A stretch of 64,000 nt of DNA from Bacteroidales bacterium. Lineage in GTDB: Bacteria > Bacteroidota > Bacteroidia > Bacteroidales > VadinHA17. The position numbers and the translations under genes were made by a program. The notes beneath the pieces are model-generated. The model had not been told where the DNA came from, made no database searches, and saw nothing but the letters and a program-made list of their open reading frames with translations. The stretch spans positions 1 through 64,000 of the forward strand of contig JARKQN010000029.1 in assembly GCA_029974835.1 (NCBI GenBank), given 5' to 3'. This document shows positions 1 through 64,000 of the stretch, one piece after another; position 1 is the first letter of the stretch, and each line of letters opens with the position of its first letter.

Positions 1-559
1 ACATAATCACTGTCTTCTCCTTGCCGGCTTCTTTGATGAGGTTACGTATTTCCACGATCTGATTAGGGTCGAGACCCGAAGTGGCCTCGTCGAGAATAAG
101 TATGTCGGGATTATGAATCAGCGCATGGGCCTGTCCCACCCTCTGGCGGTAGCCCTTTGACAGAGCTCCTATTTTTTTGTTCTTTTCAGGGGTTAGTCCG
201 GTAATTTCTATTATGTTTTCAATTGCCTTACTACTTTCCCTTCCCATTTTATAGACCGACGCGATAAAACCAAGGTACTCCTTCACATACATCTCGGGAT
301 AAAGCGGGTTGTTTTCGGGAAGGTAACCGATTTTTCTCTTGGTGGCAGGGTCGTTAACTGACACTTCGGTGCCGTCGATCAGTACTTTGCCGGATGTGGG
401 AGGCATGAAGCCCGTAATAATTTTCATAAGAGTTGTTTTTCCCGCCCCGTTTGGTCCCAGGAAACCTGCTATCTCACCTCTCGACACAGTGTAGTTTACG
501 CCGTCGAGAGCTTTCTGCTCTCCGTACACTTTTGTAATCTCTCTTACTTCTACAGGCAT
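1..559 (-). CDS. gldA: ABC transporter ATP-binding protein, GldA-like (partial, runs off the left edge)
   Basis: Minus-strand reading from ATG at 559: MPVEVREITKVYGEQKALDGVNYTVSRGEIAGFLGPNGAGKTTLMKIITGFMPPTSGKV..., then LSKGYRQRVGQAHALIHNPDILILDEATSGLDPNQ (Walker A, signature, Walker B). Not in the ORF track because it is truncated. Confidence 0.8.
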   Translation of the reverse strand, partial: MPVEVREITKVYGEQKALDGVNYTVSRGEIAGFLGPNGAGKTTLMKIITGFMPPTSGKVLIDGTEVSVNDPATKRKIGYLPENNPLYPEMYVKEYLGFIASVYKMGRESSKAIENIIEITGLTPEKNKKIGALSKGYRQRVGQAHALIHNPDILILDEATSGLDPNQIVEIRNLIKEAGKEKTVIM

Positions 560-761
560 CGGGGAAACAATTTTATTCCTAATTGACCGCTAAGATATAT
601 GATAGAAGGGTGTAATCAAAACGGGGATTCATTGTGAAAATTACGACGAAAAGGCGAACCATTACAAGCAGGCTGTCCGGTTTTCAAAATCCCCATAGCT
701 TAAAGGCATTCGCATAATAATCATATATTTTTTATTTTTGATTTCATCAATCCGGATTTCC

Positions 762-2426
762 ATGGGAAGTAACATACTGATTCTTGTGGTTTTTATTGTT
801 TACCTTTCCCTGCTTGTCCTTTGGGGAGTTTACCAGGGAAGAAAAGTCAGGTCGGGTAATGATTTTGCCATTGCAGGCCGAAGGCTGCCGGGGTGGGCAG
901 CTGCCCTGTCGGAGAGGGCGACGGGCGAATCGTCGTGGGCCCTTCTGGGCCTTCCCGGGGCAGCTTATGCCACAGGCCTGACGGAAATATGGACTGCTGC
1001 AGGCTGCGTTGCAGGCATAATTACGGCATGGATCTTTCTGGCATGGAGACTACGCGATGAGGCGGAAAAATACAATGTAACCACATTCAGCGGATACATT
1101 GAGGCAAGGCACGGAGACGCCGGGAGGAGCCTGAGGATGCTGGTAAGCTTTACTATAGTGTTTTTCTTCTTCTTTTATGTGGGGGCGCAGTTTCTGGGAG
1201 GAGGAAAAACCCTTTACACACTGTTCGGCATAAGACCTTCCGCAGGGATGCTCATCACCGCCGCTGTGATAATCCCCTATACAATTTACGGCGGTTTCCG
1301 GAGTGTGGTTTACACCGATGTGATCCAGGCAACCCTGATGATTATAACCCTTGTTGTGGCACCCGTTGCGGGAATAATTTATATTATGAATGAACCCGGC
1401 CTGTATGCTTCGGGTATTTCGGAAGCCCTCGCAAAATCGGGTGAATCATATACCAGACTTACCGGTGCTGCCGGCGGCTTCGGGGCAGGCCTGCTGATAA
1501 CAGGAGGGTTCAGCTGGTTTTTCGGGTATCTCGGTGGATTGCCGCAGCTTACCACCAGGTTTATGGCCATTAAAGATGCCCGTCAGGCAAGGAAAGCAAG
1601 AAACATAGGCATTGCCTGGACAATCATTGCATATGCCGGCGAATTATCCCTGGGCTGGATAGGCCTGGCAATTTTCGGGCCTGCAGGATTGAAGGATCAG
1701 GAGTATGTCATGCCCAGCGTACTGCTCAGACTGTTTCCGCCGGTAATAGCTGCAATACTTATTACAGGCGCCATTGCGGCCATGCTATCTACAGCCGATT
1801 CATTACTGATTGTGTCGGCCACAGAACTCTCCGAAACCCTGACAGGAAAGAAAAATGAAAAGCATGAGGAGAAAAGGGAAACGAACATGCTCAGGAGGCA
1901 CCGCCTCACCACTGCTTCCCTTGCACTGATAGCTCTTGCACTGTCGTACGTGTCGCCATCGAAGGTGATATTTACCATTGTAAGCTACGTATGGGCGGGC
2001 GTCGGCTGCACTTTCTCAGTGATAATTCTCCTTACTCTCTTCTGGAAGAGGTTTCACGGCCGGGCTGCAACCGTTACTGTCATTACCGGGTTGTTGTTTA
2101 CAATATTCTGGATTAGCGGAGGATTTGAACAGCATTACAAAGTGACAAGGGATAAGGCAAATATGCTTGCTGAAAGAAATATTATAAGCAGCGAAGAACG
2201 TTCAACCCTGCTCATAATGGAAAATCAGAAATTTTCCGGATTACAGAGGTTCGAGGCAAAACTGGCGGAAAAGCTCGGATCTTCCGGGGAGGGGGAAAGA
2301 ATTAAGACAATAAGTTCAGCCTTTTCCGTTAAGGGAATCCCTGCCAGGCTGATGACTTTTATTGTATGCTTTGTAACTGCCGTTTTATCAACACTTCTTT
2401 TACCGCCGCACGGTAAGGAAGGTTAA
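762..2426 (+). CDS. Sodium:solute symporter (SSS family, PutP-like)
   Basis: Multi-TM protein with SSS-type motifs (GRRLPGWAAALSERATGESSWALLGLPG; AAMLSTADSLLIVSATELSE). Start refined to MGSNILIL at 762; a TAnnTTTG-type -7 box lies at 733-740. Confidence 0.85.
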   Translation: MGSNILILVVFIVYLSLLVLWGVYQGRKVRSGNDFAIAGRRLPGWAAALSERATGESSWALLGLPGAAYATGLTEIWTAAGCVAGIITAWIFLAWRLRDEAEKYNVTTFSGYIEARHGDAGRSLRMLVSFTIVFFFFFYVGAQFLGGGKTLYTLFGIRPSAGMLITAAVIIPYTIYGGFRSVVYTDVIQATLMIITLVVAPVAGIIYIMNEPGLYASGISEALAKSGESYTRLTGAAGGFGAGLLITGGFSWFFGYLGGLPQLTTRFMAIKDARQARKARNIGIAWTIIAYAGELSLGWIGLAIFGPAGLKDQEYVMPSVLLRLFPPVIAAILITGAIAAMLSTADSLLIVSATELSETLTGKKNEKHEEKRETNMLRRHRLTTASLALIALALSYVSPSKVIFTIVSYVWAGVGCTFSVIILLTLFWKRFHGRAATVTVITGLLFTIFWISGGFEQHYKVTRDKANMLAERNIISSEERSTLLIMENQKFSGLQRFEAKLAEKLGSSGEGERIKTISSAFSVKGIPARLMTFIVCFVTAVLSTLLLPPHGKEG

Positions 2427-3274
2427 TCACCCCAGCCTCCCATGAACTGAGAGGATTTTGCAAACGTCGATTTCGGGTTCACACAGCAGACAGGTATTTT
2501 TGAGCTGTTGGCAATGATGTACTGTTCCGACGCCCCGACAACATAATCGGCAAAGGTGATGTTTTTGGTTGTCACTATCAGGATCAGATCAGCATTGATT
2601 TTCTGTGCAAAATCTATGGTCTGCTGGGCGAGATCACCCCTGGGCATGTCGTGAATCTCGTATTCAATATTATTCTGAATAAGATACCTGATTGCAAAAT
2701 TAAGGTTGATATTTGTTTTCTTCAGAAGCCTCGGATCGGAGGGGGTTGATTTTATGATGTGTATTTTCGATTCGAAGTATTTCCCCATGAAAATGGCCAT
2801 CTTCATTTTTTCCTTGTTCTCTCCTCTGAAGTCAACGGGGAAAACAATGTTATGGTATCTTTCCCAGTCGTTCGGAGGGTCCTGAACCACTATAAAAGGC
2901 ACCTTCGACTTGACAATAACCTTCAGTGCCCAGCTCCCTGTCAGCTTCTGCATTCCCTTTATCCCGTGTGTACCCATCACCACAAGGCTGGCTTCCTTGT
3001 CGTTGGCATAAGCCGAGATTGCCTTGAAGATAGATCCCTTTTCTATGTGCCACTTTACCGGCAGGTTATATTTTTTACTGCTCTCTTCGGCAATCTTGCT
3101 CAGTTTGTCCGCTTTTTCCTTCTCCTCGGCAGGTTTGATTTTTTCATCTACAATATGGAGAAGGGAAATCTCATTCGACACCATCCGGCTTATTTTTACC
3201 GCATGTGCCAGTGCATTCTCGGCTACATGGGTAAAATCCCATGGTACTACTATCAGTTTTTCACTTTGTTCCAT
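2423..3274 (-). CDS. Universal stress protein, tandem UspA domains
   Basis: MEQSEKLIVVPWDFTHVAENALAHAVKIS... LVVMGTHGIKGMQKLTGSWALKVIVKSKVPFIVV; second half repeats the fold. Confidence 0.85.
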   Translation of the reverse strand: MEQSEKLIVVPWDFTHVAENALAHAVKISRMVSNEISLLHIVDEKIKPAEEKEKADKLSKIAEESSKKYNLPVKWHIEKGSIFKAISAYANDKEASLVVMGTHGIKGMQKLTGSWALKVIVKSKVPFIVVQDPPNDWERYHNIVFPVDFRGENKEKMKMAIFMGKYFESKIHIIKSTPSDPRLLKKTNINLNFAIRYLIQNNIEYEIHDMPRGDLAQQTIDFAQKINADLILIVTTKNITFADYVVGASEQYIIANSSKIPVCCVNPKSTFAKSSQFMGGWGD

Positions 3275-3505
3275 AACATTTGTCTGTTAAAGATTGAAAC
3301 GTAAAGTTATTCAGAAATTCACAAATATCAAACCGTTTAAGGCTCTTTCTCCAAAGTGATGGGGATCAGCCCAAAGCCCGTAAAAAATGAATTGAATAAA
3401 AGATCAGGTGATGCAGCAAAAATAATGCCGTTTACTATGAAACCGGGTATTATTTGTTTCATAATTGCTAATTTTGGGGTTTTAAAAAGAAATGCATTTT
3501 TGGGC

Positions 3506-4897
3506 ATGATGAAAAGGACAAAGGTAAAAGAGCTTCTGGCTGCCGCTCCGGCAGGAACAGATGTAATGGTGAAAGGATGGGTAAGGACCAAACGCGACAG
3601 CAAGGGAATTATCTTCCTTGCGGTAAATGACGGCTCAACAATAAATAACATCCAGGTAGTGGCGGAGGCAGCAAAGTTTGATACAGGTTTGCTGAAAGAC
3701 ATAAACACAGGCGCGTCTGTTGCAGTTAAAGGCAGGCTTGTGGAATCTCACGGAAAGGGGCAGAGAGTTGAGATCCAGGCCGCTGAGATTATCCTCTATG
3801 GAAAGGCCGACCCCGAAGTATACCCTCTCCAGAAAAAGGGTCACACCCTCGAATTCCTCCGCGAGATAGCCCACCTGCGTTTCAGAACAAATACTTTCGG
3901 CGCCGTTTTCAGGATGAGGCATGCAATGGCCTTCGCCATACATAAATACTTCAACGACAAGGGCTTCTGTTATCTTCATACTCCGATTATTACAGGCAGC
4001 GACTGTGAAGGGGCAGGGGAGATGTTTCATGTCACAACCCTCGACCTGAATAATATCCCCAAAAACCCGGCGGGAGGAGCAGACTTTTCAAAAGACTTCT
4101 TTGCGAAGGAGACAAACCTTACGGTATCAGGACAGCTTGAGGGAGAACTGGGCGCCCTTGCGCTGGGCGAAATATATACATTCGGGCCTACATTCAGGGC
4201 GGAAAATTCAAACACTCCAAGGCATCTTGCAGAGTTCTGGATGATTGAACCCGAAATGGCTTTTTACGATATCACCGACAATATGGACCTTGCTGAGGAT
4301 TTCCTGAAATACCTTATTAATTATGCCCTCGAAAACTGCAGGGACGACCTCGACTTCCTTACCTCAATGTATGATAAGGGACTTATTGACAGGCTCAAAT
4401 TCGTTCTTGATAACCCGTTTGAGAGAATCACTTACACCACCGCCGTTAAAATTCTTGAGGATGCCGGACGCAAATGGGAGTTCCCTGTTGAGTGGGGACG
4501 CGACCTGCAGGCTGAACATGAAAGATACCTTGTTGAGGTCCACTATAAAAGACCTGTTATCATTACTGATTACCCGAAAGCTATCAAGGCATTCTACATG
4601 AAACAGAATGAAGACGGAAAGACGGTGAAGGCAATGGATGTTTTATTCCCCGGCATAGGCGAGGTTATTGGCGGGTCGCAGCGCGAAGAGGATTATGATA
4701 AACTTCTCAACCGCATCAGGGAGCTTGGTCTGAAAGAGAAGGATTTCTGGTGGTACCTCGAAACAAGAAAGTTCGGAACGGCACCTCACAGCGGTTTCGG
4801 CCTCGGCTTTGAGAGACTTATGCTTTTCATGACCGGAATGTCAAACATACGCGATGTGATCCCGTTCCCGCGAACACCGAGAAACGCTGAATTTTAA
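3506..4897 (+). CDS. asnS: Asparagine--tRNA ligase
   Basis: OB-fold N-terminus ([23 protein letters not shown]) and class II motifs ([58 protein letters not shown]). Start moved from 3356 to 3506 because TAATTTTG (3469-3476) lies between them. Confidence 0.95.
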
Positions 4898-4917
4898 ACC
4901 GGGAAAACGGCAGGAGT

Positions 4918-6387
4918 ATGTTAAAACAGAGATTACAGCAGAAGCTTCTGCAGAAACTCTCCCCCCAGCAGATCCAGATGATAAAACTTCTGGAAGTGCC
5001 TGCCATCCAGATGGAGCAAAGGATTAAAAAGGAACTCGAAGAAAACCCCGCCCTCGAGGAAGGCGTGGATGACTCAGCCGATGAAGTGATCCAGACCGAC
5101 CAGGATCAGGAGGAAGAGGCCGTAACAGACGAAAGGGAACAGGAAGAGTTTTCTCTCGATGATTATATTGGGGATGATGATGAAATCCCCGAATACAGGC
5201 TGCAGCAGCAGAATTACAGCAGGGATGATGAACGCCGCCAGGATGTGCCCTTCTCAGCCGGCTCAACTTTCCACGAAAACCTCCTGGCACAGCTTGGTCT
5301 GAGGGAACTGACAGAAAAACAGAAAACAATCGGCGAGTTCATCATTGGCAACATAGATGAAGACGGCTACCTCAGAAGAGAAATATCAAACATTGCGGAT
5401 GACCTTGCCTTCCTGCAGAATGTGAATGCCTCCGAAGAGGAAATTTCAGAGGTCCTGTCAATAGTCCAGGACCTTGATCCGGCAGGAGTGGGTGCCAGAA
5501 ACCTTCAGGAGTGCCTTCTGCTGCAGATAATAAGAAAAGACCAGTCTCTCCCCCGTATAAGCCTTGCCAGACAAATACTGGAAAATCATTTTGAAGATTT
5601 TTCGAAAAGGCATTATGACAAAATTACCCTTAAACTGGGAGTCTCTTCCGACGACCTTAAAGAAGCCGTCGATGAAATCCTGAAACTCAGTCCGAAACCC
5701 GGCAGCACCATGAGCGAAAATGCCGAGGCATCGGCCCGTCAGATTATTCCCGACTTTATACTTGAAATGGGCGAGGACGGATTTGATCTCCATCTTAATT
5801 CACCCAACCTTCCGGAACTGCGACTTAGCAGGGAATATACCGAGATGCTTCGCAACTACTCAAAGGAAAAGGGTAAAAACCGCGAAATAAAAAATGCCCT
5901 GAACTTTGTAAAGCAGAAGATTGATTCTGCAAGGTGGTTCATCGATGCAATAAAGCAAAGGCAGAATACACTTCTTGTCACCATGAATGCCATTCTCAGG
6001 TACCAGGAAGATTATTTCCGAAACGGCGACGAAACCAAACTCAAACCGATGATTCTCAAAGACGTTGCAGAAATGACAGGTCTCGACATATCAACTGTTT
6101 CGAGGGTGGTCAGCAGCAAATACATTCAGACCCATTTCGGAATATTTCCACTGAAATATTTCTTTTCGGAAGGACTTCAGACCGAGAGCGGAGAAGAAGT
6201 TTCCACCAGGGAAATAAAGAAGATTCTGCAGGAATGCATTGATAATGAAGATAAAAGAAAGCCCCTTACTGACGAAACGCTTACTGAGATTCTGCAGGAG
6301 AAGGGCTACCATATAGCACGCAGGACCGTGGCAAAATACAGGGAACAACTGAATATACCGGTGGCGAGACTCAGAAAGGAAATATAA
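4918..6387 (+). CDS. rpoN: RNA polymerase sigma-54 factor
   Basis: N-terminal Q-rich region I (LSPQQIQMIKLLEVPAIQMEQRI), acidic region II and C-terminal RpoN box ARRTVAKYREQLNIPVARLRK. Confidence 0.95.
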   Translation: MLKQRLQQKLLQKLSPQQIQMIKLLEVPAIQMEQRIKKELEENPALEEGVDDSADEVIQTDQDQEEEAVTDEREQEEFSLDDYIGDDDEIPEYRLQQQNYSRDDERRQDVPFSAGSTFHENLLAQLGLRELTEKQKTIGEFIIGNIDEDGYLRREISNIADDLAFLQNVNASEEEISEVLSIVQDLDPAGVGARNLQECLLLQIIRKDQSLPRISLARQILENHFEDFSKRHYDKITLKLGVSSDDLKEAVDEILKLSPKPGSTMSENAEASARQIIPDFILEMGEDGFDLHLNSPNLPELRLSREYTEMLRNYSKEKGKNREIKNALNFVKQKIDSARWFIDAIKQRQNTLLVTMNAILRYQEDYFRNGDETKLKPMILKDVAEMTGLDISTVSRVVSSKYIQTHFGIFPLKYFFSEGLQTESGEEVSTREIKKILQECIDNEDKRKPLTDETLTEILQEKGYHIARRTVAKYREQLNIPVARLRKEI

Positions 6388-6389
6388 AA

Positions 6390-7022
6390 ATGAAACTGTC
6401 AGCCCGGAATATTCAGACGATCACGGCCAGATTTGTTGCCGTTGTTTTCCATCCTCTTTTCATGCCGGCATACGGTTTGTTTATCATCTTCTCAACCCCA
6501 ACGCTGTTTCATTACCTTCCCCTGCAGGTAAAAAAAATACTGATGCTGATAATTATTGTCAACAATATTGCCTTGCCGGTGGCCTTAATGCCGTTTTTCA
6601 GATCGCGGAACATTATTAAATCATGGCTGATGGAAGAGCGCGGGGAGAGAAACGTTCCGATGCTTGTCGTATCATTGCTTTACACCGTAACCTCTTTCAT
6701 CATGATGAGGCTTTCCGTGCCTTTGCTTCTAAAGACCTACTTATATTCCGTATCTCTTCTGTCGCTGACACTCCTTTTTATAAATTTCAGGTACAAGATA
6801 TCAATACATGCTGCAGGCGCCGGTGCACTGACGGGGCTGGTTCTGGTTTTGTGGATTCAGTTCGGACAGAGCCTTGTCTGGTTCATGGTTCCCTCATTAA
6901 TAATTTCGGGGCTGGTGCTCTCCTGCCGGCTCTATTCAAACAGCCACAACCCTGCCCAGGTCTACACGGGTTATGCTGCAGGGTTTACGGTAATAAGTGC
7001 GGTGATGCTGCTAGTCAGTTAA
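6390..7022 (+). CDS. Multi-TM membrane protein, PAP2-like
   Basis: About six hydrophobic segments; C-terminal RLYSNSHNPAQVYTGYAAGF resembles the last PAP2 motif. Starts 3 nt after the rpoN stop. Confidence 0.5.
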   Translation: MKLSARNIQTITARFVAVVFHPLFMPAYGLFIIFSTPTLFHYLPLQVKKILMLIIIVNNIALPVALMPFFRSRNIIKSWLMEERGERNVPMLVVSLLYTVTSFIMMRLSVPLLLKTYLYSVSLLSLTLLFINFRYKISIHAAGAGALTGLVLVLWIQFGQSLVWFMVPSLIISGLVLSCRLYSNSHNPAQVYTGYAAGFTVISAVMLLVS

Positions 7023-8096
7023 TTCTTTCAGAGCAGATAACAGCAGATTTCTGTTTTCTTCATGTGAATAGGGAGGGAGCACGGGCTCTTTGAACTTGTG
7101 TAGTGTTTCATATCCGAAACTCTTCTGTTCAGCTTTTACAAACCAGCCTCTCTCCGACAGGTACCCGGCCAGGTACTCCTGCTCGGGCTGCCCGGGGGTG
7201 GGAATTATCAATGCACTCCGCCCGAGGCTGTAAAGTTCCATTATTGTTGTGTAACCCGGCCGCGTCACAATTGTCCTGCCCGAAAGGATTTTTTCGGCCA
7301 GCTCTTCAGCATGACTTGTATAAATGAACGTTAAGTTATCCCCCTGTTTTTTATCTTCCTCAACCTCCGGGCCTCCCAGAATAACAGATTTTCCTTCTGC
7401 CCCTTGCAGTGCCGAAGAAACAATCCCGGTCAGTATTTCCCTCTGGGGAGAGGGCCCTGACATAATTGCGACAAAATGATAATCTTCTTTCCCGGACTTT
7501 ATCCCTGTGCAGCCGCCAAACCTCGACAGCACTCCCGTGAATCTTACATTGTCCGGAATGCGCAGGTTATGCGACAACTTTCCGGAAAGATTGATGTCAC
7601 CCGGCAGGTCGGGCACATAACAGTATGTAAATTGTTTAATTACAGCCCTGATAATGGGAAGAAGAGAGCTTTCAAGAATGCTGAACGGACGGGGCACGGG
7701 TATCCTCAGCATATGTGTAACAAGCACACTTTTTATTTTTCTGTTCCAGAGCCCGGGCCGGCTGTCGCTGATTATTATATCAATCCGGTGCTTACTGATC
7801 ACTCTTCCAAGAATGAAATGTTCCTTTAGTGTCTGGAAAAGGAATGCAGGAAGGGACAAAATAATTTTGAGATACTGTGGAAGATATGATGAATATCTGA
7901 TGCTGAACCCCGGGAAATAAATGCAGGTGATTCCCGGAATTTCGCGGGAGACAAGTTCATTCTGCCACCGGTCGCCACCCATAAGAACATTATGCCCCAT
8001 CGATACAAGCTCCCTCATCAGCGGGATCATCCTTGTAGTATGCCCTGCTCCCCAGGCAAGGGGACAGACAAGAATATTTCTTTTAGTAAAAGACAA
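7011..8096 (-). CDS. Glycosyltransferase, MurG/UDP-GlcNAc-transferase-like
   Basis: Two Rossmann-like halves: NILVCPLAWGAGHTTRMIPLMRELVSMGHNV and TIVTRPGYTTIMELYSLGRSALIIPTPGQPEQEYLAGYL. Confidence 0.7.
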   Translation of the reverse strand: MSFTKRNILVCPLAWGAGHTTRMIPLMRELVSMGHNVLMGGDRWQNELVSREIPGITCIYFPGFSIRYSSYLPQYLKIILSLPAFLFQTLKEHFILGRVISKHRIDIIISDSRPGLWNRKIKSVLVTHMLRIPVPRPFSILESSLLPIIRAVIKQFTYCYVPDLPGDINLSGKLSHNLRIPDNVRFTGVLSRFGGCTGIKSGKEDYHFVAIMSGPSPQREILTGIVSSALQGAEGKSVILGGPEVEEDKKQGDNLTFIYTSHAEELAEKILSGRTIVTRPGYTTIMELYSLGRSALIIPTPGQPEQEYLAGYLSERGWFVKAEQKSFGYETLHKFKEPVLPPYSHEENRNLLLSALKELTD

Positions 8097-8879
8097 TTAT
8101 GCAGAAACCTGTGTTTTTATGCCGAGCTTTTCAACCCTTTCCGCGATGCCCTGAAGTTCCTTTTCCGGTATTTTTATCAGCATTCCGCCTTCGGGAGTGG
8201 CCCTGGCTATGGTATATATCATAACCTCTTCGGGGCGTATCCGTGTCAGGGCCTTGAGCCATGCTTCAATCTCATCCGGAGTGGTGTTGTCTATGACTTT
8301 TCCGTTGTATCTTCCTCTTAGAAAGAGCGTCTGTATTATGACCTTCCCGTTGAAGGATGCCAGGTTGTTGATTAATTCTTCAGCTGATATTTTAACCCGG
8401 GGCTGGTTATGAAGCTGTATTGTTTCATCCCTGGCCGAGTCGAGCTTCAGGATATTCATGTCGACTTTCATAAGGGCGCTCCTTACGGAAGGCTTGGTGA
8501 TGGTTGTGGCGTTTGACAGCACTGCGATTTTGGTGCCGGGAGAGTACCTGTTTCTCAGGGCAATGGAGTCATCTATTATCTGGTGGAATTCGGGATGGAG
8601 TGTCGGTTCCCCGTTCCCTGCATAAGTAATGACATCTGCCCTGAGGTTGTTCACTTTCATTTCCTGGAGCTTTGAGGCAAGAGATTCATAGACCTCTTCT
8701 CTTGTCGGAAGAGGACTTCTTTCATCGCCCGGCTGGGGCGTCCACCCGCACTCGCAGTAGATGCAGCTGAAATTACAGAATTTTTTATTGCAGGGCAGAA
8801 GGTTTATGCCCAGCGAAACTCCCAGCCTGCGGCTTTTGACCGGCCCGAACACCACTTTATCGAACAGAAACGTTCCCAT
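8097..8879 (-). CDS. Radical SAM protein
   Basis: CxxxCxxC motif in KKFCNFSCIYCECGW, followed by VITYAGNGEPTLHPEF. Confidence 0.85.
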   Translation of the reverse strand: MGTFLFDKVVFGPVKSRRLGVSLGINLLPCNKKFCNFSCIYCECGWTPQPGDERSPLPTREEVYESLASKLQEMKVNNLRADVITYAGNGEPTLHPEFHQIIDDSIALRNRYSPGTKIAVLSNATTITKPSVRSALMKVDMNILKLDSARDETIQLHNQPRVKISAEELINNLASFNGKVIIQTLFLRGRYNGKVIDNTTPDEIEAWLKALTRIRPEEVMIYTIARATPEGGMLIKIPEKELQGIAERVEKLGIKTQVSA

Positions 8880-8923
8880 ATCCGAAGATGAGGCGGTAAA
8901 ATTAGCAATTATTTTCGGCCGGT

Positions 8924-10099
8924 CTATATAAGCCTTAATGCCGTGCTGCGGCTGGTCAGCCTCCGGTTGACCAGGTCGGTGTTTTTTATCAGGACAAGTC
9001 CGGGCCTTTTGCCCGGCTCAATGGATCCTGCCCATGAGGTTTCACCCAGCGCCAGGGCACCGTTAAATGTTGCCCACCTGACCAGCGTTTCAAGATTAAT
9101 CTCAGGGAAATGTGCGCCGATGGTCTTAAGTTCGGAAAGCATATCGAGTCTGCTGTTCGAGGCAAGGCTGTCGGTGCCGATCACAATATTGCATCCTTCT
9201 TCGTAAAGGAGTCTTACGGGAGGCATTTTCCCTGCAATATACCGGTTTGACTCAGGGCAAAGACAGTAGAAAAGTCCGGGTCTTTTTTTCAGGGCTCCGA
9301 TCTGTTCATTTGTAATGAATGTGTTGTGGACAAGAATAAGATTGCCCGATGAGGTTACCTCTTCAAGGATGGCTGTTACATGATCACTGACCGTCAACGG
9401 TTTCTGCCCCGGAGGGATATAGTGCCTGTATGTATCCATCAGAGGGCCTGAATGGTTCCGGAGGAAGGGTATTTCCCATTCCGACTCCATAAAGTGGATC
9501 GAAGATAATGAGTTGCTGCCGCAGAGATCTTTAAGCTTTCTGAAGAGAGGCACAGGCAGGGAATAGACGGAGTGCGGAGTCATATTCCAGGTGAGTCCGG
9601 TGTCTGAGGCAGCATTTGCAACGGCAAGGGCTTCTTTGATTCGTTCGGAGGCCCGGTTATGATCGATGCCGAAAACCTCTATCAGGTTCGAATATCTGAC
9701 AGTGCTTCTGGTCTTTAGTCCGAATGTGTCGGGAGAATTGCAAATATCGGCACAGAGCACAACACCTCCTGCCGCCATTTCTCTGTCCGCCTCTGCCGCA
9801 CTCTTTTGCCTGTCGCGGGAAATATTGAATCTCTTTTCGTTCAGTTCGAAAAGAAATCCCTGAAGACCTGTCCCGGGAGTAATCTCGTTCCTGAGATATG
9901 AAAGTTCAAGGTGGCAGTGGCAGTTTACAAACCCGGGGATGATAATCCCGTTGTAAAATTCAACGTTGGCCAGTTCCGGGAGATTACCACCGGTATCGGT
10001 GATGCTTATTATGGTACCGTCGTCATCGGCCTTTATGACCGGTCGGCTAAGTACCGGGCCCGTTACGGTATAAACATGCTGGGCCGAAAAAAGTCTCAT
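8924..10099 (-). CDS. Amidohydrolase family protein (MtaD/SsnA-like)
   Basis: IIPGFVNCHCHLELS (HxH), SSIHFMESEWE, LVHNTF and GTDSLASNSRLDMLSEL. Confidence 0.8.
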   Translation of the reverse strand: MRLFSAQHVYTVTGPVLSRPVIKADDDGTIISITDTGGNLPELANVEFYNGIIIPGFVNCHCHLELSYLRNEITPGTGLQGFLFELNEKRFNISRDRQKSAAEADREMAAGGVVLCADICNSPDTFGLKTRSTVRYSNLIEVFGIDHNRASERIKEALAVANAASDTGLTWNMTPHSVYSLPVPLFRKLKDLCGSNSLSSIHFMESEWEIPFLRNHSGPLMDTYRHYIPPGQKPLTVSDHVTAILEEVTSSGNLILVHNTFITNEQIGALKKRPGLFYCLCPESNRYIAGKMPPVRLLYEEGCNIVIGTDSLASNSRLDMLSELKTIGAHFPEINLETLVRWATFNGALALGETSWAGSIEPGKRPGLVLIKNTDLVNRRLTSRSTALRLI

Positions 10100-12096
10100 T
10101 GCATTTCACCTTTGAAGAGTTTTATGCCTGTGATCTTTACATGCTTCACCCAGCGGCCGGGTTGGGGATCGTGGTCAAGTAACCAGCCCCGGATATGGGT
10201 AAAAGTTGTATCCCTGAGTTCGCTGCTGACTGTGTACTCATGGTTCATGCCGTCATTTATCAGGTAAATGGCATCCCAGTATTCCCTTTTACCCTCTTTT
10301 GTTGAATCAGCCTTCCAGAAGAAAACATTTGTCCGGAGGTTTAAACTGTTGTCGTCGGGGTACACCGTACCGTTAAATGTAAGATGATAGAAGCCTTTCT
10401 GCCTTACGGGGATGCTGAAAAAGACCTTTTCGTAGGAGCCGTCTGCAGGAATGGAAAAGGATGGTTTTAGATTCCACAGATTGCCGGGCTGGTTCTGGCT
10501 ATCCTCCGACAGTATTCTTGATTCTGATTCACTGAGCCTGGCCAGTACCTGGTCGAATATCTTTTCCAGTTTTCTGGGATTCTTAGCGATATAATATTTA
10601 ATTGTCTGATCGAGCTTGTCCTTGGTATATCCGTACGACCCGATTATATCCACGTAATTCAGGTTGGAGTCCTTCGTTTCGAACATATTTTTTATGCTGG
10701 GCTGCGAAAGCAATCCGTCGGCGAGGTACATTTCGGTAAGAATGTTCACCATCTTTTCGGGCGGGATGGTATCTTTTCTTCTAACGTTAGTGGAAGAGTG
10801 GCTGCAGGAGGCGATCAGCAGAACCAGAATAAGTGATGCCACAGTCATGGCACTTTTCCGGTCAGGTAATCCGGCGCTCCCGTCTGAAAGATATTTTCTG
10901 GAGAGGTAACGTACCGGATACCATGCAGCCAGAAACCCTATAAGAAGAACCGTGGCCGGTACAATTATGAAATCTGTAAGACTCATTCTTACGGGGTAAG
11001 CATTCATCATAAGAGTTTCACTGTTGAATTTAACGACACCGTAATTCTGCTGGATATAACAGACAATAAACCCTGCCAGCATACCGGCTGCAGCTCCAAG
11101 AATGGAGATGAGCCATCCTTCGAGAAGGAATATTTTTTTTATTAACCCGTTATCGGCGCCCAGGCTCCGGAGGATTTTAATATCTCTTTCCTTTTCGATG
11201 ATAAGCATCGTAAGCGAACCGATAATATTAAAAGAGGCAATAATCAGGATGAGGGTAAGGATAATGAATATGGCGAGGCGTTCCGACCGCATCACTTTAT
11301 AGAAAATCTCTTTCTGTTCATACCTTGTTTTTACTTCAAACCGGGGGCCGGCGAATGCTTTTATGGCATCGCGCACCGATTCAGCAGTGAATTTTGGATT
11401 TGTGCGCACATCAATTGCACTGACTTCGTCGGTGTATTCAAAAAGTTCCCGCGCAAAATCTATCGGGACAAAGAGATGTTTTGAATCAAATTCCTGGTCT
11501 ATCTGAAATATTCCGGCCGGCGTGATATAACGGTCGATAAATGCATTCTCGGGGTCGGGCGTAACACTTCCCGTCCTCCTCGGAACATATATATGAAGCG
11601 GCGTTATGAAATTTATATTAAGCCCGAGGTAATTTGCCACACCTGCACCGACAACCGCCTGGGGTCTGCCTCCCGGACTCATAAGGGAGAATTCGCCGTC
11701 AATCATTGTGCTGTCGACCCGTGTAACCCTGGAATAATTTGTGTCAACACCCCTCACCGTGGCGATGTACTGCCTCTCGCCGTATTTGAGAAGCGAATTT
11801 TCTTCGAGGATCATGGAATATGAAATTACCCCGTCAAGGGAGTCAAGCCGGGTGAGGAAGGCTTCATCTGGGGTGAAAACCTTTCCCTCTGAAGCTGAAA
11901 TCCTGATATCGGGGTCAAAGGCATTGAATATGCGGTTCACCAGTTCCTCAAGACCATTGAAAACCGAAAGTATTATTATCAATGCCATTGTGCCGACAGT
12001 AACCCCGGCTACCGAGACTGCGGAAATAACATTTATTGCGTTCCTCGATTTTTTTGCGAACAGGTATCTGGTTGCTATGTAAAAAATGAATCTCAC
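10096..12096 (-). CDS. LolC/LolE-like FtsX-type permease fused in frame to a DUF4296-like lipoprotein domain
   Basis: N-terminal MRFIFYIATRYLFAKKSRNAINVISAVSVAGVTVGTMALI and C-terminal FtsX TMs; continues without a stop into MTVASLILVLLIASCSHSS (lipobox-like; internal ATG at 10848) and KMVNILTEMYLADGLL... Confidence 0.8.
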   Translation of the reverse strand: MRFIFYIATRYLFAKKSRNAINVISAVSVAGVTVGTMALIIILSVFNGLEELVNRIFNAFDPDIRISASEGKVFTPDEAFLTRLDSLDGVISYSMILEENSLLKYGERQYIATVRGVDTNYSRVTRVDSTMIDGEFSLMSPGGRPQAVVGAGVANYLGLNINFITPLHIYVPRRTGSVTPDPENAFIDRYITPAGIFQIDQEFDSKHLFVPIDFARELFEYTDEVSAIDVRTNPKFTAESVRDAIKAFAGPRFEVKTRYEQKEIFYKVMRSERLAIFIILTLILIIASFNIIGSLTMLIIEKERDIKILRSLGADNGLIKKIFLLEGWLISILGAAAGMLAGFIVCYIQQNYGVVKFNSETLMMNAYPVRMSLTDFIIVPATVLLIGFLAAWYPVRYLSRKYLSDGSAGLPDRKSAMTVASLILVLLIASCSHSSTNVRRKDTIPPEKMVNILTEMYLADGLLSQPSIKNMFETKDSNLNYVDIIGSYGYTKDKLDQTIKYYIAKNPRKLEKIFDQVLARLSESESRILSEDSQNQPGNLWNLKPSFSIPADGSYEKVFFSIPVRQKGFYHLTFNGTVYPDDNSLNLRTNVFFWKADSTKEGKREYWDAIYLINDGMNHEYTVSSELRDTTFTHIRGWLLDHDPQPGRWVKHVKITGIKLFKGEMQ

Positions 12097-12908
12097 TACT
12101 TTTTTATCGCTGTTACCAGCAATCCGGTTCCTTTTTTATGCCGGATTACAAGGTCAAATATATTAAGAATAAGCGCAGGGGGGAGGATGAGCATATAGTA
12201 CAGTGGGATAATTATCAGGGTAAGGGCAGACCACTGGAACATCCCGGCAGGATACCTGATAAGCAGTAGCCATGAAATATGACCGGGAAATCCATAGGTG
12301 TATTTAACGCTTATTTCGGCAAACCCCGCTTCTTTAAGTTTTTCAGTTATTTCATCTTTTCCGTAACCAGACCTTACATGTTCATCAATGAATGACCGGT
12401 CTTCTTCGTTCTTTATGCCTGATCCGCCCAGGTCGGACGGGGTGGTGATCAAAAGAGTTCCGCCTTCTTTAAGGGCTGAATGGAAATTCCGGAAAACGAG
12501 GGTGTCATTTTCAATGTGTTCCATTACGTCGACCGAAACAATCAGATTGTATTTCCCTGTTTCTTTCAGGGTGGTAAGGTCGCACTTTTCGAAGGTTACC
12601 CGGCTGCCCTGAACCTCTTTCGCGAAGAACCTGTTGCAGTCCTCCACCTGTTCTTCGGCCACATCCACTCCCTTTATACTCCACCCGGGGTTTCCCATTG
12701 CCATAAACCAGGCATGCTGCCCAAGCCCGGACCCTGCATCAAGAACCGTCGAATCGGCAGGAAGACACCTCCTGATTTTTCTGATCTCCTTACGGAAATG
12801 CCACGCCCTCAGGAACAGAAGATTAAGTATAAAGTAAAGTAATTTTCTCAGGAAACCCGAATTTCTGACATATTTTCCGATAGTGTCCTTTATTGGTTCG
12901 AAATGCAT
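12096..12908 (-). CDS. Class I SAM-dependent methyltransferase
   Basis: STVLDAGSGLGQHAWFMA (motif I), LIVSVDVMEHIENDTLVFRNFHSALKEGGTLLITTP; C-terminal hydrophobic segments. Confidence 0.85.
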   Translation of the reverse strand: MHFEPIKDTIGKYVRNSGFLRKLLYFILNLLFLRAWHFRKEIRKIRRCLPADSTVLDAGSGLGQHAWFMAMGNPGWSIKGVDVAEEQVEDCNRFFAKEVQGSRVTFEKCDLTTLKETGKYNLIVSVDVMEHIENDTLVFRNFHSALKEGGTLLITTPSDLGGSGIKNEEDRSFIDEHVRSGYGKDEITEKLKEAGFAEISVKYTYGFPGHISWLLLIRYPAGMFQWSALTLIIIPLYYMLILPPALILNIFDLVIRHKKGTGLLVTAIKK

Positions 12909-12912
12909 GGGA

Positions 12913-13251
12913 TCAGTGATTCAGGAGTTTTTCAATATTATCAATGTAGTCGAGACTGTCGTCGATGAAAAATGCAATCTCAGGAACGATCCTGAGCTGA
13001 GTCCTTATCTTCTGGCCAAGCTCAAAACGTATCCTGCCGGTGTGGTCTTTAAGATTATCCAGAACTTCCTGTTTGCCAGAGGAGGGATAAATGCTCAGAA
13101 ACACTTTTGCCAGCGACAGGTCCGGGCTCATTCTTACAACGGTTACTGAAACCAGCCTGCCGGGAGCATATTCCCGTGCCTTTAACTGGAAAATACCTGC
13201 AAGCTCTTTCTGAATAAGCCTGGATACTTTCTTTTGCCTTGTTGATTCCAT
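12913..13251 (-). CDS. rbfA: 30S ribosome-binding factor A
   Basis: MESTRQKKVSRLIQKELAGIF... DLSLAKVFLSIYP... RTQLRIVPEIAFFIDDSLDYIDNIEKLL. Start refined from 13284. Confidence 0.9.
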   Translation of the reverse strand: MESTRQKKVSRLIQKELAGIFQLKAREYAPGRLVSVTVVRMSPDLSLAKVFLSIYPSSGKQEVLDNLKDHTGRIRFELGQKIRTQLRIVPEIAFFIDDSLDYIDNIEKLLNH

Positions 13252-13337
13252 TATAACACCGGTTTTTATCGCCCAAAGGTACAAATACTTATTAAACCGG
13301 AGGCGGAAGGACTCATATTTACGGTAACTTTGACAAA

Positions 13338-13367
13338 TTGCAATATCTGCAAAAAAGAGTAGATTTG
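13338..13367 (+). promoter_or_regulatory. Bacteroidota-type promoter upstream of trpS
   Basis: TTG (13338-13340), 19-nt spacer, TAGATTTG (13360-13367); fits the TTTG/TTG-N19-TAnnTTTG consensus. TrpS ATG is at 13394. Confidence 0.55.
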
Positions 13368-13393
13368 CGTTTTGTTTTCACCACCTTATTGAT

Positions 13394-14386
13394 ATGGATA
13401 TTGTTGTTAGCGGAATCAGGTCGACCGGAAACCTTCACCTTGGAAACTATTTCGGAGCTGTCAGAAATTTCGTGAAGATGCAGCACGAGAACAAGTGTTT
13501 CTTCTTCATTGCAGATTATCATTCTCTGACCACTCATCCCAAACCGGAAGACCTTCAGGGAAATATTAAACAGGTACTTTCAGAGTTTCTTGCATGCGGC
13601 ATTGATCCTGAAATGGCAACGGTTTTTGTACAGAGCGACGTGCCCGAAGTGGCCGAACTGTACCTCCTGCTTAACATGAACGCATATGTTGGCGAACTGC
13701 AGAGAACTGCCTCTTTCAAGGAAAAGATACGTAAACAGCCCGACAATATTAATGCAGGTCTCCTGACTTACCCGGTTCTGATGGCGGCAGATATAATTAT
13801 TCATAAGGCAAACAAGGTGCCCGTTGGAAAAGACCAGGAACAGCACCTCGAGATGACAAGACGTTTTGCCCGCAGGTTCAATTCAATGTACGGCGTGAAT
13901 TATTTTCCCGAACCTGAAGCTTATAATTTCGGAAGCAGGCTGATAAAAATACCGGGTCTTGACGGTTCCGGCAAAATGGGGAAAAGTGAAGGCAACGGCA
14001 TATTCCTTTCTGATCCGCCCGAAGAAATCAGAAAAAAAGTCATGAGAGCCGTTACAGACTCCGGTCCCGTTGAACCAAACCAGAAGATGCCGGTCCCAAT
14101 CAAAAATCTGTTTACAATTATGGGTGTGGTTTCGGAACCTTCTACGGTAAAACACTTCAGGGAAAAATATGCTTCCTGCGAAATACGGTACGGCGAAATG
14201 AAAAAACAGCTTGCAGAAGATATTATAAGATTCATATCACCTGTGAGGGAAAAGATACTGGCCATTTCGTCAGACGACAGGTACCTTGCAAAGGTTATGA
14301 AGGAGGGAGCGGAGAAGGCAAGGGCAAGCGCTTCTGCAACAGTTAGAGATGTTAAAGAAATCATCGGCTACAGGAAAATGTTCTGA
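13394..14386 (+). CDS. trpS: Tryptophan--tRNA ligase
   Basis: VVSGIRSTGNLHLGNYFGAV (HIGH-like), PVGKDQEQHLEMTR, GSGKMGKSEGN (KMSKS-like). Confidence 0.95.
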   Translation: MDIVVSGIRSTGNLHLGNYFGAVRNFVKMQHENKCFFFIADYHSLTTHPKPEDLQGNIKQVLSEFLACGIDPEMATVFVQSDVPEVAELYLLLNMNAYVGELQRTASFKEKIRKQPDNINAGLLTYPVLMAADIIIHKANKVPVGKDQEQHLEMTRRFARRFNSMYGVNYFPEPEAYNFGSRLIKIPGLDGSGKMGKSEGNGIFLSDPPEEIRKKVMRAVTDSGPVEPNQKMPVPIKNLFTIMGVVSEPSTVKHFREKYASCEIRYGEMKKQLAEDIIRFISPVREKILAISSDDRYLAKVMKEGAEKARASASATVRDVKEIIGYRKMF

Positions 14387-14394
14387 AAATTAAA

Positions 14395-14415
14395 AGCCAG
14401 GTTTTTAACCTGGCT
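14395..14415. terminator. Hairpin terminator between convergent trpS and TonB-dependent receptor genes
   Basis: AGCCAGGTT-TTT-AACCTGGCT, perfect 9-bp stem. The minus reading is followed by TTTTAATTTT, so it best serves the minus-strand gene. Confidence 0.65.
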
Positions 14416-14542
14416 GCCCTGAAGATTCAAGTATATGTTGGAGATTGCCTGTATAAGGTAATAAACAAAATGCGTGCCAAAACATAAATGCACTGATTTC
14501 CAGCGTTATAATGGCACGGAAAGATGATTCTTAGCCCGCCTT

Positions 14543-16969
14543 TTACATCAATACCCTGAGTGAGATTATCAGATTGCGACCGGGTGCCGCAATGCCCCAT
14601 GAATAGGGTCTGTACCTGTGATCGAGGATATTTTCACAGCCTGCTGAAAGGAGAGACCACGGGGATACCCTGTAAATTACCTTGAAGTTAAGGGTGTACC
14701 ATCCCGGCGACCAGGGATTTCCGTCTTTGTCGGCAGCATACATGTAAGGCTTGGAGATCTCCGAAGGAGGCATATTTTTATAGGTCTTCGGACCATTAAA
14801 AATAACATTTATGTCGGCCTTTATCCGGCCGCTCTCATATACCAGATGTGAAGAGCCGAACAGGGGGGCGGCATGACGCAGGGGTATGCCTCCCGACTCG
14901 GTGCCTTTCATAAGTGTTACCAGTGACCTCATATACAGTTTCCCGGTGAAATTGGTCTGCAGGGCGGCAGTGGTACCGTACACCCTTGCATATCCGGCGT
15001 TTACAACAGCCTCCACCTTGCTTAATTCTACCTGGTAAATAATGGAATCTGCACCGTTAAACAGGAAGTCGTGCCTTACCATGGCATTTTTAAGCCAGGT
15101 GTAAAAACCATTAAGTTCAATCCTGCAGAATTTCCCGAAATTTTTCTCAATTCCTGCATCTCCGCTTACTGCATATTCGGGTTTCAGACCGGGGTTGGGC
15201 ACCACTACAATCCCGGGGGCCGAATCAAACACCTTTCCGGCATCATCGAGGTTGGGAGCCCTGAACCCGGTGGAGAGATTAAGCGTAAGCCGGTATCCGC
15301 TGCCGGGATTCAATGAAATACCTGCCGACCCGGTTAATGCGCCGTTGGCAATGTTAATTTCGGTAAACGGGAAGTTATAGTAAGTGTTATCGGCTATAGA
15401 TGAATTCAGACTCACATAATTATATCTCAGTCCGGAGTTCAGTGAAAGCTTCTCCGAAGGGGAGTATTTGTAACCTGCATAAACCGAATATCCTGCATAC
15501 TTGTTTTTACCATTCGGATACCTCGACCCGGCGGGTGAAACCTCAAAAGTTTTTATGTTTCTTGTCCGGGCTACCGATTTAATGTCGTTTAAAAAGAGTT
15601 CCGTCCCATAGAAGAAGAGGTGTTTCCTGTTGCTGCTCGTTTTGTCAAAATCGGCATTCAGTGAATAAATGGTCACCTTCTCGAACTGTTCGTTTATCAG
15701 AAGTTTGCCGAGAGCCCTGTCGTGCCGGCTTTCACGGTAATCCTGTCGTGCTGCGGTTATATTAAATTCATCAAAAAGAATTGATTTACCGGTGTAGTTG
15801 ATCCGGAGATTGTTCATCATCCACAACTGCGGTCCGTAGTACCATTCGCCGTACCGGAGTTTGCCCGATTTGTACTGTATGAGACGGTCGTATCTCGGAA
15901 CGTTGGAAAGGGCCGAATAGTGATTTGCCAGAACAATGTCGAGATTACGTGACGGCTGATACCTGAACTTAAAAGTCGTGTTGATCTGACTGTATCCGGA
16001 GTATACCTGCAGGTCAGGATCAGGATTGCTTACAATCGTATCGGTCCCGTTAACAGTCTTCACAAATTCGGGCCTGCGGTATTCCGGATGCCTGCGGGAT
16101 CCCATTCTGAGATCGTCGAAGCTTGAATATGAGATGCTTGCCAGAAATCCTGTCTTGCGAAAACCTCCGTTGATTTTTATCTGTGATGTCTTTTCATTGT
16201 CGGCCGAGGAGTACCTGAGAAAAGCTTCCGATTTAAATACGGGATTTTTTCCCGGAGAAAGCATTACCTTATCTGAATGAAAATCCATCACCCCGCCGAT
16301 GGCATCACTGCCGTAAACCACCGCTCCGGGGCCAAAGATAATCTCGGCCGACTGCATTACGTTGGGATCGAGTGAAATAACATTCTGAATATTTCCTTCA
16401 CGGTAAATGGCATTGTTCATTCTGACGCCGTCAATTACAATCAGTACACGGTTGGTGGCAAACCCGCGTATCATAGGGCTTCCTCCGCCCAGCTGGCTCT
16501 TCTGCACATACACTTCTCCCGATGAGGCAATCAGATCCGCGGCCGTTTGCGGATTATTGAAAACTATGGATTGAGAAGGGATGACTGAAATGCGGTTGGG
16601 AACAGTGATTCTCTCCTGTTCCCACCTGTTGGCCGAAATGACAAACTCTTCAAACTCAAAAACTCTTCTGGCAAGAAGAATCGTATCGCCGGCGCTTTTT
16701 ATTTCCGCCACAGTCAGACATGAACGTTCATACCCGAAAAGCTGAAAACAGAGAGTTTCCTCATCGCCCCTTCCCGATATATCTATTTTCCCGCTATTCC
16801 CCGTGAAACTTATTAACCTTCCCCCTGAGTCAAGCATGGCAACATCCTGAAGGGGTTTTCTGTCATCCCTGTCTGCCAGAATAACCTCCTGCCCCGATGC
16901 CAGTGCCGCGATAATCAGAAGTATTGTTATACTGCAAATCCTTTTCACCCGGTTCAGAAAAAGAAACAT
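14543..16969 (-). CDS. TonB-dependent outer-membrane receptor, hemoglobin/heme receptor-like
   Basis: Plug domain: QSQLGGGSPMIRGFATNRVLIVIDGVRMNNAIYREGNIQNVISLDPNVMQSAEIIFGPGAVVYGSDAIGGVMDF; C-terminal barrel signature ending RNLIISLRVLM. Substrate assignment is weak. Confidence 0.85.
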   Translation of the reverse strand: MFLFLNRVKRICSITILLIIAALASGQEVILADRDDRKPLQDVAMLDSGGRLISFTGNSGKIDISGRGDEETLCFQLFGYERSCLTVAEIKSAGDTILLARRVFEFEEFVISANRWEQERITVPNRISVIPSQSIVFNNPQTAADLIASSGEVYVQKSQLGGGSPMIRGFATNRVLIVIDGVRMNNAIYREGNIQNVISLDPNVMQSAEIIFGPGAVVYGSDAIGGVMDFHSDKVMLSPGKNPVFKSEAFLRYSSADNEKTSQIKINGGFRKTGFLASISYSSFDDLRMGSRRHPEYRRPEFVKTVNGTDTIVSNPDPDLQVYSGYSQINTTFKFRYQPSRNLDIVLANHYSALSNVPRYDRLIQYKSGKLRYGEWYYGPQLWMMNNLRINYTGKSILFDEFNITAARQDYRESRHDRALGKLLINEQFEKVTIYSLNADFDKTSSNRKHLFFYGTELFLNDIKSVARTRNIKTFEVSPAGSRYPNGKNKYAGYSVYAGYKYSPSEKLSLNSGLRYNYVSLNSSIADNTYYNFPFTEINIANGALTGSAGISLNPGSGYRLTLNLSTGFRAPNLDDAGKVFDSAPGIVVVPNPGLKPEYAVSGDAGIEKNFGKFCRIELNGFYTWLKNAMVRHDFLFNGADSIIYQVELSKVEAVVNAGYARVYGTTAALQTNFTGKLYMRSLVTLMKGTESGGIPLRHAAPLFGSSHLVYESGRIKADINVIFNGPKTYKNMPPSEISKPYMYAADKDGNPWSPGWYTLNFKVIYRVSPWSLLSAGCENILDHRYRPYSWGIAAPGRNLIISLRVLM

Positions 16970-17131
16970 AAAGATAATTAATATTTATCTTTTCAACGGG
17001 CCGTAACAAATCAGTATCTTTTTTTCCTGCAACCAGGGAGCCCTGCCCGAGTGTCTTTAATGGAAAGACCCTGTACAGTGAACCCGTTTTAATTGTTATT
17101 TTTGAATCAATTAATGATTCCGGGTACGGTA

Positions 17132-19834
17132 ATGGCCAGAAGAATCGTCATATTGACAATAGTGCTGCTTGCAGGCCTTGTAACCCTGTTTGTCTATATT
17201 TATAAGGGTCACAGGAATATGCTGGCCGACCCCTTTGAAGTGGTACCTGCCGGTGCGCCATTCCTTATTGAAACCGGCAGTCTGCCGGCACTCTTTAATG
17301 CGGTTGCTGAAAACAATCAGCTTTTCAGGGAGCTTGTCAAGACAGGGGGGATGGAGAAATTTACCGCCGGGTTTAACGCAGTGAGGGCTTTCCTTAACAG
17401 ACCGGAAGTGACAGGGACAATCGAAAACAGAAAAGCATTGGTTTCATTTCATTATAACCGTGACGGAAAGCTGGCGCCCCTCCTTATTCTTACTTTACCT
17501 CCGGATGCAGGTTTCAGGGAGGTGGAATCTTTATTAAGATCAAAGGATGAACTTGTGGTGACGCGATTAAAAGGCACAGGAAGGAAAATGAAAATCTGGC
17601 CGGCCCGGGGAAGTTTAAAAGATACAGTTTACCTGGCCTGGTCTCCGGGCCTGATCATATGTTCACCTTCTGAAGATCTGATTGCAATGGCAGAGGATGC
17701 AGCAGCGGGGGGGATGAATATTAGGCAGGCCAAGGGGATGGACCGGCTTATTGCCACGGCAGGAAAGGAAGGTGACAGAATCTATGTCATTTTTTCCAAC
17801 ACGGGCAGACTCTCCGAGATTATTACAGGAAAGACCGATAACGATCTGAAAAAATTCATTCAGGAAATGTCAGGGAGTGCATGCTTCGACATCTTTATAA
17901 ATGAACAGGGTTATGTACTTGGCGGATATGCACACACCGGCGACAGCAGCCGTATAATGCCAGGCGGCAGGGCAGATAGTGAGGTTTCCTTTTCAACATA
18001 CGGCTATCTGCCAGCCGGAGTCAGCATGTTCGAAACAATCCTTTTAAAAGAACAAACTACGGAAAATAATGCCGTAAAAGATTCACTTGAACCGGTCGCT
18101 GATGTTGCCGCGAAACTGAAACCTTACACAGGACATGAATTCACCAGGGCCCGCCTCTCCGCAGAAAAAGGAGGGAAGGAGAAGAGCACCCTCTTTATCT
18201 GGTCGCTTTCCAATAAGGACGCTGCAGAAAGAGTTGTATATGAGGAATTTAAAAACTGGATTCGGGATAATAACCTGAAGGAAAATGACTTCATTGCCTG
18301 GTTCGAACCCGACGACCAGATAAAAGTCCCCGTTTTTTCAACTCCGTTCCCGAGGCTGTCCGGTAAACTCAGCGGTATATTGAGGATGTCTGTTGCAGAT
18401 TCGGTAATAGCCTTCGGTGATGATTTCATGATTACCTCCGATAACAGGGAAGCAGTTATGAGAGTGTTATATGATAACATTCTCCACCGTACAATAATCA
18501 ACGATTTGGAATTCAGGAATCTGGAGTCGACACTCCCGAGCAGGGCAGGATATTTTTCCTGGCTTGTACCGGCCGCAAATCTGGATATTCTCGGTGGAAT
18601 ATTATCTGACACTCTTATAAGGAAACTTAACGACAATATTGTCTCCCTGAAAAAAATCAGTTGCGCCGGGCTTCGTTTTGTTCCAAGTAACGAGATGATA
18701 TACGGTACAGTGTCAATAAGATTTGTTGAAAATGTCAGTGACGATACCGGAACGGAGTGGGAAACAAAACTCGATGGAATGGTAACCGGAAGGCCTTTCT
18801 TTTTTGTAAATCACAATACCGGGGCAAAAGAAATTGTGGTGCAGGATAACAAAAATAACCTGTATCTTGTGAATGCCGCGGGCAGGATATTATGGAAAGT
18901 TAATGTAAATGAAGCCGTTAACGGCAGTTTCTTTATGATAGATTATTACCGTAACGGCAAAAACCAGATTTTCTTTGCGGGAAGGGAATACCTGCACCTG
19001 ATCGACCGCAACGGAAACTACGTGGAAAGATTCCCCGTTAAACTCAGAGCCCCTGCTTCAGGCCCGGCCACACTTTACGATTATGATAAGAATCTTGACT
19101 ACAGGATATTTGTACCGGGCAACGATAAACTTGTCTATTTATACGATAAAGCGGGCAACGTAGTAAAAGGATGGAAGCCTTTCAAAACGTCTGCTCCTGT
19201 TACAACCGAAGTGAAATATTTCAGGGTATCGGGAAAGGATTATATTGTGGTGACCGACGGGGGTTCCCTGAATATTCTTGACAGGACGGGCAATATCAGG
19301 GTAAAAACTGCAAAGAATATCTTAACTGCCGCAAAGTCGGAGATAAGGCTTACCAATGGTGTCCCGCCTTCAATTGTCTGCACCGCTCCCGACGGAACAG
19401 TTCAGTTTATCTCTTTCGATGGCACAGTTTCGACCGCCACCCTCGGAGAATTTTCTGCCGGACATGCCTTTGATTATTTTGATATGGACGGTGACGGATA
19501 CGGCGAATTTATTTTTATTGACAAAGGTAAATTGTATCTTTATAGTCATGACCGTACCGGTAAGTTTGTGCGGGATTTCGGCACTGAATCACTTGCCGGT
19601 CCATGGTCTTTTGTATTTTCTGCAACTGACAGAATGGCGGGTGTTTTTAACCGGCAAACCAGTCAGATCTTTCTGATCGACCGGAATGGAAATGACGCCG
19701 GAGGTTTTCCCCTTAAAGGGTTCTCACCCTTCTCGGTCGGCATGCTCTCTGCCAGGGGAGGTTTTAATCTTATTACGGGGGGAAGTGACAATTTTCTTTA
19801 TAATTATAAGTTAGATATTACAGGGAAAAAATAA
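17132..19834 (+). CDS. Membrane-anchored periplasmic protein: DUF3352-like N-terminal region plus C-terminal beta-propeller-like repeats
   Basis: N-terminal TM (RRIVILTIVLLAGLVTLFVYIY); C-terminal repeats LYLVNAAGRILW, LHLIDRNGNYVERFP, VYLYDKAGNVVKGW, LNILDRTGNIRV, LYLYSHDRTGKFV, IFLIDRNGNDAGGFP; one DMDGDGYGEF Ca-binding-like loop. Start refined from 17093; -7 box TATTTTTG at 17097-17104. Confidence 0.7.
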   Translation: MARRIVILTIVLLAGLVTLFVYIYKGHRNMLADPFEVVPAGAPFLIETGSLPALFNAVAENNQLFRELVKTGGMEKFTAGFNAVRAFLNRPEVTGTIENRKALVSFHYNRDGKLAPLLILTLPPDAGFREVESLLRSKDELVVTRLKGTGRKMKIWPARGSLKDTVYLAWSPGLIICSPSEDLIAMAEDAAAGGMNIRQAKGMDRLIATAGKEGDRIYVIFSNTGRLSEIITGKTDNDLKKFIQEMSGSACFDIFINEQGYVLGGYAHTGDSSRIMPGGRADSEVSFSTYGYLPAGVSMFETILLKEQTTENNAVKDSLEPVADVAAKLKPYTGHEFTRARLSAEKGGKEKSTLFIWSLSNKDAAERVVYEEFKNWIRDNNLKENDFIAWFEPDDQIKVPVFSTPFPRLSGKLSGILRMSVADSVIAFGDDFMITSDNREAVMRVLYDNILHRTIINDLEFRNLESTLPSRAGYFSWLVPAANLDILGGILSDTLIRKLNDNIVSLKKISCAGLRFVPSNEMIYGTVSIRFVENVSDDTGTEWETKLDGMVTGRPFFFVNHNTGAKEIVVQDNKNNLYLVNAAGRILWKVNVNEAVNGSFFMIDYYRNGKNQIFFAGREYLHLIDRNGNYVERFPVKLRAPASGPATLYDYDKNLDYRIFVPGNDKLVYLYDKAGNVVKGWKPFKTSAPVTTEVKYFRVSGKDYIVVTDGGSLNILDRTGNIRVKTAKNILTAAKSEIRLTNGVPPSIVCTAPDGTVQFISFDGTVSTATLGEFSAGHAFDYFDMDGDGYGEFIFIDKGKLYLYSHDRTGKFVRDFGTESLAGPWSFVFSATDRMAGVFNRQTSQIFLIDRNGNDAGGFPLKGFSPFSVGMLSARGGFNLITGGSDNFLYNYKLDITGKK

Positions 19835-19838
19835 AACC

Positions 19839-21941
19839 ATGAAAAGGACCAGAATACTTATCTTACTGACACTCCTGGCACTATTCCATACAGGATGTGT
19901 GAAGGAGGTATATAACCTCGACAAGCTGTCGGACAGGATGAAGCTTTCTCCGGTTTTTGCTTTTCCTGCAGCAAAAGGGGATTTAACACTTTCCGACATA
20001 GTTAAACCTGATGACACTGTAAGGTTTGACAATGACAATTTTATCAGGATTGTCCTGAAAAAAGACTCTGTCTTCGACCTGAGGCTTAAAGATTTCTACA
20101 ACTTCTCCGACATAGCTTCGCTCGACAGGGGATATGTATTCGGCGAAGTTGAATTCAGTGACTTTACAGCAGGCAAAAGCATAACGCTTAACACCATCAG
20201 TCTCAATTTCACACCTGCCCTCAGGGCAACCTTCCTTTCACTCGATGACGGAAATCCGCATGACTTTCCCTCATTCCCTTCAACCAACACAGGAGAGCAC
20301 AGTTTCGGGCCTTTTGCAGGCTTTGAGAACGCCCTGCTCTCATCGGGTATGCTGAAGATAAAGGTGAAGAATAACCTTACGGCGCCCCTTAATGATATTA
20401 AGGTACATGTCTATAACAGTCCGGACCACTCAGAGGTGACTCCTGAAGTAACAATACCATCACTTCTTCCGGGTGAATCTGACAGCATCTCTGTGAACAT
20501 TGCGGGCAGGAGCATCAGAAACAACATGGTTGCTGCAATAGTTTTTACGGGTAGTCCCGGAGCCTCAAATGTAATTGTTGACATGGATCAGACGGTGGAT
20601 GTTTCGCTGCATGGGTATGATCTTGAGGCGGTATCGGGAAGACTGATTGTACCTGAACAGGTACTGGGTTCACCAAGCGGAAAAGATACAATCGACCTCG
20701 ACCCCGGAACGGATATTGAGATCGAGAGCGGAAAAATACTGACAGGATCACTCGCATTTACAGCAATCTCCGGCAGTCCGCTGAACACCACAATTAAAAT
20801 CACCTTACCCTCAACATCCCGGTCCGGTACCCCTGTTCAGGAGAATATTATCATTCCTCCCCTGCAGACGGTTAACGGATCGGTCAGCCTGAACAACACA
20901 ACAGCCGACTTCAGCACCGATTTCAATAAGCCTTATAACAGGCTGCCGGTCAACTATGAAATAAAAGTAAGTTCCGGCGGGAATATGATAAATTTCAGCA
21001 GTCTCGACGAGGTGCAGCTGAAGTTAACCATGCCCGATCCCGATATTGACTATCTTAAAGGTTATTTCGGGCAGAAAACAGAGGAGATTGAAAAGGATAC
21101 CATTTTTACGGAACTGGATGATATTCTTGAAAAAATAACCGGTAGTTTCCACATCGCAAATCCTTCCATTAAGCTGAATTATTCCAATTCATTTGGTATA
21201 CCGGTGGGGATTACCTTTGAAGCAAGAGGCAGGAGAGATGCGACTGCTGTTAACCTCGACCTGGCACCTTTTACAATTGATTATCCGGCTTTCCCTGTGA
21301 GAGATATCACCTCATCCTTTAAGATTGATAAAACGAATTCAAAGTTGGCCGATATTGTGTCGCTTCCCCCTACGGAGGTTTCATTCTCGGGTTCGGGTAA
21401 ATTAAATCCGTCAGCACCTTCCGGGACGAGGAACAATTACGTTTTCGGCAACAGCCGTTTCATTGCCTCCCTCGAAATTGAAGTGCCGCTTGAATTGTGG
21501 ATAAACAATCTGCAGTTTGCCGATACAGTCGATAATTTCCTGAAAAGTGACAGTGAAGATGATGATTCTCCTCTGAAGCCCGAAAACATGGAATTTTTCA
21601 GGCTGAAGATAACTGCCTCAAACGGCTTCCCGCTGGGTGCTTCGCTGAAAGTAATACTTTATGACTCACTCACAGCAACAAATCTGCACACAATTAATGC
21701 TCCCGATATAATTAAACCGGCGCTTGTCGATGCTTCAGGAAAGGTGACTTCGGCAGTTGAGTCGGAAACAATTATCGACTTCGACAAGGATTTCTTCTCA
21801 AAATCGTCACAGGCCGATAAGATGATATTTGTATTTACACTTGTCACCTCGGGCGGAGGCACTAAAGACGTGAAATTTTATTCCGATTACAAGTTAAACT
21901 TCAAGGCAAACCTGCTGGTTAAACCAAACGTGATATTTTAA
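19839..21941 (+). CDS. Large uncharacterised lipoprotein (700 aa)
   Basis: Signal peptide with lipobox-like FHTGC (MKRTRILILLTLLALFHTGC); rest is beta-rich with no family I can name. Confidence 0.7.
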   Translation: MKRTRILILLTLLALFHTGCVKEVYNLDKLSDRMKLSPVFAFPAAKGDLTLSDIVKPDDTVRFDNDNFIRIVLKKDSVFDLRLKDFYNFSDIASLDRGYVFGEVEFSDFTAGKSITLNTISLNFTPALRATFLSLDDGNPHDFPSFPSTNTGEHSFGPFAGFENALLSSGMLKIKVKNNLTAPLNDIKVHVYNSPDHSEVTPEVTIPSLLPGESDSISVNIAGRSIRNNMVAAIVFTGSPGASNVIVDMDQTVDVSLHGYDLEAVSGRLIVPEQVLGSPSGKDTIDLDPGTDIEIESGKILTGSLAFTAISGSPLNTTIKITLPSTSRSGTPVQENIIIPPLQTVNGSVSLNNTTADFSTDFNKPYNRLPVNYEIKVSSGGNMINFSSLDEVQLKLTMPDPDIDYLKGYFGQKTEEIEKDTIFTELDDILEKITGSFHIANPSIKLNYSNSFGIPVGITFEARGRRDATAVNLDLAPFTIDYPAFPVRDITSSFKIDKTNSKLADIVSLPPTEVSFSGSGKLNPSAPSGTRNNYVFGNSRFIASLEIEVPLELWINNLQFADTVDNFLKSDSEDDDSPLKPENMEFFRLKITASNGFPLGASLKVILYDSLTATNLHTINAPDIIKPALVDASGKVTSAVESETIIDFDKDFFSKSSQADKMIFVFTLVTSGGGTKDVKFYSDYKLNFKANLLVKPNVIF

Positions 21942-21961
21942 GATAATAAAAAACCTCTGAT

Positions 21962-23434
21962 ATGTTCAGAAAGTCAATTACCGCGCTTATTGCACTGGCG
22001 ATCTTCAGCTTATCCGTGAGAGGCCAGAACGGGCAACCGCTTTACTATATGAACCTGCCCCAGAATCACCTGTTTAACCCGGCCCTGCGGCCATCTAACA
22101 ATTTCTACCTCGGGATAGGCATAACCGGAATAAATGTCAATGTAAACAATAACTTTTTTAATCTTTCAGATGTCCTGATACCGGGGGCTTCAGATTCTTT
22201 AATAACTTTTCTTCACCCCGATTACGATATAAACAAATTTCTGGGCACGCTTAAAAAAAGTAATTTCCTTACTCCCGGATTCAATCTGCAGCTTTTCGGG
22301 CTGGGGTTTAATGCGGGCAATGATTTGTATATCTCGCTGGATATAATAGAAAGGGTTGAGGGAAATATTTCTGTTCCCGGTGACCTTCTGAAACTGGGAC
22401 TGGGGGGTAATGAAGACTTCGTTGGAAAGACGATTGATCTTAACAGTCTCAATGCCGGCCTGATATGGTACCGCGAGGCAAGCCTTGGTTTCTCAAAACT
22501 TGCAGGTGAAAAACTACGGATCGGGGCAAGGGCGGGAATACTGTTCGGCATGGCAGGGCTCAATCTGGATAACAGGAGTCTGTCTCTTACTGTCAATGAT
22601 GACTATACTCATACGTTCAATGCCAATCTGATGGCAAATCTCAGCGGCCCTGTCGAAGTCTATTTTGATGCGGATAATAATCCTGACAGTCTCTGTTTTG
22701 ACGAAGAAGTCTTAAAATCTGCATCATTCTATCTCAATACGCGGAATATGGGCTTTGGTCTTGACCTGGGTGCAGTCTACAGTATTTCCCGGAAGCTGAG
22801 TGTATCGGCTGCTGTGACCGGACTGGGATTCATAAAATGGAAGGACCGGATTACAAATATGAAGGCTGAGAGCCAGTTCACCTTCAGCGGTTTCAGTGTG
22901 GACGATGTGGTTAACGGCAGCAAAACATTTGATGAGCTTGCCGATGAGATGCTTGATTCGCTGAAAAACTCATTTGTTTATGAGGATGATGATAAACCTT
23001 TCACAACCATGCTTCATCCTTCTGTAATTCTGGGTGCTTCATATAACCTGACAGAGAAATTCGGTTTCGGTCTTCTTTCGCAGACAATTTTTGCAGGCGG
23101 CGGTATGAGAGAGTCGCTCACCCTCTCTGCAAACCTTAACCTGGGTAATTCTCTCTCTCTGACAGCGGCTTACACTGCCGCCAACCACAGGTACGATAAC
23201 CTGGGTGCCGGACTGGCATTCCGTCTGGGTATGATGCAGATATATCTTATTACCGACCAGATACCGGTTTACTGGAACAGGATAACATCGGAAGGCTCTT
23301 CCTACCCTTTACCGGCCAACTGGAACAAGCTGAATCTGCGTCTCGGGATTAACATGGTTCTGGGCAACAACGTTAAAAAGAAGAATGATAAACCGATGAT
23401 TGTAATAGACCAGCAGGATAAAATAAAAAAATGA
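21962..23434 (+). CDS. DUF5723-like predicted outer-membrane beta-barrel protein
   Basis: Signal peptide, YYMNLPQNHLFNPALRPSNNFYLGIG N-terminus, repeated amphipathic strands, DUF5723/PorV-like layout. Confidence 0.6.
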   Translation: MFRKSITALIALAIFSLSVRGQNGQPLYYMNLPQNHLFNPALRPSNNFYLGIGITGINVNVNNNFFNLSDVLIPGASDSLITFLHPDYDINKFLGTLKKSNFLTPGFNLQLFGLGFNAGNDLYISLDIIERVEGNISVPGDLLKLGLGGNEDFVGKTIDLNSLNAGLIWYREASLGFSKLAGEKLRIGARAGILFGMAGLNLDNRSLSLTVNDDYTHTFNANLMANLSGPVEVYFDADNNPDSLCFDEEVLKSASFYLNTRNMGFGLDLGAVYSISRKLSVSAAVTGLGFIKWKDRITNMKAESQFTFSGFSVDDVVNGSKTFDELADEMLDSLKNSFVYEDDDKPFTTMLHPSVILGASYNLTEKFGFGLLSQTIFAGGGMRESLTLSANLNLGNSLSLTAAYTAANHRYDNLGAGLAFRLGMMQIYLITDQIPVYWNRITSEGSSYPLPANWNKLNLRLGINMVLGNNVKKKNDKPMIVIDQQDKIKK

Positions 23435-23616
23435 TCAGGATAATTCTCATTGTAATTCTTGTACTGCTGTTGTTAAGAATGTTTGCCATGAGCAGGAAGA
23501 GTGCCGTAAGAAAGCCGGAAATCCGGTTCGACAGCAGGATGTACAAAAGAAAAGGTATTTCAGGAAGCATAGGGGAGCTGACCGGTTATGAGGAGATAAA
23601 GAAAAAGAAAGGCTGA
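23431..23616 (+). CDS. Small single-TM protein (61 aa), possibly DUF4834-like
   Basis: MIRIILIVILVLLLLRMFAMSRKS then basic tail; ATG overlaps the stop of the upstream gene (ATGA). Confidence 0.55.
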   Translation: MIRIILIVILVLLLLRMFAMSRKSAVRKPEIRFDSRMYKRKGISGSIGELTGYEEIKKKKG

Positions 23617-23618
23617 TA

Positions 23619-24371
23619 TTATTTGTTCTCTATCAGCTGTTTTGCCAGGACGTTGGCAAATACAAACTCATTAAGCAGCCTGCAGTCCGACTTGAGGATC
23701 TCGTTTTTGTTTCCCTCCCAGCATTTGACACCGTCGCTTATGAAAACTATCTTTTCGCCGATTTCCATCACCGAGTTCATGTCGTGTGTATTTACAATGG
23801 TTGTGATGCAGTATTCCTCGGTGATCTCTTTAATAAGGCTGTCGATAAGAGTAGCCGTCATCGGGTCAAGTCCCGAGTTGGGCTCATCGCACAGCAGGTA
23901 TCTGGGATTAAGGGAAATTGCGCGGGCAATAGCAACCCTCTTCTTCATGCCTCCGGATAATTCGGCCGGCGTAAGTTTTTCCGCGTTGTGAATGTTTACT
24001 CTGTCGAGGCAGAAGCTTACCCTTTGCTTTTTTTCCTTCAGGGACATGTTTGTAAACATATCGAGCGGAAATCTCACATTCTGTTCCACTGTCATGGAAT
24101 CGAACAGGGCGCTTCCCTGAAAAAGCATTCCAATCTGTTTCCTGATTTCCCTCTTTTCCCTGAAATCGAGCCTGTTAAACAGAATATCGTTAAACCAGAC
24201 TTCTCCTCCGTCGGGTTCCAGCAAGCCCACGATGGACTTCAGGAGGACTGTCTTTCCGGAACCGCTGCGTCCGATTATAAGATTGGTTTTACCGGGTTCA
24301 AAGGTAACGGAAACGTCAGAGAGTACCTCCCTGCCATTAAACGACTTATACAGGTTCTTAACGGTGATCAT
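23619..24371 (-). CDS. ABC transporter ATP-binding protein, MlaF-like
   Basis: IIGRSGSGKTVLLKSIVGLLEPDGGEVWF, LSGGMKKRVAIARAISLNPRYLLCDEPNSGLDPMTA. Coupled to the MlaE-like permease. Confidence 0.85.
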   Translation of the reverse strand: MITVKNLYKSFNGREVLSDVSVTFEPGKTNLIIGRSGSGKTVLLKSIVGLLEPDGGEVWFNDILFNRLDFREKREIRKQIGMLFQGSALFDSMTVEQNVRFPLDMFTNMSLKEKKQRVSFCLDRVNIHNAEKLTPAELSGGMKKRVAIARAISLNPRYLLCDEPNSGLDPMTATLIDSLIKEITEEYCITTIVNTHDMNSVMEIGEKIVFISDGVKCWEGNKNEILKSDCRLLNEFVFANVLAKQLIENK

Positions 24372-25111
24372 GAGAGTAAAAGCTGTGTCAGGATAACATT
24401 AAAAAGCAGGATAAAGACGCTGCTGAACACGACTGCCTTGGTTGAAGCCTGCCCCACTTCGAGTGATCCGCCCTTGACAAAATATCCCTGATAAGATGAT
24501 ATACTGGTTATGATAAACGCAAAGACAACCGTCTTAATAAGAGAGTATGTTATATAATAAGGTATAAAGGCATACTGGATGCCGTATATAAACTGCTCGG
24601 AGGTTATAACCCCAAGACGGGTTGACACAAACCATCCGCCCACAATACCTATTATAATGCTCATAAGGGTGAGAAACGGATTGAAAACAAGGGTGGCAAT
24701 CATCTTGGGCAGGATGAGGTAAGAAGCAGAATTGACCCCCATCATCTCCAGGGCGTCTATCTGCTCAGTGACCCTCATGGTCCCGATCTCTGAAGCTATA
24801 TTTGACCCTACTTTTCCGGCAAGGATGAGTGCCACGATGGTTGATGAAAACTCGAGTATAATGGAGTCGCGGCAGCCAAGGCCAATCAGATAGGCCGGGT
24901 AAATGGGATTCTCTGTATTATATGCAGTCTGAAGGGTTATGGCGGCACCCATGAAGAAGGAAATGATTGCAGTTATCCCTATGGAATTTAATCCAAGGAA
25001 TACGAATTCCTTCATGGTCTGGTGATAATACACAGATGCTTTCTCAGGTTTTGAAAAAACCTTTCCCAGCAGTATTACATAGTTACCAAGATTTGTTAGA
25101 AACCTAAACAT
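24368..25111 (-). CDS. ABC transporter permease, MlaE family
   Basis: LNSIGITAIISFFMGAAITLQTAYN, FSSTIVALILAGKVGSNIASEIGTMRVTEQIDALEMMGVNSASYLILPKM. Start refined from 25183. Confidence 0.85.
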   Translation of the reverse strand: MFRFLTNLGNYVILLGKVFSKPEKASVYYHQTMKEFVFLGLNSIGITAIISFFMGAAITLQTAYNTENPIYPAYLIGLGCRDSIILEFSSTIVALILAGKVGSNIASEIGTMRVTEQIDALEMMGVNSASYLILPKMIATLVFNPFLTLMSIIIGIVGGWFVSTRLGVITSEQFIYGIQYAFIPYYITYSLIKTVVFAFIITSISSYQGYFVKGGSLEVGQASTKAVVFSSVFILLFNVILTQLLLS

Positions 25112-25233
25112 AAAAATTCTCAGGGCTGGTAAAATTACTAATATTTGACGATTAAACCTTAAACCGGCACCGACAAACTCCACATGGATTATTTAATTTT
25201 ATATTTGCACTATTATTGATTTATTGTCCCGTA

Positions 25234-26322
25234 ATGAAGGATAACAGGTATGTAATTATAATGGCCGGCGGCATAGGAAGCCGGTTCTGGCCGTTGAGCC
25301 GGATGGAAAAGCCAAAGCAGTTTCTGGATATTCTCGGCACGGGGGAAACCCTTATACAACAGACATACAGAAGGTTCAGGAAGGCCTGTGACGAGGAGAA
25401 TATTTATGTCGTGACAAATGCCGAGCATAAAGAACTGACAATCAGTCAGCTGGGCATAAGCCCCGACAGGGTCCTTGCAGAACCTCAAAGGCGAAACACT
25501 GCTCCCTGCATAGCATACGGTGTTTTCAGAATAATGAAAGAAAACCCGCAGGCGGTAATTGCTGTGACGCCGGCCGATCATCTGATAACCAAGGAGGATG
25601 AATTCTGCAACGTGGTCAATGACGCGTTCAGGTTCTCTTCAGAAAACAATGCCCTTCTTACTCTCGGTATTACTCCGGACAGGCCCGAAACAGGTTACGG
25701 GTACATACAGGCGAATATGAAGAAGCCGGTTCATGGTTTTAAGAACCTCTATAAAGTGAAAACCTTTACCGAGAAACCTGATCTGGACCTTGCACGGGTT
25801 TTCCTGGAGAGTGGCGATTTTTACTGGAATTCCGGTATATTCTTCTGGCGTGCCGATGCGATTGTGGAGGCTTTCTCCAGGCATCTTCCCGACCTGTATC
25901 TTGCCTTCGAAGAAGGAAAGGAGTTCCTTGGTACCGACCAGGAGGCGGCTTTCATATCACGAACATACATTTCGTGCAAAAACATATCGATTGATTACGG
26001 TGTAATGGAGAAAGCCGACAATGTATATGTAATCTTTACCGATATCGGATGGTCCGATCTTGGCACATGGAGTTCGCTTTATGAAAACTCCCATGCGAAC
26101 GGTTCGGGCAACGTTGTGACCGGAGGCGAAGTATTTACATATGGTTGTGAAGGAAACATCATCAGCGTGGACAAGGGCAGGATTACTGTGTTGCAGGGAC
26201 TTAAGGATTATATTGTGGTCGATTCGGACGGGGTGTTGCTTGTGGTTAAAAAGGAAGAGGAACAAAATATCAAATATTACCTCGATGATGTAAAAAAGAG
26301 AACAGGGGAGAAGTATCTGTAA
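25234..26322 (+). CDS. manC: Mannose-1-phosphate guanylyltransferase
   Basis: VIIMAGGIGSRFWPLSRMEKPKQFLDILG, ITPADHLI, FTEKPD, YWNSGIFFW, SIDYGVMEKA, DIGWSDLGTW. Confidence 0.9.
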   Translation: MKDNRYVIIMAGGIGSRFWPLSRMEKPKQFLDILGTGETLIQQTYRRFRKACDEENIYVVTNAEHKELTISQLGISPDRVLAEPQRRNTAPCIAYGVFRIMKENPQAVIAVTPADHLITKEDEFCNVVNDAFRFSSENNALLTLGITPDRPETGYGYIQANMKKPVHGFKNLYKVKTFTEKPDLDLARVFLESGDFYWNSGIFFWRADAIVEAFSRHLPDLYLAFEEGKEFLGTDQEAAFISRTYISCKNISIDYGVMEKADNVYVIFTDIGWSDLGTWSSLYENSHANGSGNVVTGGEVFTYGCEGNIISVDKGRITVLQGLKDYIVVDSDGVLLVVKKEEEQNIKYYLDDVKKRTGEKYL

Positions 26323-26340
26323 AAGATAAATGAGCTAAAA

Positions 26341-26368
26341 AGAAAAGGGGCCTTAGAGCCCCTTTTCT
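26341..26368. terminator. Bidirectional hairpin terminator between manC and gldN
   Basis: AGAAAAGGGGC-CTTAGA-GCCCCTTTTCT, perfect 11-bp stem in a convergent intergenic region. Confidence 0.8.
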
Positions 26369-26381
26369 TATGTATTGAATT

Positions 26382-27218
26382 TTAATATTCCCAGAGGTCG
26401 TGTTCAAAGTTGAATATCTGCATCTTGATCCTTTCTGCTTCGAACATGGCATCCTTACCGGTGGCATACTCCACAATAGCCCTGTCGTCGAACACGTTGG
26501 ACTCGCCGTAGATATAGCTTCCGAATTTCCTCATCATAAAGAGGTCGTCGAAGGAGAGCCGCTGTGAATCGTTGAACTGGTTGAATACCTCTTTCTTTGC
26601 GAGCAGGTCTCTTACCTCGTCGTAGCGAACCCAGAATGTGGGATTGCGTACCGTACGCTGTGTGGCCTGGTCGAAATAGATATAAATCGGGCAGATACCG
26701 ATTATTCTTACATCAAGCTTTGAATGCTTCTTGTCGAAGAACCATTGTTCGTAAATCAGAAGCTGCTTTATGTCGGCAGGATTTGCCTGCTGCTGGTATG
26801 TTGTATCCTTGAAAATCTGTGTGTTGATATCCTGTATCTGGGTGGTTACCAGCCTGGCACCAAGTTTAGCCTCCACATCGGCATACGTGAGGCTAACCGG
26901 GGTTGTATCAACAGCCATGGTATAATCATATGCATTAAGTCTTCCGGCTTTTATTTCATCCAGCAGGATACCCATCAGGTTTTTTCTTCCGTCGGGCATA
27001 GGTCGGAGAGGATAATACAAGGGCTGGTTGATTTTCTCGCGTAAATCAATAACCCTGTATATGAATTTTGACCATACCACATCGGCCTCCCTGAGAAATG
27101 GATAATTTATTTTCGGATTATCAGGGATGGATTTCTGGTAAATGTCTTTAAATGTCTGGGCTTTAACAGACATCCCCATGATAAGGATCAATACTCCGGC
27201 AAATATCGTTCTCTTCAT
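26382..27218 (-). CDS. gldN: Type IX secretion/gliding protein GldN
   Basis: Last gene of the gldKLMN order; [77 protein letters not shown]. Confidence 0.9.
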
Positions 27219-27236
27219 TGTCAGTAATGAATTTTA

Positions 27237-28901
27237 CTAGTTAACTGTTATAATAATGGGAGCCAGTTCCTGAACCCTTTTATCAGGTCCGACTGCTTTA
27301 ATGTTCTCGATAAATAGTTTTCTCCCTTTTGTAAGTCCTTTTATCAGTGCTTTCTGATCGGGTGTGAGGATATTGTTTTTGCTGTCTTTGCTCACGTCAA
27401 AACCTTTTTCGGTTGTTGAAAGCCTGAACTCTGTAATATTATATCTAAGGTCAAAGTCGAAACCCTCGAGTACGGCGAAGAGTGCCTGCTGCGCTTCCAG
27501 TTCACCTTTTGCCACGGAGGGGCTTCCGGTTTTTCCGGCAAACATCGCTACCGGTTTCGGAACAGCTTTCACCCTGAACTCCATTGGTGCGAATGACTGT
27601 ACTTTACCGCTGATTTCAGCCGAAACTACAATCTGAGCCATCTGGCCTACGGCCTCCGTAGCCGGAATAACCTTCCAGTCGCCCGGGAAATTCTCGCCTT
27701 TGGTATTTTTTACCTTGCCTCTTTCGATGGTTCCGTTACGCATCGTAGCCCTTATTTTGTCGGAGCCGACACCCGGAACTGAGATGTCGATCGGGTTTTC
27801 GATTCCGGCATAAACAACGTTCATGGCTGTTGGGGATATAACCACGTTGGGAGCTCCCACAGAGTAGCTTTCCTTGAAGGGATATGAAACTGTAGTCCCG
27901 TCGGGAGCTTTAAGAGTGATAAGACCGCCCCATTCCTTCTGACCCAGTGATGTTGCACGCACCCTGTAAATTCCTCTTCCCGATTCATCGACCGGCAGCG
28001 TAGTGTAGTCGCCAACCATTTCATATTTAACAGAACCGTCAGCAGCGGGGCTTGCCCTGTAAGCACCCAATGTAATGTTAGGTGCCTGTGTTGTATCAAT
28101 GGCGGTAAGGAAGACCTCAGCCTGATATTCGTTCCCCTGCATCACGTATGTAGAGCTGGGTTTTACGATAGCGAAGATTTTGTTGAATTTGAATGAACGG
28201 GCGTCGATCTGTTCATACAGGAAGTTCAGAAGGTCGGTTTCGGCATTTCTGACATCAACCTGCATTTTGGAAAGGATGGTAATAACGGCAACAAGGGGGA
28301 GTGCCTGGAAAGTCAGGTTTTCCCATCTTTCACGTTCACCGGATTTGTTCAGTCCGTCATCGGTATTGAAAATATTCTTGAGCGACTCTTCGATTGCCAT
28401 GTTTTTACCGTTCAGGACATCTTTTATCATGTCATCCCTGTATGATGCAATCAGGGCTTTCAGGTCGTTTGCCTTACCTGCCTCGTTGGAACCTATAAGG
28501 ATTTCGGAAGGAACGTTGTTTTCATCGATTTTCTTTACTTCATCGATTAATACATCTCTTCCCACAACTGCGGGTGTATCTTCACCTTCAGCGGTTTTAA
28601 TGATCTCGATTTTGAGATCCTGCAGGTAATCGAAAAGTTCGTCGGAGCGCTGTTTTACCATATAAGCTTTGTCTCTTGCCGGTCCGGCCTTGGCCGGGTT
28701 TGTTGAGGCAGCCTTGTCGAAGGCTTCGTACATCTGGCTGTTTTTGGCAGCATAGTTGGCAAGAGTACGCGACAGCCCCCTGTCGACATTTTTAAACGCT
28801 TCCACGGCTTCCTTTGATACGTTCAGAGCAAGCATAGCAGTAAGAACCAGGTACATCATCCCGATCATTTTTTGCCGCGGTGACAGCTTCTCGTGAGCCA
28901 T
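27237..28901 (-). CDS. gldM: Type IX secretion/gliding protein GldM
   Basis: MAHEKLSPRQKMIGMMYLVLTAMLALNVSKEAVEAF, characteristic GldM N-terminus. Confidence 0.95.
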   Translation of the reverse strand: MAHEKLSPRQKMIGMMYLVLTAMLALNVSKEAVEAFKNVDRGLSRTLANYAAKNSQMYEAFDKAASTNPAKAGPARDKAYMVKQRSDELFDYLQDLKIEIIKTAEGEDTPAVVGRDVLIDEVKKIDENNVPSEILIGSNEAGKANDLKALIASYRDDMIKDVLNGKNMAIEESLKNIFNTDDGLNKSGERERWENLTFQALPLVAVITILSKMQVDVRNAETDLLNFLYEQIDARSFKFNKIFAIVKPSSTYVMQGNEYQAEVFLTAIDTTQAPNITLGAYRASPAADGSVKYEMVGDYTTLPVDESGRGIYRVRATSLGQKEWGGLITLKAPDGTTVSYPFKESYSVGAPNVVISPTAMNVVYAGIENPIDISVPGVGSDKIRATMRNGTIERGKVKNTKGENFPGDWKVIPATEAVGQMAQIVVSAEISGKVQSFAPMEFRVKAVPKPVAMFAGKTGSPSVAKGELEAQQALFAVLEGFDFDLRYNITEFRLSTTEKGFDVSKDSKNNILTPDQKALIKGLTKGRKLFIENIKAVGPDKRVQELAPIIITVN

Positions 28902-28942
28902 TTTTCAGATAGTTTAGTTAGTTAATGAAAATGATTCAACGC

Positions 28943-29827
28943 TTATTTCACGTTCATGGCAGCCAGCATGTTACCGTAAACGCTGTTAAGGGCTGTCAGG
29001 TTTTCGTTCAGTTTTGTTATCTGTTCCCGGTATTTTTTAGTGTCATCTGCCGAATCGGTCAGGTTTTTGACCAATCCCTGGAGTCCCTTATAGAGAGAGT
29101 CAGACTCTTTAACATGGTCATTTGCACCTTTAAGCTGCATTTCATACACTGTGTTGAGAGCTGAAAGGTTTTTATTGAGCGATTCAAGCTGCTGCTGGTA
29201 TGATTTGCCTCCCATCTCAATAACAGAGAGTGAGTCAGCTATGTTTTTATAGTTCGATCCGGTTTCATTGATAATATTTGCAGTGGCCTTGTACGATTCG
29301 GCCAGTTTGCCGAGGGAATCATCTGCAACCTTTATTGTTTCCATGTACTTTGATGAGGCTGCCGACACATCGACCATTGCGTTCATATTGGCGGTTGCTT
29401 CCCCGATTTTCTTAAGGCCAACGCCAAGCTTCTGAAACAGGTCAGGCGTGATCTCAGCCTTCTCGAGCATTTCATCAAATTTTGCAAGGGCTGCAGATCC
29501 TGCACCGCCTCCGGCTGCGACTCCCATCTTCTGGAAATAGGGATCATGATGTTTGCCTCCTGCGGGGAGTTCAGCTCCCTCTTCGGGGATTCCTGCCAGT
29601 TCGGGATAGACAAGCGACCAGTCTATTTCCTCATGAAGGGGCTCAAATGCCGAGAAGAAGAAGATAATTGATTCTGTGCAGAGACCTATTGTAAGCATGG
29701 TTCCTGCAAATGGCCAGTGCTGGATTTTGAATAGAGCACCGATAATAACAACGGAAGCACCTAAACCATAAAGTTTTGCGATGAAATTCTTCCATCCACT
29801 GCTTTGTACTAATTCTGCTAGGCTCAT
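28943..29827 (-). CDS. gldL: Type IX secretion/gliding motor protein GldL
   Basis: Two N-terminal TM segments (FIAKLYGLGASVVIIGALFKIQHWPFAGTMLTIGLCTESIIFFFSAFEPLHEEIDW) and a coiled-coil C-terminus. Confidence 0.95.
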   Translation of the reverse strand: MSLAELVQSSGWKNFIAKLYGLGASVVIIGALFKIQHWPFAGTMLTIGLCTESIIFFFSAFEPLHEEIDWSLVYPELAGIPEEGAELPAGGKHHDPYFQKMGVAAGGGAGSAALAKFDEMLEKAEITPDLFQKLGVGLKKIGEATANMNAMVDVSAASSKYMETIKVADDSLGKLAESYKATANIINETGSNYKNIADSLSVIEMGGKSYQQQLESLNKNLSALNTVYEMQLKGANDHVKESDSLYKGLQGLVKNLTDSADDTKKYREQITKLNENLTALNSVYGNMLAAMNVK

Positions 29828-29858
29828 ATACCTGATTTTTAGGGTTATTTTATTCTTT

Positions 29859-31202
29859 TTATTTTACTCCAATATATGATCTTACGTTACGGAAACCCAC
29901 ATATGGTTTTGTGGAATCCTGGTATTCATAATCCCTCGAACTTGTCTGAAGGAAGTATGCTATATCTTTCCAGGAGCCTCCGCGGATTACCTTGCGTTTC
30001 ATAACCGGGGGATCCTGGGGTTTGGCGTTATACTCGTAATTGGGATTAAGATCGTGGGTGAAGATGTATGCACTCGGGTGGTAGGCTGTCTGGGTCCATT
30101 CTGCCACATTGCCCGACATATCGTAAAGACCGTATTCATTTGGTTCATAAGAACCAACCTTTGCAGCGTAAACGGAACCATCGTCGACATAGTTGCCGCG
30201 GAGGGGTTTGAAGTTTGCCAGGAAGCAGCCCTTGTAGTTTCTGGTGTAAGGACCGCCCCACGGGTACATTGAAAGGTCAAGTCCGCCCCTTGCTGCGTAT
30301 TCCCATTCGGTTTCGGTTGGCAGACGGTATGCCTGTACATCGGGGATTCCGTTTTTGCGCAGAGCGGTATTCATAAAGTCGGTCCGCCATACGCTGAAGG
30401 CCCTTGCCTGCACCCATGATACTCCGACAACAGGATAGTCGTCGAAGGAGGGATGCCAGAAATATATTGAAGCCTGGGGGTCGTTGAGTGAATAGGTGAA
30501 ATCCCTTATCCAGCAGAGGGTGTCGGGATAAACATTTACAATCTCACGGATAATGAATGCCGAGCGGTCGTTTACGGGTGAGCTTACTCCTTCTATATTA
30601 AATGCCTCTCCGACATATTTTCCTGTTCCGGCCTTGTAATCCTGCACATAGGGCACTCTTGCAGCCTGCTTGTAATCGACCCAGTAAAATGAGTAGTTGA
30701 GTTTTCTCGTGTCAATTTCCTTCTTTGCATTAAATCTTTCCTGGGGAGGGTAATACATTTCCTCCATTATTGCCTGTACCTGTTCATCGCGGTTGTCAAT
30801 CTTTTCGTCCCAGTTAAGAACTTTGGGTTCAATTACATTTCCTTCCTTGTCGGTCATGTAATAATTGCGGCCTTCAATGCCGGCTTCCCCGAGCTTGGTG
30901 CGAAGTATTGAATCGCGAACGTAATAAACGAACTGACGGTATTTGTTATTTGTAATTTCTGTCTGGTCCATCCAGAATGCCTCAACGGTGACCGTCTTCG
31001 ACAATGAATTCACAGCGTGAATGGCGTCTTCATCACTCGGCCCCATTACAAAACTTCCGGCGGGGATGAAGGCCATCTGATAAGGTTCCGGCTCAAAGAA
31101 CTTCTTCCTTCCCATAACACCGGTTAGCTCTCCGGAGCCTGATGAACCGCAACTGTTAAGTAAGATGATCAGGATCAGACCGAAAAAAATCGCTTTTTTC
31201 AT
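29859..31202 (-). CDS. gldK: Type IX secretion/gliding lipoprotein GldK (SUMF1/FGE-like fold)
   Basis: Lipobox-like LLNSCGSS, AFIPAGSFVMGPSDED, VGVSWVQARAFSVWR, RLPTETEWEYAARGG, YDMSGNVAEWTQ, VIRGGSWKD. Confidence 0.95.
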   Translation of the reverse strand: MKKAIFFGLILIILLNSCGSSGSGELTGVMGRKKFFEPEPYQMAFIPAGSFVMGPSDEDAIHAVNSLSKTVTVEAFWMDQTEITNNKYRQFVYYVRDSILRTKLGEAGIEGRNYYMTDKEGNVIEPKVLNWDEKIDNRDEQVQAIMEEMYYPPQERFNAKKEIDTRKLNYSFYWVDYKQAARVPYVQDYKAGTGKYVGEAFNIEGVSSPVNDRSAFIIREIVNVYPDTLCWIRDFTYSLNDPQASIYFWHPSFDDYPVVGVSWVQARAFSVWRTDFMNTALRKNGIPDVQAYRLPTETEWEYAARGGLDLSMYPWGGPYTRNYKGCFLANFKPLRGNYVDDGSVYAAKVGSYEPNEYGLYDMSGNVAEWTQTAYHPSAYIFTHDLNPNYEYNAKPQDPPVMKRKVIRGGSWKDIAYFLQTSSRDYEYQDSTKPYVGFRNVRSYIGVK

Positions 31203-31251
31203 AATTCACCTAAGATTTAAGAATGCAAGTAAGTAAATTTTTATTAAATAA

Positions 31252-32196
31252 TTACAAAAATCTAATACTTTTATATTTCACAGGGCTTTTCCCTAAACTG
31301 AAATCAAAACAGTAATTAACCATAAATTCATGTGATCCGCTTGAATTTTTGCGGATGTCGGAAAGGATAAAGTCATAGGAATATCCTATCCTGATGCCAT
31401 TGTAAAGTTCAGCTCCAATCATTCCTGTCAGTGCATCTCCGGCTCTGTAGGAAACGCCGCCCCAAACTTTTTTATTGTACCTTACAAGAGAATTAACCGT
31501 GAACTGCACTACACGCCCGTCGCTGAAAGCAAATACCGATGGCTGCAGTTCAAAAGCAGGATTCCCCATCTGAAGGTTGTAACCTGCCACGGCATAGTAG
31601 TGCCTGCTCATATAGGGACGTCCTTTTGTAAATTTAAATTCCGGCTGGTTTATGTGCAGAACCGACAGGCCGGCATAATATTTAACGGTTGAATAGAAGG
31701 CTCCCAGGCCTGCATCGAGAGCGATATGGCTCTCCTTGCTCTCAGGTATGAGAGGATCGCCCGAGGGAGGTGTATGCGCATCTCCTGATGGTATCTGCCA
31801 GGATGGGTTCAGCGACTTGTTCAGCATACCCAGCATTATACCGACACCCAGCTTCCCGCTTCCCAGATCAATATGATAGGAATATGTTCCGCCAAGCCTG
31901 ATATCAGAATCAAAACCGGTTTTGTCGTTGTCGACTATCAGGCCCACTCCTCCGGGTGATTTAAAAAGCCTTAAGGGGGCATTGACAGTGAAAAGGGTTG
32001 TGACGGGAGCACCCTTGAATCCCATCCATTGCTGCCGGAGCAGCGCGGTGGCGCAAACCATGCCGGAGATACCGCTGGAGCCGGGATTAAAATAATGAAG
32101 ATTAAACATATACTGGCTGGAAAGAGGATCCTGCTGGCCAAAGATGAACCCTGGCCGTAAAAAAAACAACAGTAGCAATACTGACAGTTTCCTCAT
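31252..32196 (-). CDS. porP: PorP/SprF family type IX secretion membrane protein
   Basis: FGQQDPLSSQYMFNLHYFNPGSSGISGMVCATALLRQQWMGFKGAPVTTLFTVNAPL, the PorP/SprF N-terminal signature. Start refined from 32310. Confidence 0.9.
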   Translation of the reverse strand: MRKLSVLLLLFFLRPGFIFGQQDPLSSQYMFNLHYFNPGSSGISGMVCATALLRQQWMGFKGAPVTTLFTVNAPLRLFKSPGGVGLIVDNDKTGFDSDIRLGGTYSYHIDLGSGKLGVGIMLGMLNKSLNPSWQIPSGDAHTPPSGDPLIPESKESHIALDAGLGAFYSTVKYYAGLSVLHINQPEFKFTKGRPYMSRHYYAVAGYNLQMGNPAFELQPSVFAFSDGRVVQFTVNSLVRYNKKVWGGVSYRAGDALTGMIGAELYNGIRIGYSYDFILSDIRKNSSGSHEFMVNYCFDFSLGKSPVKYKSIRFL

Positions 32197-32255
32197 TCCG
32201 GTAATTATCTGTTTGCGGTAGAAGCAGTAAAATAAATAAAAATATGGAAAGGTTC

Positions 32256-32289
32256 CAAATGTAAAAAATTTTATTTGCCGCTTACCAAA
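32256..32289 (-). promoter_or_regulatory. Candidate promoter of the porP-gldKLMN operon
   Basis: Minus strand: TTTG (32289-32286), 22-nt spacer, TACATTTG (32263-32256); about 60 nt upstream of the porP start. Confidence 0.45.
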
Positions 32290-32363
32290 AATCTTTTGAT
32301 AAGCATACATAAAAAACGTGACAAACTATAAAATATTGATGATAAATGAAAGAAAATTAATGG

Positions 32364-33533
32364 TCAGAAACTGAATTTCTCAACAGCCCTGAACCACCTT
32401 TCGGGTATTTCATTTTTGTTGGCGAGGAGATAATCCTCGTGTGAACATGAAGCATACTTTATCGTTCCTTTCGGGGTATGGATTTCCATCCACCATCTGT
32501 CGGTAATATTGCTTCTTACAAAAATCATGTCGTCTTCCATGTCGGCAACATGCACATGATAGCGCGTAAAGCGACCGCTTGTCTGGTCATCAAGGAAATC
32601 AGCCTCATTCTGTTTTTGTCCGGCTCCTTCGATGAAAAACCAGATTATCTGTGCTGCAAGATCAGAAGTCTGAAAATTGTTGTCGAGGTCGGGATTAACT
32701 TCAAAGATTCCAAAGATTTTCAGAGAGTCGGAGATGCCTGCATAGCGGGATAAAAGGCATATCTCCTCTCCGTAGAAACCGTTCGGTGAAGTGAATCTGG
32801 TGCCCGGTGCATCCGATTGCCTGACGGCGGCTATATCAAAAAGCACAGCATCCGAATCGCGCATCAGGGGCTCCGTCAGATGAAGGGCCTGCCTTGCATC
32901 CCCGATTCTTACCAGTTCGGCTTTGCGCTTCAGAAGACGGTTTACCGACTGGTAATCGTTCAGGTACGTCTGGTAGCCTATATTTACAAAATGCCCGATG
33001 GCACTTTTATTCCCGTAAATAATCCTGTTCAGGTAATTGCGGGAGTCTGTTTCTTCCCTGTTAGGAGTGAAATCAATTCTTGAATCGACACAGGCAAGCG
33101 TATATCTGTGTCCCAGCTCACTGAAGCACCTGTCAACTGCCAGCGACAATGCACTGCTGCCTCCGATGATCACCGGGATCGTACCTGCCTTTACCAGGTG
33201 GTACATTACATAGGCCAGCCCTGAAACGGTATCTTCGAATGTCACCCCGGTCCTGATGTTCCCGAGGTCGGCAGCTTTGGTTTTCCCGGGTACCCTGGCA
33301 AGCATATAAAGCCGTTTGCGTATTATGTCTGGTCCTTTACTGCATCCTCTGTTGAGCGAGTTGCGGTCGTCGGGTACACCTATAAGGGCTATTTTATATT
33401 TCCATGGTTCCTTAACGGGGTTACTTTCGGTACTTATAGACAGGTTATGAGAGAAACCTGCAGGACCTTCGAGATCTTCAAATTCCGGTTTTTCAATGGA
33501 TACCGGCTCGAGGTAATCGTTCAGGTCCGTCAT
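32364..33533 (-). CDS. Arginase/formimidoylglutamase-fold protein, predicted catalytically inactive
   Basis: Ureohydrolase-like motif positions IIGGSSALSLAVD, ACVDSRIDFTPN, VLFDIAAVRQSDAPGTRFTSPNGF, FGIFEVNPDLD with several metal ligands substituted. Confidence 0.7.
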   Translation of the reverse strand: MTDLNDYLEPVSIEKPEFEDLEGPAGFSHNLSISTESNPVKEPWKYKIALIGVPDDRNSLNRGCSKGPDIIRKRLYMLARVPGKTKAADLGNIRTGVTFEDTVSGLAYVMYHLVKAGTIPVIIGGSSALSLAVDRCFSELGHRYTLACVDSRIDFTPNREETDSRNYLNRIIYGNKSAIGHFVNIGYQTYLNDYQSVNRLLKRKAELVRIGDARQALHLTEPLMRDSDAVLFDIAAVRQSDAPGTRFTSPNGFYGEEICLLSRYAGISDSLKIFGIFEVNPDLDNNFQTSDLAAQIIWFFIEGAGQKQNEADFLDDQTSGRFTRYHVHVADMEDDMIFVRSNITDRWWMEIHTPKGTIKYASCSHEDYLLANKNEIPERWFRAVEKFSF

Positions 33534-33538
33534 GGCAG

Positions 33539-35830
33539 CTATTTTTTGGTTTTCTTCTCTATAATTTCAAGACACTCGTCCTTTGAGATTTCCGCAGGAT
33601 CTGTACCTTTAGGAATGCGGTAATTGTTACCTTCGTATGCAATGTAGGGGCCGTAACGGCCGTTAAGTACTTTTATCTCGCCGAATTCCTTTATCACTTT
33701 CTGTTTTTCGGAATTATCCTTTTCATTCATCAGCTCGATTGCCCTTTCAATGGTGACGGTGTATGGATCGTCAACGTTCCTTTTCAGGGAATAAAACCTG
33801 TTCCGGTATCTTATATAGGGGCCGAATTTGCCTATTCCGGCCACGACCTCATCACCGTCGTGAACTCCGAGCACCCTTGGAAGCTCAAAGAGCTTCAGAG
33901 CCTCTTCGAGAGTAATTGTTTCAATCAGCTGGTTTTTCTGAAGGCTGGCAAACCTGGGTTTTTTTCCTTCGGCGGCTTCCCCTATCTGGGCCACCGGGCC
34001 GAAACGTCCCATCCTTACGGTAACGGGTTCTCCGGTAACAGGATGGCTGCCAAGCATCCTGACAGCAGTCTGCCTCGATTTCTTCTCGAGAGTCTTTTCA
34101 ACCGTTTTGTGAAACGAACCGTAAAAATCATGCAGCATTTTAACCCACGGCAGGTTTCCTGCGGCTATCAGGTCGAACTGTTCCTCCACTTCGGCAGTAA
34201 AATTGTAATCAACAATCTCCGAAAAGTTCTCCATTAGAAAGTCATTGACAATCATCCCTATGTCCTTCGGGAAAAGTTTTGATTTCTCCTTGCCGGTTGT
34301 TTCGGTCTTCGACGATGTTGCAATTTTACCTTCGGAAAGTTCAATAACAGATATTTTTCTTTTTTCGCCCGGCCTGTCTTCTCTTGTTACATATCCGCGT
34401 GCCTGTATAGTGGAAATTATTGGTGCATAGGTTGATGGCCGGCCTATTCCGAGCTCTTCCAGTTTCTTTACCAGACTTGCTTCCGTATACCTTGGGGGAG
34501 GTGTTGTGTATTTTTCCGTTGCGGTAATCCTGTTGTAATAGAGCTTCATTCCTGTTTTAAGAGGAGGAATGATATCTTTTTCATCGTCCCCGTTTTCGGT
34601 GTCGGGAGACTCACTGTAAAGTTTCAGGAATCCGTCGAAGAGGATCACTTCACCTGTGGCGTTGAAGCCTGAAGGGGAGTTGCTCATTCCGATGGAAACG
34701 TTCGTGCGTTCAATTTTTGCATCGGCCATCTGTGACGCCATGGTCCTTTTCCATATAAGCTCATACAGCTTTTTCTCGGCCTGTGTTCCTGTAATTGTCT
34801 TTTTCTCGGGGTAAGCGGGCCTGATTGCCTCGTGAGCCTCCTGTGCTCCCTTTGAGGTGGCTTTGAATTGCCTTGTTTTGGAATATTCTTCGCCGAATTC
34901 TTCCACAATTACATCTCTTGCTTTTGCAATTGCCAGTTTTGAGAGGCTTGTTGAGTCGGTTCGCATGTAGGTAATCTTTCCTTCCTCGTAGAGCTTCTGT
35001 GCCACTGACATTGTCTGGTTGACAGAAAAACCAAGTTTACGGTAGGCTTCCTGCTGGAGTGTTGATGTTGTGAAGGGTGGAGCGGGCGAACGGGTCCCTG
35101 GTTTTACTGTTATATTATTAACAGTGAATTCAGCCTCCCTGCACAACTCCAGGAATCCGGTTGCCTCCTTTAGGCCGGGGAATTTTCCGGCAGCATCAGC
35201 TTTCAGATGTCTGCCTGCCTTATCTCCCTGACCGACGCTGAAGATTCCGGAGATCCTGAAGGATGATTCGGGTTTGAAGGCAATGATTTCCCTTTCGCGT
35301 TCAACGATAAGCCTTACCGCAACCGACTGGACCCTTCCTGCGGAGAGGGAGGGTTGCACTTTTTTCCAGAGTACCGGAGATATCTCAAATCCGACAAGTC
35401 TGTCGAGTACTCTTCTTGCCTGCTGGGCGTTAACAAGATTCATATCGACAGTACGGGGCGATTTTACAGCCTCTTCTATTGCGGATTTTGTTATTTCATG
35501 GAAAACGATTCTTCTGGTTTTCTGAGGGTCAAGATTCAACACCTCAATCAGATGCCAGGCAATGGCTTCTCCTTCGCGGTCTTCATCAGAGGCGATCCAG
35601 ATTGTTTTAGCCTCAGAGGCTGCTTTTCGCAGTTCGGCCACTGCCTTTGTCTTCTCCTTTGGTATCTCATAAAGAGGCCTGAAGCCCGCTTCAATATCAA
35701 TCCCAAGGTTCTTTTTAGTGAGATCCCTGATGTGCCCGAAGCTCGATATCACCCTGAAATCCTTGCCGAGGAATTTTTCAATTGTTCTGGCTTTTGCAGG
35801 AGATTCAACAATTACCAGGTTTTCAGTCAT
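33539..35830 (-). CDS. topA: DNA topoisomerase I
   Basis: NLVIVESPAKARTIEKFLG (Toprim), SDEDREGEAIAWHL, ITYMRTDSTSLS (active-site Tyr), C-terminal GPYIRY/GPYIAYEG repeats. Confidence 0.95.
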   Translation of the reverse strand: MTENLVIVESPAKARTIEKFLGKDFRVISSFGHIRDLTKKNLGIDIEAGFRPLYEIPKEKTKAVAELRKAASEAKTIWIASDEDREGEAIAWHLIEVLNLDPQKTRRIVFHEITKSAIEEAVKSPRTVDMNLVNAQQARRVLDRLVGFEISPVLWKKVQPSLSAGRVQSVAVRLIVEREREIIAFKPESSFRISGIFSVGQGDKAGRHLKADAAGKFPGLKEATGFLELCREAEFTVNNITVKPGTRSPAPPFTTSTLQQEAYRKLGFSVNQTMSVAQKLYEEGKITYMRTDSTSLSKLAIAKARDVIVEEFGEEYSKTRQFKATSKGAQEAHEAIRPAYPEKKTITGTQAEKKLYELIWKRTMASQMADAKIERTNVSIGMSNSPSGFNATGEVILFDGFLKLYSESPDTENGDDEKDIIPPLKTGMKLYYNRITATEKYTTPPPRYTEASLVKKLEELGIGRPSTYAPIISTIQARGYVTREDRPGEKRKISVIELSEGKIATSSKTETTGKEKSKLFPKDIGMIVNDFLMENFSEIVDYNFTAEVEEQFDLIAAGNLPWVKMLHDFYGSFHKTVEKTLEKKSRQTAVRMLGSHPVTGEPVTVRMGRFGPVAQIGEAAEGKKPRFASLQKNQLIETITLEEALKLFELPRVLGVHDGDEVVAGIGKFGPYIRYRNRFYSLKRNVDDPYTVTIERAIELMNEKDNSEKQKVIKEFGEIKVLNGRYGPYIAYEGNNYRIPKGTDPAEISKDECLEIIEKKTKK

Positions 35831-35951
35831 TGATCAGCATTTTATTCCGTTGTTAGACGGCACAAAGTAAATCATTTAGATACCAAACTTCAAAATTTAC
35901 GGTTAACTTTCTTTATTTATTGCTATTTTTGGCGCAAACTGCAAAATTCAC

Positions 35952-38309
35952 ATGACAGGCTCCGGAGAACACAGAAAATACATCATTTGGTTCTGGGCGA
36001 TATTCTCTTTTCCTTTTGTGGCGGCCATTATCCTCTTTACTCTTATTTCAACAGGAAAACTTGGCTTCATGCCTTCGTTTGAGGATCTTGAGAACCCTGA
36101 AAACAACCTGGCCGCAGAGGTTTATTCGGAGGACGGCGTTCTTCTCGGAAAATATTACGCCGAAAAGGAAAATCTGACATGGGCCGATTATGATGAAATA
36201 TCTCCGTATGTGATAAAGGCTCTTATTGCAACCGAGGATATAAGGTTCTACAGGCATTCGGGGATTGATGTGAGGGGGCTCGGAAGGGCGGTGATCAGGA
36301 CCATTCTGATGGGACAAAACACCGGCGGAGGGAGCACCATAACCCAGCAGCTTGCCAAACTGCTTTACCCGCGCGACACAACCCGTACATCGGCTTTTGT
36401 AAGAAAGATAAAGCTTGGCGTGACAAAATTCAAGGAATGGCAGACGGCTGTGAAGCTGGAGAAAAGCTACACCAAGGAGGAGATTATTACAATGTATCTC
36501 AACAGGTACGACTTCATATATAATTCTAAAGGTATAAGGTCGGCTTCGCGGGTTTATTTCAATACAACGCCCGACTCGCTTAACATTCAACAGGCCGCCA
36601 CTCTGGTGGGAATGCTTAAAAACGCCTCTCTGTATAATCCGCTCCGTGATTCGCTGAGAATGGTGAAAAGGAGGAATGTGGTAATCTCCCAGATGGCAAA
36701 ATACGGGTACATTAGCCAGAATGTGGCCGACTCGGTTAAGCAGCTGCCGCTTGTTACAGATTTCAGACCCGAAGATCATACTTCAGGACTTGCGACTTAT
36801 CTCAGGGAATACATCCGTACAACGATGATAAAATTTGAACCCGACCGGCGGTTCTTTTCATTTGAAGAACAGTACAATGATGCCGTATGGCAGTGGGAAA
36901 ACAATCCCCTTTACGGATGGTGCCGGAAAAACAAAAAACCTGACGGAACCAATTATAACCTTTATAAAGACGGCCTTAAGATATATACAACAATAAATTC
37001 AAAAATGCAGAAGTTTGCGGAGGAGGCTCTCACTGAGCACCTTTCGCAGAATATCCAGCCTGCATTCCAGGCTCTTGCCAAAACCTTCAGAAACCCTCCG
37101 TTTTCAAACGACCTTACCAGAAAACAGGTGGAGGAAATAATAATGATGGCCGTAAGGCGCACCGACAGGTACAGGGAACTGGTTAAAAGAAAAATGCCCG
37201 AAGATTCGATCATGCTGGTATTCAATACTCCTGTCAGGATGAAGGTATTCTCCTGGAAAGGAATCAGGGATACGGTTATGACACCGATCGATTCAATAAA
37301 ATATTACAAACATTTCATGAGGTCCTCCTTCATGGTTATGGAACCCAAGTCCGGACATGTGAAGGCTTACGTCGGGGGTCCCGATTTCAGGTTCTTCAAG
37401 TATGACGGCGTTACGGAACAGAAAAGACAGGTGGGAAGTACAATTAAACCTTTTCTGTACACTCTCGCCATGCAGGACGGCTACTCTCCATGCTATGAAG
37501 TTGAGAATATTCCCAGAACCTTCAGGGTAATAATTGACGGCAAAGACTCGACATGGACGCCTAAAAGCTCGGGCCCCAAAGAATATCATGGCAAGATGGT
37601 GACACTAAAATGGGGACTGGCAAAATCGGAAAACTATATTTCAGCCTGGCTGATGACCCAGTTCACCCCACAGGCCGTTGTGGATCTTATGCACAGAATG
37701 GGAATAAGAAGCTTTATCGACCCGGTTTATTCGATATTTCTCGGCACTTCCGATATTACCCTCGAGGAAATGGTAGGAGCTTACGGCACCTTTGCCAATA
37801 AAGGTGTTTATACGCGGCCAATGTATGTTACCCGCATTGAAGATAAAAACGGGAATGTCATCTCAAGGTTTAACACAAAGATTGAGGAAGTGATTACCGA
37901 GGAGCAGGCCTACCTCATGCTCGACCTCCTTCAGGGAGTTGTAAACCAGGGGTCGGGTATAGGAATGCGTGTCAACTACGGATTTACAAACCAGATGGGA
38001 GGCAAAACGGGAACCACCCAGAACCACGGAAACGGCTGGTACATGGGAGTTCTGCCCAACCTTGTGGCGGGTGTGTGGAGCGGATGGGAAGATCAGAGCA
38101 TTCATTTCGAAACCCTGGGAGAAGGACAGGGAGCAAGGATCGCGCTCCCCGTGCTGGCACTCTTCCTCAAAAGATTATATGCCGATCCGCAGTTCGGGAT
38201 AATGGAGGCCGACTATTTTGAAAAACCCGCCGGCTTTTCACTCGAACTTGACTGCGATAAAGTAAAGAGAAACACCGGACGACGCTCCAATTTTGTGGAA
38301 AGATACTGA
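35952..38309 (+). CDS. mrcA: Penicillin-binding protein 1A (transglycosylase/transpeptidase)
   Basis: ATEDIRFYRHSGIDVRGLGRA and GGGSTITQQLAK (GT51); GSTIKPFLYTLAM, SEN and GGKTGTTQN (transpeptidase). Confidence 0.95.
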   Translation: MTGSGEHRKYIIWFWAIFSFPFVAAIILFTLISTGKLGFMPSFEDLENPENNLAAEVYSEDGVLLGKYYAEKENLTWADYDEISPYVIKALIATEDIRFYRHSGIDVRGLGRAVIRTILMGQNTGGGSTITQQLAKLLYPRDTTRTSAFVRKIKLGVTKFKEWQTAVKLEKSYTKEEIITMYLNRYDFIYNSKGIRSASRVYFNTTPDSLNIQQAATLVGMLKNASLYNPLRDSLRMVKRRNVVISQMAKYGYISQNVADSVKQLPLVTDFRPEDHTSGLATYLREYIRTTMIKFEPDRRFFSFEEQYNDAVWQWENNPLYGWCRKNKKPDGTNYNLYKDGLKIYTTINSKMQKFAEEALTEHLSQNIQPAFQALAKTFRNPPFSNDLTRKQVEEIIMMAVRRTDRYRELVKRKMPEDSIMLVFNTPVRMKVFSWKGIRDTVMTPIDSIKYYKHFMRSSFMVMEPKSGHVKAYVGGPDFRFFKYDGVTEQKRQVGSTIKPFLYTLAMQDGYSPCYEVENIPRTFRVIIDGKDSTWTPKSSGPKEYHGKMVTLKWGLAKSENYISAWLMTQFTPQAVVDLMHRMGIRSFIDPVYSIFLGTSDITLEEMVGAYGTFANKGVYTRPMYVTRIEDKNGNVISRFNTKIEEVITEEQAYLMLDLLQGVVNQGSGIGMRVNYGFTNQMGGKTGTTQNHGNGWYMGVLPNLVAGVWSGWEDQSIHFETLGEGQGARIALPVLALFLKRLYADPQFGIMEADYFEKPAGFSLELDCDKVKRNTGRRSNFVERY

Positions 38310-38312
38310 AAA

Positions 38313-39674
38313 TCAGGCAAAGAGATACTTTACAAGCTGCTCCACCTTCCCGGTCCCGGTAATGTTTATTTTCATATTTTTTACATCAGGAATCTTCTGA
38401 AAACGGGAAATCACTATGTTTTCGAACCCCATCTTTGCAGCTTCCCTGATCCTTTGTTCAATGCCTGAAACGGGTCTTATTTCACCCGATAAACCTGCCT
38501 CGCCGGCAAAACATATTTTCTTTCCAAGGGGGATATCGAGGTTTGAAGACAATATTGAACTGATGATGGCAAGGTCAATAGCCGGATCGGCAACCTTTAT
38601 CCCGCCGGCAATATTTAAAAACACATCTTTCATCGCCAGCCTGAAACCTGCCCTCTTCTCAAGAATTGCAAGCAGCATATTCAGCCTCCTGATGTCGAAC
38701 CCGGTGGAGCTTCTCTGGGGAGTTCCGTAAACGGCGCTGCTTACAAGGGCCTGGGTCTCAATGAGGAACGGCCTTATACCGTCGATAGTGGCGGCAATTG
38801 CAATACCGCTCAGCATCTCATCGTGCTGGTTTATAAACAGGGCAGACGGGTTGGCAACCTCTTTCAGCCCCGACCCCGTCATCTCAAAAATTCCTATTTC
38901 GGAAGTGGAACCAAAGCGGTTTTTAACCGACCGCAGTACACGGTAAATGTAGTTGTTCTCCCCTTCGAAATACAATACCACATCAACAATATGTTCAAGT
39001 ACCTTGGGACCTGCCAGAGTTCCGTCCTTGGTAATATGACCGATAAGAATAACCGGGACGCCGGTTATTTTTGAATATTTGAGAAGCATTGCCGCATTCT
39101 CCCTTACCTGGGATACCGACCCTGCCGACGATTCAAGCATTGATGAGGTGATTGTCTGGATGGAATCGACAATGATAACATCAGGATTGAGATTTCCGGC
39201 GTGTGCGGTGATATTTTCAAGATTTGTTTCGCAAAGAACATAGCAGCCGGGGTTGTCTCCCTTGAGCCTGCCTGCCCTGAGGCTTATCTGTTCGGCACTC
39301 TCCTCGCCCGAAACATAAAGAACCTTTTTTCCCGGGGAGGCAAGGGCCAGTTGCAGTGCCAGGGTTGATTTCCCGACGCCAGGTTCTCCGCCCAGCAGTA
39401 TCAGGGAACCCGGAACCATTCCCCCTCCGAGAATCCTGTCGAGCTCCCGTATGCCGGTATTAAGCCTCGGTTTTTCATCGGGCGTAATGGAGGATAGAAG
39501 CAGGGGCTTCCTTTTTTCATCCGGGACGGCATCAAATGAAGGTGTGTGGGGAGAAGGGAGTATTTTTTCCTCCTGGTAGGTGTTCCATTGGCCGCACGAA
39601 GGGCACCGGCCAATCCATTTTGCAGACTCCGCGCCGCAATTCTGGCAAACCCAGACGGATTTATTCTTCGGCAT
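38313..39674 (-). CDS. radA: DNA repair protein RadA
   Basis: Zinc finger VWVCQNCGAESAKWIGRCPSCGQWNT, GGEPGVGKSTLALQLA, KNRFGSTSEIGIFEM; Lon-like C-terminus. Start refined from 39731. Confidence 0.95.
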   Translation of the reverse strand: MPKNKSVWVCQNCGAESAKWIGRCPSCGQWNTYQEEKILPSPHTPSFDAVPDEKRKPLLLSSITPDEKPRLNTGIRELDRILGGGMVPGSLILLGGEPGVGKSTLALQLALASPGKKVLYVSGEESAEQISLRAGRLKGDNPGCYVLCETNLENITAHAGNLNPDVIIVDSIQTITSSMLESSAGSVSQVRENAAMLLKYSKITGVPVILIGHITKDGTLAGPKVLEHIVDVVLYFEGENNYIYRVLRSVKNRFGSTSEIGIFEMTGSGLKEVANPSALFINQHDEMLSGIAIAATIDGIRPFLIETQALVSSAVYGTPQRSSTGFDIRRLNMLLAILEKRAGFRLAMKDVFLNIAGGIKVADPAIDLAIISSILSSNLDIPLGKKICFAGEAGLSGEIRPVSGIEQRIREAAKMGFENIVISRFQKIPDVKNMKINITGTGKVEQLVKYLFA

Positions 39675-40692
39675 CGGCGGTAAGTTTAATTTTATCTTTT
39701 CGCACCAGTGAATATAAGGCAATAAAACCAAGAATCATTCCGAAGATCAGCTGCGATTCATGCGCAAGAAGAGCGTATGCAAGGCCATCTTCAAGGCTTA
39801 TCCCGTAAACGGCATTCAACCCCCTTGATATTATAAAGTGAAATGCCCCCAGGCCGCTCTGGACGGGCGCCGACATGGCCAGACCGCCTATCACCAGAAG
39901 AAACATGCCGTCGGCAAAATCAAGATGTGAAGTGCTCTTAAGCGAGAAAACCACAACCCATGTCATCATGGCATAATTAAACCAGATAAATATGGTGTGA
40001 AAAACAAATTCCTTCTTTCTTTTTACCCGCACAAAAGTGCCCAGCCCCTTAATAACACCCCTGGCAGCGCTAAACAGTTTGGCAAAAAACCTTATTCTGA
40101 CAAGCCTTTTTCTGAAAGCGTAGAATAACAGGGCAACCAGCACAAATAGTACTGCTGCCAGTACCCATATCATCCAGGGGAAACCGAACAAATCAATCAT
40201 TTTTTCCCGTACAGGCGCCACAACGGTCTCACCGAGGAAGGGACCCAGTGTTGCACCGTCGACGATAAGCATGAAAAGGGTGATAATGGCCAGGGAGATA
40301 ATATCTATACCTCTTTCGATAACCACAGTCCCAATCAGCTGGTCGACAGGTATCTTTTCCTTCCTGCCAAGGGCAATGCATCTTGTTATTTCCCCCACCC
40401 TAGGGAGTGCCATGTTTGCCAGGTAACCTGTCATCAGGGCGTAAAAAGTGTTCCTGAGACCTGGCTTGTATCCGAGGGGTTCAACAAGGAGTACCCATCT
40501 TCTTGCCCTGCTTACATAAGCCATAAAGGCGAAAATAACAGAGAGAATGACCCAACCGTACCTGGCACCGGTAAGGCTCGAAATAAGCCTGTCGACATTG
40601 ATGCTTTTAAAAGCAAGCCACAGCAGCAGGACGCCTGCGGCCAGAAAGCCAATAAATTTAAGAGACTGGATAATGTTTTTTCGCAGACTCAA
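39661..40692 (-). CDS. Lysylphosphatidylglycerol synthase TM/flippase-like membrane protein
   Basis: Polytopic; SRARRWVLLVEPLGYKPGLRNTFYALMTGYLANMALPRVGEITRCIAL and GGLAMSAPVQSGLGAFHFIISRGL are typical of this family. Confidence 0.8.
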   Translation of the reverse strand: MSLRKNIIQSLKFIGFLAAGVLLLWLAFKSINVDRLISSLTGARYGWVILSVIFAFMAYVSRARRWVLLVEPLGYKPGLRNTFYALMTGYLANMALPRVGEITRCIALGRKEKIPVDQLIGTVVIERGIDIISLAIITLFMLIVDGATLGPFLGETVVAPVREKMIDLFGFPWMIWVLAAVLFVLVALLFYAFRKRLVRIRFFAKLFSAARGVIKGLGTFVRVKRKKEFVFHTIFIWFNYAMMTWVVVFSLKSTSHLDFADGMFLLVIGGLAMSAPVQSGLGAFHFIISRGLNAVYGISLEDGLAYALLAHESQLIFGMILGFIALYSLVRKDKIKLTADAEE

Positions 40693-40694
40693 AC

Positions 40695-41045
40695 CTAAAT
40701 GAGTTTATTTGTGGAAGTGTCGGGAAATAATATCCTGGGTGAAAAGTTTTTTGCTTCTTCGGGATCCATTGATGCATAGGAGATAATTATGACGACATCT
40801 CCTACAGCAACTTTCCGGGCGGCAGCTCCGTTAAGGCATATCTGCCCCGAGCCCCTTTCTCCTTTTATTACGTAGGTATCGAGCCGTTCACCATTGTTTA
40901 TGTTGACCACCTGTACCTTCTCGTTCTCTATTATGCCGGCAGCATCCATAAGGTCCTCGTCAATGGTTATGCTCCCGATATAATTAAGGTTAGCTTCAGT
41001 GACCGAAACATTATGAATCTTTGATTTTACTACCTCAATAAGCAT
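40695..41045 (-). CDS. panD: Aspartate 1-decarboxylase
   Basis: [37 protein letters not shown] with the Gly-Ser processing site. Start refined from 41072. Confidence 0.95.
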
Positions 41046-41078
41046 GACTCCCGGTTTTGAATTACGGGACAAAGTTAA

Positions 41079-41951
41079 TTAACCTTTTATTACAGAGCAA
41101 TTAAATTCGGTATTATCTATCAGCCTGATGCCGCCGGCCCTGACTGCGATACACCCGAAATACCTCCTGCCCGGCACCATCTCCGTTTTCATTGTTACGG
41201 GTTTAAGTTCAAGGTCATCGGCAATTTCAAAATATTCCAGGCTGAATCCGGGAGTCTTATTGATCTGTTCCCGGACAAATTCTTTTATTTCTGATATATC
41301 CGTGCTGCAAATCAACTCCGAGGCGGCACTGAGAGTTTTAAAGATAATTCCTGCATGTTGTCTTATTTCCGGGTCAAGGAGAAGATTTCTGCTGCTCATG
41401 GCAAGGCCGTCGGGTTCTCTTACTACCGGGCAGGAAATGATTCTGGTTTTCCTGTTCTGCTGCCTGACAAGCTCGCGGATGATTGTAACCTGCTGCAGGT
41501 CTTTCTGTCCGAAATAAGCGACATCGGGCATCACAATATCAAATAGCCTGCTTACCACCTTTACGACACCGTTGAAGTGCCCCGGGCGGAAGGCCCCTTC
41601 CATAACCTTGTCGAGGGTTTTAAAATCGAAAATTACCTCAGGCTCATTGCCGGGGTATATTTCCTTTTCGGGAGGGATGAATACAATATCATCTGTGCGA
41701 AGAACCCCTGAAAGAAGTTTTATGTCGCTTTCGGTCATTCTGGGATAATTCTCAAGGTCGTTCCTGTCGTTAAACTGTGCCGGGTTCACAAAGATGCTTA
41801 CAACGGTAACAGGGTTTTCCCCGACTGATTTTTCAACCAGTGAAATATGCCCGGCGTGAAGGGCTCCCATCGTTGGTACAAAACCAACAGGAGAGAGAGC
41901 CTTCGAGGACAATGCCTCCCTTAGGTCTTTAACTGTTGAACAGATAAGCAT
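41079..41951 (-). CDS. panC: Pantothenate synthetase
   Basis: VGFVPTMGALHAGHISLVEKS, VSIFVNPAQFNDRNDLENYPR, DVAYFGQKDLQQV, GLAMSSRN. Confidence 0.95.
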   Translation of the reverse strand: MLICSTVKDLREALSSKALSPVGFVPTMGALHAGHISLVEKSVGENPVTVVSIFVNPAQFNDRNDLENYPRMTESDIKLLSGVLRTDDIVFIPPEKEIYPGNEPEVIFDFKTLDKVMEGAFRPGHFNGVVKVVSRLFDIVMPDVAYFGQKDLQQVTIIRELVRQQNRKTRIISCPVVREPDGLAMSSRNLLLDPEIRQHAGIIFKTLSAASELICSTDISEIKEFVREQINKTPGFSLEYFEIADDLELKPVTMKTEMVPGRRYFGCIAVRAGGIRLIDNTEFNCSVIKG

Positions 41952-42123
41952 CGGACTGCAGTTTATTTTAACGGAGTGCTTAAATCAATGCCATTACGGG
42001 TACAAACCTAAATCAAATTTTTACAAGAAAAAAACAGCGCTGCAAAATCATGCAGTTATATAAATATACTTATATATCAATAAATTTTACTACCTTTGCA
42101 CCCTGAACATCGAGGCTGGTAAG

Positions 42124-42954
42124 ATGGAAAGCAAGAAGGTTTTGTTCATTTCGCAGGAGATTACTCCCTACTTATCCGAGTCAAAAATATCCAGGATTGG
42201 AAGGTACCTGCCCCAGGGTATACAGGAAAGGGGCAAGGAGATAAGGACTTTCATGCCCAGGTACGGGTGCATAAATGAAAGAAGGAATCAGCTTCATGAG
42301 GTGATCAGATTGTCGGGGATGAATCTTATTATTGACGACACCGATCATCCCTTAATAATAAAGGTTGCATCCATACAATCGGCAAGGATGCAGGTATATT
42401 TCATCGACAACGATGATTATTTCCAGAGGAAGCATGTTGTGGCCGATTCAAACGGAAAGGAATTTGAGGATAATGATGAACGTGCTCTGTTCTTTGCCCG
42501 CGGCGTGATTGAAACCGTCAAGAAATTACGATGGGCCCCTGACATTGTTCACTGTCACGGTTGGATGAGCGCTCTTGTACCGGTCTATCTTCGCGACATA
42601 TACCACGACGATCCGCTATTCTCCGATTTTAAAATTGTATATTCAGTATATAATAATGAGTTTAAATCTCCGTTTAGATCAACGTTTGCTGATAAACTCA
42701 GATACGACGGGATTGATGGCGAGAACCTGAAGCTGGTAAAAAAGCCCGATTACCTCAATATTTCAAAACTTGCCATCAGAAATTCTGACGGCATCATTAT
42801 CGGGAGTGAGAAAATAAATCCCGAACTGATGAAATACATAGAATCAACGGGCAAACCGGTGCTGGGTTACCAGGATGAAGAAATATATATTGATGCGTAT
42901 AACGATTTTTATGACACTCTATTATCTCAGAAAATACAAAAACCAAAGCATTAA
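42124..42954 (+). CDS. Glycogen/starch synthase (GT5) N-terminal-domain-only protein
   Basis: KVLFISQEITPYLSESKISRIGRYLPQGIQERGKEIRTFMPRYGCIN... PDIVHCHGWMSALVPVYLR; ends before any GT1-type C-domain. TACCTTTG -7 box at 42091-42098. Confidence 0.75.
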   Translation: MESKKVLFISQEITPYLSESKISRIGRYLPQGIQERGKEIRTFMPRYGCINERRNQLHEVIRLSGMNLIIDDTDHPLIIKVASIQSARMQVYFIDNDDYFQRKHVVADSNGKEFEDNDERALFFARGVIETVKKLRWAPDIVHCHGWMSALVPVYLRDIYHDDPLFSDFKIVYSVYNNEFKSPFRSTFADKLRYDGIDGENLKLVKKPDYLNISKLAIRNSDGIIIGSEKINPELMKYIESTGKPVLGYQDEEIYIDAYNDFYDTLLSQKIQKPKH

Positions 42955-44275
42955 ACGGCTGCTTTTAATACTATCAACCCGCCTTAGCTTCCCGATTTTT
43001 CTGGCAGCTTTATTTTTTTTACAATCATGTACGGAGAAGCCTGTCATCACAGGGCTTAACCTTTTGCCCGGCGGCGATTTTGTCAATATAAGGTCAACCG
43101 ATACAATCAGCATTTTCTCATTCACTGAATACGCCGACAGTGTGCCGTCAAAAAACAAAACAGCAGCATTTCTGGGGGGAATATACGATCCCTATTTTGG
43201 TACAATGACATCTGATTTTGTTGCCCAGCTGCGTCTGCTGCAGAAATGGCCTGAGGGAGGACAGCCTTTTGTGATTGATTCGGTAAAAATGATAATCAGG
43301 ATTTCAGGGGCCAAGGGCCTGCTTGGTGTAAACCAGGATATTTCCCTCTACGAAATCACAGAGATGCTTGATGCGGATTCTGTTTATTATTCCAAAAGGG
43401 ATCCCCATGCCGGTCTCCATCTGGGTACCTTCGCCCTGCCGAAAATAGAAAAGGATACCATCCAGAACCTTGAGATAATGATCCCTATTTCAATAGGCGA
43501 ATACCTGATGCGTGACACCCTGAAACTTCGTCAGGATAATTCCGGAAATGATTTCAGGAACTACTTCAAAGGTCTGTATGTGTCTGTCAGTGAAGGCCAA
43601 ACGTTGCCTGATAAAAAGGATGGTGCAAACCCGAGCAAACTTTTACTATCTCTTTCTTTCTCGGATCAGTCTAATTATCCCGTTATCATAGATGTGTTTT
43701 ATCATACTGCATTGAAGACCGGTCAGTACTACAGTTTTGTCATGAGCGACAAAAGTGTGAGGTATAACAGGTATTTCCACGACTTTTCAACCGCAGAGCC
43801 CGACAAGAGGATAGCCCATATAAACGACGGCGTCAAGGATACTCTCAGCTACCTGCAGTCGTTTTACGGCGCCTCTACCAGGATTACTTTTCCGGGTCTG
43901 CAAACTTTCCGCGATTCATCAAGACTTTCGGTGAACAGGGCCCGGATTACAATACCCGTTTATGTAGACGGAGTGGTTTACAAGGCAACCTCAATTCCTA
44001 CATCAATATTTCTTATTTACAAAAACAGTGAGGGATACAGCTATATTGTTCCCGATTATTATATGAGTTCCGCTTTTTACAACGGCAACCTCAATTCAAC
44101 CACTCTTAATTTCACCTTCAACATAGCTGCTTTTGTCCAGACATATATCGACGGGAAAATACCTGAGGCACAGCTGTCACTCTCATTGAGCGACTCCGAA
44201 TACAGGAACCTTATACTTAAGGCAAATAACAGCCATACACCCGTGAAGTTTGAACTGACTTATACCAGGTATTAG
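42911..44275 (+). CDS. DUF4270-like lipoprotein
   Basis: Signal segment ending in lipobox-like FFLQSC; GGIYDPYFGTMTSDFVAQLRL. Exact start uncertain (42875, 42893 or 42911); overlaps the upstream gene. Confidence 0.75.
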   Translation: MTLYYLRKYKNQSIKRLLLILSTRLSFPIFLAALFFLQSCTEKPVITGLNLLPGGDFVNIRSTDTISIFSFTEYADSVPSKNKTAAFLGGIYDPYFGTMTSDFVAQLRLLQKWPEGGQPFVIDSVKMIIRISGAKGLLGVNQDISLYEITEMLDADSVYYSKRDPHAGLHLGTFALPKIEKDTIQNLEIMIPISIGEYLMRDTLKLRQDNSGNDFRNYFKGLYVSVSEGQTLPDKKDGANPSKLLLSLSFSDQSNYPVIIDVFYHTALKTGQYYSFVMSDKSVRYNRYFHDFSTAEPDKRIAHINDGVKDTLSYLQSFYGASTRITFPGLQTFRDSSRLSVNRARITIPVYVDGVVYKATSIPTSIFLIYKNSEGYSYIVPDYYMSSAFYNGNLNSTTLNFTFNIAAFVQTYIDGKIPEAQLSLSLSDSEYRNLILKANNSHTPVKFELTYTRY

Positions 44276-44325
44276 CAATTTAACAATTTAACTATCTTCG
44301 CTGAAATCATTTAAACCTTTGAAAT

Positions 44326-46161
44326 ATGTGTGGCATTGTAGGATACATCGGTTCGCGCAGTGCAAAGGAGATTGTATTGAATGGTCTTAAGAGGCTTGAA
44401 TACAGGGGATATGATTCAGCAGGAATAGCTATAAGTAACGGCAAAACAGAAGTATTTAAATGCAAGGGAAGGGTAAAGGATCTGGAGGAGCTGGTTATCC
44501 GTTCAGGTGTTGACGGCACTACCGGCATTGGCCATACCCGCTGGGCAACCCATGGCGAACCAAGCGAAACAAACGCCCATCCCCAGGTTTCGTATAAGGG
44601 GAATTTTGTTGTTGTCCACAATGGAATTATCGAAAACTATTCGCAGATAAAACGGCATCTTGAAACCCGAGGTATACATTTCAACAGCCAGACCGATACC
44701 GAGGTTGTCGCTCATCTCATTGAACATCTATATCTCGAAGGCAGCCTTACCCCCGAACAGGCCATCACAACTGCACTCGAAAATGTTGAGGGAGCATACG
44801 GGCTCGTAATTATCTGTACCAGTGAACAGGACAGACTTTACGCCGCAAAGAAGGGAAGCCCCCTCGTGATAGGTGTTGGCGATGGCGAAAATTTTATTGC
44901 TTCCGACGCAACCCCCATAATTGAATATACCAACAGGGTCATCTATATGAAGGATGACGACATTGCCGTTATAAAAAGAAACGAACTCAGTCTGAAAACA
45001 ATACGCAAACAGGTCGTTCAGCCCGAAGTGCAGGAACTGGATCTTAAAATAGGCGAAATAGACAAGGAGGGATTCCCTCATTTTATGCTAAAGGAGATCT
45101 ACGAGCAACCCAGGGCAATACACGATACGATGAGAGGCAGAATACTCCCTGACAACGCAGGGATAATGCTCGGCGGACTTCACGGGGTAATCGACAGGAT
45201 GGTGAACGCACACAGGTTCATAATAGTTGCTTGCGGTACGTCGTGGCATGCCGGGCTTCTTGGCGAATATATTTTCGAAGAATTCACAAGAGTGCCGGTA
45301 GAAGTCGAATATGCATCAGAATTCCGCTACAGAAATCCTCTTCTCGGGAAAGATGATATCGTGATTGCCATAAGTCAGAGCGGCGAAACAGCCGACACCC
45401 TGGCAGCCGTTAAACTTGCAAAGGAAAAAGGTGCCCTTGTTTTCGGTATCTGTAACGTGGTCGGTTCAAATATCCCCCGCGAAACTGATGCAGGTGTCTA
45501 TACCCATGCAGGCCCCGAAATAGGAGTGGCTTCAACCAAGGCTTTTACCACTCAGGTGACCGTACTTGCCATGATAGCATTTGAGTTAGGCTACCGTAAA
45601 GGAGTAATTGAACCGGAAAAATACAGAAACCTGATAAGGGAACTCGCCGCTGTTCCATCACTTGTCAGAAGGGCTCTCGAAACCAACGACCAGGTTCTGA
45701 AGGTTGCTGAGGCAATCAGGAATACCTCCAATGCACTTTACCTGGGACGCGGATTCCTTTTCCCGGTAGCCCTTGAAGGAGCACTGAAACTCAAGGAGAT
45801 CTCCTATATCCATGCCGAAGGATACCCCGCTGCCGAAATGAAACACGGCCCAATAGCACTTATTGATGAAAACATGCCGGTGGTGGTTGTGGCTACAAAG
45901 GATGGCACCTATGATAAAATTATCAGTAACATACAGGAAATAAAAGCCAGAAAAGGTAAAATAATCGCCATTGTGTCGGAAGGAGACGGCCAAATCAGCA
46001 AGATGGCCGATTATGTTATTGAGGTACCCGAAACCCTGCCTGTCTTCTCCGGTATCCTGGCAGTTATTCCATTACAGCTCCTCTCTTATCATGTTGCCGT
46101 AATGAGAGGCTGTGATGTCGACCAGCCGCGTAACCTTGCCAAATCAGTTACTGTCGAATAA
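44326..46161 (+). CDS. glmS: Glutamine--fructose-6-phosphate aminotransferase (isomerizing)
   Basis: MCGIVGYIGSRSAKEIVLNGLKRLEYRGYDSAGIA; IACGTSWHAGLLGEYIFEE; AISQSGETADTLAA; KSVTVE C-terminus. Confidence 0.97.
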   Translation: MCGIVGYIGSRSAKEIVLNGLKRLEYRGYDSAGIAISNGKTEVFKCKGRVKDLEELVIRSGVDGTTGIGHTRWATHGEPSETNAHPQVSYKGNFVVVHNGIIENYSQIKRHLETRGIHFNSQTDTEVVAHLIEHLYLEGSLTPEQAITTALENVEGAYGLVIICTSEQDRLYAAKKGSPLVIGVGDGENFIASDATPIIEYTNRVIYMKDDDIAVIKRNELSLKTIRKQVVQPEVQELDLKIGEIDKEGFPHFMLKEIYEQPRAIHDTMRGRILPDNAGIMLGGLHGVIDRMVNAHRFIIVACGTSWHAGLLGEYIFEEFTRVPVEVEYASEFRYRNPLLGKDDIVIAISQSGETADTLAAVKLAKEKGALVFGICNVVGSNIPRETDAGVYTHAGPEIGVASTKAFTTQVTVLAMIAFELGYRKGVIEPEKYRNLIRELAAVPSLVRRALETNDQVLKVAEAIRNTSNALYLGRGFLFPVALEGALKLKEISYIHAEGYPAAEMKHGPIALIDENMPVVVVATKDGTYDKIISNIQEIKARKGKIIAIVSEGDGQISKMADYVIEVPETLPVFSGILAVIPLQLLSYHVAVMRGCDVDQPRNLAKSVTVE

Positions 46162-46198
46162 ACAGAAACTCACATTTTATACTTATCCGGTAAAACTG

Positions 46199-48202
46199 AT
46201 GGTGAAACCCGGGAAAAACAATTACAGGCAGCTCTATGATGAAGAGATAGCCATTCTTACTTCAAGGGGATGCAGCGCTGAAGACTGGAGCCTTGTCCTT
46301 GTTAAGGAAAACTTTAATCCTCTATCCTGCTCCCGTACAAGGTTTTCCGGCAACATAAAGCTTGGAGTCTTTGAAAAAACCCACACCGACGCTTCAGGAG
46401 TGGAGTTCAGGTCAGGTATCAGCAACGCAACCATACATAACTGCATAATTGGCGATAACGTCTCTGTTATCAACGTTCACGAATACCTTGCCAATTATAT
46501 TATCGGGGATGAGGTCATCATAAGAAACTGTGGCAGAATCAGCTGCGATGGAATATCTTCATTCGGCAACGGAACACTCATATCGGTTCTTGATGAGAGC
46601 GGGGGAAGGAGCATTAGAATTTTCGACAGGCTCTCCTCACATCTTGCCTATATATATTGTTTGTTCCGGCACCGAAGAACGACAATTGAACAGATAGACA
46701 AACTGGTACAAAGGTATGCTTCGGATGTTTCCTCCGGCATGGGTTATGCCGGGAAAGGTTCAGTACTGATCAACTGCGGGCTTGTCAGGAATGTCAGGCT
46801 GGGTGAATATTCGAGGGTGGAAGGGGCAATAAAGCTGGAGGAAGGGACTCTACTCGGCTCCGAAGATGCTCCTGTCATAATCGGACACGGAGTAATAATG
46901 AATAATTTCATTGCCGGTTCCGGGTCAGTTATCACCGACGGCGTAATAGCCGAAAGATGCTTTGTGGGCCAGGGATGCCTCCTTGCCAAACAGTTTTCGG
47001 CCACCGATTCCCTTTTCTTTGCCAATTGCCAGGGGTTCCACGGTGAGGCGGTATCAGTTTTTGCCGGTCCCTTTACGGTTACGCACCATAAGTCCACCTT
47101 GCTTATTGCAGGGATGTTCTCGTTCATGAATGCAGGAAGCGGAACCAACCAGAGCAATCATCTCTATAAGCTGGGACCGCTGCACCATGGCATTGTGGAA
47201 CGCGGATCCAAAACCGCAAGTGGTTCATACCTGCTCTGGCCTTCCCATATCGGACCTTTCAGCCTGGTGGCAGGAAATCATAAAGGGAATATCGATACTT
47301 CGGTTTTTCCCTTTTCCTATGTAATGGAAAAAAACGGAGAAACTTTTGTGCACCCTGCGCTTAACCTCCGAAGCTCCGGTACCTATAGGGATGCCTTGAA
47401 ATGGCCAGAACGTGACCGCAGAAAAGGATCAGATAAAGCCGATCATATTGTTTACAGCCTGATTACACCTTATACCGCCGGGAAGATGAAGGCAGCCCTG
47501 GAGATCCTTCAGTCTCTGGCCGAAAGCACACACGGAACCGGCGAGCATCAGTTTAATAATTTTAAAATAAAATCCTCCTCTGTCAGAAGAGGTATAGAAT
47601 TATACGAGGCAGGAATTAAAAAATATTCAGGTGATATTTTTATCAAAAGACTTTCAGGAAAGGATTTCAGGAACGGGAAAGAATTGTCAGGTCTCCTTGA
47701 ATGCAGAATCTCAGGCGGAAGGGGAGAGTGGACCGACCTGGCAGGACTGATTGCACCGGTGAAGAGAACAAAGGAATTACTCGATAAAATCGAGTCGGGC
47801 CGGGTGACGTCTGCTCTTGAAATTGAAGAGTTTTTCCGAAACCTGCATTCTGATTACGATGAGCTTGAATGGTCGTGGGTGTCCGGGTTCATTGAAAACA
47901 ATAAGGGAAGAAAGCCTGCTGATTTATCACCGGAAGAGATACTCGGCATTCTTGACGAATGGCAGGAGGCTGAAACCACACTTCACAAACTTATACTCGA
48001 AGATGCCCGGAAAGAATTTTCTCCCTCCTCAATGACCGGATTCGGAGCCGGTCTGGGCAAAAAAGAAAAGGAAGAAGATTTCAGGGCAGTAAGGGGTGAT
48101 TCTGAATCACATCCGTTTATAATCAGACTGGAAAAGGAATTAAACGAAAAAATCTCCGCTGCCAGGGATATAGCAGCCAGGCTAAGGGCTGTTCCAAAAT
48201 GA
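46199..48202 (+). CDS. DUF4954-like protein with left-handed beta-helix character
   Basis: Hexapeptide-like series (NATIHNCIIGDNVSVINVHEYLANYIIGDEVIIRNCG; SRVEGAIKLEEGTLLGSEDAPVIIGHGVIMNNFIAGSGSVITDGVIAERCFVGQGC). Start refined from 46112. Confidence 0.75.
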   Translation: MVKPGKNNYRQLYDEEIAILTSRGCSAEDWSLVLVKENFNPLSCSRTRFSGNIKLGVFEKTHTDASGVEFRSGISNATIHNCIIGDNVSVINVHEYLANYIIGDEVIIRNCGRISCDGISSFGNGTLISVLDESGGRSIRIFDRLSSHLAYIYCLFRHRRTTIEQIDKLVQRYASDVSSGMGYAGKGSVLINCGLVRNVRLGEYSRVEGAIKLEEGTLLGSEDAPVIIGHGVIMNNFIAGSGSVITDGVIAERCFVGQGCLLAKQFSATDSLFFANCQGFHGEAVSVFAGPFTVTHHKSTLLIAGMFSFMNAGSGTNQSNHLYKLGPLHHGIVERGSKTASGSYLLWPSHIGPFSLVAGNHKGNIDTSVFPFSYVMEKNGETFVHPALNLRSSGTYRDALKWPERDRRKGSDKADHIVYSLITPYTAGKMKAALEILQSLAESTHGTGEHQFNNFKIKSSSVRRGIELYEAGIKKYSGDIFIKRLSGKDFRNGKELSGLLECRISGGRGEWTDLAGLIAPVKRTKELLDKIESGRVTSALEIEEFFRNLHSDYDELEWSWVSGFIENNKGRKPADLSPEEILGILDEWQEAETTLHKLILEDARKEFSPSSMTGFGAGLGKKEKEEDFRAVRGDSESHPFIIRLEKELNEKISAARDIAARLRAVPK

Positions 48203-48206
48203 CCTG

Positions 48207-49268
48207 CTATCTGTTCCGGTACATCTTTTCGTAGTACTTCACATATTCACCCGAAATCACATTTTGCAGCCATTGTGTATTTGAGAGGTACCAGTCGACG
48301 GTTTTCTCAAGGCCCTCCTCAAAATTTACCGTGGGTTTCCATCCAAGAGTATTCCTGATCTTTGAAGAGTCTATTGCATACCTGAGGTCATGTCCGGGCC
48401 TGTCCCTGACAAAATTTATCAGTTTCTCGGAGATGCCCTCTTCCCTGTTCAGCCGGCGGTCCATTATCCTGCAGAGGAATTTTACAAGATCAATGTTTTT
48501 CCATTCGTTTCCGCCTCCGATGTTGTAAGTTTCACCCGGCTTGCCTTTGTGGAAAATAAGGTCTATTGCCGCAGCATGATCCTCAACATAGAGCCAGTCC
48601 CTGACATTTTCACCCTTACCGTAAACAGGAAGAGGCTTGTTGTTTTTTATGTTGTTGATCATAAGAGGAATAAGTTTCTCGGGAAACTGGTTTGGTCCGT
48701 AGTTGTTCGAACAGTTTGATATTACAACAGGCAGGCCGTATGTATTGTGGTAAGCCCTGACGAAATGATCCGATCCCGCCTTTGAAGCCGAGTAAGGGCT
48801 CTTCGGATCGTAGGGAGTCTGTTCGGTAAAGGCGCCGCCTCCTTCAAGAGAGCCGTATACCTCATCGGTGGAAATATGGTAGAACAACCTGTTTTCCGTA
48901 TTTCCCGACCATGCCGATAATGCGGCATTAAGAAGGTTGACGGTTCCTGCAACGTTTGTCATTACAAAGTCATCCGGATTGTCAATGGACCTGTCCACAT
49001 GCGATTCGGCGGCAAGATGTATAATGCCGTCAAAAGGGTACTTCCGGAAAAGGGCGGAAACAGATTTTTTATCGGTAATGTCTGTTTTCTCGAATCTGTA
49101 ATTTTCACGGTCTGCAATATCGGTAAGGTTTTCAAGGTTTCCCGCATAGGTTAGCTTGTCGGCGTTAACCACAAGGTATGACGGGTATTTACGGACGAAA
49201 CGTCTGACCACATGCGACCCTATAAAGCCTGCTCCTCCGGTAATCAGTATGGTTCTGGAAAAGCTCAT
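48207..49268 (-). CDS. rfbB: dTDP-glucose 4,6-dehydratase
   Basis: ILITGGAGFIGSHVVRRFV, HLAAESHVDRSID, STDEVYGSL, YSASKAGSDHFVRAYHNTYGLPVVISNCSNNYGP. Confidence 0.9.
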   Translation of the reverse strand: MSFSRTILITGGAGFIGSHVVRRFVRKYPSYLVVNADKLTYAGNLENLTDIADRENYRFEKTDITDKKSVSALFRKYPFDGIIHLAAESHVDRSIDNPDDFVMTNVAGTVNLLNAALSAWSGNTENRLFYHISTDEVYGSLEGGGAFTEQTPYDPKSPYSASKAGSDHFVRAYHNTYGLPVVISNCSNNYGPNQFPEKLIPLMINNIKNNKPLPVYGKGENVRDWLYVEDHAAAIDLIFHKGKPGETYNIGGGNEWKNIDLVKFLCRIMDRRLNREEGISEKLINFVRDRPGHDLRYAIDSSKIRNTLGWKPTVNFEEGLEKTVDWYLSNTQWLQNVISGEYVKYYEKMYRNR

Positions 49269-50293
49269 CTCATTTCTCTCAGTTTTATTTCCCATTGCCA
49301 GGCAGATTTCATTGCGTCATCGAGGGTATAAATGGTTTTCCATCCGAGTTCGCGGTTGGCTAATGACGGATCGGCCCATATTTTTTCAATATCTCCGTGG
49401 CGTCTGCCGGTAATCCTGTATTTCAGTTTCACTCCCGACACACGCTCAAAGGATTTAATGGCTTCCATCACCGACACCCCCTTGCCGGCGCCAAGGTTAA
49501 ACACCTCATAAGATGCTTTGTTTCTTCCGTTCAGCAGCCTCTCAACAGCTTTAACATGCGCTATGGCAAGATCAGAAACATGCAGGTAATCGCGTATGCA
49601 TGTTCCGTCGGGTGTGTCATAATCATTGCCGAAAACCTTCAGTTCGTCCCTCAGTCCTATTGCTGTCTGTGTAATAAAAGGAACAAGGTTTTCAGGCACT
49701 CCCCGCGGCAGCTCTCCTATAAGCCCGGAGCTGTGAGCACCTATCGGGTTGAAGTAACGCAGTGAAACTGCATTAATGTCACTATAAGCAGATGCGGAGT
49801 CTTTTATAATGTCTTCGCAGATCTTCTTTGTATTTCCGTATGGAGAGGCAGCCTGTTTCAGCGGAGATTCTTCGGTTACCGGAAGAACATCGGGTTGTCC
49901 GTAGACTGTGCATGATGATGAAAAGACAATATGGGCGGTGCCGTATTTCTTCATCATCTCAAGCAGGTTGATTGTCGAAAGGATATTATTCCTGTAATAC
50001 TCAAGAGGCTTTTCGACCGATTCGCCCACTGCCTTGTATGCCGCAAAATGGATTACTGCCTTTATGGCGGGGTATTTTCTGAACAGATCATCCACCCGGG
50101 CAGTATCGCAGATATCTGCTATTTCCAGTATGGGAGTTTTTCCGGTAATCATCCCTATCCGTTCGTTTATCCACGCCTCGGAGTTGTGAAGATTATCGGC
50201 AGATATTACATCAAAACCGCTGTTTATCAGTTCCACAGCTGTATGTGAACCGATATATCCCGTTCCTCCGGTAACAAGAACAGCGGGTTTCAT
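49265..50293 (-). CDS. galE: UDP-glucose 4-epimerase
   Basis: VLVTGGTGYIGSHTAVELINSGFDVI, HFAAYKAVGESVEKPLEYYRNNI, SSSCTVYGQPD, CIRDYLHVSDLA. Confidence 0.92.
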   Translation of the reverse strand: MKPAVLVTGGTGYIGSHTAVELINSGFDVISADNLHNSEAWINERIGMITGKTPILEIADICDTARVDDLFRKYPAIKAVIHFAAYKAVGESVEKPLEYYRNNILSTINLLEMMKKYGTAHIVFSSSCTVYGQPDVLPVTEESPLKQAASPYGNTKKICEDIIKDSASAYSDINAVSLRYFNPIGAHSSGLIGELPRGVPENLVPFITQTAIGLRDELKVFGNDYDTPDGTCIRDYLHVSDLAIAHVKAVERLLNGRNKASYEVFNLGAGKGVSVMEAIKSFERVSGVKLKYRITGRRHGDIEKIWADPSLANRELGWKTIYTLDDAMKSAWQWEIKLREMR

Positions 50294-50294
50294 G

Positions 50295-51587
50295 TCAGAG
50301 GCTCCAGTAGTTAAGATTTTTTACTTTTTTCCTGTAAATACCTTTTATGTCAACCAGCACTCCGCCGGGAACGAGCATTGAGGCAAAGTAGCTTTCATCA
50401 AGGCCGGTGTACTCTTTATGACTCACGGCTGCAATCACCGCATCATACAGGCCGGAGGGTTCCTTCGAAAGTTCAAGGCCGTATTCATGCCTTACTTCCT
50501 GTGCATCGGCACCGGGATCGATCACCTCGACATTGGCTCCGAAATCCTTCATCTCGTTTATTATGTCAACCACTTTCGAGTTCCGTATATCGGTTACGTC
50601 TTCCTTAAATGTAATGCCCATAACAAGAATTCTCGACTCCCTCGGGCTTTTCCCGGTTGCAATTATTTTCTTGATTGTCTGTTTCCCGACATAGCGGCCC
50701 ATGCTGTCGTTGACGAACCTGCCTGAATCTATAATCTGGGGGTGATAGCCCAGCTCTTTGGCCTTGTAGGAGAGGTAATACGGGTCAACTCCGATGCAGT
50801 GTCCTCCGACCAGTCCGGGAGTGAATTTCAGGAAGTTCCATTTAGTACCGGCGGCTTCCAGCACCTCGTAGGTATTAATTCCCATGCGGTTAAAAATAAG
50901 GGAGAGCTCATTCATGAAAGCGATATTTATATCGCGCTGGGTGTTTTCGATTATTTTGGCTGCTTCCGCCACCTTTATTGAACTGGCGCGATGGACTCCG
51001 GCTTCAATGATAAGTTCATAAACGCGGGCTATCTCTTCTGCCGATTCAGGATCGCAGCCGCTGGTAACTTTTACAATCTTTGCAAGAGTATGGTTTCTGT
51101 CGCCCGGGTTGATTCTTTCGGGTGAATACCCGACCTTGAAATCTTCACCGAATTTCAGTCCGGAAAACTTTTCAAGCACGGGTATGCAATCTTCCTCGGT
51201 GCAGCCGGGGTAAACGGTTGATTCATAAACCACATAGTCCCCTTTCTTAAGTATGCGTCCCACTGTTTCGGAAGCGCTGATTACGGGTGAAAGGTCGGGC
51301 AGGTTGTGCCGGTCAATGGGAGTGGGTACGGCAATGATATGGAATGAGGCTTCCCTCAGTTCGTCGGGATTCGATGTAAAAGAAATGTCGCGGTCAAGGA
51401 ATTCATCCCCGGATAGTTCATTGCTGGGGTCAATTCCCTTCCTCATTAGTTCAATTCTTTCCTCCTTAATGTCAAATCCCTTAACGCTAATTCTCCTGGC
51501 GAAGGCCAGAGCAATGGGAAGGCCGACATATCCGAGGCCCACTACCGACAATTTGGTTTCCTTGTTGATCAGGTTGTTGTATATCAT
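50295..51587 (-). CDS. Nucleotide-sugar (UDP-N-acetylhexosamine) 6-dehydrogenase, WbpA/TviB-like
   Basis: LSVVGLGYVGLPIALAFAR, VYESTVYPGCTEEDCIPVLE, VGYSPERINPGD, GLVGGHCIGVDPYYLSYKAKELGY, GITFKEDVTDIRNSKV. Confidence 0.9.
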   Translation of the reverse strand: MIYNNLINKETKLSVVGLGYVGLPIALAFARRISVKGFDIKEERIELMRKGIDPSNELSGDEFLDRDISFTSNPDELREASFHIIAVPTPIDRHNLPDLSPVISASETVGRILKKGDYVVYESTVYPGCTEEDCIPVLEKFSGLKFGEDFKVGYSPERINPGDRNHTLAKIVKVTSGCDPESAEEIARVYELIIEAGVHRASSIKVAEAAKIIENTQRDINIAFMNELSLIFNRMGINTYEVLEAAGTKWNFLKFTPGLVGGHCIGVDPYYLSYKAKELGYHPQIIDSGRFVNDSMGRYVGKQTIKKIIATGKSPRESRILVMGITFKEDVTDIRNSKVVDIINEMKDFGANVEVIDPGADAQEVRHEYGLELSKEPSGLYDAVIAAVSHKEYTGLDESYFASMLVPGGVLVDIKGIYRKKVKNLNYWSL

Positions 51588-51589
51588 AA

Positions 51590-52549
51590 TTATTTCAGAA
51601 TCTTTCGGATCATTGGATGATATTCTCCTTTGGGCGCTACCGGCTGCTGGTTGCGGATATTATATACTGTTTCAACCGATTGCCGGCACTCTTCAAGACG
51701 GAAGCCGTTTCCTTTAAGTATTTCCGTGTAAGAGACGGTATGAAGATCGGTGAATCCTTCGCTGAATTCAATTTCGCGGCCATCGACTGTTATGGACCTG
51801 TAGGTTCTTTTTCCCTGCGATTTAGTCTCGTCCGGCAGGTCGTTTGCATCGAGGCTGAGAAACCAGCGTATTCTTGCATTTTCAAGTTCGATGAACCCGG
51901 CAGCCTTGTCGGGCATCGAAAGGTGGACTATGTTGTTCTGTTCCTTGCCGAATATCCAGCTCAGCATGTCGAAAAAATGTACACCTATGTTTGTAGCCAC
52001 TCCTCCCGACTTATGTACATCGCCTTTCCATGAAAAGAAATACCAGTTTCCCCGGCTGGTTATGTAGGTAAGGTCGATATCATGTTTTTTACCTTCACTG
52101 TTTTCAATGACTTTTTTTCTGAGTTCCTGTATTTTCGGGTGGAGTCTTACCTGAAGGATAGTGTAAACCTCCTTGCCGGTTTCTTTTTCGATTTCCTGAA
52201 GGGCGTCAATATTCCATGGATTGAGTACTACGGGCTTTTCGCAGATGGCGTGTGCCTTGTGTCGCAGTGCAAACCGGATATGTGAATCATGCAGGTAGTT
52301 CGGGGAGCAGATGCTCACATAGTCGATCATTGTGCCGCTCCTTTTAAGTTTCTCGAAATGCCGGTCGAAGCGTTCAAATTCCACGAAGAAATCGCTTTCG
52401 GGGAAATAGCTGTCGAGGATTCCCACGCTGTCGAATTTGTCGAGGCTGGCCAGCAGGCGGTTTCCTGTATCCTTTATAGCCCTCAGGTGCCTCACGGCGA
52501 TATACCCCGCCACGCCAATAAGACCAAAATTTTTCGGTGTGTTTTCCAT
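51590..52549 (-). CDS. Gfo/Idh/MocA oxidoreductase, WbpB/WlbA-like
   Basis: FGLIGVAGYIAVRHLRAIKDTGNRLLASLDKFDSVGILDSYFPESDFF; ICSPNYLHDSHIRFAL; EKPVVLNPWN; between WbpA-like and WbpD-like genes. Confidence 0.88.
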   Translation of the reverse strand: MENTPKNFGLIGVAGYIAVRHLRAIKDTGNRLLASLDKFDSVGILDSYFPESDFFVEFERFDRHFEKLKRSGTMIDYVSICSPNYLHDSHIRFALRHKAHAICEKPVVLNPWNIDALQEIEKETGKEVYTILQVRLHPKIQELRKKVIENSEGKKHDIDLTYITSRGNWYFFSWKGDVHKSGGVATNIGVHFFDMLSWIFGKEQNNIVHLSMPDKAAGFIELENARIRWFLSLDANDLPDETKSQGKRTYRSITVDGREIEFSEGFTDLHTVSYTEILKGNGFRLEECRQSVETVYNIRNQQPVAPKGEYHPMIRKILK

Positions 52550-52573
52550 TGAAAGCCCGATAAGCCCGTAAAA

Positions 52574-53155
52574 CTAATAATTTATTTTCGAAACACTGCC
52601 CTCTGCCAGTTTGTACTTTTCACCGCTTTCAGGGCACACCGCAATGCCGGATTCATCAAAAACGAGCCTGTGGCCGTATTCACTCATCCATCCGACCTGC
52701 CTGGCCGGGTTGCCAACCACGAGGGCATAGGGTTTTACATCTTTTGTTACCACGGCGCCTGCCCCTATAAAGGCAAATCGTCCTATACGGTGACCGCAGA
52801 TTATCGTGGCATTTGCTCCTATGGAGGCCCCCTTCTCAACAATTGTCTCGGCGTACTGGTCGCGTCTTACCACGGCACTGCGGGGATTTACAATATTTGT
52901 AAATACCATCGACGGCCCCAGGAAAACATCGTCCTCACATATCACGCCGGTATAAATCGACACATTATTCTGAACCTTAACATTTCGCCCCAGTCTTACA
53001 TGAGGTGAAACAACAACGTTCTGACCCAGGTTGCAGTTTTCGCCGATTATGCATCCGGTCATAATATGGCTGAAGTGCCATATCTTTGTTCCCCTGCCTA
53101 TGGTGCATCCCTGGTCAATTACGGCAGTTTCATGGGCGAAATATTCCTTTTCCAT
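52574..53155 (-). CDS. N-acetyltransferase, left-handed beta-helix, WbpD/WlbB-like
   Basis: FAHETAVIDQGCTIGRGTKIWHFSHIMTGCIIGENCNLGQNVVVSPHVRLGRNVKVQNNVSIY, hexapeptide repeats. Confidence 0.9.
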   Translation of the reverse strand: MEKEYFAHETAVIDQGCTIGRGTKIWHFSHIMTGCIIGENCNLGQNVVVSPHVRLGRNVKVQNNVSIYTGVICEDDVFLGPSMVFTNIVNPRSAVVRRDQYAETIVEKGASIGANATIICGHRIGRFAFIGAGAVVTKDVKPYALVVGNPARQVGWMSEYGHRLVFDESGIAVCPESGEKYKLAEGSVSKINY

Positions 53156-53167
53156 AGTCGCATTTAT

Positions 53168-54298
53168 TTATTGCTTAAAAAAATCCAGCACTTTACCGGT
53201 GATATACTCAATCTGCTCATCATCAGTTTCGGGGCATACAGGGAGAGAAAGGACTTCACTGCATAGTTTTTCGGTTACAGGGAGAGACACCTTGCTGAAC
53301 GGGTGGGAGGCATAAGCTTTCTGATGGTGTATCGGCAAGGGGTAGTAAACCATTGTGGGGATATGGTTTTCCCTGAGGAAATCGCGCAGCCGGTCGCGCC
53401 TGCCGGCAGGTACCCTGATGGTGTACTGGTGAAAAATATGGGTGGAGTAATCTGCCCGTGAAGGAAGTATGATTTCGTCACAGCCCGAGAGGGCCATGTC
53501 GTAAGCATCGGCTACCCTTCGCCGCGCTTCATTGAACCGGTCGAGATGTCTCAGTTTCACGCTCAGTATTGCAGCCTGAAGCGTATCGAGACGTGAATTG
53601 ACCCCTATATAGTCATAGTGATATCTTTCCTTCATCCCGTGGTTTGCGATGCTTCTGATCTTACCGGCGATCTCATTATCGCTGGTAAACAGGGCGCCTC
53701 CGTCACCGCAGCAGGCAAGATTCTTCGAGGGGAAGAACGAAGTGGTCCCGATAATGCCCATTGTCCCGGCCTTGCATTTTTTGCCGTTCCGGAATATAAA
53801 ATCCGCCCCGACCGCCTGAGCGGCGTCTTCAATAACCTCCAGGTTGTATTGTCCTGCAATTTCAAGTATCGCCTCCATATCGGCACACTGGCCAAACAGA
53901 TGAACAGGCACAATGGCCTTCGTGTCAGGTGATATTTTCTTCCTGATTTCTTCAGGAGAGATATTGAAAGTATTCTCGTCAACATCGGCAAATACGGGCC
54001 TGAGACCCAGGAGTACCATCGTTTCGACAGTTGCAACAAATGTAAAGGCGGAAGTAATAATCTCGTCTCCGGGTTTCAATCCGAGCGACATATAGGCAAT
54101 CTGGAGAGCATCGGTGCCATTACCGCATGAAATAACATGCTTTGCTCCGGTATAGGCTGCAAGCTCTTCCTCAAATTTTTTAATCTCAGGTCCTTTGACA
54201 TAGGCAGCCGATTCCATCACAGAAGAAACAGCCTCGTCAATCTCAGCTTTCAGCTTCCGGTACTGGCCGGCCAGGTCAACCATGTGTATTTCCCGCAT
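53168..54298 (-). CDS. DegT/DnrJ/EryC1 aminotransferase, WbpE-like
   Basis: MVDLAGQYRKLKAEIDEAV, GNGTDALQIAYMSLGLKPGDEIITSAFTFVAT, EDAAQAVGA, TTSFFPSKNLACCGDGGA. Confidence 0.9.
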   Translation of the reverse strand: MREIHMVDLAGQYRKLKAEIDEAVSSVMESAAYVKGPEIKKFEEELAAYTGAKHVISCGNGTDALQIAYMSLGLKPGDEIITSAFTFVATVETMVLLGLRPVFADVDENTFNISPEEIRKKISPDTKAIVPVHLFGQCADMEAILEIAGQYNLEVIEDAAQAVGADFIFRNGKKCKAGTMGIIGTTSFFPSKNLACCGDGGALFTSDNEIAGKIRSIANHGMKERYHYDYIGVNSRLDTLQAAILSVKLRHLDRFNEARRRVADAYDMALSGCDEIILPSRADYSTHIFHQYTIRVPAGRRDRLRDFLRENHIPTMVYYPLPIHHQKAYASHPFSKVSLPVTEKLCSEVLSLPVCPETDDEQIEYITGKVLDFFKQ

Positions 54299-54475
54299 AA
54301 CTTTCCTTGTTTGGGAAAACGAAGATAATATATTTCTGTTAACGCTTATCAGGGAATTTTATCATATCTGAAGGGCCTGTTGCCTGATGCCTTTCCCGAA
54401 GATTAATATAAAAGACCGCTGCCTGTACAACTTCATCTGTTTTTTATTAATTTTGTTTTGAAATAATTCTTACAG

Positions 54476-55447
54476 ATGGATCTGGTTTCTGTCATAAGGG
54501 AGTTGCTTTTCAGTCACGACTGTGTAATACTTCCAGGTTTCGGAGGTTTTATCGGCAACTATGCTCCTGCCCACTTCGACAAAACCACCAACACATTCCA
54601 TCCCCCTGCGAAGCTTATCTCGTTTAACAGGAACCTCAGTCATAACGACGGTCTGGTTACAGGTACGGTTTCTGCAAAATCGGGACTTGGTTACAGTGAT
54701 GCAAGAAACCTGGTAGGTGAATTTGTGGATGAAGTCAGGAAGAAGCTCGAAAAAGGCGAGAAAGTTATTTTTGAGAAGATCGGGTCCTTCACTACAAACA
54801 ATGAGGGCAATTATGTTTTTGAACCTGACAGGGAGCTGAACTTTAATCTCCAGTCATACGGTCTTACATCATTTACTTTTGCCCCTCTTGCCGGAGTAAG
54901 CCATGTTAGGAAAATCAAAGGCACAGAGGCTGATATTAATAAAACCCGCAGGCTGAGAAAATATCTCTGGAGGGCCGCGGTTATCATACCACTGGCCGGC
55001 GCCCTTGTGGCAGTTCCTCTTACCACCGATATTTTCAGGACCAGAACTCAGAATACAAGCCTCTACCCGCTTCCGGCTGCCACAGAAACGGTGAAACCAA
55101 TGTCCGAAACGGCAAATGAGACCACAACCCATGAAGCTGCTTTAAATACAGTGACATCAGATGTCAAAGGGGTTACCGATACCGGCCGGCTGCCGGCACA
55201 GGATGAGACAACCGCCCCTGCGACTGAGAGTTATTATGTGATTGCGGGCAGTTTCAGGCTGCGCGAAAATGCCGAGGTACTTGCCGGAACACTTAAGGGC
55301 GAAGGTTTTAATCCTGCAGTAATTGACGGACCTAACGGTTTCTTCCGGGTAAGCGCTGAAAAGTGCGGCAGTCTCGACGAGGCAGTAAAAGTGAAAAACG
55401 CCCTTGCCGCCCGTTATCCCGGCACATGGGTGAAGAAAACAATCTGA
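54476..55447 (+). CDS. HU-CCDC81 domain protein with TM segment and C-terminal SPOR domain
   Basis: MDLVSVIRELLFSHDCVILPGFGGFIGNYAPAHFDKTTNTFHPP; TM YLWRAAVIIPLAGALVAVPLTTDIF; SPOR-like YYVIAGSFRLRENAEVLAGTLKGEGFNPAVIDGPNGFFRVSAEKCGSLDEA. -7 box TAATTTTG at 54448-54455. Confidence 0.85.
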   Translation: MDLVSVIRELLFSHDCVILPGFGGFIGNYAPAHFDKTTNTFHPPAKLISFNRNLSHNDGLVTGTVSAKSGLGYSDARNLVGEFVDEVRKKLEKGEKVIFEKIGSFTTNNEGNYVFEPDRELNFNLQSYGLTSFTFAPLAGVSHVRKIKGTEADINKTRRLRKYLWRAAVIIPLAGALVAVPLTTDIFRTRTQNTSLYPLPAATETVKPMSETANETTTHEAALNTVTSDVKGVTDTGRLPAQDETTAPATESYYVIAGSFRLRENAEVLAGTLKGEGFNPAVIDGPNGFFRVSAEKCGSLDEAVKVKNALAARYPGTWVKKTI

Positions 55448-55454
55448 GGAATTC

Positions 55455-57488
55455 TTATTTTACAGTGCTTCCGTTACCTGTTTTTTCTACGGGTGATACA
55501 AGTGTTAACTTGCCATTGGGATCTTCCGCCATCAGTATCATCCCCTTCGATTCTATTCCCTTGATTGTTCTGGGCTCGAGGTTGGCGATAATAAGGATTT
55601 GCCTGCCGACCATCGATTCAGGGGTATAGTACTCGGCGATACCCGAAACTATCGTTCTGATATCGGTGCCGCAGTCAATTTTCAGCTTAAGCAGTTTTGC
55701 CGTTTTGGGTACTTTCTCAGCTTCAAGCACTGTGGCGGTGCGGATATCCATCTTCGAGAAGTCCTCATAGGTTACGGCAGATTTCACCGCTGCTGCACCG
55801 GCAGCAGAGCCTTCATTTTCCTTTCGGGTATTCATCAGTTTCTCAATCTGTCTGTTAATAATCTCATCTTCAATCTTTTCGAAAAGAAGGCCCCCTTTAT
55901 TAACCTGGTGGCCGGGCGGCAGGAGACTTACATTGCCGGCATCCTGCCATTTGATTTTATCCAACCCTGTCCACTCCCTGAGTTTCTTCATTGAGAAAGG
56001 AAGAAAAGGCTCGAGTATGATACTCAGGTTTGCCGTTATCTGGAGAGAAATATTGATTATTGTTTTAACCCTGCCCGGTTCCGTTTTAATCAGTTTCCAC
56101 GGCTCGGTATCGGCCAGGTATTTGTTGCCGAGACGTGCAAGGTTCATGGCCTCTTTAAGCCCTTCCCTGAACCTGAAATTTTCTATTGCCGCTGCGGTCG
56201 ATTCGGCAAGCCGGGGTATTGATTCCAGAACCTCCTTATCAAAAGGCGACAGGTCGCCCGGTTCGGGCACCTTCCCTGAGTAATAGTTATTTGCCAGAAC
56301 AAGGGTGCGGTTGACAAAGTTACCGAGAATGGCAACAAGTTCATTATTGTTCCGTGCCTGAAGATCTTTCCATGTGAAATCATTATCCTTGGTCTCGGGG
56401 GCGTTTGCGCAAAGGGCGTACCTCAGGACATCCTGTTTCCCCGGAAACTCTTCAAGATATTCATGCAGCCAGACCGCCCAGTTACGCGAAGTGGAGATTT
56501 TATCGTTTTCGAGGTTGAGAAATTCATTGGCAGGGACGTTGTCGGGAAGGATGAATGATCCCTCGGCTTTAAGCATGGAGGGAAAGATGATGCAATGGAA
56601 CACGATATTGTCTTTCCCTATGAAGTGAATCATTCTTGTCTCAGGGTCTTTCCAGTACTTTTCCCAGTCGGGAGTAAGTTCTCTTGTTGCAGAGATGTAT
56701 CCAATGGGTGCATCGAACCATACGTAAAGCACCTTGCCCTCAGCTCCTTTCACCGGTACAGGCACGCCCCAGTCGAGATCGCGGCTTACCGCACGGGGCT
56801 GAAGGCCCTGGTCGAGCCACGATTTGCACTGGCCGTAAACATTTGTCTTCCATTCGGTATGCTCCTCCAGTATCCATTTCTTCAGCCATGGCTCGTATTT
56901 ATCGAGCGGCAGGTACCAGTGGAGCGTCTCTTTCATCACCGGCTGGCTGCCGCTGATGGTCGAACGGGGGTTGATAAGATCGGACGGACTGAGTGAAGTG
57001 CCGCATTTCTCGCACTGGTCGCCGTATGCATTTTCATTATGGCAGTGAGGGCACTCGCCTGTAATATACCTGTCGGCAAGAAAACAACCTGCCTCATTGT
57101 CGTAATACTGCAGCGAGGTTTTCTCAATGAACTCACCTTTGTTGTACAGATTCAGAAAGAAATCCGACGCGGTTTCATAATGTATTTTGTTGGATGTGCG
57201 CGAGTAAATGTCGAAGGCAATACCAAAATCTTCAAATGCCTTCTTGTTTATGGCATGGTACCTGTCAACAACCTGCTGGGGCGTTATTCCTTCTTTTCTT
57301 GCTTTAAGTGTAATAGGTACACCATGCTCATCCGATCCGCAGACCGAAATGACATCCTCTCCTTTAAGCCTGAGGTAACGGGTGTAAATGTCTGAAGGAA
57401 CGTAAACCCCTGCAAGGTGACCGATATGAATGGGCCCGTTGGCATAGGGCAGGGCAGATGTAACAAGGTACCGTTTAAATCTTTTCAT
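55455..57488 (-). CDS. metG: Methionine--tRNA ligase with C-terminal tRNA-binding domain
   Basis: [35 protein letters not shown], zinc-knuckle [19 protein letters not shown]-terminal Trbp111-like [28 protein letters not shown]. Confidence 0.97.
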
Positions 57489-57697
57489 CTTACCTGGTGA
57501 AATTTAAATTAAAACCCGACAAATATAACAAATTTGGGCAGGTGACAGATTTCAGGGTGAAAGGCCGGATGATGATGCCGGATAAAGGGCATTTCTTAAG
57601 AAGGTTCGCGGTTTAACCATAAATACTGTCTGAAAAAGCCAGAGTATTAAAAAGATTCATTAATTTCATGGTACCTTAATATTTAATTTTGTACGTC

Positions 57698-58363
57698 ATG
57701 AAGCTGATTCCCGGGTATCTGGTTTTTATTTTGCTGCTGACAGGTGTATGTTCTGCACAGGATAACGGAAGGGTTATCTTTTACCGCGAAAGCAACGTCA
57801 CAGGGGCAGCAGTCTCATACGATGTTTTTGCAAATAATGTACTTGCGGCAAGATTGAAAAACGGATCCTATTATGTCTTCAATTGTCCTCCCGGCAACTA
57901 CACATTCAGAATAGAAAATTTCAGAAATACCGAAGTTACGATGAAAGTTGAGAAGGGCAGGACTTATTATCTCCGTTTCGGGCTTAAGACAGGGATGTGG
58001 ACGGCCGTCCCCGAGCTGATTGCCGTGGACAGCGTATCGGCTTATCCGGCAATCAAAAACGGTATGCTGAAATACGCGGATATGAATACTCCCGGGGTCA
58101 GAAAATTTAACCGTTTCGGAATAAACACTTTCCTGGGTTTTGGCTTTAAGAGCATGCCTTTGTTTACCACAACCAGCGGTGATGATTCAAAACTGAGTTT
58201 CGGCGGAGGTTACGGAATAACGCTGAATTACGGCAGGGAGCTCAGCAAAAGCCTCGACCTCTCGTTAGACCTGGGTTACCAGTTCAGCGACCTGAGGCCT
58301 TCACTGAAAAACCCTGAAGGGTCCGGCATAGACTTAACTGTGGGATTTCTCTACAGATTTTAG
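57698..58363 (+). CDS. Secreted DUF2846-like domain plus outer-membrane beta-barrel-like C-terminus
   Basis: Signal peptide; YDVFANNVLAARLKNGSYYVFNCPPGNYTFRIEN; terminal ...GIDLTVGFLYRF resembles an OM protein C-terminus. Confidence 0.6.
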   Translation: MKLIPGYLVFILLLTGVCSAQDNGRVIFYRESNVTGAAVSYDVFANNVLAARLKNGSYYVFNCPPGNYTFRIENFRNTEVTMKVEKGRTYYLRFGLKTGMWTAVPELIAVDSVSAYPAIKNGMLKYADMNTPGVRKFNRFGINTFLGFGFKSMPLFTTTSGDDSKLSFGGGYGITLNYGRELSKSLDLSLDLGYQFSDLRPSLKNPEGSGIDLTVGFLYRF

Positions 58364-58389
58364 CGGAAAATGGTATATTCAGGCCTTAT

Positions 58390-59319
58390 ATGAAGCTTAT
58401 GAGCATCCCTGATGTCATTATACCCGGGCTGCTCAGCCCTGGCGATACTGTATCTGTCATTTCACCTTCTTATTCAATTGAAGAGAAAAAGATTGCTGAT
58501 GCTGTGTCGTTTCTTGAGCAATGGGGGTTAAAGGTGAAGACCGGGAAAAATGTCCTTAAAACATCTGGTCCCTTTGCCGGCACGGATGAAGAACGTATTT
58601 ATGATCTCCAGGAGGCCGCAGACGACTCAATGGTGAAGGCTGTTTTCTGTTCACGCGGAGGATACGGGCTTTTAAGGATAATTGATAAAATAGATTTTTC
58701 ACGGTTAAGAAGGTCTCCGAAATGGTTTATAGGTTACAGTGATATCACGGTCCTGCACTTATGGATAAACAAATTCTGCGGGATAGCCACACTGCACGGA
58801 GAGATGCCTCTTCATTTCGGGAGCGCTGAAAAGAGCGCTGAATCGTTCAGTACACTAAGAAGAGCACTTTTTGAAGGAAGTATCTCGTGGCAGTGGGAAG
58901 GGAGGTCGTACAGAGGGGCATCAGCCGAAGGCATACTTACGGGGGGCAATCTGTCACTTCTATACAGCCTGATGGGAACCCCCGGAGAACCCGATACCAA
59001 TGGTAAAATATTGTTTATCGAGGATGACGGGGAACATTACCATGGTATCGACAGGATGCTTAATTCTCTGAGGCTCGCCGGCAAGCTCGAAAACCTGGCG
59101 GGGCTGCTGGTGGGAGGGATGACCGGCCTGCAGGAAGGGAGAATGAAGTGGGGGAGAACCATTGAAGATACGATTCTGGATATTGTAAAAGAATATGGGT
59201 TCCCGGTCTTTTTTGATTGTCCGGCCGGACATACAAACGACAACCGGGCGCTTATTACGGGTTGCAAAACGAGGATTGAGGCCGCCGGTTCAGAGATAAA
59301 AATATCTTTTCCCGGATGA
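58390..59319 (+). CDS. LD-carboxypeptidase (S66 family, LdcA/MccF-like)
   Basis: LLSPGDTVSVISPSYSI, KAVFCSRGGYGLLRIID, WFIGYSDITVLHLWI, ILFIEDDGEHYHGIDRML, FDCPAGHTNDNRALITG. Confidence 0.92.
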   Translation: MKLMSIPDVIIPGLLSPGDTVSVISPSYSIEEKKIADAVSFLEQWGLKVKTGKNVLKTSGPFAGTDEERIYDLQEAADDSMVKAVFCSRGGYGLLRIIDKIDFSRLRRSPKWFIGYSDITVLHLWINKFCGIATLHGEMPLHFGSAEKSAESFSTLRRALFEGSISWQWEGRSYRGASAEGILTGGNLSLLYSLMGTPGEPDTNGKILFIEDDGEHYHGIDRMLNSLRLAGKLENLAGLLVGGMTGLQEGRMKWGRTIEDTILDIVKEYGFPVFFDCPAGHTNDNRALITGCKTRIEAAGSEIKISFPG

Positions 59320-60543
59320 TCAGAATGCCGTAAGGAGCAGATCCAGGTTTTTTGAGAGAATCCCGAATTTCTGACCCAGGGTTTCATTGGTAAGGATGCC
59401 GTTGTACAGGTATGCTCCGTTCCGCAGCCCTGCATCCATTTTAAGCAGTTGAGTAATGCTTCCGGCATCGGCAATATTCTGAAGGAGGAGCGAAAAGATA
59501 TTAGAGAGTGCAATGGAGGCCGTACGTGCAACCCTCGAGGGCAGATTCCAGGCAGAAAAATGAATCACGCCGTGTTTTTCGTACACCGGGTCTTTCAGAG
59601 GCCGGCACTCTGTTGTCTCTATGCAGCCGCCCCTGTCGATGCTGAGGTCGATTATTACTGATCGTTTCTTCATCAGCTTAATCATATCCTCGGTAATGAA
59701 ATACCATGGCCGCAGATCCTCAAGCTCAATGGCGCCTATCAGCACGTCGGCCGAGCGAAGTGCCTTTGCAAGCACCTGCGGATGGAATGTTGAAGTTTTA
59801 AGCCTCTGCCCGAGCAGATTCTGAAACCTGCGCAGCCTGTGCAGGGATTCATCGAAGATCATCACCTCCGAACCAAGCCCTATTGCAGCCCTTGCGGCGT
59901 ATTCTCCGGCAGTATTGGCCCCGATTATAACCACCTGGGTCGGTGTTACCCCTGTTATGCCTCCCAGCATCACACCTTTCCCGCCATGGTGGTTGCTCAG
60001 GTAGTCGGATGCAATGAGGATGGATGCAATTCCGCAAATTTCGCTCATCGATTCAACCACGGGCATAACTCCGTTTGAATCTCTGATCTTTTCAAATGCG
60101 ATAGCGGTAACTTTCTTCCTGATAAGCTTTGCAAGCGTTTCCTCCGAAAGCTTCAGAACGTTAAGGTATGAAAGAATTGTCTGGTTTCCCTTGAGATATT
60201 CGGTTTCAAACTCCTCAAAGGGAGCAACCTTAAGAACCACGTCGGAACTGTAAACTCTGGCAGGCGAATCTGTTATGATTGCACCGAACTCGCTGTAATC
60301 CTTGTCTGAATAATTTGCGCCTGATCCCGCCCCCTTCTGTATAATTATCTCATTCCCGTTTTCGACGAGAAGACCAACAGCTTCGGGGGTAAGTGCTATT
60401 CTTTTTTCATCATCCCCTTTATCGCAGGGTATGCCGATGGAAATACTTTTGTGACGCTGTGAGACTTCAAGCTGTTCTTCCCGGGGCATAAATGCCGCGC
60501 TGCCCATTGTGCCCTGGTTCTTGTTTCCCTGCTCTTCCATCAT
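59320..60543 (-). CDS. ald: Alanine dehydrogenase
   Basis: ISIGIPCDKGDDEKRIALTPEAVGLLVENGNEIIIQKGAGSGANYSD; VVIIGANTAGEYAARAAIGLGSEVMIFD. Confidence 0.85.
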   Translation of the reverse strand: MMEEQGNKNQGTMGSAAFMPREEQLEVSQRHKSISIGIPCDKGDDEKRIALTPEAVGLLVENGNEIIIQKGAGSGANYSDKDYSEFGAIITDSPARVYSSDVVLKVAPFEEFETEYLKGNQTILSYLNVLKLSEETLAKLIRKKVTAIAFEKIRDSNGVMPVVESMSEICGIASILIASDYLSNHHGGKGVMLGGITGVTPTQVVIIGANTAGEYAARAAIGLGSEVMIFDESLHRLRRFQNLLGQRLKTSTFHPQVLAKALRSADVLIGAIELEDLRPWYFITEDMIKLMKKRSVIIDLSIDRGGCIETTECRPLKDPVYEKHGVIHFSAWNLPSRVARTASIALSNIFSLLLQNIADAGSITQLLKMDAGLRNGAYLYNGILTNETLGQKFGILSKNLDLLLTAF

Positions 60544-60601
60544 AGCTGTTAAATAATTATTTCAAAATTAATAAAAAGATTAACAGCGGAGGTGACGGCT
60601 G

Positions 60602-61033
60602 CTATTCAAATTCTATCAATCTTTTTTCGCCCTCACCGGGTGTGATTTTAATTCTTACCGTATCGCCGGGCAGAAGCGGCTCTGCAATCCCGGGCCATTC
60701 AATGAAGCAGTAATGATCGCCGCTGAGATAATCCTCAATGCCCGCGTCAAGGGCTTCGGAAATATCTTTCAGCCTGTAAAGGTCTATATGGTAAAGTGGT
60801 TCGCCTTTTTCCGTACGGTACTCATTTATTATTGTAAATGATGGGCTTGTTATGATATCGGAAGCGCCGAGGAGAAGGCAGATGGCTTTAATGATTGTTG
60901 TTTTGCCCGAACCCAGTCCTCCGCTGAAAGCAATGATCCTGCGGTTCCCGGCCACGGCAAGTATATCGGCCGCGGCCACCGGCAGTTCATTAAGACTTCC
61001 TATTTCTATTTTCAGTCTTTTTTCCGGGTTCAT
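60602..61033 (-). CDS. tsaE: tRNA threonylcarbamoyladenosine biosynthesis protein TsaE
   Basis: FSGGLGSGKTTIIKAICLLLG, SPSFTIINEYRTEKGEPLYHIDLYRL, CFIEWPGIAEPLLP. Confidence 0.95.
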   Translation of the reverse strand: MNPEKRLKIEIGSLNELPVAAADILAVAGNRRIIAFSGGLGSGKTTIIKAICLLLGASDIITSPSFTIINEYRTEKGEPLYHIDLYRLKDISEALDAGIEDYLSGDHYCFIEWPGIAEPLLPGDTVRIKITPGEGEKRLIEFE

Positions 61034-62589
61034 GACAGTGGTTCGAGAAAAACTATCGGCAGAATCATTTCCTGCATCGAAACACCTCCGTGCTGAAATG
61101 TATCCCTGTAATATGCCGCGTATTGGTTAAATTTATTCTGGTAGACAAGGTAATCACGGTTTAATGCAAAAATAAAACGTGAACTGATATTTGTCGAAGG
61201 GAGAAAAGCCTTCTGAGGATTTGCAACTTCAAAAACCGAAGAAGATTCGTAAGCCAGGTTCCTCCCTGTTTTGTATCTCAGGCTTGGTGATGATTCCCTG
61301 TCACCAACAACCCGGACAGGGTTTTTAACCTTTATTGAACCGTGGTCGGTGGTCAAAACAACCCTTGCACCGTTCTGCGATATCATTCTGATCAGTTCGT
61401 AAATGGGGGAGTGAATAAACCACGATCTTGTGATGTTCCTGAATGCCCTTTCATCCGTGGCCAGGTCACGTATCACACCCGACTCGGTACGTGCGTGGGA
61501 GAGTATGTCCACAAAATTATATACAAGGATATTCAGGTTGTTCTTTACCAGCTGTCCGAACCTTTCATTCACTTTCCTGCCTTCCTGGCTGTTGTTGATT
61601 TTATGGTAGCTCCATTTCAGGCCGGGAGCGGAAAGGGATATCATCCTTCTGATGAAATCCTCCTCATAGATGTTTTTCCCTTCTTCATCAATATAATCAG
61701 GAATCCACTTACCGGGCATGGTTTTCGATATAGCCAGGGGCATAAGGCCTGAAAAAACTGCATTACGTGCGAATTGTGTTGTTGTGGGTAATATGCTGGT
61801 ATAGAGAAGTTCTCCGGTTACTCTCATCAAACCCGAGATCTCAGGCTCTGCAATTTTCCACTGGTCGTAGCGCAGGTTATCGATAAGTATCATAAACAAA
61901 GGAGTTCCTCCGGCAGCGGCGGGCAGAATAATCTTTTCCATCAGCCGGTGCGACATAAGTGGTGCATCTTCTGTACCGGGGGTTAACCATGACAGGTAGT
62001 TTTTTGCCACAAACCGGCAGAATGCACTCTCTGCACCGGCTACCTGGTCATTGAGTATCTCATGCATTCCCGGATCATTGCTTTTATCCAGCTCCAGTTC
62101 CCAGTAGGTTAGCTTCCTGTAAATATTGTACCAGTCGTCAATTGAAACAGCCCTGTTTATCATTCCGGAAATCTCCGTGAATTCCTGCCTGTAACCTGTG
62201 GTTGTTATTTCTGTTACAAGGCGTTTCTGGTCAAGGTTCTTTTTCAGGGCAAGGAGAACCTGGTTGGGCTTGACGGGTTTGATGAGGTAATCTGCAATTT
62301 CCGACCCTATGGCTTCTTCCATTAAAGCTTCCTCTTCACTTTTTGTGACCATTACCACCGGTAAACCCGGCCTTATCCTTTTTATCTGTCTGAGGGTTTC
62401 GATGCCGCTGAGACCGGGCATGTGCTCATCGAGCAGCACAAGGTCGTAAAGATTTTTTCTTACAAGATCTGTTGCGTCGTTTCCGTTTGTGCAGGTCTCT
62501 ACCTCGTATCCTTTGCCCGTCAGAAAATATATGTGCGGGCGAAGGATTTCAATTTCGTCATCAATCCAGAGTATTTTGGATTTTTTCAT
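61030..62589 (-). CDS. porX: PorX: response regulator receiver fused to PglZ/alkaline-phosphatase-like domain
   Basis: Receiver: ILWIDDEIEILRPHIYFLTGKGYEV, LVLLDEHMPGLSGIETL; C-terminal half: FMILIDNLRYDQW, VLTTDHGSIKVKNPVRVVGDRESSPSLRYK. Confidence 0.93.
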   Translation of the reverse strand: MKKSKILWIDDEIEILRPHIYFLTGKGYEVETCTNGNDATDLVRKNLYDLVLLDEHMPGLSGIETLRQIKRIRPGLPVVMVTKSEEEALMEEAIGSEIADYLIKPVKPNQVLLALKKNLDQKRLVTEITTTGYRQEFTEISGMINRAVSIDDWYNIYRKLTYWELELDKSNDPGMHEILNDQVAGAESAFCRFVAKNYLSWLTPGTEDAPLMSHRLMEKIILPAAAGGTPLFMILIDNLRYDQWKIAEPEISGLMRVTGELLYTSILPTTTQFARNAVFSGLMPLAISKTMPGKWIPDYIDEEGKNIYEEDFIRRMISLSAPGLKWSYHKINNSQEGRKVNERFGQLVKNNLNILVYNFVDILSHARTESGVIRDLATDERAFRNITRSWFIHSPIYELIRMISQNGARVVLTTDHGSIKVKNPVRVVGDRESSPSLRYKTGRNLAYESSSVFEVANPQKAFLPSTNISSRFIFALNRDYLVYQNKFNQYAAYYRDTFQHGGVSMQEMILPIVFLEPLS

Positions 62590-62601
62590 TAACCGTGGTA
62601 T

Positions 62602-64000
62602 TTATTTTTTACCGGCAGCCTCCGGATAGTTCTCCAGGAAAAACACATTGTACCTCTCGGGGTTTTTATCTTTTTCGAGAGCTTCCATGTTTTTTGTTCC
62701 GATCAGGAACCTGATCATTTTTGCGCCAGTCTGGTTGCGCACTTCGCTTTCGACCCGGAGGCCCAGGTAATATTCGAGAGCCTCGGAAAGATCCTTAAAG
62801 CCCGACACTGTGATCATGATATATTTGTCGTCAACAAGAGTGCCGGAAGTCCTGAAATTGCGGTTTGTGTATTTGTCTATATTGTAGCTGATAATGTCAA
62901 ACGTAGCCTGGTTGATGTTAAATGCGGGATCCATAATTATAAGGGCGAAGAGATGCGGAGATGCCTTATTATCTATGTAAATCTCCCTTGCAACCTCTTT
63001 CTCTTCTTCAATCTTAAGCTCCGGGATTTCCTGGTCGAGGAAGGCGATCAATTCGGCTGCCCTGTCTGCTTCGGGAGTGCCGGGCCAAAGTTTTACGAGA
63101 TCGGAGAGCTCGCCTCGGAAGGATTTTTCGTCCGATAACTTTGCAGTACAGTAACTTTTCAGCAGAACGAATTTCGGAGTGAGCTCATGCTTCGGGTATT
63201 TTTCAATTCCTGCTTCACAGAGGCTGCGGGAAAGGCTGAAATCACCTGAAGTATAGGCATTATATGCTTCGGTATAAAGTCTTTCTGCCTCTTTTGCCAC
63301 CGCATTACGTTTGGTATAATAATCAGGATCTGTTATTGATTTTGTAAATTCATTATCGGGGTATTTCTCAATAAGTCTTTGTCTGTACACTTCCGCCATC
63401 TGGTTGTTGTTATCATCCCGGTATATTTTATAGATATTGTACAGAGCCTCAGGTTCTGTTTCATTTCCCGGGAAGCGTCGCGAGATTGTTTCCAGGGTTT
63501 CAACAGCACGTTTTCTGTCGGAGAAATTCTCATAGTATATTTTACCAGCTTCAAGAAGTGCCAGGGCTGTTTTCTGGTCGGATATTTTAATAAGGGAATC
63601 GGTTAAAGGCAGATCCTTAAGGTAGAATTCCGGTGTTTTATTGTCGGCAATCTTTATTGAGTCCTGTTTCCGGCCATTCCCGTTTTCACCTGATCTTTCC
63701 TGCTGTTCTCCGGGAGTGATTCTTCCCTTGTTCAGGCGCCTCCAGTTGTCTTCAAGCTTTCTGTCGCCCCATCTTCTCCGGAATTCGGTCCGTCCGAAGG
63801 TCAGGGCAGCCTGATTGTAGAAATACCATTTTCCTTCCTGCTCAATATTACCCTGGAACCTTCTTTCGTTTTCGTAATACTGGCCCAGGTTGTACCTGTC
63901 GCCCATAGTCTGACCTGCTGCTGCAGCCTCTGCTTCAGCTCTCCTTACATTGTCTATTATTGAGGCGATCAGAAGGCTCCTGTCGGCAGGGCTCATTGCG
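62602..64000 (-). CDS. porW: TPR-rich PorW/SprE-like type IX secretion lipoprotein (partial, 5' end beyond window)
   Basis: TPR region (FSDRKRAVETLETISRRFPGNETEPEALYNIYKIY) and C-terminal IIMDPAFNINQATFDIISYNIDKYTNRNFRTSG...MIRFLIGTKNMEALEKDKNPERYNVFFLENYPE; adjacent to porX. The frame is open at the window edge. Confidence 0.82.
   Translation of the reverse strand, partial: AMSPADRSLLIASIIDNVRRAEAEAAAAGQTMGDRYNLGQYYENERRFQGNIEQEGKWYFYNQAALTFGRTEFRRRWGDRKLEDNWRRLNKGRITPGEQQERSGENGNGRKQDSIKIADNKTPEFYLKDLPLTDSLIKISDQKTALALLEAGKIYYENFSDRKRAVETLETISRRFPGNETEPEALYNIYKIYRDDNNNQMAEVYRQRLIEKYPDNEFTKSITDPDYYTKRNAVAKEAERLYTEAYNAYTSGDFSLSRSLCEAGIEKYPKHELTPKFVLLKSYCTAKLSDEKSFRGELSDLVKLWPGTPEADRAAELIAFLDQEIPELKIEEEKEVAREIYIDNKASPHLFALIIMDPAFNINQATFDIISYNIDKYTNRNFRTSGTLVDDKYIMITVSGFKDLSEALEYYLGLRVESEVRNQTGAKMIRFLIGTKNMEALEKDKNPERYNVFFLENYPEAAGKK

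Follow-up and report, generated by a model that had tools for sequence, protein, structure and literature searches.

In the BAM complex of Bacteroidota, the FadL-like barrel BamG holds the surface lipoprotein BamH, and BamG and BamH are reported to be universal (PMC12611786, PMC12578637; both 2025). Two further families of outer-membrane barrels, PorP/SprF (PF11751) and FadL/TodX (PF03349), provide the other close points of comparison for the locus described here, in which a barrel of the DUF5723 family (PF18990) is encoded together with a lipoprotein and an anchored propeller protein. The function of DUF5723 is unknown, and its pairing with these two partners appears to be undescribed in the literature searched. 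A search on DUF5723, DUF3352, DUF4834, and BDI_1231 found no paper, most subscription journals lying outside its scope.

The four genes of the locus and their products

The locus is carried by the window, which here means the whole 64 000-nucleotide stretch of DNA that was analyzed, and the 2.9-Mb assembly to which the window belongs has a single copy of the cluster. The genes are termed g1 to g4.

17132..19834, + strand: g1, 900 aa; N-terminal signal-anchor transmembrane (TM) segment, periplasmic half (weakly DUF3352-like in some relatives), and C-terminal PQQ/FG-GAP-type beta-propeller (ORF, Pfam, PDB profile search)
18770..19831, + strand: propeller region of g1, approximate boundaries (Pfam and profile matches), with the DMDGDGYGEF loop at ~ 19480–19511
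19839..21941, + strand: g2, 700 aa; lipoprotein with several beta-sandwich domains, PDB 4h3w family (lipobox, model, profile)
21962..23434, + strand: g3, 490 aa; DUF5723 outer-membrane barrel, ~ 14 predicted strands, with an N-terminal NPA motif, N39-P40-A41 (Pfam, model)
23431..23616, + strand: g4, 61 aa; single-TM peptide of DUF4834 type (DUF4834 in its relatives; ATGA overlap with g3)

A sequence-only reading of this DNA had described four codirectional, close-packed genes, and all four ORFs were found on the + strand with intergenic spacings of 4, 20, and −4 nt, the last being the ATGA overlap of g3 and g4. The lowest start for g1 in the range given by that reading is TTG 17093; ATG 17132 is the likelier one, because most g1 relatives begin at the equivalent MGKR. 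No terminator-like site was detected between the genes, the sites detected being fewer than in shuffled sequence, and no RNA element was found by Rfam. NCBIfam gave nothing useful, and Pfam gave no match in the four genes to the domains of SusC (TonB-dependent receptor) or SusD.

Several neighboring genes of the window were recorded. A TonB-dependent receptor gene (14543–16969, − strand) is divergent from g1, and a homologue is similarly placed in L003, L004, L235, L239, and L240. The ORF at 10096–12096 (− strand) joins an FtsX/LolE-like permease and a short lipoprotein-like domain in a single frame; in the relative L010 these two parts match separate overlapping ORFs, and either a fusion or a frameshift may be responsible. 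The type 9 secretion genes gldL, gldM, and gldN (26382–29827, − strand) lie a few kb downstream of the cluster, a linkage seen in close relatives only.

The product of g1 begins with a TM segment that looks uncleaved, and the picture of a single-TM propeller protein with a DMDGDGYGEF loop was borne out. Similarity to PQQ-type propellers covers the C-terminal ~ 385 aa, with Pfam matches to Beta-prop_ACSF4 (3e-7) and FG-GAP_3 (8e-5), and the propeller profile retrieved PQQ proteins from the PDB, for example 3hxj (1e-6) and 7evf (4e-6). Among ten close relatives, three show a weak match to DUF3352 (PF11832) in the N-terminal half, at best 9e-4, and the window copy itself gives none. A PDB match of g1 to eIF1A was weak and was judged to be due to chance.

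The g2 product had been put forward as a giant lipoprotein. The lipobox (...LFHTGC, lipid-bearing Cys20) upholds the second half of that description, whereas great size is not a conserved property, the family ranging from 229 to 717 aa. No Pfam family was found for g2. The profile of the g2 family matched PDB entry 4h3w (BDI_1231, a secreted protein of Parabacteroides distasonis) with an E value of 3.8e-4, and 4h3w was also the top Foldseek match of a g2 AlphaFold model of moderate quality (pLDDT 70; E 4e-6, probability 1.0, TM-score only 0.21). In another genome of the order, a Bacteroidales lipoprotein that matches 4h3w at 5e-99 (L135) is encoded directly upstream of DUF5723. Two independent routes thus lead to the same solved relative, and the structural class of g2 is that of 4h3w, a protein of only ~ 330 aa to which no function is assigned. 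Matches of g2 to hydantoinases in the PDB were weak and were likewise attributed to chance.

A lipoprotein export signal of the form C-X-K-(D/E)2-X has been published (PMC5080379), and most g2 family members come close to it, beginning C-x-K-[D/E] after the lipidation site. The combination of K/R at +3 with D/E at +4 was found in 14 of 25 family members against 6 of 54 background lipoproteins, a rough contrast in that the strict lipobox filter missed many true g2 proteins. When the family was listed by hand, K at +3 and D/E at +4 each occurred in 19 of 21 members, often with just one acid. The window protein reads C-V-K-E-V-Y; only one of the six residues that follow its cysteine is acidic, which falls below the two-acid rule of thumb for surface lipoproteins; its exposure on the cell surface is likely from this start, and less than secure given the single acid.

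Two variants of the lipoprotein–barrel pair were noted elsewhere. At L131–L133 there is a second, paralogous pair, in which a g2-like lipoprotein (CRK.. or CKR.. mature start, WDVD motif) comes before a g3-like barrel that is smaller, at 325–428 aa. In a different family of the class (L138–L140), the gene ahead of DUF5723 encodes a lipoprotein of far smaller size, 183–186 aa, which may be a reduced g2.

The assignment of g3 to DUF5723, already made in the sequence-only reading, was confirmed over the full length of the protein (E=3e-86, 290.8 bits against a cut-off of 26.8). An AlphaFold model of moderate quality (pLDDT 66) showed ~ 14 barrel strands, and its Foldseek matches included TbuX, TodX, CymD, FadL, and the BamG chains of three Bacteroidota species (probability 1.0, TM-score at most 0.37, the scores for the g2 and g3 models being low throughout at 0.2–0.37). 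The N39-P40-A41 motif is invariant in close relatives and lies ~ 17 residues into the mature N terminus. Local-mode HHalign comparisons gave a probability of 88 with PorP/SprF, 58 with FadL-like relatives, and 3 with a TonB-receptor control. With PorP/SprF, g3 shares the position of the NPA motif and the 14 predicted strands, but the Pfam scan gave no match to PF11751 and no type-9 cargo gene was seen next to g3; the score of 88 suggests distant kinship only. With FadL/TodX it shares the predicted fold class and the NPA motif, but there is no Pfam match and the profile comparison is weak. Taken together, the data weakly support placing g3 in the barrel superfamily of the 14-strand FadL/BamG/SprF type.

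The g3 proteins of several other families are extended by TSP3 repeats, by a peptidoglycan-binding OmpA domain (to 2e-25), or by both; Pfam found no OmpA domain in the window protein. One g3 with an OmpA domain (L054:9157–12009) has a further C-terminal stretch that looked SPOR-type by eye, a call that Pfam did not confirm.

For g4, a match to DUF4834 (PF16118) was obtained in four of the five members of its alignment (best 1.9e-5), while the window peptide itself does not score. Distant g4 peptides end in GEYVDYEEV, which is typical of DUF4834.

Conservation of gene order

Gene order was followed in 149 genomes drawn evenly from the class, for which the coordinates of the listed genes were joined, and in 99 genomes of the order, one per family. 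In the class sample, g1 was present in 75 genomes, a g2-type lipoprotein in 117, and DUF5723 in 144. The lipoprotein gene lay directly upstream of g3 at 57 loci from 30 families. Among the best 69 DUF5723 genes, a listed g2 was directly upstream in 54, which is a lower bound because a more divergent lipoprotein occupies that place in several of the remaining 15.

The full order g1-g2-g3 was found at 19 class loci in 10 families. In the order sample, g1 was present in 67 of the 99 genomes and accompanied by a strong DUF5723 gene in 55; for 29 of these 55 families, DUF5723 was encoded on the same strand within 5 kb downstream of g1. Twenty order loci were inspected, 3 with the genes on different contigs and 17 picked for adjacency, and all 17 of the latter read g1-g2-g3 with varied flanks. 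One of them has an opposite-strand gene between g1 and g2; such an insert, of 596 aa, was noted at L250, where the rnhB-g1-g2-g3 series is intact in all other respects. The rnhB gene (RNase HII) often stands immediately before g1 or, where g1 is missing, before g2-g3, a placement which suggests that rnhB-g1-g2-g3 was the ancestral order.

Where g1-g2-g3 was found in close loci, the surroundings from trpS to manC or gldL were mostly kept as well, and synteny in these loci was discounted as evidence for the cluster, the whole trpS-to-gldL region being kept there. A link with the type 9 genes gldLMN or with mlaEF was dismissed, being mostly confined to close relatives. The sequence-only reading had staked its module on a neighborhood kept beyond close relatives, and such a neighborhood was observed: g1-g2-g3 occurs in many families with unrelated flanks, and a g4 gene comes next after g3 in five distant ones.

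Within the cluster, g2-g3 is the tight pair. Of the 75 genomes of the class with g1, 44 have no listed g2-g3 pair, and per-genome presence of g1 and of the pair showed no significant association (31/44/22/52 for both, g1 only, pair only, and neither; p=0.17). It follows that g1 is not obligate, and that its membership rests on adjacency, not on co-occurrence. For g4, a DUF4834-type peptide was encoded 3–148 nt after g3 at 5 of the 17 inspected order loci, each in a different and distant family, and the idea that DUF4834 is a pure hitchhiker was softened on this account. In the class, DUF4834 is mostly found elsewhere, beside genes that resemble carB and a YfhO-like membrane protein, both named from N-terminal sequence only.

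The unit is therefore a graded one, with g2-g3 as its core, g1 as a frequent partner, and g4 as an occasional one. The undescribed four-gene module of the sequence-only reading survives as an order shared across families and not as one indivisible unit. The shared order suggests that the four genes are parts of one cell-envelope device, and the trans-envelope arrangement that had been proposed agrees with the predicted locations of the products.

The main structural rival to this reading, which we regard as somewhat unlikely, is that only g2 and g3 form a functional pair, with g1 and g4 kept in place by operon inertia, g1 being tied to rnhB and g4 to other genes. It accounts for the 38 of 57 g2-g3 loci that are without g1, for the frequent occurrence of g1 after rnhB without any g2-g3 (in many genomes g1 stands alone), and for the usual place of DUF4834 beside the carB-like and YfhO-like genes. 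However, inertia alone poorly explains an order g1-g2-g3 that persists in ~ 29 families of the order while the flanks change, and at 8 class loci g1 is followed directly by DUF5723 without g2.

Candidate functions of the cluster

The interpretation of these data that we favor, at about even chances, is that the cluster encodes an outer-membrane barrel–lipoprotein complex to which g1 reaches out from the inner membrane, and that this complex acts as a station for docking, assembly, or anchoring. Here g3 would form a 14-strand barrel like those of FadL, SprF, and BamG, with a short plug tail bearing the NPA motif, and g2, a lipoprotein of the outer membrane that is probably exposed at the surface, would be held by the g3 barrel as BamH is by BamG. 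Anchored in the inner membrane and reaching into the periplasm, g1 would offer its propeller to the g2-g3 complex, and g4 would be a small accessory TM peptide. The OmpA and TSP3 fusions of g3 in other families indicate that the barrel is often tethered to peptidoglycan. The likeliest job, we infer, would be the docking and assembly or anchoring of other envelope or surface proteins and not that of a simple nutrient channel.

The main functional rivals are a channel and a BAM-like role; these readings, the structural rival, and the preferred one overlap, and the probabilities given to them do not sum to one. If the cluster served transport, g3 would be a working channel of the FadL type that conducts a hydrophobic molecule, g2 a lid at the surface or in the periplasm, and g1 the protein that passes the ligand to the inner membrane. 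The hydrocarbon and fatty-acid channels among the Foldseek neighbors of g3 (TbuX, TodX, CymD, FadL) and its invariant NPA motif, known from the FadL hatch, fit this scheme. It is nonetheless improbable, since no enzyme or inner-membrane transporter consistently accompanies the cluster outside close relatives, the plug tail of only ~ 17 residues before the NPA motif is nearer to PorP/SprF than to FadL, and the OmpA fusions of g3 in other families suggest a structural role.

An accessory assembly role is also quite unlikely. It would make g3 and g2 distant functional counterparts of BamG and BamH, or of the paralogues BamG2 and BamH2, and would have the PQQ propeller of g1 act as a BamB-like part, which the core Bacteroidota BAM seems to lack. 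The architecture of FadL-like barrel plus lipoprotein is the same (PMC12611786, PMC12578637), and the BamG chains are among the top structural matches of g3. Against it, the g2 and g3 profiles matched neither BamG, BamH, nor any other BAM chain in the PDB, in a library from which the genome's own BamA, used as a control query, recovered the BAM entries 9hiv, 9n2d, and 9hjm. DUF5723 was found in just 77 of 118 genomes sampled across the phylum, a patchier distribution than that reported for BamG and BamH; neither bamA nor bamD was observed in the vicinity of the cluster; and g3, in contrast to BamG, can carry OmpA or TSP3 domains. Presumed BamG orthologues in relatives gave no credible match to a PDB chain and were set aside as an unreliable stand-in for BamG. 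The g2-g3 pair may work like BamG-BamH and should not be filed as one.

A further reading can be proposed more speculatively and is itself unlikely: a Bacteroidota envelope machine of DUF5723 barrel, lipoprotein, and inner-membrane propeller that shares no ancestry with BAM, Sus, Mla, or the type 9 secretion system and that, by joining both membranes with the cell wall, would assemble surface structures or anchor them.

Although it is present in 144 of the 149 class genomes, DUF5723 was mentioned by no paper in the literature searched. The family can now be given a regular partner, a lipoprotein for which the structure of a relative is solved, and often an inner-membrane propeller protein as well, and three or four families of 'unknown function' are brought into one testable complex. 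The locus would add a further case to the recent finding that outer-membrane machines of Bacteroidota are built from FadL-like barrels and lipoproteins.
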